From positions 1 through 32,141 of the forward strand of contig JAFYOR010000047.1 in assembly GCA_017547805.1 (NCBI GenBank): 32,141 bases of DNA, in the 5' to 3' direction. The notes beneath the pieces were generated by a model, which searched no databases, was not told the DNA's origin, and saw only the letters and a list, made by a program, of their open reading frames with translations. Position 1 is the stretch's first letter, and every line of letters begins with the position of its first letter. The position numbers and the translations under genes are program-made. Below, one piece after another: positions 1 through 32,141 of this stretch. The stretch is from Clostridia bacterium (lineage in GTDB: Bacteria > Bacillota > Clostridia > Christensenellales > Aristaeellaceae).

Positions 1-267
1 AGGCGGGGAGTTCTTTTCGGGCAGAGCCCGAACCCACTACGCTTCGTTGCGGCTTGAACGCTTCCATCGGGCAAAAGGCCCTCGGAAGCCTGCTGCGCAA
101 AGCGTCGCAAAAGCAAGCAGAACTCCCCGCCGAAAGGCGGGGAGTTCTTTTCGGGCAGAGCCCGAACCCACTACGCTTCGTTGCGGTTTGAACGCTTCCA
201 TCGGACGGAAGGTTTTTAGAAGCCTGCTGCGCAGCACAAAAAGCAAAAAGGAGGCTGTCGGGGTATA
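1..267. repeat. Two tandem copies of a 134-bp GC-rich intergenic repeat
   Basis: Positions 1-134 and 135-267 are the same sequence repeated with period 134. Both begin AGGCGGGGAGTTCTTTTCGG and share the block CCCACTACGCTTCGTTGCGG, diverging towards the 3' end. Small open frames cross it on both strands, but no frame has a convincing start site or product, so I read it as non-coding. The left copy may be truncated by the window edge. Part of the unit (CGAAGCGTAGTGGG in reverse) recurs near 5219-5230, so it belongs to a dispersed family in this genome. Confidence 0.8.
119..151 (+). terminator. 13-bp perfect hairpin with GAAA tetraloop at the repeat junction
   Basis: Arms 119-131 and 136-148 are perfectly complementary and enclose a GAAA tetraloop, followed by a short T tract. 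It forms exactly where the two 134-bp repeats join. It looks like an intrinsic terminator on the plus strand, but no plus-strand gene in the window precedes it. Confidence 0.5.
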
Positions 268-277
268 AACCAGATGC

Positions 278-402
278 CTAAGAATCACTAAGTATTTTGC
301 GGCCGAAGGTTTCCAAAGGGCGAGCGGAAAGCCCTTTGGCGGGGGTTGGGGCAGAGCCCCATCCCCTGAACAACACGGAACACTTAGTAAACAGATTCTT
401 AG
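278..402. repeat. MITE-like or cruciform intergenic element with terminal inverted repeats
   Basis: The element starts with CTAAGAATC (278-286) and ends with its inverse GATTCTTAG (394-402). Nested inside are ACTAAGT (287-293) and ACTTAGT (382-388). The interior (about 300-375) holds two hairpins, CCAAAGGGC/GCCCTTTGG and GGGGC/GCCCC. The interior is closely similar to 14866-14932. No transposase and no clear target-site duplication are seen. It lies just past the 3' end of the RtcB gene. Confidence 0.5.
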
Positions 403-435
403 ACTGTGCGGTTTTCCCCGAACAACCCTATTTGC

Positions 436-1566
436 TTATTTTCCAGCCTTGAAGTTATAGACCGGGCGGATAACGCTGATGATCTCGGCGGTCGGCGCGA
501 TGTTGGCAATAATGCTTTCCATCGGCTTATAGGCCATGGGACACTCGTCGAGCGTATCGGTGCTGACGGAGGTGGTGTAAATGCCCTCCATTGCCTTGGC
601 GTACGCCTCGACGGTAAACTGCTCAAGCGCTGCGCTGCGGCTGAAAAGGCGTCCTGCGCCGTGCGGGGCGGAGCAGTTCCACTCCGGGTTGCCCTTTCCG
701 CGGCAGATCAGGCTGCCGTCGCGCATGTTGATGGGGATGAGCAGCGTTTCTCCGGCCTTGGCGGAAACAGCTCCTTTGCGGATGAGGCCCGATTCAAGGT
801 CGATATAGTTGTGGACGGTCTCAAAGTGCGGGTAATCGCCAAGCTCCTTGCCGAAGAGATGCGTGAGAATCTGGTTGGCGATGGTCTTTCGGTTCAGCAC
901 GGCGTACGCCTGACAGACCGCCATATCGTGCAGATAGGCGTCGCGGTTTTCGCCGGTGAGATAGCACAGCGCCTTGGGAAGCGTAAACTCCTGCTGGGCG
1001 GCGGCGGCTTCTGCCGTGAGCGTATCCCACGCGAGCTGCTGGTAATGATCTGCTACCTGACGGCCGAGATTACGGCTGCCGGTGTGGATAACGAGGAAGT
1101 AATTTCCGTCCTCGTCAACGTCCACCTCGATGAAGTGATTGCCGCCACCAAGGGTGCCGATGCAGCTGTAATGGCGGGCGGTATGCTTGAGATGGCCATA
1201 GCAGAGTAGATCGGCGAGCGCGGGAAACGTCGCGATGGGCGCGTTATGGACGCATTTGCCCGCAGGGACATGCGTGCGGATTGTCTGGTCCAGCTTCTCA
1301 AAGTCGGGCGCAGTCTTGCCCAACGCAACGGTCAGCATGCCGCAGCCGATATCCACGCCCACGATGCTGGGGATGACCAGCTCTCCAAGGTCGGCGGTGA
1401 AGCCGATGACGCAGCCGCTGCCGGCGTGGACGTCGGGCATGATGCGGATGCTGCAGCCCTTGGTAAACGGCTGATCGCACAGCAGCCTGATCTGCTCGGA
1501 CGCGGCTTCCTCAATGATGTCCGTATAGACAATGGCGGCGCTGTACTGTCCGGTAATTGTCTTCAT
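436..1566 (-). CDS. rtcB: RtcB-family RNA ligase (short form, 376 aa)
   Basis: RtcB joins 2',3'-cyclic-phosphate or 3'-phosphate RNA ends to 5'-OH ends using GTP and Mn2+. The family signatures are all visible: MPDVHAGSG (residues 43-51), GVDIGCGM with the metal-binding Cys75, GGGNHF with His144, HTGSR with His161, VHNYID with His252, and SAPHGAGR carrying the predicted guanylylated His302. At 376 residues it matches the shorter bacterial paralogues rather than the roughly 480-residue archaeal enzyme. The start is supported by AGAAAGGATG about 8 bases upstream. It stands alone: no archease or RtcA gene is adjacent. The substrate is unknown; tRNA or rRNA repair is the usual inference. Confidence 0.92.
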   Translation of the reverse strand: MKTITGQYSAAIVYTDIIEEAASEQIRLLCDQPFTKGCSIRIMPDVHAGSGCVIGFTADLGELVIPSIVGVDIGCGMLTVALGKTAPDFEKLDQTIRTHVPAGKCVHNAPIATFPALADLLCYGHLKHTARHYSCIGTLGGGNHFIEVDVDEDGNYFLVIHTGSRNLGRQVADHYQQLAWDTLTAEAAAAQQEFTLPKALCYLTGENRDAYLHDMAVCQAYAVLNRKTIANQILTHLFGKELGDYPHFETVHNYIDLESGLIRKGAVSAKAGETLLIPINMRDGSLICRGKGNPEWNCSAPHGAGRLFSRSAALEQFTVEAYAKAMEGIYTTSVSTDTLDECPMAYKPMESIIANIAPTAEIISVIRPVYNFKAGK

Positions 1567-1722
1567 GTAGGGTTCATCCTTTCTGATTAACTGGTATCAG
1601 TATACTACATGATTCGCCGTTCGGGGTTGCATTTCATGCGACTTTGTATAGAAAAAGTGGCATAAAAAGCTTGGGGGATGCGCGGAATTGCAGGAAAATT
1701 TCGCAATCCGGGCAAACTGTTG

Positions 1723-1751
1723 TTGCAAAAGGGGCGCGGCTTTGCTATAAT
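1723..1751 (+). promoter_or_regulatory. Promoter of the serS T-box leader
   Basis: TTGCAA at 1723-1728 and TATAAT at 1746-1751 are separated by 17 bases. Transcription would begin near 1758, just before the first T-box stem. The 1611-1722 stretch upstream shows nothing else recognisable. Confidence 0.8.
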
Positions 1752-1757
1752 ATCCGC

Positions 1758-2061
1758 ATATATCGCGTGTCCCGATTTGTCGGGACAGGATGAAATTGGG
1801 CCGATGCGTTTGCGTAGAGAGCCGCCGGAGGGTGCAAGGCGGACAAGGGCGCGGCTGATCCGCTCATCCCATGCGGCAGGCGAAGAGTCTGCGGAGTCGC
1901 GCCCCTTACAGCGCTTTGAGTGATCGGCATGAAAAAGCGTCGGCCTCGTTCGCGGAAGCATCTTAATCCGGATGCATTTCGTCGGATGCGGCATCGGCAC
2001 TGCCGATAAGGTGGGTGGCAACACGGAGCTTTTCGTCCCATATGGATGAGGCTCCTTTTAT
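1758..2061 (+). promoter_or_regulatory. T-box riboswitch controlling serS, probable TCC (Ser) specifier
   Basis: Stem I is closed by GGATGA (1788-1793) and TCATCC (1864-1869). The distal part carries the typical AGAGAG...GGGTGCAAGG arrangement. A TCC serine codon followed by a purine lies at 1859-1861, just inside the closing stem, where the specifier is expected. The T-box sequence GGTGGCAACACGG (2014-2026) precedes a terminator: GGAGC pairs with GCTCC around TCGTCCC, then TTTTATATTT (to about 2065). Uncharged tRNA-Ser would favour the antiterminator and serS expression. The specifier assignment is by geometry, not by a covariance model. Confidence 0.88.
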
Positions 2062-2215
2062 ATTTGCAGCTGATGGCGGCGCCACAAGCATATCCGACAC
2101 AGGGGCGGCGTGATTCATTCTTTGTGAACGCGAGGCCGAATGCGAGTGGGAATTGCGGTTGCGCCCAACAGACAACGATATCAAACAATCAACATGGAAA
2201 GAAAGGAAGACGACC

Positions 2216-3496
2216 ATGATCGACATTAACCTGATCCGCAAGACGCCCGACGTCGTGCGCGAAAACATGAAGAAGAAGTTCCAGGAAGGAAAGCTCCATC
2301 TGGTGGACGAAGTCATCGAGCTGGACAAGAAGAACCGCGAGGCGATGCAGAAGGCCGACAGCCTTCGCAATCAGCGCAAGGTGCTCTCCAAGCAGATCGG
2401 CGGCCTGATGAAGCAGGGCAAGAAGGACGAGGCCGAGGCTGCCAAGGCGCAGGTTGCGGCTATCGCCGAGGAGCTTGCGCAGCTGGAGGTGCTGGAGGAG
2501 CAGTATGCGGAGGAGATCAAGACCCGCATGCAGATCATCCCGCAGCTGATCGACGACAGCGTGCCGATCGGCAAGGACGACAGCGAGAACGTGGAGATCG
2601 AGCGCTACGGCGAGCCGGTTGTGCCGGACTTTGAGATTCCGTATCACGTTGAGATCATGGAGAAGCTCAACGGCATCGATATCGACGCTGCCCGCCGCAC
2701 GTCCGGCAATGGCTTCTACTATCTCAAGGGCGATATCGCGCGCCTGCACAGCGCGTGCCTTAGCTATGCGCGCGATTTCATGATCGATCGCGGCTTCACC
2801 TACTGCATCCCGCCGTATATGATCCGCTCCGGCGTTGTGACCGGCGTGATGAGCTTTGCGGAGATGGAGAACATGATGTACAAGATCGAGGGCGAGGATC
2901 TCTACCTGATCGGTACCTCCGAGCACTCCATGATCGGCAAGTTCATCGACACCATCCTCACCGAGGAGGAGCTGCCGCAGACCCTGACCAGCTATTCTCC
3001 CTGCTTCCGCAAGGAAGTCGGCGCCCACGGCATCGAGGAGCGCGGCGTGTACCGCATCCATCAGTTTGAGAAGCAGGAAATGATCGTCGTGTGCAAGCCG
3101 GAGGATTCCATGCACTGGTACAACCAGCTCTGGCAGAACACCGTCGATTTCTTCCGCACGCTGGATATCCCGGTCCGCACGCTGGAGTGCTGCTCCGGCG
3201 ATCTGGCCGACCTGAAGGTCAAGAGCTGCGACGTTGAAGCGTGGTCTCCGCGCCAGAAGAAGTACTTTGAGGTTGGCTCCTGCTCCACGCTGGGCGATGC
3301 ACAGGCCCGCCGCCTCGGCATCCGCGTCAAGGGCAAGGATGGCAGCAAGTACTTTGCGCATACCCTCAACAACACCTGCGTTGCGCCGCCGCGTATGCTC
3401 ATCGCGTTCCTGGAGAACAACCTGAACGAGGACGGCTCCGTGCGTATTCCGGAAGCGCTGCGTCCGTACATGGGCTTCAAGGACGTCATCCGCTAA
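2216..3496 (+). CDS. serS: Seryl-tRNA synthetase
   Basis: Charges tRNA-Ser with serine in the cytoplasm. I place the start at ATG 2216 (426 aa), preceded by GAAAGGAAG; an upstream in-frame ATG at 2153 lies in the leader. The N-terminal 100 residues form the long charged helical arm that grips tRNA-Ser. Class II motif 2 is visible as CFRKEVGAHGIEERGVYRIH and motif 3 as GSCSTLGDAQARRLGIR. These differ from the common bacterial forms (roughly CFRxEAGSxGxDTxG and ExSSCSNxxDFQARR) and resemble the variant I associate with archaea and some Clostridia. It is under T-box control and followed by its own terminator, so it is monocistronic. Confidence 0.96.
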   Translation: MIDINLIRKTPDVVRENMKKKFQEGKLHLVDEVIELDKKNREAMQKADSLRNQRKVLSKQIGGLMKQGKKDEAEAAKAQVAAIAEELAQLEVLEEQYAEEIKTRMQIIPQLIDDSVPIGKDDSENVEIERYGEPVVPDFEIPYHVEIMEKLNGIDIDAARRTSGNGFYYLKGDIARLHSACLSYARDFMIDRGFTYCIPPYMIRSGVVTGVMSFAEMENMMYKIEGEDLYLIGTSEHSMIGKFIDTILTEEELPQTLTSYSPCFRKEVGAHGIEERGVYRIHQFEKQEMIVVCKPEDSMHWYNQLWQNTVDFFRTLDIPVRTLECCSGDLADLKVKSCDVEAWSPRQKKYFEVGSCSTLGDAQARRLGIRVKGKDGSKYFAHTLNNTCVAPPRMLIAFLENNLNEDGSVRIPEALRPYMGFKDVIR

Positions 3497-3541
3497 GCGG
3501 ACGGGATCTGCCCGGATCCGCATCCGCCACTGTAATGTATA

Positions 3542-3569
3542 GGGGAGGGGCTATGCTCCTCCCTTTTTC
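3542..3569 (+). terminator. Intrinsic terminator of serS
   Basis: GGGAGGGG (3543-3550) pairs with CTCCTCCC (3556-3563) across a five-base loop, followed by TTTTT. Confidence 0.9.
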
Positions 3570-3598
3570 TTGCATTCAAACGTGAATTGTGCTATCCT
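3570..3598 (+). promoter_or_regulatory. Promoter of the dipeptidase gene
   Basis: TTGCAT (3570-3575) and TATCCT (3593-3598) are 17 bases apart, immediately after the serS terminator. The predicted transcript would have a leader of about 28 bases. Confidence 0.65.
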
Positions 3599-3632
3599 GT
3601 TTGCATCATTTTGATTATTCGGAGGGATATCC

Positions 3633-4526
3633 TTGATTATTTGCGATACCCATTGCGATACGACCAACATGCGCGTGTTTCACAAGGACGAAACGCCGTG
3701 CGTGACCATGGAGAACCTTGTTAACGGCGGAATCAGCCTGCAGACCTGCGCGCTCTTTGCCGGCAGCAAGGGCATGGCCGATCATCCGTACGAGCGGGCG
3801 ATTGCGCAGCTGGAGGAGCTTAACCGCCTTGGCTGGCCGCGGATCAATTCTCCGCTGGAGGCGGAGGAGGGCAAGGTGAAAATCCTGCTGTCTGTGGAGG
3901 GCGGCGAGATTTTTGAAGGCCGTGTTGACCGCGTGGACGAGTTCTACGGCTATGGCGTGCGCATGGCGGGCGTAACGTGGAACAATGAAAACGAGATGGG
4001 CCATCCTGCCAAGCATGGCAGCAAAGAGGGCATCAAGCCGCAGGGCTGGGCGCTGCTTCGCCGCATGGCGGAGCTGAAGATCGCCGTGGACACCAGCCAT
4101 CTGAACGAAGCCGGCTTCTGGGATCTCATCGACAATCACAGCCAGCCGGTGATGGCGTCCCATTCCTGCGCAAAGGCGCTGCGTCCGCACTTCCGCAACC
4201 TGACGGACGAACAGATCCGCGCGGTTGTCAGGCGCGGCGGCTGGATCGGCGTCAACTTCTATCCGTGGTTCCTCGGCGATACGGGTAAGGCTGTCGCGGA
4301 GGATATCGTCACGCATATTGACTACATGTGCCAGCTGGGCGCTGAAAAGCACGTGGGCTTTGGCAGCGACTTTGATGGCATTGAGGTCTGGCCGGATGAT
4401 TGCGACAGCCCGGCGAAGGTGCATCTGATCCTTGACGGCCTGCGCCGCAGGGGCTACAGCGAAGAGGCGCTGGCGGATATCGCCGGACGCAACTTCCTTG
4501 ATTATTACCGCCGGCTGGGATGGTAA
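3633..4526 (+). CDS. Membrane dipeptidase family protein (peptidase M19)
   Basis: M19 enzymes are binuclear zinc dipeptidases of the amidohydrolase superfamily. The protein (297 aa) starts with TTG at 3633, six bases after GGAGGG. Metal ligands expected for the family are present: THCD (His7, Asp9), SVEGGE (bridging Glu89), DTSHL (His156), SHS (His177) and GSDFDG (Asp248). No signal peptide or membrane segment is seen despite the family name, so it is probably cytoplasmic. It may recycle dipeptides, including D-amino-acid or peptidoglycan-derived ones, but the substrate cannot be read from sequence. Own promoter and a downstream terminator make it a single-gene unit. Confidence 0.93.
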   Translation: MIICDTHCDTTNMRVFHKDETPCVTMENLVNGGISLQTCALFAGSKGMADHPYERAIAQLEELNRLGWPRINSPLEAEEGKVKILLSVEGGEIFEGRVDRVDEFYGYGVRMAGVTWNNENEMGHPAKHGSKEGIKPQGWALLRRMAELKIAVDTSHLNEAGFWDLIDNHSQPVMASHSCAKALRPHFRNLTDEQIRAVVRRGGWIGVNFYPWFLGDTGKAVAEDIVTHIDYMCQLGAEKHVGFGSDFDGIEVWPDDCDSPAKVHLILDGLRRRGYSEEALADIAGRNFLDYYRRLGW

Positions 4527-4544
4527 CTCCCTATAGGCGAAAAG

Positions 4545-4620
4545 GCTTGAAACAGCGCGAAGCGAAGAGGGGTCAAGGGGCGAAGTCCCTTGGCGGGGTT
4601 TGGGGATGAAATCCCCAAAA
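4545..4620. repeat. Copy of the dispersed GC-rich hairpin element
   Basis: Contains GCGCGAAGCGAAG, a CAAGGG...TCCCTTGG hairpin, the block GGCGGGGTTTGGGG and a GGGGAT...ATCCCC hairpin. The same arrangement occurs at 6597-6650, about 15990-16050, 300-369 and 14866-14932. It sits between the dipeptidase stop and the shared terminator. Confidence 0.7.
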
Positions 4621-4622
4621 AC

Positions 4623-4654
4623 AAAAACGGGCAGTTCATTACTGCCCGTTTTTT
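4623..4654. terminator. Bidirectional terminator between convergent genes
   Basis: ACGGGCAGT (4627-4635) pairs with ACTGCCCGT (4641-4649). T runs flank it on both strands, so it can end the dipeptidase transcript and the opposing XRE gene. Confidence 0.9.
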
Positions 4655-4660
4655 GTATTG

Positions 4661-5035
4661 TCAGATTTTGAATTCGGATTTCCGGTCGTGCTCGGCGACC
4701 GTTCGGATCAGGGAGAGGATCAGCTGCTGCGCTTCTTCCGAGCAGCCGCTGATCACCTGCGCCGCCTGATCGCTGGTGGTGCGGGCTTGCTGGCTGGGCG
4801 GCGTGCCGAAGCGCTCGCCTTCCACGCAGCCGCTGAGCAGCTGGGACAGCGATGTGCCCAGCACAAGGGCGACCTGTGCCAGCTGTTCCAGCGAGGCGGG
4901 ACGCTCGCCGCGCTCCAGACGGCCGTAATGCAGAACGGAGATCTTCATCAGTTCGGCTGTCTGCTCCTGCGTCAGGCTTTTGGCTTTTCTGGCAGCGCGG
5001 ATGTTGCGGCCGATCGTTTTATAGGAAATCAGCAT
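4661..5035 (-). CDS. XRE-family helix-turn-helix regulator
   Basis: A 124-aa cytoplasmic protein. Residues 5-62 form a Cro/C1-type DNA-binding domain with the pattern LTQEQTAELMKIS...LERGERPASLEQL. The tail (about 70-124) is helical and polar, without a recognisable sensor domain. A good Shine-Dalgarno (GGAGG) lies about 8 bases before the start. It stands alone between a convergent dipeptidase and the co-oriented rarA. Targets are unknown; XRE proteins of this size are commonly repressors, but nothing here ties it to a mobile element. Confidence 0.88.
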   Translation of the reverse strand: MLISYKTIGRNIRAARKAKSLTQEQTAELMKISVLHYGRLERGERPASLEQLAQVALVLGTSLSQLLSGCVEGERFGTPPSQQARTTSDQAAQVISGCSEEAQQLILSLIRTVAEHDRKSEFKI

Positions 5036-5149
5036 GATGAAAACCTCCGGATGATTGTTAGGTTCATCTTATAACGAGTGGGATCAAATGAACACGTCCA
5101 AAAACTTTATAACCAACCGGAATAGAAACTATCCGAAAAAGATATTACA

Positions 5150-5191
5150 TGCAAAACAGGTTGCTTCTCCGTGAGAGAAACAACCTGTTCT
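5150..5191 (-). terminator. Terminator downstream of rarA
   Basis: AACAGGTTGCTTCTC (5155-5169) pairs, with one mismatch, with GAGAAACAACCTGTT (5175-5189). On the minus strand the stem is followed by TTTT. On the plus strand CTTTTT follows, so it could also act that way. Confidence 0.8.
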
Positions 5192-5230
5192 TTTTGGAAT
5201 GTAAATCATAATATGAGCGAAGCGTAGTGG

Positions 5231-5249
5231 GAGCGGGCACCGCCCGCTC
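5231..5249. other. Perfect hairpin overlapping the rarA stop codon
   Basis: GAGCGGGC (5231-5238) pairs with GCCCGCTC (5242-5249) around a three-base loop. The rarA stop codon (5248-5250, minus) lies in the stem. The hairpin is nearly the same as the one repeated five times at 19644-20125, and the sequence beside it (CGAAGCGTAGTGGG) matches the inverse of part of the 1-267 repeat. Confidence 0.7.
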
Positions 5250-6555
5250 AGTCCTGGATGCCGCGAAGCCTGCGGCGTTCGCGCAGCTTGGCTTCCTGCC
5301 CCTGATCGCTGGGTGTGTAGTAGCGGCGTCCCTTGACCTCCGGCGGCATGTATTCCTGTGGGATCCAGTGCCCGGGAAAATCGTGGGGGTATTTGTACTG
5401 TGCGCCGGAACCGAGACGTTCATGCCCTGCGTAATGTGTGTCGCGCAGGTGGATGGGCACCGGACCAAAGCCGCCTTTTTGCGCATCGGCAACGCTTTGA
5501 TCAAGCGCCATGACGACGGAATTGGACTTGGGGCTTTCGCAAACGGCAATGATTGCCTGCGCAAGAGACAGTCGCGCCTCCGGCAGACCGACCATCTCCA
5601 GCGCCTGCGCGGCGGCGACGGCCTGCAGCATGGCGGTCGGGTTGGCAAGTCCGACATCCTCGCTTGCATGCGCGATGATGCGCCGGGCGATCAGCCGCGG
5701 ATCGACGCCGGCGTAAAGCAGGCGGGCAAACCACGCCATCGCGGCGTCCGCGTCGCTGCCGCGAAGGGACTTACAGAAGGCGGAAAGCATGTCGTAATAG
5801 AGCGATTCGTCGCAGCGGATGACCGGCTGCTGGATGGATTCCTCCGCGACGGGGAGCGTGACGCGGATGACGCCGGAGGCGTCCGGCTCGGTGGTCAGAA
5901 CCGCCAGTTCCAGCGCGCCCAGCGCGCTGCGCACGTCGCCGTTGGCAATGCGCGCAATATGACGCGCGGCGTCTTCTTCAAGGACGATGGTCTGATTGCC
6001 GAAGCCGCGTTCTTCGTCGGACAGCGCGCGGCGCATGGCGGTGAGCACGTCGCGCTCTTCAAGGGGCTTGAACTCAAAGATCCGGCACCGGCTGACGATG
6101 GCCGGGGTCATCGATACGAGCGGGTTCTCCGTCGTGGAGCCGATGAAGCGCACCACGCCGCGCTCGATGGCGGGGAGGATGGAGTCGCTTTGCGATTTGC
6201 TCCAGCGGTGGCATTCGTCCAGCAGCAGGTACGTCGCCTGACCGTAGAGCGTGCGGCGGTCCTGCGCCTCCTTGATAACCTTGCGCACGTCCGCCACGCC
6301 GCTGGTGACGGCGTTGAGCTGCACGAACGCAGAATGCGTCGTGTTTGCGATGATGGAGGCGAGTGTGGTTTTGCCGCAGCCGGGCGGGCCGTAGAAGATG
6401 GAGGAGGTCATGCGGTCGGCCTCGATGGCGCGGCGAAGAAGCCGGCCCGGGCCGACGATGTGCGCCTGCCCGATGAACTCGTCGAGCGTGCGCGGACGCA
6501 TGCGGTCGGCGAGCGGGCTCATGGACGCTTCGTTAGATGAAAACAGATCCTGCAT
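5248..6555 (-). CDS. rarA: Replication-associated recombination protein A (RarA/MgsA, AAA+ ATPase)
   Basis: RarA is a clamp-loader-like AAA+ ATPase that acts at stalled replication forks and binds SSB-coated DNA ends. I choose ATG 6555 (435 aa) because GGAGG sits just upstream; a TTG 30 bases earlier has no such site. Walker A is GPPGCGKT (56-63). Walker B is LLDECHRW rather than the usual DEIHRF. Sensor 1 is GSTTENP. The C-terminal family hallmark HYAGHERLGSG...YKYPHDFPGHW is intact. The upstream promoter and downstream terminator make it monocistronic, with a leader of about 135 bases that contains a copy of the dispersed hairpin repeat. Confidence 0.95.
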   Translation of the reverse strand: MQDLFSSNEASMSPLADRMRPRTLDEFIGQAHIVGPGRLLRRAIEADRMTSSIFYGPPGCGKTTLASIIANTTHSAFVQLNAVTSGVADVRKVIKEAQDRRTLYGQATYLLLDECHRWSKSQSDSILPAIERGVVRFIGSTTENPLVSMTPAIVSRCRIFEFKPLEERDVLTAMRRALSDEERGFGNQTIVLEEDAARHIARIANGDVRSALGALELAVLTTEPDASGVIRVTLPVAEESIQQPVIRCDESLYYDMLSAFCKSLRGSDADAAMAWFARLLYAGVDPRLIARRIIAHASEDVGLANPTAMLQAVAAAQALEMVGLPEARLSLAQAIIAVCESPKSNSVVMALDQSVADAQKGGFGPVPIHLRDTHYAGHERLGSGAQYKYPHDFPGHWIPQEYMPPEVKGRRYYTPSDQGQEAKLRERRRLRGIQD

Positions 6556-6596
6556 GGTGACCTCCGGAAAAGTTGCTGATGCCAATATGTCTTAAA

Positions 6597-6671
6597 ACCG
6601 CGCGAAGCGATGAAGGGGTTTGGGGATGAAATCCCCAAGCAGGTTTGGGCGGCAGCCCAAAACGTTTTTTT
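6597..6671. repeat. Dispersed hairpin element inside the rarA leader
   Basis: Shares GCGCGAAGCGATGA...GGGGTTTGGGGATGAAATCCCC with the element at 4545-4620. It carries two hairpins: GGGGAT/ATCCCC and TTTGGGC/GCCCAAA. The second is followed by ACGTTTTTTT on the plus strand. On the minus strand it lies between the predicted rarA transcription start and its start codon. Confidence 0.7.
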
Positions 6672-6696
6672 CCTGATGAATGGATGTGATACTTTT

Positions 6697-6725
6697 ATTA
6701 TAGCGTTGCACGTGGAAAAAGACAA
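6697..6725 (-). promoter_or_regulatory. Promoter of rarA
   Basis: On the minus strand TTGTCT (6720-6725) and TATAAT (6697-6702) are 17 bases apart. The -35 box is embedded in the T tract and base of the terminator of the upstream B12-transport unit. Confidence 0.75.
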
Positions 6726-6746
6726 GCACCGCGAAAAGCGGTGCTT
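6716..6746 (-). terminator. Terminator of the B12-transport unit
   Basis: AAGCACCGC (6724-6732) and GCGGTGCTT (6738-6746) form a nine-pair stem, followed on the minus strand by GTCTTTTT. Confidence 0.9.
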
Positions 6747-6751
6747 GCTGA

Positions 6752-7282
6752 TTATCGTGCGGTGATCTGCGGAATACGCCGCAGGAGAGAAGAAACGGGC
6801 TTGTAGAGCGCGAGCATGAGCACGAAATTGCCTGCGCCGTGCAGAAGATCAAAGGGAATGCCGGAAATCCACCATGCCAGCATCTGGCGAAGGCCCATCA
6901 TGGCGCCGCCTGCGGACGCGCCGATGAAGAAATACGGAAAAGAACACAGAAATCCGAAGGACAATCCGTACGCGCCGGAGACGATTGCCCAGAAAAAGGC
7001 GGAATCGTTCTTTCTGAAAAGGTGCGCGATGAGCGAGAGCAGCGGCCATGCATACAGGTACATCACCCACCACAGGCCAAAGCCGTAGAGCGTTCCTTCG
7101 ATGAGGATGAGCGCGGGGACGGTCAGCAGCGTCAGATGTTCGAAATGCAGCGTAAAGAGAATGAGCAGAAAGCTCGTCATCTCGATATTGGGCAGCCCCT
7201 GCATCGCCAGCTTCAATGCTTCTATGATGGCGATCATCATGCCTGCCGTGGCGACGTCACGCGCGACAAAGCGGCGGCTCAC
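6752..7282 (-). CDS. ECF transporter S component, probably for cobalamin
   Basis: A 176-aa hydrophobic protein with about five or six membrane segments and the size typical of substrate-binding S components of energy-coupling-factor importers. The ATPases and T component are not in the window and may be shared. It starts with GTG at 7282 and overlaps the stop of the DUF4430 gene (GTGA). There is no strong ribosome site of its own, suggesting translational coupling. The cobalamin riboswitch upstream is the main evidence for the substrate; the sequence alone would only say vitamin S component. Confidence 0.82.
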   Translation of the reverse strand: MSRRFVARDVATAGMMIAIIEALKLAMQGLPNIEMTSFLLILFTLHFEHLTLLTVPALILIEGTLYGFGLWWVMYLYAWPLLSLIAHLFRKNDSAFFWAIVSGAYGLSFGFLCSFPYFFIGASAGGAMMGLRQMLAWWISGIPFDLLHGAGNFVLMLALYKPVSSLLRRIPQITAR

Positions 7283-7695
7283 TTCGTATAGACGATGGAG
7301 AACGCATCGCCGTCATTCACAGGCTGCTCATCAACGCCGTAATTGCAGTATTCGCCGTTGACATTGAAGCTCCAGTAGGAGGCGTCCACGCTGTAGTCGG
7401 CGGTTTCGCCGTTGACGGTATCAATCATCAGGCCGTATGCGCCTTCCGTGCCGGAGTAGGTGAGGCCTTCGGCTTCATCCATTGCCTGACGAAGGTACTG
7501 CGCGTCGGTCTTCAGCGCGTAGCTGGTCGTTTCCGCCTTGGAATTGACGACGGAGATGGTGATTTGCTTGCTGCCGGCAACGGGCTTTTCGCGGAAGGTG
7601 AAATACGTCAGCGCAAGCACAGCGGCGAGGAGCACGAGCAGCGAGGCGGCGATGACATTCTTGCCGGGGAAGCGGGCGGGTTTCTTTGCAGTCAT
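7279..7695 (-). CDS. Membrane-anchored DUF4430 protein (transcobalamin C-terminal-like)
   Basis: A 138-aa protein: a basic N-terminus, one membrane anchor (about 14-33), then an extracellular DUF4430 domain (about 43-138). The family pattern is recognisable in AQYLRQAMDEAEGLTY, YWSFNVNGEYCNYGVDEQ and VNDGDAFSIVYT. DUF4430 resembles the C-terminal cobalamin-contacting domain of transcobalamin and intrinsic factor. The start at 7695 is chosen because AGAAAGGATG lies just upstream; the longer open frame runs back into the riboswitch terminator. Being first in a B12-riboswitch operon with an S component, it most likely captures corrinoids at the cell surface for import. No lipobox is seen. Confidence 0.85.
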   Translation of the reverse strand: MTAKKPARFPGKNVIAASLLVLLAAVLALTYFTFREKPVAGSKQITISVVNSKAETTSYALKTDAQYLRQAMDEAEGLTYSGTEGAYGLMIDTVNGETADYSVDASYWSFNVNGEYCNYGVDEQPVNDGDAFSIVYTK

Positions 7696-7773
7696 GGGGA
7701 ACATCCTTTCTATGGTTGTTTGGGAATATGGACGGGCGACAGAGACGCTGCCATACGCCCGAAAGAAAGGATA

Positions 7774-7800
7774 GAAAAAGCCCGCGCAGATGCGCAGGCA
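7774..7800 (-). terminator. Riboswitch expression-platform terminator
   Basis: On the minus strand GCCTGCGC pairs with GCGCGGGC (7792-7799 and 7780-7787), followed by TTTTT. It lies between the cobalamin aptamer and the DUF4430 start, so it is the probable ligand-controlled stop. Confidence 0.85.
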
Positions 7801-7871
7801 AAAAACACCCATCCAGAAAATCGGAAATGCATGTTTTCAGCCAATAACTCGTGGCTGAGCAACTAATCTCC

Positions 7872-8051
7872 CCGGCAGGTCTTCTGACTTGGCGATCGGC
7901 ATCCTGCCCCGTCTTCCCGGGTTTCCCCAGTGACATGGTGGCGCAGGACTCCCGCCTTACAGCGACGAGTTCGTGCAGGACTTGCACCTGCTTCCCTTTT
8001 CATTCGTCTGTCATGCATGACAGGCGGACACCGTGGATGCTCTGTTCACAT
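7872..8051 (-). promoter_or_regulatory. Cobalamin (B12) riboswitch aptamer
   Basis: Read on the minus strand, the conserved elements appear in order: GGGAAGCAGGTGCAAGTCCTG, then GCTGTAAGGCGGGAGTCC, then GCCACCATGTCACTGGGG, and finally the B12 end box AAGTCAGAAGACCTGCC. This is the canonical arrangement. The downstream terminator indicates transcriptional control: high B12 would shut off the DUF4430 and S-component genes. Confidence 0.95.
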
Positions 8052-8057
8052 ACCAAC

Positions 8058-8086
8058 AGGATAGCACAAAGGCATGCATTTGTCAA
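8058..8086 (-). promoter_or_regulatory. Promoter of the B12-riboswitch unit
   Basis: On the minus strand a perfect TTGACA (8081-8086) and TATCCT (8058-8063) are separated by 17 bases, placing the start near 8051. Confidence 0.85.
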
Positions 8087-8163
8087 AAGGTAAGATTCGC
8101 GAAAAACGCAGCCGGCTGACGGGATTTAACGCGCGGCTGCGGATGGATTTTTGAAGAAAACCC

Positions 8164-8191
8164 TTTACAAATCAGAAAAATCGGATATAAT
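8164..8191 (+). promoter_or_regulatory. Promoter of the ileS T-box leader
   Basis: TTTACA (8164-8169) and TATAAT (8186-8191) with a 16-base spacer. Start near 8198. This promoter is divergent from the B12-riboswitch promoter about 80 bases away. Confidence 0.8.
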
Positions 8192-8197
8192 AGATGG

Positions 8198-8513
8198 GTA
8201 TATCATGAAACGCGACTGAGACAGGACGCTGCCAGCGAGGAACGCAAAGAGAGCCGGAGGATGGTGCAATTCCGGACGGGAGGCGCGGCAAGGGATCACC
8301 TGTCAAGCGGCTCCGCTGAATCAAGTAGGCGGGGACGGGGACGCTACGTTACGGCGAAATGAAGTGAGTGCGGAAACAGTCTGCTGACAGCCGGCCTCGT
8401 GCGCAGAAGAGGAACTTTTGCAAAGCGGGTTCGGAAGTGGAGGCGGCGACTCGCCGCGCTAATTTGGGTGGTACCGCGAGCAGCCTCGTCCCAATGGGAT
8501 AAGGCTGCTTTTC
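8198..8513 (+). promoter_or_regulatory. T-box riboswitch controlling ileS, ATC (Ile) specifier
   Basis: Stem I is closed by GACAGG (8220-8225) and CCTGTC (8299-8304). The triplet ATC followed by A (8295-8298) lies just inside it, which reads as an isoleucine specifier. The distal AGAGAGCCGGAGGATGGTGC motif is present. The T-box TGGTACCGCG (8469-8478) precedes a terminator with GCAGCC (8480-8485) pairing to GGCTGC (8503-8508), then TTTT. Confidence 0.95.
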
Positions 8514-8538
8514 TATATTCTGAAACGGAGGAATTTGT

Positions 8539-11500
8539 ATGTATCAGAAAGTCTCAACCGACATGAATTTTGTCGCGCGTGAGGAAGAAGTCGTCAAGTT
8601 CTGGCGGGAAAACCAGGTCTTCAAGAAGACTGTCGAGCTGCGTAAGGGCGCTCCGGCGTTCACCTTCTTTGACGGCCCGCCGACTGCCAACGGCAAGCCG
8701 CACATCGGCCATGTCGAGACCCGCGCCATCAAGGACATCATCCCGCGCTACCGCACGATGAAGGGATTTGACGTGCTGCGCAAGGCCGGCTGGGATACCC
8801 ACGGCCTGCCGGTCGAGCTGGAGGTTGAAAAGCTGCTGGGCATCAGCGGCAAGCCGCAGATCGAAAAGTACGGCATCGAGCCCTTCATCAAGGAGTGCAA
8901 GAAGTCCGTCTGGAAGTATAAGACCGAGTGGGAAGAGATGTCCGAACGCGTCGGCTTCTGGGCGGATATGGAAGATCCGTACGTCACCTACGAGGACAAC
9001 TACATCGAGTCCGAGTGGTGGAGCCTGAAGGAGATCCATAAGAAGGGTCTGCTCTATCTTGGCCACAAGATCGCGCCGTACTGCCCGCGCTGCGGCACCG
9101 CGCTGTCCTCTCACGAGGTTGCGCAGGGCTATAAGACCGTCAAGGAGCTTTCCGCTTACGTCCGCTTCCCGGTCAAGGGCGAGGAAAACACCTACTTCCT
9201 CGCGTGGACGACCACCCCGTGGACGCTCCCCTCTAACCTTGCGCTGTGCGTCAACCCGCGCGATACCTACTGCAAGTTCAATGTCGATGACCAGACCATC
9301 ATCATGGCCAAGGCGCTCATCGACGTCATCTATCCGGGCAAGGAAATCGAGGTTCTCGCCGAGATGCCGGGCGCGGAACTGTGCGGCATGGAATACGAGC
9401 CGCTGTTTGACTTTGCCAAGGGCAAGCTGGATAAGAAGGCGTGGTTCGTCGTCGCGGATGATTACGTCACCATGAGCGACGGTACCGGCATCGTTCACAT
9501 CGCCCCGGCGTTCGGCGACGACGATAACCGCGTCTGCCAGGCGAACGACGTGCCGTTTGTCAACTTCGTCGACACCCAGGGCTGCATGACCGAGGAAACC
9601 AAGTGGCCGGGCGTGTTTGTCAAGCAGGCTGACCCGATGGTGCTGGAAGACCTCAAGAGCCGCGGCCTGCTCTTTGCCGCCGTGCCCTTTGAGCATGAGT
9701 ATCCGTTCTGCTGGCGCTGCGACACCCCGCTGCTCTACTATCCGCGTCCGACGTGGTATGTGAAGATGACCGCCGTGCGCGATCAGCTCATGCGCAACAA
9801 CCGCGCCGTCAACTGGATGCCGGAAAACATCAAGGAAGGCCGCATGGGCATGTGGCTGGAAGGCGTGCATGACTGGGGTCTCTCCCGTGAGCGCTACTGG
9901 GGCACGCCGCTGCCGGTGTGGACCTGCGAGTGCGGTCATGTGCACGTCATCGGCAGCCGCGAGGAGCTGGTGACCCTTGGCCACAACGTCGACCCGAACA
10001 TCGAGCTGCACCGTCCGTACATCGACGACGTTGTCATCACCTGCGAAAAGTGCGGCGCGGATATGCACCGCGTCAAGGACGTTATCGACTGCTGGTATGA
10101 CTCCGGCTCCATGCCGTTCGCGCAGTGGCACTATCCTTTCGAGAATAAGGAGCAGTTTGAGCGCCGCTTCCCGGCGAACTTCATCTCCGAGGCGATCGAC
10201 CAGACCCGCGGCTGGTTCTACACGCTGCTGGCGATCTCGACCTGCCTGTTTGACACCAACCCGTTTGAAAACTGCATCGTCATGGGCCATGTGCAGGACA
10301 AGGACGGCAAGAAGATGAGCAAGCACATCGGCAATGTCGTTAACCCGTGGGATGTCCTCAACGCGCAGGGCGCCGACGCTGTCCGCTGGTTCTTCTACAA
10401 CAACGCCGCGCCGTGGCTGCCCAAGCGTTTCCATGCCAAGGCGATTGAGGAAGCGCAGCGCAAGTACATGGGCACGCTGTGGAACACCTACGCGTTCTTC
10501 ATCCTCTATGCGGAGATCGATCAGTTCGATCCCAAGGCGCATCCGCTGGCGAACGTTCGGCTGACGATGATGGACAAGTGGGCGCTCAGCCGCCTCAATA
10601 CCCTCGTCAGGAATGTCGACGAGCACCTTGAAAACTACCGTATCTTTGAAGCCTCCCGCGAGATGGTCGACTTTGTGGACGATCTGTCCAACTGGTATGT
10701 CCGCCGCAGCCGTGAGCGCTTCTGGGGCAAGGGCATGGCCGGCGACAAGGAAGCCGCGTTCGCCACGCTCTATCACATCCTTGAGACGATGTCCCGCCTG
10801 ACTGCGCCGTTCACGCCGTTCATGGCGGAGAACATGTACCGCAACCTCGTGTGCTCCGTGGACGCTGCCGCGCCGATCTCCGTGCACCTGACCGACTTCC
10901 CGACCGCCGATCTGTCCATGATCGATACGGAGCTTGAAGAGAACATGAAGAAGCTCCTCGAGGTCGTCATTCAGGGCCGCAGCGCGCGCAACGAGTCCGG
11001 CATGAAGGTTCGTCAGCCGCTGTCTGCGATGATCGTGTCCGGCGTGGATACGCTGCCCGATGAGATCTGCGCGCTGGCCGCGGACGAGCTGAACGTCAAG
11101 TCCGTCGTCTTCACCGACGACACCACTGCGTTCATGACCTACCAGCTCAAGCCGCAGATGCGTACGCTGGGTCGCAAGTACGGCAAGCTGCTCAAGGCCA
11201 TTGGCGAAAAGCTCGCCACGCTTGACGGCAACGAGGTTGTCGCGGGCTTTGAGGCCGGCAAGCTGCTGACGTTTGAAATCGACGGCACGCCGGTGGAGCT
11301 GGAGAAGGACGATGTTCTGACCAACCCGATGAAGAAGCCGGGCTATGTTGTTGCGACCGATCACGGCGTGACTGTGGCGCTGGATACCAACCTGACCGAC
11401 GAACTGATCGCCGAAGGCTTTGCTCGTGAGGTTGTTTCCAAGCTGCAGACCATGCGTAAGGAAGCCGGCTTTGAGGTTACCGACCGTATCCTCGTCACCG

Positions 11501-11670
11501 TGAAGACCGAAGACGAGAAGCTCGCCGCGATCGTCGGGGCGAATGTGGAAGCCATCAAGAACGGCGTGCTCGCGCTGGAGGTTGTGCTGGGCGACGCCGC
11601 TGAGGGCGCATATGCCAAGGAGTGGAGCATCAACGGCGTGAACGCCATGCTCTCCGTGCGCAAGGCCTGA
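8539..11670 (+). CDS. ileS: Isoleucyl-tRNA synthetase, type 2 (eukaryote-like)
   Basis: Class I synthetase of 1043 aa that charges tRNA-Ile. The HIGH motif is PHIGH (54-58) within GPPTANGKPHIGHVETRAIK, and the KMSK loop is at 592-595. The editing domain lies between them, with CPRC and CEC/CEKC cysteine pairs, and the helical anticodon domain follows. The pattern GWDTHGLPVELEVEK, the length and the lack of a C-terminal Cys-zinc tail fit type 2 IleRS, the form associated with natural mupirocin tolerance; the resistance itself is inference. GGAGG lies 8 bases before the start. It leads an apparent operon: the next gene begins 12 bases after the stop. Confidence 0.96.
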   Translation: MYQKVSTDMNFVAREEEVVKFWRENQVFKKTVELRKGAPAFTFFDGPPTANGKPHIGHVETRAIKDIIPRYRTMKGFDVLRKAGWDTHGLPVELEVEKLLGISGKPQIEKYGIEPFIKECKKSVWKYKTEWEEMSERVGFWADMEDPYVTYEDNYIESEWWSLKEIHKKGLLYLGHKIAPYCPRCGTALSSHEVAQGYKTVKELSAYVRFPVKGEENTYFLAWTTTPWTLPSNLALCVNPRDTYCKFNVDDQTIIMAKALIDVIYPGKEIEVLAEMPGAELCGMEYEPLFDFAKGKLDKKAWFVVADDYVTMSDGTGIVHIAPAFGDDDNRVCQANDVPFVNFVDTQGCMTEETKWPGVFVKQADPMVLEDLKSRGLLFAAVPFEHEYPFCWRCDTPLLYYPRPTWYVKMTAVRDQLMRNNRAVNWMPENIKEGRMGMWLEGVHDWGLSRERYWGTPLPVWTCECGHVHVIGSREELVTLGHNVDPNIELHRPYIDDVVITCEKCGADMHRVKDVIDCWYDSGSMPFAQWHYPFENKEQFERRFPANFISEAIDQTRGWFYTLLAISTCLFDTNPFENCIVMGHVQDKDGKKMSKHIGNVVNPWDVLNAQGADAVRWFFYNNAAPWLPKRFHAKAIEEAQRKYMGTLWNTYAFFILYAEIDQFDPKAHPLANVRLTMMDKWALSRLNTLVRNVDEHLENYRIFEASREMVDFVDDLSNWYVRRSRERFWGKGMAGDKEAAFATLYHILETMSRLTAPFTPFMAENMYRNLVCSVDAAAPISVHLTDFPTADLSMIDTELEENMKKLLEVVIQGRSARNESGMKVRQPLSAMIVSGVDTLPDEICALAADELNVKSVVFTDDTTAFMTYQLKPQMRTLGRKYGKLLKAIGEKLATLDGNEVVAGFEAGKLLTFEIDGTPVELEKDDVLTNPMKKPGYVVATDHGVTVALDTNLTDELIAEGFAREVVSKLQTMRKEAGFEVTDRILVTVKTEDEKLAAIVGANVEAIKNGVLALEVVLGDAAEGAYAKEWSINGVNAMLSVRKA

Positions 11671-11681
11671 GGAAGTATGGA

Positions 11682-13535
11682 ATGATCAGGCTGAAGCTGC
11701 TGATTCTTTGCGCCATCGTACTGGGACCGTGTGCCTTTGCGTATGCAAAGGCACGACGGCCCATCGGCAGAACCCTGCCGTCCGTGCTGTGTGCGCAGAG
11801 CCTTCTGCTGATTTTCCTTGGCTATTTTCTGCCGCTGTCCGTCGGAATTGCCATTCTGGCGGGAATCAGCGTGCTGGCCTGGGCTGCCGCGTTTGCGCGG
11901 GTCAGACGGCTTAAGGAGATGGCGGCAGCGTTCGCGCTGCCCGTTGCGCTGCTTTTTGCGGCGGTGGTCCTGCTGTATGACGCATGCTCGGCCCGCTTGT
12001 TTCTCTCTTACGATGAATACAGCCATTGGGGCATCCTGATCAAAACGATTGCGCTCTTTGATGAACTGCCAAGAGCCGGCGCGGGCTCATCGTATATTCA
12101 GTACACGTATCCGCCGGCGACAGCGATGATTCCATCGATGTTTTCCGCGGTGCTTGGCTACAGGGACGGCGTTGCATACCTTGGATATGCGGTGCTGCTG
12201 CTGGGCCTGCTTCTTGGCGTGGCTTCGCGCGCGGGAAGAAAGGCCGGAGCGGCTGCTGCGGCGCTTGCGCTGCTGTATGCCTGCATGATGGCGGTGTTCC
12301 CGATGAGCATCCTGCGGCTGTTTATCGAGCCTGCGGCGGCGCTGCTGATGGCGCTGCTGGTATTTGGCGCGTATGACAGCAAACGGGAGCCTTTCTGGGA
12401 AACCTGCCTGACAGCGATGATGCTGGCGATGGTCAAGAATACCGGTCCGGTATTCCTTGCTCTTGGGCTGGCGGTCCGCTTGGGCGTCCGCCCGAAAAAG
12501 GACGAGGCGAAGCGCTGCGCTGCGGCGTTTGCCGCTGGTCTGCTTTCGTATGTGTCCTATCAGGGGTATTGCCGTGTGCAGGGAATTACGGCGGTGATTT
12601 CGCCGTCCTATCTCATGGAAAACCTTAGGGCGCTTGCCGATGGTACGCTTCATGAAGCGTATGTGGATCTTCCGGCGCGTTTCCTTCGCTTTATCTTCCT
12701 GACGCCGCTGCCCCAGTCCGGCATTTACGCCAGCTACGGCTTTGGCACATGTGCCGCCGTTCTTGGGGTGACGCTGCTGCTGTGCGCGGCGCATTGGTGG
12801 ATCGCGCAGGACAGAAAACGGGCGCTGCGGCTGTGGATCGGCATCTGGATGGGCAATCTGCTGTATCTGGGCATGATCCTGCTCTCGTATTATTTCGGCT
12901 TTGATGCAGATGAGGTGCTTCGCCTTGCGGAGGCGGACCGCTACACGACGCTGGTCGCCCTGTGGACAGGCGTGTTGGCCTGCGCGCTGCTGATGGCGGA
13001 GCGGGAAACGCCGTATCCGCGCAGAAGGATGGCATTGATCGGCGCGGCGTTTGCTGTGCTGCTGCCGCTGTCTCATCCGGAAATGACGGCCAAAACGCTG
13101 ATCACCCGAGAGTATGTACAAAACACGATTTGGGCGCGGGAAATGACCACGCGCATTGCCGAATTGATCGGCGATCAGCTGCGCAGCCAAGCGGACGCAA
13201 GGCTCATGTGCATCGGTGATTATGAATATGTCGAGCTGCATTTTGCGCTGACCGGCGAAATGGACATCGGAAAGATTGACGAAAGCTGGGAAAAGGCGGC
13301 GTGGAGCGGCGACGGCGAAGCAGTGCGCGCTGCCCTTGAACAGGGCGGGTATACGCATGTTTTAGTCGGCGCGGCGGCGAACGAGATTCCTGAGCTGATC
13401 ATCGATGAACGCTACAGCGTGCTGACCGCGGATGGACAGCCGCTCAAAGAATATTCTCTTTATCGTGCCGAACAGGGGCAGGACGGCAGAACGCGCCTTC
13501 GCTTTCTGGCGTCAGTGCCCGAGCAGGAACAATGA
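11682..13535 (+). CDS. Polytopic membrane protein, GT-C glycosyltransferase-like
   Basis: A 617-aa protein with roughly 10-12 hydrophobic segments over residues 1-460, then a soluble C-terminal part (about 475-617). Just after an early membrane segment is LFLSYDEYSHWG (about 107-116), an acidic DE motif in a loop, as found in lipid-linked-sugar GT-C glycosyltransferases. The DE motif and topology are what I see; the enzymatic class is inference and no specific family could be named. The start ATG 11682 has GGAAG upstream and lies 12 bases after the ileS stop, and its stop overlaps the next start (ATGA). A cell-envelope polysaccharide or glycolipid role is plausible. Confidence 0.65.
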   Translation: MIRLKLLILCAIVLGPCAFAYAKARRPIGRTLPSVLCAQSLLLIFLGYFLPLSVGIAILAGISVLAWAAAFARVRRLKEMAAAFALPVALLFAAVVLLYDACSARLFLSYDEYSHWGILIKTIALFDELPRAGAGSSYIQYTYPPATAMIPSMFSAVLGYRDGVAYLGYAVLLLGLLLGVASRAGRKAGAAAAALALLYACMMAVFPMSILRLFIEPAAALLMALLVFGAYDSKREPFWETCLTAMMLAMVKNTGPVFLALGLAVRLGVRPKKDEAKRCAAAFAAGLLSYVSYQGYCRVQGITAVISPSYLMENLRALADGTLHEAYVDLPARFLRFIFLTPLPQSGIYASYGFGTCAAVLGVTLLLCAAHWWIAQDRKRALRLWIGIWMGNLLYLGMILLSYYFGFDADEVLRLAEADRYTTLVALWTGVLACALLMAERETPYPRRRMALIGAAFAVLLPLSHPEMTAKTLITREYVQNTIWAREMTTRIAELIGDQLRSQADARLMCIGDYEYVELHFALTGEMDIGKIDESWEKAAWSGDGEAVRAALEQGGYTHVLVGAAANEIPELIIDERYSVLTADGQPLKEYSLYRAEQGQDGRTRLRFLASVPEQEQ

Positions 13536-14851
13536 GTCAGTTTATGAGAAAAATTGTAGTAGCTGGAGCGGGGGCATATCATTTTGCCCCCGCCATTTTC
13601 GAAGATCTCTTTACAAAATACAGGATGGACGCCGAGGTCTGGATGGTCGACAGCGATCTGGACATGGCGGAGCTTTCCGCCCGTGCGGGTCAGGCGCTGG
13701 CGCGCGCGTTTGGCGCGCAGTGCCGGTTTTATTACACCACGCAGCTCAAGAAGGCAACGTTTTCTGCCGATGCGGTCATCCTCTGCGCGGACTTCCTTGA
13801 CGAGGACGCGTGGAAGAAGGATCTTGAGGCGCTTGACGGCGTCGGTCTTGGCAAGCAGGCCCGCCTGCGCGGCGGCATCGGCGGCGCGATGCAGACGATG
13901 CGCGTGCTGGATTTCGTGACCGATCTGGCGACGCAGATGGCCGAGGAATGCCCCGGCGCACCACTGATCCTGTGCGACAGCGGCTTTGGCGGGCTGCAGA
14001 TGGCGCGCGCGTGCGAGTGTGCGCAGCGATTCTGCGGCGTACGCACGCTGGGCATCAGCGGCGTGACGGAGCAGACGAAACGCCGCCTGGCGCTTTATCT
14101 TGATATGAAGCCGGAGAACATGGACATCACCTGCGCCGGCATCAACAATTTCAGTTGGGTTGCATCCATGCGCGACAGAAAGGGAAACGATCTGATCGCC
14201 CGCTGCAAGAAGGAGATGCTGGAGGATTCCCGAGAGGAGCTTGCCGCGCAGTACATCGACTGGTATGATGCGATCCCGGCGGGCGAACGTGCGATGCAGT
14301 ATGAAATGCTGGCGGATACGGAGCTGAGCCCGCGCAAGACGGTGCTTCTTTCCGGCGTTGGTCTGGCGGATTACGAGCTGCGCAAGCGCAACCTCGCGAT
14401 GCTCACCGTCCATGGCCCCATCAGCCCGAAGGGACTTGAGGCATGGGGACAGATCCGCGTAAGCGGCCTTTCCTCTGTGCGCCCGGTTCAGGTGCTGCGC
14501 GCGCTGTGGGGCGAGGAGGAATGCGATGTCCAGAACCTGTGCATGCCCTGCGACGGCGCGATTGCGGGCGTACCCGAGGGACGCTTTGTCGAGGGTCCGG
14601 CGCATATCGATGCAACCGGCGTGCACGGCGTTCAGGTCCAGCTGCCCATCGAGATTGAGGATCTGCTCGGACAGCTGAGTCTGGTCAATCTTCTTTACGC
14701 CGAGGCGGGAACGACAGGCAGCCGAGATGCGCTCCGGACGGCGATGGAAGTCGATCCGGCGCTCTCTGGCGTGGATTTGCTCTATACAGAAAGCGTGCTT
14801 TCTGATATGATGGAAGGGCAGAGGGAGAAGCTGAAGCGGTTCTTTGAGTGA
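13532..14851 (+). CDS. Divergent glycoside hydrolase family 4 protein, probably without classical activity
   Basis: A 439-aa protein with the GH4 layout: an N-terminal Rossmann segment (VVAGAGAYHFAPAI, 9-22) and a typical C-terminal portion (GRFVEGPAHID...LVNLLYAEA...DPALSG...LLYTESVLSDM). Normal GH4 enzymes use NAD+ and a Mn2+ held by Cys and His in a GLCHS-type motif and a GINH-type motif. Here these read LGISGV (173-178) and AGINNFSW (202-209), and the NPM motif reads CDSGFGG. All three key sites have changed. It overlaps the upstream membrane protein by four bases, so the two are co-translated. It may be an inactive or repurposed NAD-binding member; a hydrolase function should not be assumed. 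Confidence 0.8.
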   Translation: MSQFMRKIVVAGAGAYHFAPAIFEDLFTKYRMDAEVWMVDSDLDMAELSARAGQALARAFGAQCRFYYTTQLKKATFSADAVILCADFLDEDAWKKDLEALDGVGLGKQARLRGGIGGAMQTMRVLDFVTDLATQMAEECPGAPLILCDSGFGGLQMARACECAQRFCGVRTLGISGVTEQTKRRLALYLDMKPENMDITCAGINNFSWVASMRDRKGNDLIARCKKEMLEDSREELAAQYIDWYDAIPAGERAMQYEMLADTELSPRKTVLLSGVGLADYELRKRNLAMLTVHGPISPKGLEAWGQIRVSGLSSVRPVQVLRALWGEEECDVQNLCMPCDGAIAGVPEGRFVEGPAHIDATGVHGVQVQLPIEIEDLLGQLSLVNLLYAEAGTTGSRDALRTAMEVDPALSGVDLLYTESVLSDMMEGQREKLKRFFE

Positions 14852-14853
14852 TG

Positions 14854-14939
14854 GCTGTCTTCTTTTTGCGGCCGAAGGTTTCCAAAGGGTGAGCGGAAGG
14901 CCCTTTGGCGGGGGTGGGGCAATGCCCCATATCGACAGC
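14854..14939. repeat. Dispersed hairpin element, close copy of the one at 278-402
   Basis: The core 14866-14932 matches 300-369 over most bases, including GCGGCCGAAGGTTTCCAAAG. It contains the CCAAAGGG/CCCTTTGG and GGGGC/GCCCC hairpins. Its ends are closed by a different inverted repeat, GCTGTC (14854-14859) and GACAGC (14934-14939). It separates the GH4 gene from the methyltransferase gene. Confidence 0.7.
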
Positions 14940-14970
14940 AAATTCCGATTGTCTATTTGTGAGGATAACC

Positions 14971-15852
14971 ATGTTTATTGCAGATAAGTGGCAGGATTAT
15001 GAAGTGCTCGACTGCGGCGGCGGCGAAAAGCTGGAGCGCTGGGGCGACGTGTATCTGCGTCGTCCGGATCCGCAGGCCATCTGGCCGGCGCGTGATTCTT
15101 CGCTCTGGCGCAAGGCGCAGGCGCATTATCACCGCAGCGAAAAGGGCGGCGGCAGCTGGGAGTTTTTCAGCAAGCTGCCTGAGCGCTGGGAAGTGAACTA
15201 TCGCTGTAATGAGGATGAACTCAAGTTCTATGTCCGTCCGACCGGCTTTAAGCATACGGGTCTTTTCCCGGAGCAGGCGGCCAACTGGGACTGGATGAAC
15301 AATCTGGTTCATCAGCGCAGGGCTCAGGGACGCGACGTGAAGGTGCTCAACCTCTTTGCCTATACCGGCGGCGCGACGATGGCCTGCGCTGCAGCTGGCG
15401 CGAAGGTGACGCATTGCGACGCGGCGAAGGGCATGGTGCAGTGGGCGAAGGAAAACCGCGAGCTGTGCGCCCTGCCGGAGGAATCCACGCGCTGGATCGT
15501 CGATGACGCGCTCAAGTTTGTGCAGCGCGAGGCGCGCCGCGGCAATTTCTACGACGGCATCCTGATGGATCCGCCGTCCTATGGACGCGGCCCGGGCGGC
15601 GAGGTCTGGAAGCTGGAAAACGAGCTGTACGGGCTGGTCAAGGCGGCGAGCGAGGCGCTGTGCGAGGATCCGCTGTTCTTCCTGCTCAATGGCTATACGA
15701 CGGGCTTCCAGGCGAGCGTGCTTGGAAACATGGTCGATATGTGCGTAACCAGCCGTTTCGGCGGCGAAGTGAAGGCGGACGAACTGTGCCTGCCGGTGAC
15801 GGCGGGCGGCGTGCTGCCCTGCGGCACGAGCGGACGCTGGCAGCAGAAGTGA
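14971..15852 (+). CDS. Class I SAM-dependent methyltransferase, RlmI/RlmK-like
   Basis: A 293-aa cytoplasmic protein; start ATG 14971 follows GAGGATAA. The SAM-binding motif I region is VLNLFAYTGGATMACAAAG (about 129-147) and the catalytic motif IV is DGILMDPPSYGRGPGG. DPPSY plus NLFAYTGG is characteristic of the 23S rRNA m5C/m2G methyltransferase group (RlmI, RlmK). The N-terminal PUA domain usual in RlmI is not recognisable; instead there is a 100-residue segment with RWGDVYLRRPDPQ, as in related short bacterial proteins. An RNA base target is likely; the site is unknown. It precedes an RNA pseudouridine synthase, consistent with a translation-related neighbourhood. Confidence 0.85.
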   Translation: MFIADKWQDYEVLDCGGGEKLERWGDVYLRRPDPQAIWPARDSSLWRKAQAHYHRSEKGGGSWEFFSKLPERWEVNYRCNEDELKFYVRPTGFKHTGLFPEQAANWDWMNNLVHQRRAQGRDVKVLNLFAYTGGATMACAAAGAKVTHCDAAKGMVQWAKENRELCALPEESTRWIVDDALKFVQREARRGNFYDGILMDPPSYGRGPGGEVWKLENELYGLVKAASEALCEDPLFFLLNGYTTGFQASVLGNMVDMCVTSRFGGEVKADELCLPVTAGGVLPCGTSGRWQQK

Positions 15853-16070
15853 CAGGGAACGAAAGGGAACGGGGATACGTTGGGGCGCTGGGCGGCTGCC
15901 CAGACCCGCCTGAGGGATAAATCCCTCAGACTCCCTTCTTCGCTTCGCGGCGGCTTAAAGAGGCTTTCCCTTCGCATCGCTATTGCGATGCGGTAGCAGG
16001 GTCAAGAGATGAAATCCCTTGTCGGGGTTTGGGGCCTGAGGCTCCATCGTACTCTCTACGTATCTCCCAC
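15853..16070. repeat. Intergenic mosaic of dispersed hairpin elements
   Basis: The 227-base gap holds several hairpins: CTGGGC/GCCCAG near 15890, CTGAGGGA/TCCCTCAG near 15911-15930, and GCATCGC/GCGATGC near 15975-15992. Then comes a family block GGGTCAAGAGATGAAATCCC...GGGGTTTGGGG, similar to 4545-4620. No open frame with a plausible product is present, and no clear terminator with a T tract. Confidence 0.6.
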
Positions 16071-16079
16071 GGAGGCAAT

Positions 16080-16793
16080 ATGCAAACCTATCATGGCGTA
16101 CAGATCGTCTACGAGGATAACCATCTCCTCGTCGTCGTTAAGCCCCCGAACATGCCCACGCAGGCGGATACTTCCGGCGATCCCGACCTGCACAGCACGA
16201 TGAAGCAGTACATTGCACAGACGTATAACAAGCCCGGCGCGGTGTATCTGGGGCTGGTGCACAGGCTGGATCGCCCGGTGGGCGGTCTTGTCGTGCTGGC
16301 AAAGACGAGCAAGGCGGCGGACAGGCTTTCCCAGCAGGTGCGCCAGAAGACGCTTGCGCGCCAGTATGTCGCCGCCGTGCGCGGCGCGGCGCAGGAGGAA
16401 GCCGAGCTTTGCGACTGGCTTTTGAAGGATGAAAAGACGAACACCGTCCGCTGCGTGAAGGCGGGAACGCCCGGCGCGAAGGATGCGAAGCTGCGCTACC
16501 GGTGCGTGGGCGGCAGCGATGGACTGTCGCTGCTGCGGGTGAAGCTGTTCACCGGCAGGTCGCATCAGATCCGCGTTCAGCTGATGAACAGCGGCACGCC
16601 GATCTGGGGCGACGCGCGCTATGGCGCGGGCAAGCCAGGGGAGCAGATTGCGCTTTGGGGCGCGCATCTGGGGCTTGTGCATCCGACCAAAAAAGAAGAG
16701 ATGCACTTTGATGCCATGCCGCCGGCAAGCCGGATGCCGTGGAGCTGCTTTGATGCGGCGACGTGGGAAAAAGAAGGAAACTTTGCGCTTTGA
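16080..16793 (+). CDS. RluA-family RNA pseudouridine synthase
   Basis: A 237-aa enzyme converting uridine to pseudouridine in rRNA or tRNA. The start ATG 16080 has GGAGG just upstream. The catalytic motif GLVHRLDRPVGGLVVLAK contains Asp64. The later KLFTGRSHQIRVQLMNSG and GDARYGAG stretches are the other conserved RluA blocks. No S4 RNA-binding domain precedes the catalytic core, as in the short RluA and YlyB-like proteins. The specific uridine is not predictable. It is followed after 68 bases by the transpeptidase gene. Confidence 0.93.
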   Translation: MQTYHGVQIVYEDNHLLVVVKPPNMPTQADTSGDPDLHSTMKQYIAQTYNKPGAVYLGLVHRLDRPVGGLVVLAKTSKAADRLSQQVRQKTLARQYVAAVRGAAQEEAELCDWLLKDEKTNTVRCVKAGTPGAKDAKLRYRCVGGSDGLSLLRVKLFTGRSHQIRVQLMNSGTPIWGDARYGAGKPGEQIALWGAHLGLVHPTKKEEMHFDAMPPASRMPWSCFDAATWEKEGNFAL

Positions 16794-16861
16794 CGCAACA
16801 AACCGGCGCGGACAATCGTCTACTATGGGGAAACCGAGACCATATCCAACGGAGGAAAGAC

Positions 16862-18787
16862 ATGAAGAGAATCGCCCTGCTGCTGCTTGTGCTGGTGATG
16901 ATGCTCGGCGCGTGTGCGCTGGCGGACCAGCGTGCGGAAGCGCTGATCAATATCGCCGTCAGCGAGCTGGGATATACCGCGACCAAGGGCGGCTACAGCA
17001 AGTACGGCGAATGGGGCGGCAACGCCTACGGGCAGTGGTGTTCGGAGTTTGTCTCCTGGTGCGTCAGCCGGGCGGATGAATACTACGGCATGAGCATGCT
17101 GGATAACGACTATCCGATGCAGACCAGCTGCGAGACGGGCGTTGAGTGGTACAAAAAGCGCGGACGCTACGTGACCACCAGCGGCGAAATCGCGGGCGAG
17201 GGCGAGCAGTTTTACCTTGCCGACGGCGTATCCGTCAAGGACAGGCCGTATATTCCGCAGCCCGGCGATCTGATCTACATCGAATGGTATCAGTACAACC
17301 GGATCGACCACGTCGGCATTGTCGAGTTTGTGACGCAGGATACGGACGGTATGTATCTTGTGCATACCATCGAGGGCAATAACCACATCCTCGGTCCGGA
17401 GCCGACGGTTGTCGCGCGCTATACCTACAGGCTTGACGATCCGTCCATCCGCGGCTATGGCGTGATGCAGGAGGGATTCGTCGGCACGAAGCTTGGCATG
17501 GGCGCGGAAGGCACGGCTGTCGTCGCGCTGCAGGAGGGTCTTTCTGAGCTGGGGTATTACGACAGCGAGGCCGGCGGCAAATTCGGCAAGGGCACGCAGA
17601 CGGCGGTAAGGAACTATCAGAAGGCAAAGGGTCTTTCGCAGACGGGCGAAGCGGATGCGGCGACGCTGCGAACCCTCAACGCTGAGCTGACCGTGCTGCG
17701 CGTGCAGGCCGAGGCGCGCGCCAAGGCCAAGGCAGAAAAGGAGGCACAGGCGCGCCTTGCCACGGCGAAGGAGGCCATCGCTGCTGCGTGGTTCGGGGAA
17801 TTCGATCCCTATGACGAGGAGGCTGTCTGGGCGCGGCTGATGCAGCCGGTGACCGTGCTTGACGTGGAGCAGAAGGAACGCGTGTTCCTTTCCGACGCGC
17901 CCAATGGAAACCGCAAGACGATCGATGATCATCGCGGCTTTTTTTATGGCTCGACGGTTGCAGTGAAGGTGCTTGACGAGCAGGACGGCTGGTCGCGCAT
18001 TCAGGCGTACAACGATTATGACGAGCTGGAGGACGGCTGGGTGCGTCCCGGCAGGCTCAAGACGGTAACGCCCAACAGCGAATACGGCATCGTCGTTGAC
18101 AAGATGACCCAGCGACTGTACCTGTATAAGGAAGGAAAGCTGCTTACCGAGCTGCTGATTTCCACCGGCACGACCTCGGGACACAACGAGGGATACTGCG
18201 AAACAGCGTCGGGTGAATTCCTGCTGGCAAGCCCGGTGGGCAACTTCTGGTCCGGAAATCTCTACTGCCGCAAGGCGATCCGCTTTAATGGCGGCGATCT
18301 TCTGCACATGGTGCCGGCTGTGCACCGCGAGGAAATCGGCATGCCCGATCCGCAGAGCTACGGCGATTACTCCGTGTGCGAGAGCGCGCTTGGAAGCCGT
18401 GCCAGCCACGGCTGCATCCGCGTGCAGCGTGCTGAAAACGCGGACGGCTACAATCACGACTGGCTGTGGAACAACCTGCGCGGCAAAAAGAACATCAAGA
18501 TCATCGTCTGGGACGATGACGGACGCAAACTGAAGGAGACGGCGGACAATACGCCGATGTACTATAACCCAGACGGCGGCGAGAAGTACCATGCGGATCA
18601 GCGCTGCTCCAGCGTGCGCAGCGCATATCTCCCGCTTACGGAAATCACCTACGGCGCGCTTCGCAGCTATCCCTTCACCAATCTGCGCGCCTGCCGTTCG
18701 TGCAGCGCGCCGGATCGCCCGGAAACGGTGGAGACGTGGAACGCCGTCATCGATCAGGCCTATCAGGAGCTTGGCATGACGCCGTAA
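16862..18787 (+). CDS. Secreted multidomain cell-wall enzyme: CHAP-like, PG-binding, SH3-like and L,D-transpeptidase
   Basis: A 641-aa exported protein; start ATG 16862 after GGAGGAAAG. Signal peptide 1-21 (cleavage near ALA-DQ). Residues 23-200 look like a CHAP/NlpC-type cysteine peptidase or amidase: WCSEFVSWC with probable nucleophile Cys60, and DHVGIVE with His150. Residues 210-275 are a peptidoglycan-binding domain (GTAVVALQEGLSELGYYD). A short charged helix (278-306) is followed by an SH3-like segment (325-402). Residues 405-550 are a YkuD L,D-transpeptidase with SHGCIRV and catalytic Cys518. A Cys-containing tail (YHADQRC...CRSC) ends it. It probably both cuts and crosslinks peptidoglycan. 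Domain boundaries are by eye. Confidence 0.88.
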   Translation: MKRIALLLLVLVMMLGACALADQRAEALINIAVSELGYTATKGGYSKYGEWGGNAYGQWCSEFVSWCVSRADEYYGMSMLDNDYPMQTSCETGVEWYKKRGRYVTTSGEIAGEGEQFYLADGVSVKDRPYIPQPGDLIYIEWYQYNRIDHVGIVEFVTQDTDGMYLVHTIEGNNHILGPEPTVVARYTYRLDDPSIRGYGVMQEGFVGTKLGMGAEGTAVVALQEGLSELGYYDSEAGGKFGKGTQTAVRNYQKAKGLSQTGEADAATLRTLNAELTVLRVQAEARAKAKAEKEAQARLATAKEAIAAAWFGEFDPYDEEAVWARLMQPVTVLDVEQKERVFLSDAPNGNRKTIDDHRGFFYGSTVAVKVLDEQDGWSRIQAYNDYDELEDGWVRPGRLKTVTPNSEYGIVVDKMTQRLYLYKEGKLLTELLISTGTTSGHNEGYCETASGEFLLASPVGNFWSGNLYCRKAIRFNGGDLLHMVPAVHREEIGMPDPQSYGDYSVCESALGSRASHGCIRVQRAENADGYNHDWLWNNLRGKKNIKIIVWDDDGRKLKETADNTPMYYNPDGGEKYHADQRCSSVRSAYLPLTEITYGALRSYPFTNLRACRSCSAPDRPETVETWNAVIDQAYQELGMTP

Positions 18788-18820
18788 AACTGAAGAAATA
18801 TCAGAAAACATGCTTTCAAA

Positions 18821-18850
18821 ACGGGCCGTTGTGTGGTACAATAGGCCCGT
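18821..18850. promoter_or_regulatory. Inverted repeat enclosing a -10-like box upstream of the FUSC-like gene
   Basis: ACGGGCC (18821-18827) and GGCCCGT (18844-18850) flank TACAAT (18837-18842), a plausible -10. A weak -35 (TTTCAA, 18814-18819) is 17 bases upstream. It might be an operator, or a hairpin ending the transpeptidase transcript, although no T tract follows. Confidence 0.4.
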
Positions 18851-18887
18851 TTCATTGATTAAGAGATCTGTACACGAGGCAAGGATT

Positions 18888-19493
18888 ATGCATAAGAAAT
18901 TCGTCTTCCCGGGAATTGGCATGCGCAATGTGAAGACGGCGCTGGCGGCGTCGATCTGCGCGGTGATCTATCTTGCGCTTGGCCGTAGTCCGGCGTTTGC
19001 GTGCATCGGCGCGATCTTCGGCATGGGCAGCGACATGGCGGACTCCCGCAAAAACGGCGGCAACCGCCTTTTCGGCACGCTCATCGGCGGTCTGCTGGGC
19101 ATGCTGCTTTTCAGGGTGTATCTGTTCATCAGGCCGGAAGGCGGCTATTCGCTGTGGCTGGTGCCGCTGACGTTTATCGGCACGGTGCTGCTGATTCTGC
19201 TGTGCCAGATGTTCTGGATCGGCGGCGTGCAGCCCGGCGGCGTCGTGCTGTGCATCCTGCTGTTCAATACGCCGGTGGATACGTATGTCGCTTACGCGCT
19301 CAACCGCATTCTGGATACGGCGGTCGGCGTGCTGGTTGCGTGGGGCATCAGCTATTTCTTCCCGCGCGGGTGGGTGCCGATCTGGAAGCATAACATCCAC
19401 GACTGGCAGGAGCATCACGCGCACTGGGGCTACGGCGTGCACCGGTTTGTCGGCAGAAAGCACGAGAAAAACGCACAAGAAGAAAAAATGTAA
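18888..19493 (+). CDS. FUSC/aromatic acid exporter-like membrane protein
   Basis: A 201-aa protein with about four to five membrane segments, beginning GMRNVKTALAASICAVIYLALGR. The segment GAIFGMGSDMADSRKNGGNRLFGTLIGGLLG matches the first half of the ArAE/FUSC (DUF939-like) family, where such NRxxGT motifs follow the second helix. It lacks the C-terminal soluble domain of larger members and ends in a His-rich charged tail (HNIHDWQEHHAHWG). The start at ATG 18888 has GAGGCAAGG upstream. The transported compound is unknown. A strong terminator follows directly. Confidence 0.8.
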   Translation: MHKKFVFPGIGMRNVKTALAASICAVIYLALGRSPAFACIGAIFGMGSDMADSRKNGGNRLFGTLIGGLLGMLLFRVYLFIRPEGGYSLWLVPLTFIGTVLLILLCQMFWIGGVQPGGVVLCILLFNTPVDTYVAYALNRILDTAVGVLVAWGISYFFPRGWVPIWKHNIHDWQEHHAHWGYGVHRFVGRKHEKNAQEEKM

Positions 19494-19502
19494 TAAGGAT
19501 CA

Positions 19503-19542
19503 GCTGCCGGGAAAAGGTCAGATTTCTCCCGGCGGCTTTTTT
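19503..19542 (+). terminator. Terminator of the FUSC-like gene
   Basis: GCTGCCGGGA (19503-19512) pairs with TCCCGGCGGC (19527-19536), followed by TTTTTT. Confidence 0.92.
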
Positions 19543-19643
19543 AGTTGCATGGGAAATTGCGTGAAATTGCCCGCGTGCGCCATGCTGCATATCGCGCGGA
19601 CTCGGGTGGAAGTGGCGGCGCGCTTTTTTAATATATAAGAAAT

Positions 19644-20125
19644 GCGCCAAAGTATCGGCCGCGTACGCAGAAGAAACAGAGAGCACGGAGCGTTTCGGAT
19701 ATGGGAGCGGGCACTGCCCGCTTTTTTGTTGTATAAGAAACTGCGCCAAAGTATCGGCCGCGTATGCAGAAGAAACAGAGAGCACGGAGCGTTTCGGATA
19801 TGGGGGCGGGCACTGCCCGCTTTTTTGTTGTATAAGAAACTGCGCCAAAGTATCGGCCGCGTACGCAGAAGAAACAGAGAGCACGGAGCGTTTCGGATAT
19901 GGGGGCGGGCACTGCCCGCTTTTTTATTGTATAAGAAATGCGCCAAAGTATCGGCCGCGTACGCAGAAGAAACAGAGAGCACGGAGCGTTTCGGATATGG
20001 GAGCGGGCACTGCCCGCTTTTTTATTGTATAAGAAACTGCGCCAAAGTATCGGCCGCGTATGCAGAAGAAACAGAGAGCACGGAGCGTTTCAGATATGGG
20101 GGCGGGTACTGCCCGCTTCTTTGTT
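19644..20125 (+). repeat. Five tandem 98-99 bp units, each ending in a terminator hairpin
   Basis: Units begin GCGCCAAAGTATCGGCCGCG at 19644, 19743, 19842, 19940 and 20039. Spacings are 99, 99, 98 and 99. Each carries AGAAGAAACAGAGAGCACGG, then AGCGGGC-ACT-GCCCGCT followed by TTTTTT, an excellent intrinsic terminator; the fifth is slightly degraded. A CTGC/GCAG pairing near the unit start is also retained. Because 99 is a multiple of three, open frames run across the array on both strands and would encode 33-residue repeats, but the 98-bp unit breaks the frame and the substitutions are not synonymous. I therefore call it non-coding. A diverged partial unit may precede it (about 19560-19643). 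Confidence 0.93.
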
Positions 20126-20139
20126 TTTGCGGCGTCTGC

Positions 20140-20169
20140 TTGACATGGAAAGGGACAAAAACATATAAT
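20140..20169 (+). promoter_or_regulatory. Promoter of the AKR-Nudix gene
   Basis: TTGACA (20140-20145) and TATAAT (20164-20169), 18-base spacer, right after the tandem terminator array. The array would shield this promoter from upstream read-through. Confidence 0.88.
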
Positions 20170-20218
20170 GAAATCAGCTTTGTGATGCGCACACGCGCGG
20201 AAGGAATGGGGGAAGAAA

Positions 20219-21709
20219 ATGATCTATCGTGAACTGGGAAAAACCGGTATGATGGTGTCGCAGCTCAGCTTTGGATGCATTCCGATTCTCAAAGGCGAGA
20301 TCTCCATTCTGCCGCATTATTACGGGCGAACGATGACCGAGGCGCTGGAGATTATGGAGGCGGCGTATGCGCTGGGCGTGAATCTGTATGATACCGCCGT
20401 CGTTCCGGAATACGGCGATGCGGAGATCAAGCTGGGCGAGTTTATCAAGCGCCATCCGGACATCATCGTTTCGGACAAGGCGCGCGCCTACAGCGGGGAA
20501 GACATGCAGCGCGCTCTTGAGACGTCGATTAAGAACCTTGGACGCAGCTGCTGTGAGATCTATTTTGTGCATCAGGTTGCGCCGGAAAACGAGGAGGAGA
20601 CCTTTGAGGAGGGCGGCGCGCTGGATGCGCTCGCGGAGGCAAAGGCGCGCGGCGACATCCTGTATACCGGCATTGCGACGCACCATTACGACGTGGCGCT
20701 GCGCGCGGCAAGGGATCCGCGCGTCGATGTGATTCAGATTCCGGGCAACATTCTGGAACGCGGCCTGCTCGATCAGATGAAGGATGAGCCGGCGTTTGAA
20801 GGCAAGGGAATTCTGCTTTGCAAGGTTTTTGCCGCGGGCATTCTCCCGGATTATTTTGATGTCGGCAATCTGATCGACCATGCGCTGTCCTATCCGGTTT
20901 CCAGCGTGATCCTCGGCTTTGGCTCGGTGGGACAGGTAATGCAGGGAATCGATGAAAAACGCAGGGGCATTCCGTACTCATTCGAGAAAACGATCCGCCA
21001 GCTTGAACGCTTTTATGAGGTCATTCCCTGCGACCGGTGCCAGCGCTGCAGCTGTGCGGGCGGCATCGAGATCGCTTCGCTTTTCAGGTATTATAACTAC
21101 TACCATCTCGGTCACAGAAACTGGGCGAGGGAGCGGCTGCTGAATCTGACAAACCGCTTCGTCGATCCGTGCGCGGAATGCACGAACCGTACGTGCAAGG
21201 GGGCATGCCCGCTGGGCGTGGATATCCAAGCGCAGGTTACACGCGTGCTTGATGAGTTTTGCCGGGAAAAGCCGCAAAAACAGACCGGCGGATACAAGCC
21301 CGGGCGTGATTACATCGGCGTGGGCGTAGGCGCGGTCATCCTGCGCGATAACCGCGTGCTGCTGCTTCTGCGCAAAAAAGCGCCGGAAGCGGACTGCTGG
21401 TCGATCCCGGGCGGCAAAGTGGAGTTTGGCGAAACGACGGAGGAAGCTGTTCTGCGCGAGGTGCTGGAAGAACTCGGCGTGGAGGGGAAGATCACGGCGC
21501 CGCTGGGCGTGACCAATCAGATTCTCCCCAAGGAGGGCATCCACTACATCGCGCCGCGTTATCTGGTGACGATCATCGGCGAGCCGGTGAACATGGAGGA
21601 GGAAAAGCATACCGACATGCAGTGGTTCCCGCTGGATGCGCTGCCGGAAAATGTGACGATGACCACGCGCATGGCGCTGGCTGGGCTGGCGACGTGGCGC
21701 AGAGAGTGA
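20219..21709 (+). CDS. Aldo-keto reductase / Fe-S cysteine domain / Nudix hydrolase fusion
   Basis: A single 496-aa frame with three parts. Residues 1-260: aldo-keto reductase barrel starting YRELGKTGMMVSQLSFG, with the tetrad Asp58, Tyr65 (EYGDAE), Lys87 and His118 (FVHQ). Residues 265-345: cysteine-rich part with Cys271, 274, 277, 279 and then Cys318, 321, 326, 330 (CAECTNRTCKGACP), suited to one or two [4Fe-4S] clusters as in ferredoxin-tailed AKRs. Residues 365-496: Nudix domain with an intact box GGKVEFGETTEEAVLREVLE, ELGV. The ribosome site is GGGGGAAG. AKR-FeS proteins are known; the Nudix addition is unusual to me. The Nudix half might hydrolyse an oxidised nucleotide or cofactor linked to the reductase reaction; that is speculation. 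Confidence 0.9.
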   Translation: MIYRELGKTGMMVSQLSFGCIPILKGEISILPHYYGRTMTEALEIMEAAYALGVNLYDTAVVPEYGDAEIKLGEFIKRHPDIIVSDKARAYSGEDMQRALETSIKNLGRSCCEIYFVHQVAPENEEETFEEGGALDALAEAKARGDILYTGIATHHYDVALRAARDPRVDVIQIPGNILERGLLDQMKDEPAFEGKGILLCKVFAAGILPDYFDVGNLIDHALSYPVSSVILGFGSVGQVMQGIDEKRRGIPYSFEKTIRQLERFYEVIPCDRCQRCSCAGGIEIASLFRYYNYYHLGHRNWARERLLNLTNRFVDPCAECTNRTCKGACPLGVDIQAQVTRVLDEFCREKPQKQTGGYKPGRDYIGVGVGAVILRDNRVLLLLRKKAPEADCWSIPGGKVEFGETTEEAVLREVLEELGVEGKITAPLGVTNQILPKEGIHYIAPRYLVTIIGEPVNMEEEKHTDMQWFPLDALPENVTMTTRMALAGLATWRRE

Positions 21710-21737
21710 CCTATGGCGCGCGGAAGATAAGAAAATC

Positions 21738-21772
21738 AGCCCGGCAGCTGTCTTCGGGACGGCTGCCGGGCT
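21738..21772. terminator. Strong hairpin between convergent genes
   Basis: AGCCCGGCAGC (21738-21748) pairs with GCTGCCGGGCT (21762-21772). Minus-strand reading is followed by GATTTTCTT and plus-strand reading by GTTGCTGT, so it serves the minus-strand antiporter gene better. Confidence 0.75.
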
Positions 21773-21798
21773 GTTGCTGTATGCGATTTGCTGCGGCG

Positions 21799-23106
21799 TC
21801 AGATGAACTGCGATGCGACGATGGAAACGAGCATCAGCGGAATGTTGTAATGCAGGAACGTCGGCACGCAGGTATCAAAGATGTGATCGTGCTGTCCGTC
21901 GGCATTGAGGCTGGAGGTCGGGCCAAGCGTTGTATCCGACGCGGGAGAGCCCGCATCGCCCAACGCGGCGGCGGCGGACATCAGCAGGATGGTCGCCGGA
22001 ACGGAGAAGCCCAGCTTCTGGCACAGCGGCACGTAGAGCACGGCGAGCACGGGAACGGTGGAGAACGAGCTGCCGATGCCTATCGTGACCAGCAGGCCGA
22101 TCAGGGTGATGACGATGGCGGCGATCCACTTGCTGCCGCCCATGACGGCAACCGCGGCCTCCACCAGCGCATCGACCGAGCCGGTAGCCTTCATGACCTC
22201 GGCGTAGCCGCCGGCGACCAGCATGATCATGGCGATCATGCCCATCAGCTTTATGCCGGAGGCAAAGTGTTCATCCACCTGATTATAGCGGATTGCGCCG
22301 CCGATAATCATCACCAGCACGCCGAAAAGTGCGGAAAGCGCTAGGGATTCGCTGATCACCTGTACGATGACGACGATGACAACAGCGGCAATGGTGACCA
22401 GATGCGCGCGGGTGATGGCATCGCCGACAGCCTGCGTGAGAGACGTATCCACTTCCAGCGCCTGATAACTGCGCGGCTTTCGATAGGACAGCGCAATGGC
22501 AATCATAAGTCCGGCGAACATGGCCAGCGCGAGAATCCAGTTGACAGACGCAACGTCCGCAATGGCGACCTGCATGCCGTTTGCCGTCATGTTGTCGGCG
22601 ATGATGCCCATGAAGATCGCACCGAAGCCGAAGGGAATGACGATATACGGCGCTTTCAGACCGAAGGCCAGCGAGCAGGCGACAGCGCGGCGATCAAGAT
22701 GCAGCGCATTAAACAACGTCAGCAGCGGCGGGATCATGATCGGGATGAAGGCGATATGCACCGGAACCAGATTCTGGGAAAGCGACGCCACGCCGGCAAG
22801 CACCAGCAAAAGAAGAAGGCGGTTCTTGCCGATGATTTTTGAAAGCTTCTTGCTCATCATATCCGCCAGTCCGGTCGCGGCGACGGCGGAAGCAAATGTG
22901 CCAAGGAAGATATACGCCAGCGCGGTTCCGGCATTTGCGCCGAAGCCGTCGCACAGAATGGACATCGCTTCCGGCACGCCAATGCCCGCCAGTACCGCGC
23001 CTGCCAGCGCAGAAATCACCAGGGACATGAGCACATTGAGCTTAAAAAGACACAGCACGCACAGCAGAATGACGGATATGAGCACGGGATTCAGGAAAAT
23101 GGACAT
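21799..23106 (-). CDS. Na+/H+ antiporter family protein (NhaC/YuiF-like)
   Basis: A 435-aa integral membrane protein with about 11-12 hydrophobic segments. The C-terminal signature GDAGSPASDTTLGPTSSLNA and the following GQHDHIFDTCVPTFLHYNIP are typical of the Na+/H+ antiporter-family proteins related to YuiF and of the broader ion-transporter superfamily. Some homologues are thought to move amino acids or organic acids rather than sodium, so the substrate is open. GAAAGAAGG lies about 9 bases before the start. It is flanked by a hairpin at its 3' end and stands as a single gene. Confidence 0.85.
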   Translation of the reverse strand: MSIFLNPVLISVILLCVLCLFKLNVLMSLVISALAGAVLAGIGVPEAMSILCDGFGANAGTALAYIFLGTFASAVAATGLADMMSKKLSKIIGKNRLLLLLVLAGVASLSQNLVPVHIAFIPIMIPPLLTLFNALHLDRRAVACSLAFGLKAPYIVIPFGFGAIFMGIIADNMTANGMQVAIADVASVNWILALAMFAGLMIAIALSYRKPRSYQALEVDTSLTQAVGDAITRAHLVTIAAVVIVVIVQVISESLALSALFGVLVMIIGGAIRYNQVDEHFASGIKLMGMIAMIMLVAGGYAEVMKATGSVDALVEAAVAVMGGSKWIAAIVITLIGLLVTIGIGSSFSTVPVLAVLYVPLCQKLGFSVPATILLMSAAAALGDAGSPASDTTLGPTSSLNADGQHDHIFDTCVPTFLHYNIPLMLVSIVASQFI

Positions 23107-23234
23107 GCCGGAAGGCCTTCTTTCACTTTAACGATTTACTTGGATAAAGCGCATCTGATTCTAACATATTTTGGGGGTAGTTGGCAACGATTCCGGGTGG
23201 AAATATGGAAAAGAAATCATCGGTCGTCCGGTGC

Positions 23235-23276
23235 AAAAAACATGGGCTGCAGGCGATGCTCCGCCTGCAGCCCATG
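23235..23276 (-). terminator. Terminator of the XRE-FAD oxidoreductase gene
   Basis: CATGGGCTGCAGGCG (23241-23255) and CGCCTGCAGCCCATG (23262-23276) form a perfect 15-pair stem, followed on the minus strand by TTTTTT. Confidence 0.92.
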
Positions 23277-23323
23277 CTGCTTGTCCGCGCTGTTATGAAG
23301 GGTGCCAATAATGGCCGGCCCGG

Positions 23324-24916
23324 TTATTTGGCTGTGCCTGCGATATTGCGCGCAACGTGCACGCCGCTGGCGGAAGCATGGGAAAGCGAATGCGTGATGC
23401 CGCTGCCGTCGCCGATGATATACAGGCCCGGATGGCGGGACTCCAGCTTTTCGCTGACCTCGACCTCCATGTTGTAGAACTTGACTTCCACACCGTAGAG
23501 CAGCGTGTCGTCGTTTGCCGTGCCGGGGGCGACCTTGTCAAGCGCGTAGATCATTTCGATGATGCCGTCGAGGATGCGCTTGGGCAGCACGAGACTCAGA
23601 TCGCCCGGCGTGGCGTTGAGCGTGGGCACGGTGAAGGATTCCTCCATGCGGCGGGGCGTGGAGCGTCTGCCGCGGATCAGATCGCCGAATCGCTGCACGA
23701 TTACGCCGCCGCCGAGCATGTTGCTCAGGCGGGCGATGCTCTCGCCGTAGCCGTTGGAGTCCTTGAAGGGCTCGGAAAAGTGCTTGGCGACAAGGAGGGC
23801 GAAGTTGGTGTTCTCCGTCTGCTTCGCCGGATCCTCATAGCTGTGTCCGTTGACGGTGATGATGCCGTTTGTGTTCTCGTTGACGACGCTGCCTTTGGGG
23901 TTCATGCAGAAGGTGCGAACCTTGTCCTCGTACTTTTCCGTCCGGTAGACGATCTTGCTTTCATACAGCTCATCCGTCAGATGCGCAAACACCGCTGCGG
24001 GCAGCTCCACGCGCACGCCGATGTCTACGCGGTTGGACTTGGTGGGAATGTCAAGATCACGGCAGATGCTTTCCATCCACTTGCTGCCGCTGCGTCCTAC
24101 GGAAATTACGCACTGATCGCATGTATAGGCCGCATCACGGCAGCGGATCTCATATCCGTTTTCAAGCGCGGCAACCGTCTGGACCGGCGTATCAAAGAAG
24201 AAATCGACTTTCTTTTCAAGATACGCAAAAAGGTTTTCCAGCACGACATAGTTGATATCCGTGCCCAGATGGCGCACGGAGGCGTCAAGCAGATGCAGGT
24301 TGTTCTGGATGCAAAGGGTCTTAAAGCGCGTTCCGGCGGTGGAATAGAGCTTTGTGCCCTCTCCGCCGTAGCGCATGTTGATTTCGTCCACGTAATGCAT
24401 CAGGTCAAGGGCGCGTTTCTTGCCGATGTATTCATAGAGCGTGCCGCCAAAGTCGTTAGTGATGTTATACTTGCCGTCGGAGAACGCGCCCGCACCGCCA
24501 AAACCGCTCATGATCGAGCAGCTTTTGCAGCTGATGCAGGTTTTGACCTTCTCTCCGTCGATCGGGCAATGCCTGCGGGCAAGTGCATGACCAGCTTCAA
24601 ATACGGCAACCTTCAGTCCGGGTTTGTGCTGCATGAGCTCATATGCGGCAAAGATGCCGCCGGGACCTGCGCCGATGATGATGACGTCGTAACGCCTTGC
24701 TGCCGGCTCCTTCGCTGGCTCCATGATCTCTTTGAGCAGTTCGCTTGCCTGCATCTCCATGACCTCCGCGATTTTGATCAGCATATCCATGTCGGGAACC
24801 GACAGATCCTTTTCCCATTTGGAAATTGTCTGCCTGACGACATTCAGCCTGTCCGCCAGTTCCTCCTGTGAAAGGCTTCTGGCTTTGCGCAGCTGTTTCA
24901 GTTTTTCGCCCAGCAT
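23324..24916 (-). CDS. XRE helix-turn-helix fused to an FAD-dependent oxidoreductase
   Basis: A 530-aa protein starting at ATG 24916, after AAAGGGGG. Residues 1-62 are a Cro/C1-type HTH (LSQEELADRLNVVRQTISKWE). After a short linker, residues 76-530 are an FAD-binding oxidoreductase: RYDVIIIGAGPGGIFAAYEL (dinucleotide fold, 75-94), a cysteine motif CPID...CISCKSC (117-133), SGFGGAGAFSDGK (137-149) and the C-terminal FAD motif GLYIIGDGSGITHSLSHAS. The oxidoreductase half resembles the FAD-dependent dehydrogenases of unknown function common in Clostridia, usually without HTH. This suggests a flavin-based redox sensor that binds DNA, or an enzyme that controls its own gene; neither is shown. A single-gene unit with promoter and terminator. 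Confidence 0.9.
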   Translation of the reverse strand: MLGEKLKQLRKARSLSQEELADRLNVVRQTISKWEKDLSVPDMDMLIKIAEVMEMQASELLKEIMEPAKEPAARRYDVIIIGAGPGGIFAAYELMQHKPGLKVAVFEAGHALARRHCPIDGEKVKTCISCKSCSIMSGFGGAGAFSDGKYNITNDFGGTLYEYIGKKRALDLMHYVDEINMRYGGEGTKLYSTAGTRFKTLCIQNNLHLLDASVRHLGTDINYVVLENLFAYLEKKVDFFFDTPVQTVAALENGYEIRCRDAAYTCDQCVISVGRSGSKWMESICRDLDIPTKSNRVDIGVRVELPAAVFAHLTDELYESKIVYRTEKYEDKVRTFCMNPKGSVVNENTNGIITVNGHSYEDPAKQTENTNFALLVAKHFSEPFKDSNGYGESIARLSNMLGGGVIVQRFGDLIRGRRSTPRRMEESFTVPTLNATPGDLSLVLPKRILDGIIEMIYALDKVAPGTANDDTLLYGVEVKFYNMEVEVSEKLESRHPGLYIIGDGSGITHSLSHASASGVHVARNIAGTAK

Positions 24917-24943
24917 AAAACAGCCCCCTTTCCTCCTGATTCT

Positions 24944-24972
24944 ATTATAGATGGTTCCGGGGTCGGGATCAA
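24944..24972 (-). promoter_or_regulatory. Promoter of the XRE-FAD oxidoreductase gene
   Basis: On the minus strand TTGATC (24967-24972) and TATAAT (24944-24949) are 17 bases apart. The start would be near 24937, giving a leader of only about 20 bases. Confidence 0.8.
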
Positions 24973-24996
24973 GCAACGGATGTTAACATTCGCGCA

Positions 24997-25026
24997 GACA
25001 AAAGACCTTCCGCCAAGGGAAGGTCT
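24997..25026 (-). terminator. Terminator of the ABC-LytTR-DUF3021 operon
   Basis: AGACCTTCC (25003-25011) pairs with GGAAGGTCT (25018-25026), followed on the minus strand by TTTTGTCTG. It abuts the promoter of the next gene. Confidence 0.85.
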
Positions 25027-25060
25027 GGGGTGAGCGTTTTGCGTTGGCCGGAGGCTTGTT

Positions 25061-25504
25061 TCAGCGCTCGCCAGTACGCTTCTGCTTGATCTTCAGCATC
25101 TCGTTTACCCTTTGGGTATGTCTTCTGGTGAGGGAGTAAATGACTGCCCAGACAGCCAGATAGCCAAGGAGGAAAACGACAGAAAACACCAGAATCGGCG
25201 TGAGGCCTGACTGAAGCCAGCCGTTGAGCAGATAGGTGAGCAGATAGCACAGATACAATACGCCGCCGTGAATCAGGATGGCGATCATCAAAGGCAGGCG
25301 TTCGATCTGATAGATGACATTCATGCCGCCTGCAATAAAGGCGAGCGCGGAAAGGGACACGATGCCAAGGCAGACCTCATTGACGCTCAGGGTTTCTACA
25401 CCGGCTTGGTGCTGCAAAATCAGATAGAATACCGCCAGAATCAGGGGACCAAAGCCGCAGGCGACCATGCCGCGGCGGACGAACTCCGAAGCGATCTTTT
25501 TCAT
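25061..25504 (-). CDS. DUF3021 family membrane protein
   Basis: A 147-aa protein with four predicted membrane segments and a basic C-terminal tail (RRHTQRVNEMLKIKQKR), as in DUF3021. Proteins of this family are regularly encoded next to LytTR regulators and often act as their membrane partner, commonly antagonising the regulator; here that is inference. Its start overlaps the LytTR stop (ATGA) and AAGGAGG lies in the end of the LytTR frame, so the two are translationally coupled. Last gene of a four-gene operon. Confidence 0.85.
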   Translation of the reverse strand: MKKIASEFVRRGMVACGFGPLILAVFYLILQHQAGVETLSVNEVCLGIVSLSALAFIAGGMNVIYQIERLPLMIAILIHGGVLYLCYLLTYLLNGWLQSGLTPILVFSVVFLLGYLAVWAVIYSLTRRHTQRVNEMLKIKQKRTGER

Positions 25505-25944
25505 ATTCCCTCATACCTCCTTCTGATCTCTGCAAAGCAGCGCCTGGAAACATATTCCCGGTAGCCGCATTGAAATTCAGCGTCCACGCTGCCGCTGAAC
25601 ACCGCGTTGAAGCGAAGGATCCGGTGTTCGTTGGCCAAGGCGGATTTGTTGATGCGGATAAAATAGGAGGGAAGGATACTTTCCAGATCGCGCAGACGCT
25701 CCTGTATGCGATAGTGACGGCCCTTTGTATCAATGACCATGACTTTTCTGTCAAGAACGGTGATACATTCGATTTCATCAAAAGTAAGCCTTCGCATCTC
25801 ATCGTTCCGGTGGCCCATCAGGAAGTCTGCGCCGGAATAGCTGCGGATGAGGTTTTCGATCTGCTGCGTCAACGCGGATGGGGCATGAACGACTGCGACG
25901 ATCTCTTCCTGCGCTTCTTTGTCGATAATGAGTTTGTATTTCAT
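25501..25944 (-). CDS. LytTR DNA-binding domain regulator
   Basis: A 147-aa cytoplasmic protein. About 45 N-terminal residues precede a LytTR domain (about 48-147) with the family pattern FDEIECITVLDRKVMVIDTKG, RERLRDLE-like helix, and FIRINKSALANEHRI. No response-regulator receiver domain is present, so it is a stand-alone LytTR protein of the type paired with DUF3021. The gene follows the ABC permease by 12 bases. It probably regulates this operon; no clear LytTR direct repeat was found upstream of the operon promoter. Confidence 0.9.
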   Translation of the reverse strand: MKYKLIIDKEAQEEIVAVVHAPSALTQQIENLIRSYSGADFLMGHRNDEMRRLTFDEIECITVLDRKVMVIDTKGRHYRIQERLRDLESILPSYFIRINKSALANEHRILRFNAVFSGSVDAEFQCGYREYVSRRCFAEIRRRYEGI

Positions 25945-25956
25945 CGCATCAAGTCC

Positions 25957-26688
25957 TTATTGTTGTTTCATTTGCCAAAGAAAACAGCAGACGGCAGCCG
26001 CTGTGATCAGCACGCTGTAGAAAAGAACCGGCAGGAGATGGGAGGCCGCCAGCGTGAAATTGCCGCCGACAAGGGCTTTGACCAGTTCTACCGCATGGAC
26101 AAAGGGCAGCGCATGGGCGACCTTTTCAAAAACGCCGCCTATGAGTTCAAGATCGAACCATATGCCGGAAAGCCATGCGGACAGATTGGTCAGCAGCGCG
26201 CCGCAGACGCCGCCCACCTGCTTTACGCTCAGTAAGCTGCCGCACAAAAGGCCCAATGCGATATTGAAGACAGCCATGGGGATCAGGCCGATGACGGCAT
26301 AGAGGATATTCACGCTGAAGGTCAGACCCAGTGAAAGCGCAAACAGATAGCAGATCACCGTTTGTCCCACGGCGATGGGCAGAAGCGGGAGCATATAGCC
26401 CATGATGAAGTCAAAGCTCGTCAGGGGCGTCGTATATAACCGCTGCAACAGGGCGGTTTCCCTGTCTTTGGCAATCAGAGTTGCGGCAAACAACGTCATG
26501 AATGACAGCCCGAATACGGTGATGCCCGGAGTCAGCGTATTGATTTCAAACAGGCTTACTGGGATGCTGGCCTGCATTGTGCTCAGCAGCAAAAGCAAGA
26601 CCAGAGGAAAACCCAGACCAAAGCCCAGATTGATCGGGTCGCGCAGGATTTCTTTTGTGCATCTTCTGGCGAATGTCATCATTCTCAT
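25957..26688 (-). CDS. ABC-2 type transporter permease
   Basis: A 243-aa protein with about six membrane segments and the ABC-2 layout: N-terminal cytoplasmic RRCTKEILRDPINLGFGLGF, then a large loop with KDRETALLQRLYTTPLTSFDF, the typical coupling segment. It pairs with the ATPase encoded immediately upstream; the genes overlap by four bases (ATGA). Likely an exporter of a drug, peptide or lipid; the substrate is not predictable. Confidence 0.9.
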   Translation of the reverse strand: MRMMTFARRCTKEILRDPINLGFGLGFPLVLLLLLSTMQASIPVSLFEINTLTPGITVFGLSFMTLFAATLIAKDRETALLQRLYTTPLTSFDFIMGYMLPLLPIAVGQTVICYLFALSLGLTFSVNILYAVIGLIPMAVFNIALGLLCGSLLSVKQVGGVCGALLTNLSAWLSGIWFDLELIGGVFEKVAHALPFVHAVELVKALVGGNFTLAASHLLPVLFYSVLITAAAVCCFLWQMKQQ

Positions 26689-27413
26689 GCGCGCACCTCC
26701 TTCACAATGGAAACGAATGCGGATTCAAAATCGCAGGTTCCGGCCCGTTCTTTCAATTCATCTGCTGTTCCTGTCGCGAGAAGGCGGCCGTCTTTCATGA
26801 TGCCGATGCGGTCGGAAAGGGCCTCGGCTTCCTCCATGTAATGGGTGGTCAGGATCATGGTCACGCCGCCTTTCAGCGCGCGAATCGTGTTCCACAGTTC
26901 ATGCCTTGCGATGACGTCCAGCCCCAGCGTGGGTTCGTCCAGGAACAGGATTTGAGGTTCGCTGATCAGCGCCATGGCGATGCTGACCCTGCGCTGCCAG
27001 CCGCCGGAAAGCTTGCCGGCCTTTTTGTGAAGAATGGTTTCAAGTGCGAATTGCCCGGTAAGCTCCCGGATTTTCGCTTCTGTTTTTTCTTTGGAGAACC
27101 CGTGGATGCCGCAAATCAGCTCGAGGTTTTCCTGAACGGAAAGGTTCGGCGCGATGGCGGTTTCCTGAGGGGAGACGCCGATCAGGCGTTTGACCTGTTC
27201 CGGCTCGTTGGTGATGCTGTAACCGCCCACAAGGGCGTCGCCGCTCGTGGGTTTTGTCAGGCAGGAGAGCATTTTGATGGTCGTGCTCTTTCCGGCGCCG
27301 TTGACGCCGAGGAGAGAGAACAATTCGCCCTGCTCAATGTCCAGATTGAGCCGATCCACGGCGGTCAGGGCTTTGTACTGCTTGACAAGCGACGATATTG
27401 TGATGGCTTGCAT
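26685..27413 (-). CDS. ABC transporter ATP-binding protein
   Basis: A 242-aa ATPase. Walker A is GVNGAGKST (about 36-44), Q-loop GVSPQETAIAP, signature LSGGWQRR, Walker B ILFLDEPTLGLD and the switch His in LTTHYMEEAEALSDR. This is the DrrA/CcmA-like exporter type. GGAGGAACG supports the start. First gene of the operon with the permease, LytTR and DUF3021 genes; a TATAAT lies about 35 bases upstream of the start (minus strand, 27448-27453) with only a weak -35, which fits activator-dependent transcription. Confidence 0.93.
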   Translation of the reverse strand: MQAITISSLVKQYKALTAVDRLNLDIEQGELFSLLGVNGAGKSTTIKMLSCLTKPTSGDALVGGYSITNEPEQVKRLIGVSPQETAIAPNLSVQENLELICGIHGFSKEKTEAKIRELTGQFALETILHKKAGKLSGGWQRRVSIAMALISEPQILFLDEPTLGLDVIARHELWNTIRALKGGVTMILTTHYMEEAEALSDRIGIMKDGRLLATGTADELKERAGTCDFESAFVSIVKEVRA

Positions 27414-27521
27414 ATGAGCGTTCCTCCGTTTTGTTTGCTTTCGCGTACATTATAGCAAACACCAACGGAGAAATACGGCTTCTTGCCTGTTCGGCAGTTT
27501 TTGATGTCTGATCGGTTGAAT

Positions 27522-27556
27522 AAAAGCGATATCCGATTGCAAAAACCGGGTATCGC
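27522..27556 (-). terminator. Terminator of the Crp/Fnr regulator gene
   Basis: GCGATATCCG (27526-27535) pairs with CGGGTATCGC (27547-27556) with one wobble, followed on the minus strand by TTTTATT. Confidence 0.8.
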
Positions 27557-27584
27557 CTTCTTGCGCTGCCGTTGAGCGGACAGA

Positions 27585-28283
27585 TTACACCGAAGGGGGC
27601 GCACAACCGTCGTCCTGATGTACGGCAAGCAGCTCAAATTCGTTTTTCCTGAAGGAAATGATCCCTTCTTTTTTCATCTTGCTCAGTTCCGCGGACATGG
27701 CGCTGCGCTCCACGCAGAGGAAATCTGCCAATTCCTGACGGTCATAGGGAATCATGAACCGGGAAGTGCCGCTTTTCTGCTTCTCGGTGCTCAGGTAAGC
27801 GATCAGTTTGCTGCGCGTTGAGCGGCGGGAGAGGATGCTCAGCTTCTGGGAAAGACGCAGATTCTTGCGCGCGATGCTCCGCATCAGATTGGTCACGAGG
27901 AGCGAATGGGCCATGCAGCCGTTGCGGCAGCCGGTGATCACACGCTTATACTCCAGAAGCATGATCACGCTGTCTTCAGCGGCGATGACGCTTGCCGGAA
28001 TGGAATCAAGCTCGGCGCAGGCAAAGGTTTCCGCAAAAAGATTTCCGTGCTGAAGATGTGTTACCAATGTATGGTTTCCGCTGATGTCGCTGGAAATGAT
28101 GTTGACAGAGCCATCCAGAATGATGCCAATGAACCTGGCGGGTTCTCCCTGATGCAAAATGATATTTCCTTTTTCGAAATGGATCACCTGTGCGTTCAGG
28201 CAGTTCAGCGAACGAAGCAGATCGGCTTGGGGAATATGCTCAAAAAGCAGGATGTGCGAAAACTGTGTCAGATATTGTTGCAT
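27585..28283 (-). CDS. Crp/Fnr family transcriptional regulator
   Basis: A 232-aa protein with an N-terminal cyclic-nucleotide-binding-like sensor (FEKGNIILHQGEPARFIGIILDGSVNI), a long dimer helix, and a C-terminal winged HTH (YDRQELADFLCVERSAMSAELSKMKKEGII). The N-terminus lacks the Cys cluster of classical FNR, so an [4Fe-4S] O2 sensor of that kind is not supported; haem or NO sensing as in HcpR/DNR relatives is possible. GGAGG precedes the ATG. It is divergent from the nitrite reductase operon, about 140 bases between starts, and is the natural candidate to control it. Confidence 0.92.
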   Translation of the reverse strand: MQQYLTQFSHILLFEHIPQADLLRSLNCLNAQVIHFEKGNIILHQGEPARFIGIILDGSVNIISSDISGNHTLVTHLQHGNLFAETFACAELDSIPASVIAAEDSVIMLLEYKRVITGCRNGCMAHSLLVTNLMRSIARKNLRLSQKLSILSRRSTRSKLIAYLSTEKQKSGTSRFMIPYDRQELADFLCVERSAMSAELSKMKKEGIISFRKNEFELLAVHQDDGCAPPSV

Positions 28284-28298
28284 GATGGCCTCCGCTTT

Positions 28299-28312
28299 GT
28301 TGGAAAACCAAC
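28299..28312. promoter_or_regulatory. Palindrome at -41.5 of the predicted nrfA promoter
   Basis: GTTGG (28299-28303) and CCAAC (28308-28312) separated by four bases; TTGTTGG...CCAACG in full. Its centre, 28305.5, is 41.5 bases before the predicted nrfA start (about 28347), the classical class II Crp/Fnr activation position. Binding is inference. Confidence 0.5.
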
Positions 28313-28327
28313 GTATTTATTGCATTG

Positions 28328-28356
28328 ATTATCCTATAATACAGAAAGAATGTCAA
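28328..28356 (-). promoter_or_regulatory. Promoter of the Crp/Fnr regulator gene
   Basis: On the minus strand TTGACA (28351-28356) and GATAAT (28328-28333) are 17 bases apart. The -35 overlaps the palindrome at 28349-28366. Confidence 0.8.
28335..28340 (+). promoter_or_regulatory. -10 box of the nrfA promoter
   Basis: TATAAT with no good -35 at 16-18 bases upstream, consistent with dependence on an activator. It gives a leader of about 75 bases. Confidence 0.55.
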
Positions 28357-28366
28357 TATAGACATT
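28349..28366. promoter_or_regulatory. Candidate Crp/Fnr operator overlapping the regulator's own promoter
   Basis: AATGTC-AATATA-GACATT is a perfect 6+6 inverted repeat. It covers the -35 of the regulator promoter and the first bases of the predicted nrfA transcript, so it suits repression or autoregulation. Confidence 0.5.
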
Positions 28367-28421
28367 TTAACAGAGTGTGATGCGGCCTTCATTGCACTCA
28401 AAAGAAAGGGGAATTTCAACC

Positions 28422-29600
28422 ATGAAGAGAATCCTCACGGCTGCTCTGCTTGTGATGATGATGCTGTCTGTGTGCCTGTCCGCTCAGGCGGCAACCGCTA
28501 CCCAGACCGGTACCGGCGTCACGGTGATCAAGGCGGCGGATTGGGCTGCGACCTATCCGGAAGTTTACGCGTCTTATGAAAAGAACGCGGAGAACGAAGC
28601 TGTTATTGATCATGTGGAAGAGTATCCGATGATCGCCACCGTCTATGAAGGCATGGCGTTTAACAAGTATTACAACAGCGCGCGCGGCCATTATTACACC
28701 GTGCAGGATGTGACCAACACCGGTCGTCCGCATGCGCTGGCCAACTGCTTCACCTGTAAGACCCCGGACTTCACCGCCAAGGTGAACAACGAGGGTGTCA
28801 GCGCGTATACCATCAAGTTTGAGGATATGCTCGCTGAGGTGAACGAGAGTGTGAGCTGCTACAACTGCCACGCAAACACCGGCAACGAGCTCGTCGTTAC
28901 CCACACCTATCTGGCGGACGCCATGGGTGCGGACTTCGAAAAGCTCAATGCGGAAACCGCGTCCTGCGCGCAGTGCCACGTCGAGTACTACTTCGCCCCG
29001 GAGACCAAGGCTGTGACCCTGCCCTATGACAGCATGGCCGCGATGCATCCGGACGCGATCCTTGAGTACTTTGAGGAGATGCAGTTTGCGGATTACACCA
29101 ACCCGCGCACCGGCGTCAAGCAGATCAAGGTGCAGCATCCGGAGTTCGAGACGTACATGGGCACCGGCAGCGTGCACGCTTCCCAGTTCTCCTGCGCGGA
29201 CTGCCACATGGAAAAGGCGACTACCGCTGACGGCAAGACCTATGCCAGCCATTACTGGGTAAGCCCGCTGGCCAGCGAGTCCATTCAGGCGAGCTGCGCG
29301 GGCTGCCACCCGGACCTCAAGGGCTTTGTTGCGGGCATCCAGACCAAGGCAGAGGAGCGCACCGTCGCCATCGGCACCAAGCTGGAAACCCTGACTAACA
29401 AGCTGGCGGACGCCGTTGCTGCCGGCACCTACACCGAGGACGAGCTCAATGCGATCCGCAGCCTCAACCGCAAGGGTCAGTTCTACTGGGATTTCGTCTT
29501 TGTTGAGAACAGCGAAGGCGCGCACAACTCCCGCCTGACCAACGAGTGCCTTGACAAGGCTGAAAAGCTGATCGACGAGGCGCTTGGTCTGATCAAGTAA
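28422..29600 (+). CDS. nrfA: Pentahaem cytochrome c nitrite reductase NrfA (ammonia-forming)
   Basis: Reduces nitrite to ammonium with six electrons outside the membrane. The protein (392 aa) has a signal peptide (1-23, cleavage near AQA). Five haem sites are present: CFTCK (109-113, the lysine-ligated active haem diagnostic of NrfA), CYNCH (146-150), CAQCH (182-186), CADCH (258-262) and CAGCH (292-296). Active-site features are retained: Arg88 in SARGHYY, HVEYYF after the third haem, KVQHPEFE with the calcium-site Lys and Gln, His252, and EGAHNSR (His368). It is shorter than E. coli NrfA (478 aa). AAGGGG precedes the start. No NrfH is adjacent, so the electron donor and membrane tether are unknown. 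Confidence 0.95.
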   Translation: MKRILTAALLVMMMLSVCLSAQAATATQTGTGVTVIKAADWAATYPEVYASYEKNAENEAVIDHVEEYPMIATVYEGMAFNKYYNSARGHYYTVQDVTNTGRPHALANCFTCKTPDFTAKVNNEGVSAYTIKFEDMLAEVNESVSCYNCHANTGNELVVTHTYLADAMGADFEKLNAETASCAQCHVEYYFAPETKAVTLPYDSMAAMHPDAILEYFEEMQFADYTNPRTGVKQIKVQHPEFETYMGTGSVHASQFSCADCHMEKATTADGKTYASHYWVSPLASESIQASCAGCHPDLKGFVAGIQTKAEERTVAIGTKLETLTNKLADAVAAGTYTEDELNAIRSLNRKGQFYWDFVFVENSEGAHNSRLTNECLDKAEKLIDEALGLIK

Positions 29601-29609
29601 TCTTTAATC

Positions 29610-29648
29610 ACCGGAGCGTGAGCAATCACAAGGCTGCTCCGGTATTTT
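29610..29648 (+). terminator. Hairpin between nrfA and resB, possible partial terminator
   Basis: ACCGGAGC (29610-29617) pairs with GCTCCGGT (29636-29643), with an inner GTGA/TCAC pairing, followed by ATTTTG. The weak T tract suggests attenuation, leaving more nrfA than resB-ccsA mRNA. Confidence 0.6.
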
Positions 29649-29697
29649 GCCGGAAGATTCATGTTCTTATCATTTTGAATATAAAGGGGAAGTCTGT

Positions 29698-30933
29698 TTG
29701 AAAAAGGCAATCGCATTTCTGCGTTCAATGAAGTTTGGCATGCTGCTGCTTGTTCTGGTGATCGGCTGCTCGCTGGCGGGCTCGCTGATTGTGCAGCAGA
29801 GGGAGCCGATGGAATATGTCAACCGTTACGGCTCGGAGATGGCGCAGGTTATTCTCTTTCTTCAGTTTGACGATGTGTTTTCTGCGCCGTATTTCATTGT
29901 GCTGATGGCGGCACTTTGTCTGAATCTGACGCTTTGCTCGCTGGTGCGGCTGCCGCGGGTCATGAAGGCAAAAAAGGAATTGGAAGCACAGGCTGATCAT
30001 GCCATGCTGCAGAAGGAGGTTTCTGCGGCGCAGGCAAACAAGCTTCGCGCGTATTTTGACAAGCGCCATTACCGCCGCCGGGAACATGCCGGACGCTGCG
30101 TGTATACATGCAATGGGCTTGGTTATTACGGATCGTTCCTGACGCATCTGTCCTTCCTGCTGATTCTGCTCGTCGGCGCCGGCGCTGTCATCGCTGCGGA
30201 TGTAAAGGATCAGACGGTGATGCCGGGGGAGACGATTACCCTGTCCGACGGAACCCGCTTAACCGTCGATTCCTTCCGGATTGAGGATGAAACGGGCAGA
30301 CTCGATTATGCGAGCATATTGAGCGTTGAATCGGCCGATGCGGGCAAGCGCATTCAGCAGCAGATCCGCGTCAACGAACCGCTGAGCTTTGGCAGCTATA
30401 AGATCTATCAGCAAACCTACGGAACGGCGGGCGCGGTGCGCATTACCAACCTTGTCACGGGCGTAAGCGAGGAGATGGCGCTGACGGAATCCTGCTTCCT
30501 GACGCTGGATGGGCGAAACGGCATGTTCTTCAATGCGCTGTATCCGGGTTATGTCACGGCGGAGGACGGCAGCGTGACGCTGGTAACGAGCACATCCGGC
30601 GCGTACAGTGATCCGGTGTACGATATCATTTCCGTGGCGGATGGCGCGATGACGACTGTGCTGGCTTTCCCGGAGGAAACGCTGACCATTGGAGACGTGA
30701 GCTTCACGATGCTCAAGCCCATCAGCTATCCGGGACTTCGCATCAAGCATATGCCTTCCGTGATTCTTTGGCTGCTGTATGCGACGTTCCTGCTGATGGT
30801 CGTGGGACTGTATCTGTGCTTCTTCATGGTTCCCACGGCGATTGTTGTGGAGGATACGGGTTATACAGTGCTCAGCCCGAAAACGCAAACGGGACTTCTG
30901 ATCGAACTGGAAGCATTGCTTGAGGAGGAATAA
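29698..30933 (+). CDS. resB: Cytochrome c biogenesis protein ResB (CcsB-like)
   Basis: A 411-aa partner in System II haem delivery to exported cytochromes. I choose TTG 29698 because AAAGGGGAAG lies just before it and the protein then starts MKKAIAFLRSMKFGMLLLVL. Membrane segments: 12-30, about 62-82, about 150-170 and near the C-terminus (about 360-383), with a large extracytoplasmic domain between the third and fourth, as in ResB. THLSF carries the His of the third segment. Followed after three bases by ccsA. Its presence beside nrfA suggests service to that cytochrome, including the lysine-ligated haem. Confidence 0.92.
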   Translation: MKKAIAFLRSMKFGMLLLVLVIGCSLAGSLIVQQREPMEYVNRYGSEMAQVILFLQFDDVFSAPYFIVLMAALCLNLTLCSLVRLPRVMKAKKELEAQADHAMLQKEVSAAQANKLRAYFDKRHYRRREHAGRCVYTCNGLGYYGSFLTHLSFLLILLVGAGAVIAADVKDQTVMPGETITLSDGTRLTVDSFRIEDETGRLDYASILSVESADAGKRIQQQIRVNEPLSFGSYKIYQQTYGTAGAVRITNLVTGVSEEMALTESCFLTLDGRNGMFFNALYPGYVTAEDGSVTLVTSTSGAYSDPVYDIISVADGAMTTVLAFPEETLTIGDVSFTMLKPISYPGLRIKHMPSVILWLLYATFLLMVVGLYLCFFMVPTAIVVEDTGYTVLSPKTQTGLLIELEALLEEE

Positions 30934-30936
30934 GAG

Positions 30937-31731
30937 ATGGAGATGCTGTTTTTTGCAGCGGTTGTTGCGTATTTTGCAGCGATGATGCTGCAGTCCGCCG
31001 GCGCGATGCTCGGCAATGAGAAGCTTTGCCGCGCTGCGCATGGCGTATTTGCCGCCGGTTTTGCGCTGCACACGGTGTTTACTGTCTGGCGCGGCATTGC
31101 TGCAGGCCGTTTGCCTCTGGCCAATCAGTTTGAGTTTGCGTCTGGCTTTGCATGGTCGGCGGCGATCATGGGCCTGATTCTTCATGCGAAGCTGCGTCAG
31201 GAATGGACGCTGACGGTGAGCATGCCGGTTGCGTTTCTGGTGCTTTCCTATGCTGCGTTTCAGCCGATGCAGATCACGGATCTGATGCCCGCGCTGCGCA
31301 GCACGTGGTTTGCGCTGCATATCGGCTCTGCAACGTTTTCCTATGCGTCTTTTGCGATTGCGGGCGGCATGGGTGCGCAGTATCTGCTGATGCTCAGGCG
31401 CGGCCATGCACAAGACGAGACGCGCATGAAGCAGACGGACTACATGTCCTACCGGCTGATCTGCCTTGGCTTCCTGCTGCTGACGGTCGTGATTCTCTCC
31501 GGCGCCATCTGGGCCGAGCAGGCGTGGAGCCGCTGGTGGAGCTGGGATCCGAAGGAGACGTGGGCGCTGATTACGTGGATTCTCTACGCGATCTATCTGC
31601 ATCAGCGCATGCGCATGAAGTGGCAGGGCAAGCGCATGGCATGGTTTGCGGTGATTGCGGTGCTTTGCGTGCTGTTCACCTTTGCCGGCGTCAATAAGCT
31701 GCTGCCGGGTCTGCATTCCTATGCGGTATAA
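30937..31731 (+). CDS. ccsA: Cytochrome c biogenesis protein CcsA (ResC-like)
   Basis: A 264-aa polytopic haem-handling protein of System II. The WWD signature is clear: IWAEQAWSRWWSWDPKETWALITW. Conserved histidines appear in FALHTVF, WFALHIGSATFSY and GLHSYA. About eight membrane segments. GAGGAGGAA within the end of resB is its ribosome site, so the pair is co-translated. In Wolinella a fused CcsBA-type protein (NrfI) is dedicated to the CxxCK haem of NrfA; here the two halves are separate genes in the same operon. Confidence 0.94.
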   Translation: MEMLFFAAVVAYFAAMMLQSAGAMLGNEKLCRAAHGVFAAGFALHTVFTVWRGIAAGRLPLANQFEFASGFAWSAAIMGLILHAKLRQEWTLTVSMPVAFLVLSYAAFQPMQITDLMPALRSTWFALHIGSATFSYASFAIAGGMGAQYLLMLRRGHAQDETRMKQTDYMSYRLICLGFLLLTVVILSGAIWAEQAWSRWWSWDPKETWALITWILYAIYLHQRMRMKWQGKRMAWFAVIAVLCVLFTFAGVNKLLPGLHSYAV

Positions 31732-31742
31732 ATGAATGAATG

Positions 31743-31794
31743 AAAACACCCTTCTCAAAGCGTCCGGTTTAGCGCGTTGGGAGGGGTGTTTTTG
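31743..31794 (+). terminator. Terminator of the nrfA-resB-ccsA operon
   Basis: AAAACACCC (from 31743) pairs with GGGTGTTTT, and the pairing continues inward with wobbles for about 16 pairs; a TTTTT tract ends it. Confidence 0.85.
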
Positions 31795-31924
31795 CGGGGG
31801 ATTGTTGACTGCAGGAGGGGAATCTCCTCTCGCGGCTTAGGCGGAGCGAGGGTTGGGCGGCTCTGAGGGCCCACTGGGCCCTCATTCACTACCGCCCCAG
31901 GTTCGATTCCCCTCATCCGTGATA

Positions 31925-31966
31925 CTCAAATAAAAAACACCCCGTGAAGGGGTGTTTTTATTTGAG
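31925..31966. terminator. Symmetrical terminator after structured unit 1
   Basis: CTCAAATAAAAAACACCCC and GGGGTGTTTTTATTTGAG pair almost perfectly over about 18 bases, with A/T tracts on both sides, so it can stop transcription in either direction. Confidence 0.85.
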
Positions 31967-32084
31967 TGGAGGTGAGGGGAACTCCTCTCGCGCCCTCGAC
32001 GGGCACTCGGTCAGGGCGGCTCTGAGGCCACACTGTGGCCTCATTCACTCCCGCCCCAGGTTCGTTTCCCCTCACTCCTTTTTC

Positions 32085-32124
32085 TCAAAATCAAAAAGCA
32101 CCCTTTAAGGGTGCTTTTGACTTT
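32085..32124. terminator. Symmetrical terminator after structured unit 2
   Basis: AAAAGCACCCT and AGGGTGCTTTT form the core stem at about 32094-32117, extended by TCAAAA/TTTTGA. Same layout as the one after unit 1 but a different stem sequence. Confidence 0.85.
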
Positions 32125-32141
32125 GGTGGAGGTGAGGGGAA

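Follow-up and report, generated by a model that had tools for sequence, protein, structure and literature searches.

Folded tandem units at tRNA and tmRNA 3′ ends in Clostridia, a candidate site-specific mobile cassette

The window analysed here, meaning the whole stretch of 32,141 nt, carries at its edge (31811-32141) two units of ~115 nt and the start of a third (Table 1). The units are spaced 158-159 nt apart, and the repeat aligns over 105 nt at 78% identity and over a further 27 nt at 78%. An earlier note on this DNA had described a tandem repeat of this make-up, with compensatory base changes between its copies and a symmetrical terminator of its own behind each unit, and all of this was borne out. 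The base changes are exact in the sequence: G31869-C31879 of unit 1 is replaced by C32028-G32038 in unit 2, and C31871-G31877 by A32030-T32036. Of the possible third unit 15 nt are present, and these same bases are also the antisense of a tmRNA 3′ end.

Table 1. Parts of the repeat at the edge of the window and its local surroundings.
Feature	Position	Strand	Basis or remark
Terminator-like hairpin behind the final gene (30937-31731), external to the distal unit	31743..31792	+	Inverted repeat I1, 20-nt arms, 85% complementary
Unit 1, complete	31813-31916		Symmetrical terminator next
Left arm of unit 1: incomplete antisense copy of tmRNA 3′ end	31813..31824	-	By-eye comparison with L021; terminal stem in fold
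Unit 1 core, with hairpin B before hairpin C	31825..31898	+	Fold, alignment, covariation
Unit 1 hairpin C, stem S1	31855-31860 / 31892-31897		
Unit 1 hairpin C, upper stem	31864-31872 / 31876-31884		
Unit 1 right arm: tmRNA T-loop, T-stem and acceptor part, sense (AGGTTCGATTCCCCTCAT)	31899..31916	+	By-eye comparison with L021
Unit 1 symmetrical terminator	31924..31967	.	Inverted repeat I2, 13-nt arms, 100%
Unit 2, complete	31968-32078		Symmetrical terminator next
Unit 2 left arm: antisense copy of tmRNA 3′ end (GGAGGTGAGGGGAA)	31968..31981	-	By-eye comparison with L021
Unit 2 core: hairpin B and hairpin C	31982..32057	+	Fold, alignment, covariation
Unit 2 hairpin C, stem S1	32014-32019 / 32051-32056		
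Unit 2 hairpin C, upper stem	32023-32031 / 32035-32043		
Unit 2 right arm (AGGTTCGTTTCCCCTCACTCC)	32058..32078	+	Sequence; fold
Unit 2 symmetrical terminator	about 32085..32125	.	Inverted repeat I4, 12-nt arms, 100%
Antisense tmRNA 3′ end, from the tmRNA gene or from a third unit's left arm	32127..32141	-	Contig end

The window ends where its contig (G000:C34) ends. A cmscan match to the 3′ end of tmRNA lies at 32124-32141 on the minus strand; its 16.4 bits fall short of the 47 set as gathering score. A tmRNA stands at the end of a second contig of this genome (C80), which breaks off within the terminator just behind it, and in other genomes the tmRNA directly adjoins such units (L022, L023, L033). 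From the antisense match at the last bases, together with these other contigs, the neighbour gene of the window units is predicted to be the tmRNA. Since the last 15 bases are antisense to the tmRNA 3′ end and the contig stops there, what follows beyond 32141 may be the tmRNA itself or another unit. Elsewhere in the window we observed a cobalamin riboswitch (7857-8050, minus strand, 115.2 bits) with a 177-aa open reading frame just downstream of it (7279-7812, minus strand), and a tandem array of a 99-bp unit at 19621-20122 (5.1 copies, 96% matches) that yields repeated peptides in several frames.

Read along the core strand, a unit consists of a left arm, hairpin B, hairpin C, a right arm and a terminator, followed by either the tRNA or the left arm of the next unit. 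The left arm is an antisense copy of the 3′ end of the tRNA, reaching the T-loop, and the right arm carries the T-loop, the T-stem and often the acceptor part of the same tRNA in the sense orientation. Hairpin C is built from stem S1, an internal loop (CTC / TTCACT), an upper stem and a loop ACN. For both units of the window, the fold scores better than those of dinucleotide-shuffled sequences (z -3.05 and -4.08). When 47 units were aligned, 11 of 16 pairs had changes on both sides. Pairing was kept in 98.1% of cells against 77.1% in shuffles, and 152 cells were doubly changed against 55.1 in shuffles; for both measures 0 of 500 shuffles reached the observed value. Moreover, pairing fell to 35-48% when the partners were slid against each other. 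The number of further pair types (24 against 21.3, reached by 59 of 500 shuffles) is not outstanding, and in all four of five measures lie beyond all 500 shuffles. The proposal that these repeats are structured and covary is supported.

At gathering score, no Rfam family matched the window units or 12 other loci, and the matches that were obtained there at that score were the cobalamin riboswitch, tRNAs and tmRNAs only. A permissive search (E up to 10) of 31700-32141 gave 28 matches, all below their gathering scores. The earlier note likewise did not recognise the fold as a known riboswitch, tRNA or attC site. Our literature search, which covered titles and the beginnings of abstracts, mostly of papers outside subscription, returned no account of such an element.

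The unit is dispersed. DNA searches gave 21 matches on 13 contigs of the same genome, a few of them being terminator or tmRNA fragments, and matches to a window unit in 12 of 29 genomes of the genus, its own included. A covariance model built from the 47 units of the window's genus (R1), as had been suggested from the window alone, recovered a dispersed family. Of 250 genomes sampled from the family, 59 had a match (E up to 0.001), and these fell into 15 of 50 genera. At E up to 1e-5 the model matched 17 of 297 genomes from the order (four of the 17 are the genome itself or belong to its genus or family) and 9 of 291 from the class (one is the genome itself). Copy numbers of units are lower bounds, because stricter filters were applied and a limited number of candidates was scored per genome. 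Among the 80 core matches listed of 118, nearly all came from assemblies of Clostridia, Clostridiales, Oscillospiraceae and Ruminococcaceae, many of them from the ruminant gut. Plasmid and phage collections held no match to the window unit. The core pattern was present in 15 IMG/VR stretches, and in these we found no tyrosine-recombinase pattern in open frames of at least 110 aa and no tRNA. As separate observations, three genomes of genus g101, which belongs to another family of the order (G317, G336 and G459), carry at least 11 or at least 12 units each, placed at many tRNA or tmRNA ends (G336 is an assembly of 10 contigs, 97% complete), and a 47-aa peptide read in locus L351 lacks a Pfam match.

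Where do these units lie? We took a census of 283 cores, from loci de-duplicated by their 60-nt flanks, for tRNA or tmRNA genes within 150 nt. Such a gene was found at 94 of the 283 cores, and in 91 of the 94 the nearest one lay downstream and antisense, with its 3′ end facing the core at a median of 74 nt (range 41-140). Stricter de-duplication left 252 cores, with 89 of 92 in this arrangement. In the three exceptions (L337, L338 and L368) the unit sits between two tRNAs and the nearest is not the usual one; these loci also have a downstream antisense tRNA, 38-53 nt from the model match. As many as 27 kinds of tRNA or tmRNA are used, among them tmRNA 11 times and tRNA-Ala(GGC) 10 times. In a second set, obtained with a loose pattern that admits some false cores, 47 of 147 hits had an antisense downstream tRNA or tmRNA within 600 nt. 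The remaining 100 were without any tRNA within 600 nt, 25 of them lying within 250 nt of the downstream end of their stretch. No tRNA lies within 150 nt of the other 189 of the 283 cores, many of which are located in other palindromes or near contig ends, and tRNA ends are therefore one context among others.

The arms track the particular gene beside them. The left arm matched the 3′ end of its own tRNA at 15 or more of 18 positions in 65 of 87 cases, compared with 0.9% of pairings with other tRNAs, and the right arm matched its own tRNA at 13 or more of 18 in 42 of 87, compared with 2.7%. The right arm of many units copies no more than the T-loop and T-stem faithfully. Its T-loop reads TTCGA in 57 of 91 proximal units, TTCAA in 17, TC in place of GA in 10, and is different or was not found in 7. 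This flip of the central T-loop dinucleotide in the inverted arm (GA to TC, 10/91) was seen at tRNA-Val, Ala, Trp, Ser and tmRNA.

To compare occupied with unoccupied sites, 29 readable tRNA-Val(GAC) genes of the genus were classified by eye. The core is present in seven and another hairpin with the same layout in three, one is decayed and 18 have no unit, the window's own genome (L301) being among the last. An automatic pattern, which was loose, gave 15 filled and 14 empty sites, and the by-eye counts are used instead; L302, L306, L307, L317 and L318 were flagged as core-bearing by that pattern and rejected on reading their flanks, L307 being the decayed site. A recognisable flank directly after CCA is common to 10 of the 18 empty sites. 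The terminator next to tRNA-Val is of a different type in 10 of the 11 filled-type sites and in none of the 18 empty ones. Moreover, the empty-site flank recurs beyond the unit in 5 of the 11 (L294, L295, L297, L304 and L311), with the tRNA 3′ end repeated before it; in the four core-bearing sites this second copy starts in the T-loop. From the shift of this flank, the insertion measures about 176-180 bp in L295, L304 and L311, and 273 bp in L297, which includes a second hairpin element. The added DNA comprises a terminator of the different type, a tRNA arm in inverted orientation, the core and a second tRNA 3′ end, in direct orientation, from the T-loop onwards. Thus, between empty and filled sites, the 3′ end of tRNA-Val has been restored and duplicated. 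At L298, L303 and L320 (3/11) the proximal and distal flanks share one terminator type. Some lineages may have this type as their resident terminator, or an earlier insertion may lie there.

A wider comparison of flanks was carried out on 64 units, setting 45 nt on the tRNA side against 45 nt beyond the unit with the 95% level of the background as the limit. The two flanks were unlike in 34 of the 64 and alike in 30, as plain tandem duplication would also give. Because the outer copy had been placed wrongly in at least one case (L365), we added the condition of a strong hairpin on both sides. It was present in 13 of the 34 units with unlike flanks, and so these are flanked by two unrelated terminators.

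Two or more units follow one another at 20 of the 85 tRNA-anchored loci, some of which overlap. Such arrays hold two to four units, with a median gap of 123 nt from core to core and a period of about 155 nt; by another count L190 has five. A typical unit of about 155-180 bp is too short for any gene, an integrase included. Larger segments do occur. Behind a tRNA-Ala (L027, 998-5440), 1.5 kb with a Macro-domain and 2.9 kb with MFS_1 and AraC-type matches are situated between units. These are possible gene-bearing cassettes but could be islands, since the two segments share a tRNA-proximal stretch in their open frames. We also observed the second hairpin element (GCATAGTCGC or its complement) in the same architecture behind tRNA-Val at L294, L296, L320 and L297; at L297 it lies inside the S1 stem of a unit, and a similar sequence is found in L027.

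The types of base pair were counted in the upper stem of hairpin C, across 263 modules with 47 different 5-mers at five variable pairs. Real RNA stems tolerate G-U and not A-C. Of 1315 cells, 1290 were Watson-Crick, 10 G-T, 5 A-C and 10 other. As controls from the same loci, tRNA acceptor stems gave 814 Watson-Crick, 43 G-T, 2 A-C and 2 other (861 cells), and the terminators of the units gave 738, 46, 2 and 4 (790 cells). Thus the upper stem has 0.8% G-T and 0.4% A-C, compared with 5-6% and 0.2-0.3% in the RNA controls, for modules that needed at least 3 Watson-Crick pairs of 5 (with similar conditions for the controls) and cells that are not independent because the loci are related. Stem S1 is less clean (16 G-T, 12 A-C and 109 other in 736 cells), its fixed register misfitting some variants. 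The upper stem, then, tolerates neither G-T nor A-C, and this near-absence of G-T points to a DNA hairpin rather than RNA. Against this, hairpin B most often has the loop C(TGCG)G, of UNCG type (28 of 196, in a crude search that often picked other hairpins). Loops of this type stabilise RNA, which argues for RNA. Near-perfect Watson-Crick stems could also arise by template-switch correction of palindromes. Strong covariation with constant loops is accordingly no proof of RNA, and it was the balance of G-T and A-C that separated this stem from RNA stems. The original proposal had been an undescribed ncRNA or a structured mobile element; the mobile option stands, and the RNA reading fares poorly given an upper stem almost devoid of G-T.

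We sought an enzyme that might move the units. Y1 transposases do not track them: 21 of the 59 genomes with units have one, as do 66 of the 191 lacking units (a manual count that takes both draws from the family as the same 250 genomes). Neither IS110-type transposases, in 7 of the 29 genomes of the genus (3 unit-positive, 4 unit-negative), nor serine recombinases, in 27 of the 29, showed an association. Tyrosine recombinases were present in 14 of 14 genomes, unit-positive and unit-negative alike. An integron integrase (TIGR02249 over cut-off) was found in 0 of 20 unit-carrying genomes, and weak matches to this model occur in 19 of these 20 and in 14 of 14 control genomes. Tyrosine integrases lie beside some units only, at tRNA-Val in G005 and tRNA-Trp in G000. 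In L279, about 330 nt separate the core of a tRNA-Val unit from an integrase of 371 aa (PF00589, 63.7 bits), and another integrase is near the tRNA-Trp units of L009/L048; among 12 long flanks, one contained the tyrosine recombinase pattern. Second partial tRNA copies that begin near the anticodon, at about 3840-3895 of L009 (tRNA-Trp) and about 5040-5105 of L280 (tRNA-Val), are probably island insertions with integrase remnants in the same genes.

Our preferred explanation, to which we assign a probability of about 0.6, is that the units are site-specific mobile cassettes which enter tRNA and tmRNA genes at the T-loop/3′ end and may move as folded single-strand DNA. The position of the units, arms that follow the tRNA, filled and empty sites (for one tRNA), the different terminator and the tandem arrays are direct observations. 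That a cassette of about 155-180 bp, usually gene-free, inserts at the T-loop/3′ end of tRNA and tmRNA genes is very probable. The folded single strand comes from the statistics of the stem, and we would put it at slightly under an even chance. On the strand of the tRNA, the cassette would bring a replacement tRNA 3′ end and then its own terminator, next an inverted copy of the T-arm, often with the acceptor half, and then the conserved core of two hairpins, while the old tRNA 3′ end and its terminator would be pushed outward by the insertion. In the model, a single strand of cassette DNA folds and its two tRNA arms pair into a duplex copy of the T-arm. A putative site-specific recombinase would join this duplex to the double-stranded T-arm of the gene, and recombination between the two would insert the cassette and leave the layout observed. 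Recombination of a folded strand would account for arms that track the tRNA and for stems that covary with neither conserved sequence nor wobble pairs, and a cassette would account for an insertion that carries its own terminator. The model leaves unexplained the copies of the core in REP-like palindromes and in phage intergenic regions; judging by these copies, the core would seem to be a hairpin-borne module of more general occurrence.

Three other explanations were weighed against the mobile cassette. The units might be scars of attachment sites, in which case they would be attL or attP fragments of phages or integrative islands with integrases that target tRNA 3′ ends, and the hairpin would belong to attP. 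Duplication of a tRNA 3′ end is the trace expected of an integrase, and islands with tyrosine integrases do occupy the same tRNA genes (L279, and L009/L048 near the tRNA-Trp units). However, the second tRNA copies in L280 and L009 begin in the anticodon region, whereas the crossover of the units is in the T-loop. The rarity of tyrosine recombinase patterns in long flanks (1/12), the commonness of gene-free unit arrays among anchored loci and the occurrence of the core in phage intergenic regions and other palindromes likewise make scars unlikely. A retroviral-style origin primed by tRNA was also entertained, as the left arm resembles a primer-binding site; it was rejected because the duplicated stretch continues into the terminator.

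Alternatively, slippage and snap-back copying at tRNA terminators could have produced the units passively, template switching keeping the hairpins paired with no dedicated mobility. The almost purely Watson-Crick upper stem would be expected of such a process, as would the 30 of 64 units with flanks alike and the three of 11 tRNA-Val sites with one terminator type on both sides. Yet the same core is found at 27 kinds of tRNA and tmRNA and in several families of the class, flanks are unlike in the other 34 units (13 with strong hairpins on both sides), and the terminator beside tRNA-Val differs in 10 of 11 filled sites against 0 of 18 empty ones, so that we regard a passive origin as quite improbable. 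A structured ncRNA family, be it a small RNA gene or an element of the tRNA trailer, selected for its function as RNA would be in keeping with strong covariation around constant loops, with a terminator after each unit and with the UNCG-type loop of hairpin B. It has a slim chance, however, when on the core strand the upper stem has 0.8% G-T and 0.4% A-C where the controls have 5-6% and 0.2-0.3%, when the core is antisense to the tRNA and patchily present among genomes, and when its hairpin recurs in unrelated contexts, phage contigs included.

Among known systems, the mobile cassette most invites comparison with integrons, island integration and short repeats. After attI, an integron cassette runs as half-site, cargo, inverted half-site, hairpin and half-site, and our units, as read from their sequence, show the same order of parts after their landing site. 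As in attC, the hairpin is kept in structure more than in sequence, and just as integron arrays are tandem cassettes ending in a folded palindromic site, the units stand in tandem at 20 of 85 anchored loci. In contrast to integrons, the landing site is a tRNA T-arm, the cargo is usually only a terminator, and an integron integrase over cut-off was encountered in 0 of 20 genomes. The R′ and R′′ boxes of attC have the consensus GTTRRRY / RYYYAAC, whereas the half-site of a unit is centred on TTCGA or TTCAA, with C and not R after TT. Genomic islands, phages and tycheposons that integrate at tRNA 3′ ends restore the tRNA and duplicate its 3′ part, as the units do; unlike islands and tycheposons, a unit is about 155-180 bp, typically gene-free, and combines a folded core with a further tRNA arm in inverted orientation. 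The RtT repeats of E. coli, located behind tyrT, resemble the units in their tandem arrangement, in their length and in each carrying a copied tRNA 3′ end, but the units use 27 kinds of tRNA/tmRNA and have a covarying core. RtT gave no match on 31700-32141 at E up to 10 and no gathering-score match in 12 loci. REP/BIME and MITE-like elements are likewise short, dispersed, palindromic and mostly gene-free, and the core itself occurs in REP-like palindromes, but the units differ from REP/BIME in having no Y1/RAYT association, in lying 3′ of tRNAs with a fixed polarity and in having arms that track the tRNA. STAXI is another tandem structured motif for which single-stranded DNA and RNA were weighed, its authors leaning to RNA because of UUCG loops; it is described as pseudoknots in Enterobacteriales near DNA-handling genes (PMC2864571). 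It shares with our unit the tandem structured motif and the question of DNA or RNA. Anchoring at tRNAs, as seen for the units, does not figure in that account of STAXI (PMC2864571).

Taken together, the tRNA-end cassette looks like an undescribed kind of mobile cassette. More tentatively, and perhaps less probably than not, there may be an integron-like system across the Clostridia with tRNA and tmRNA genes as landing sites, in which a putative recombinase would insert folded cassettes of ~160 nt that bring a new 3′ end and terminator, whose target could be re-programmed through the outer stem and whose arrays would also take up gene-bearing cassettes. We would place the unit among the short palindromic mobile elements, and were the integron-like reading true it would form a separate kind. 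If the insertion is real, a unit of ~155-180 bp would, to our knowledge, be among the smallest site-specific mobile units, and it would be a testable question whether a folded DNA hairpin takes the T-arm of a tRNA gene as its partner in the way attC takes attI. The tRNA genes of many gut Clostridia would then have been given new 3′ ends and new terminators repeatedly.
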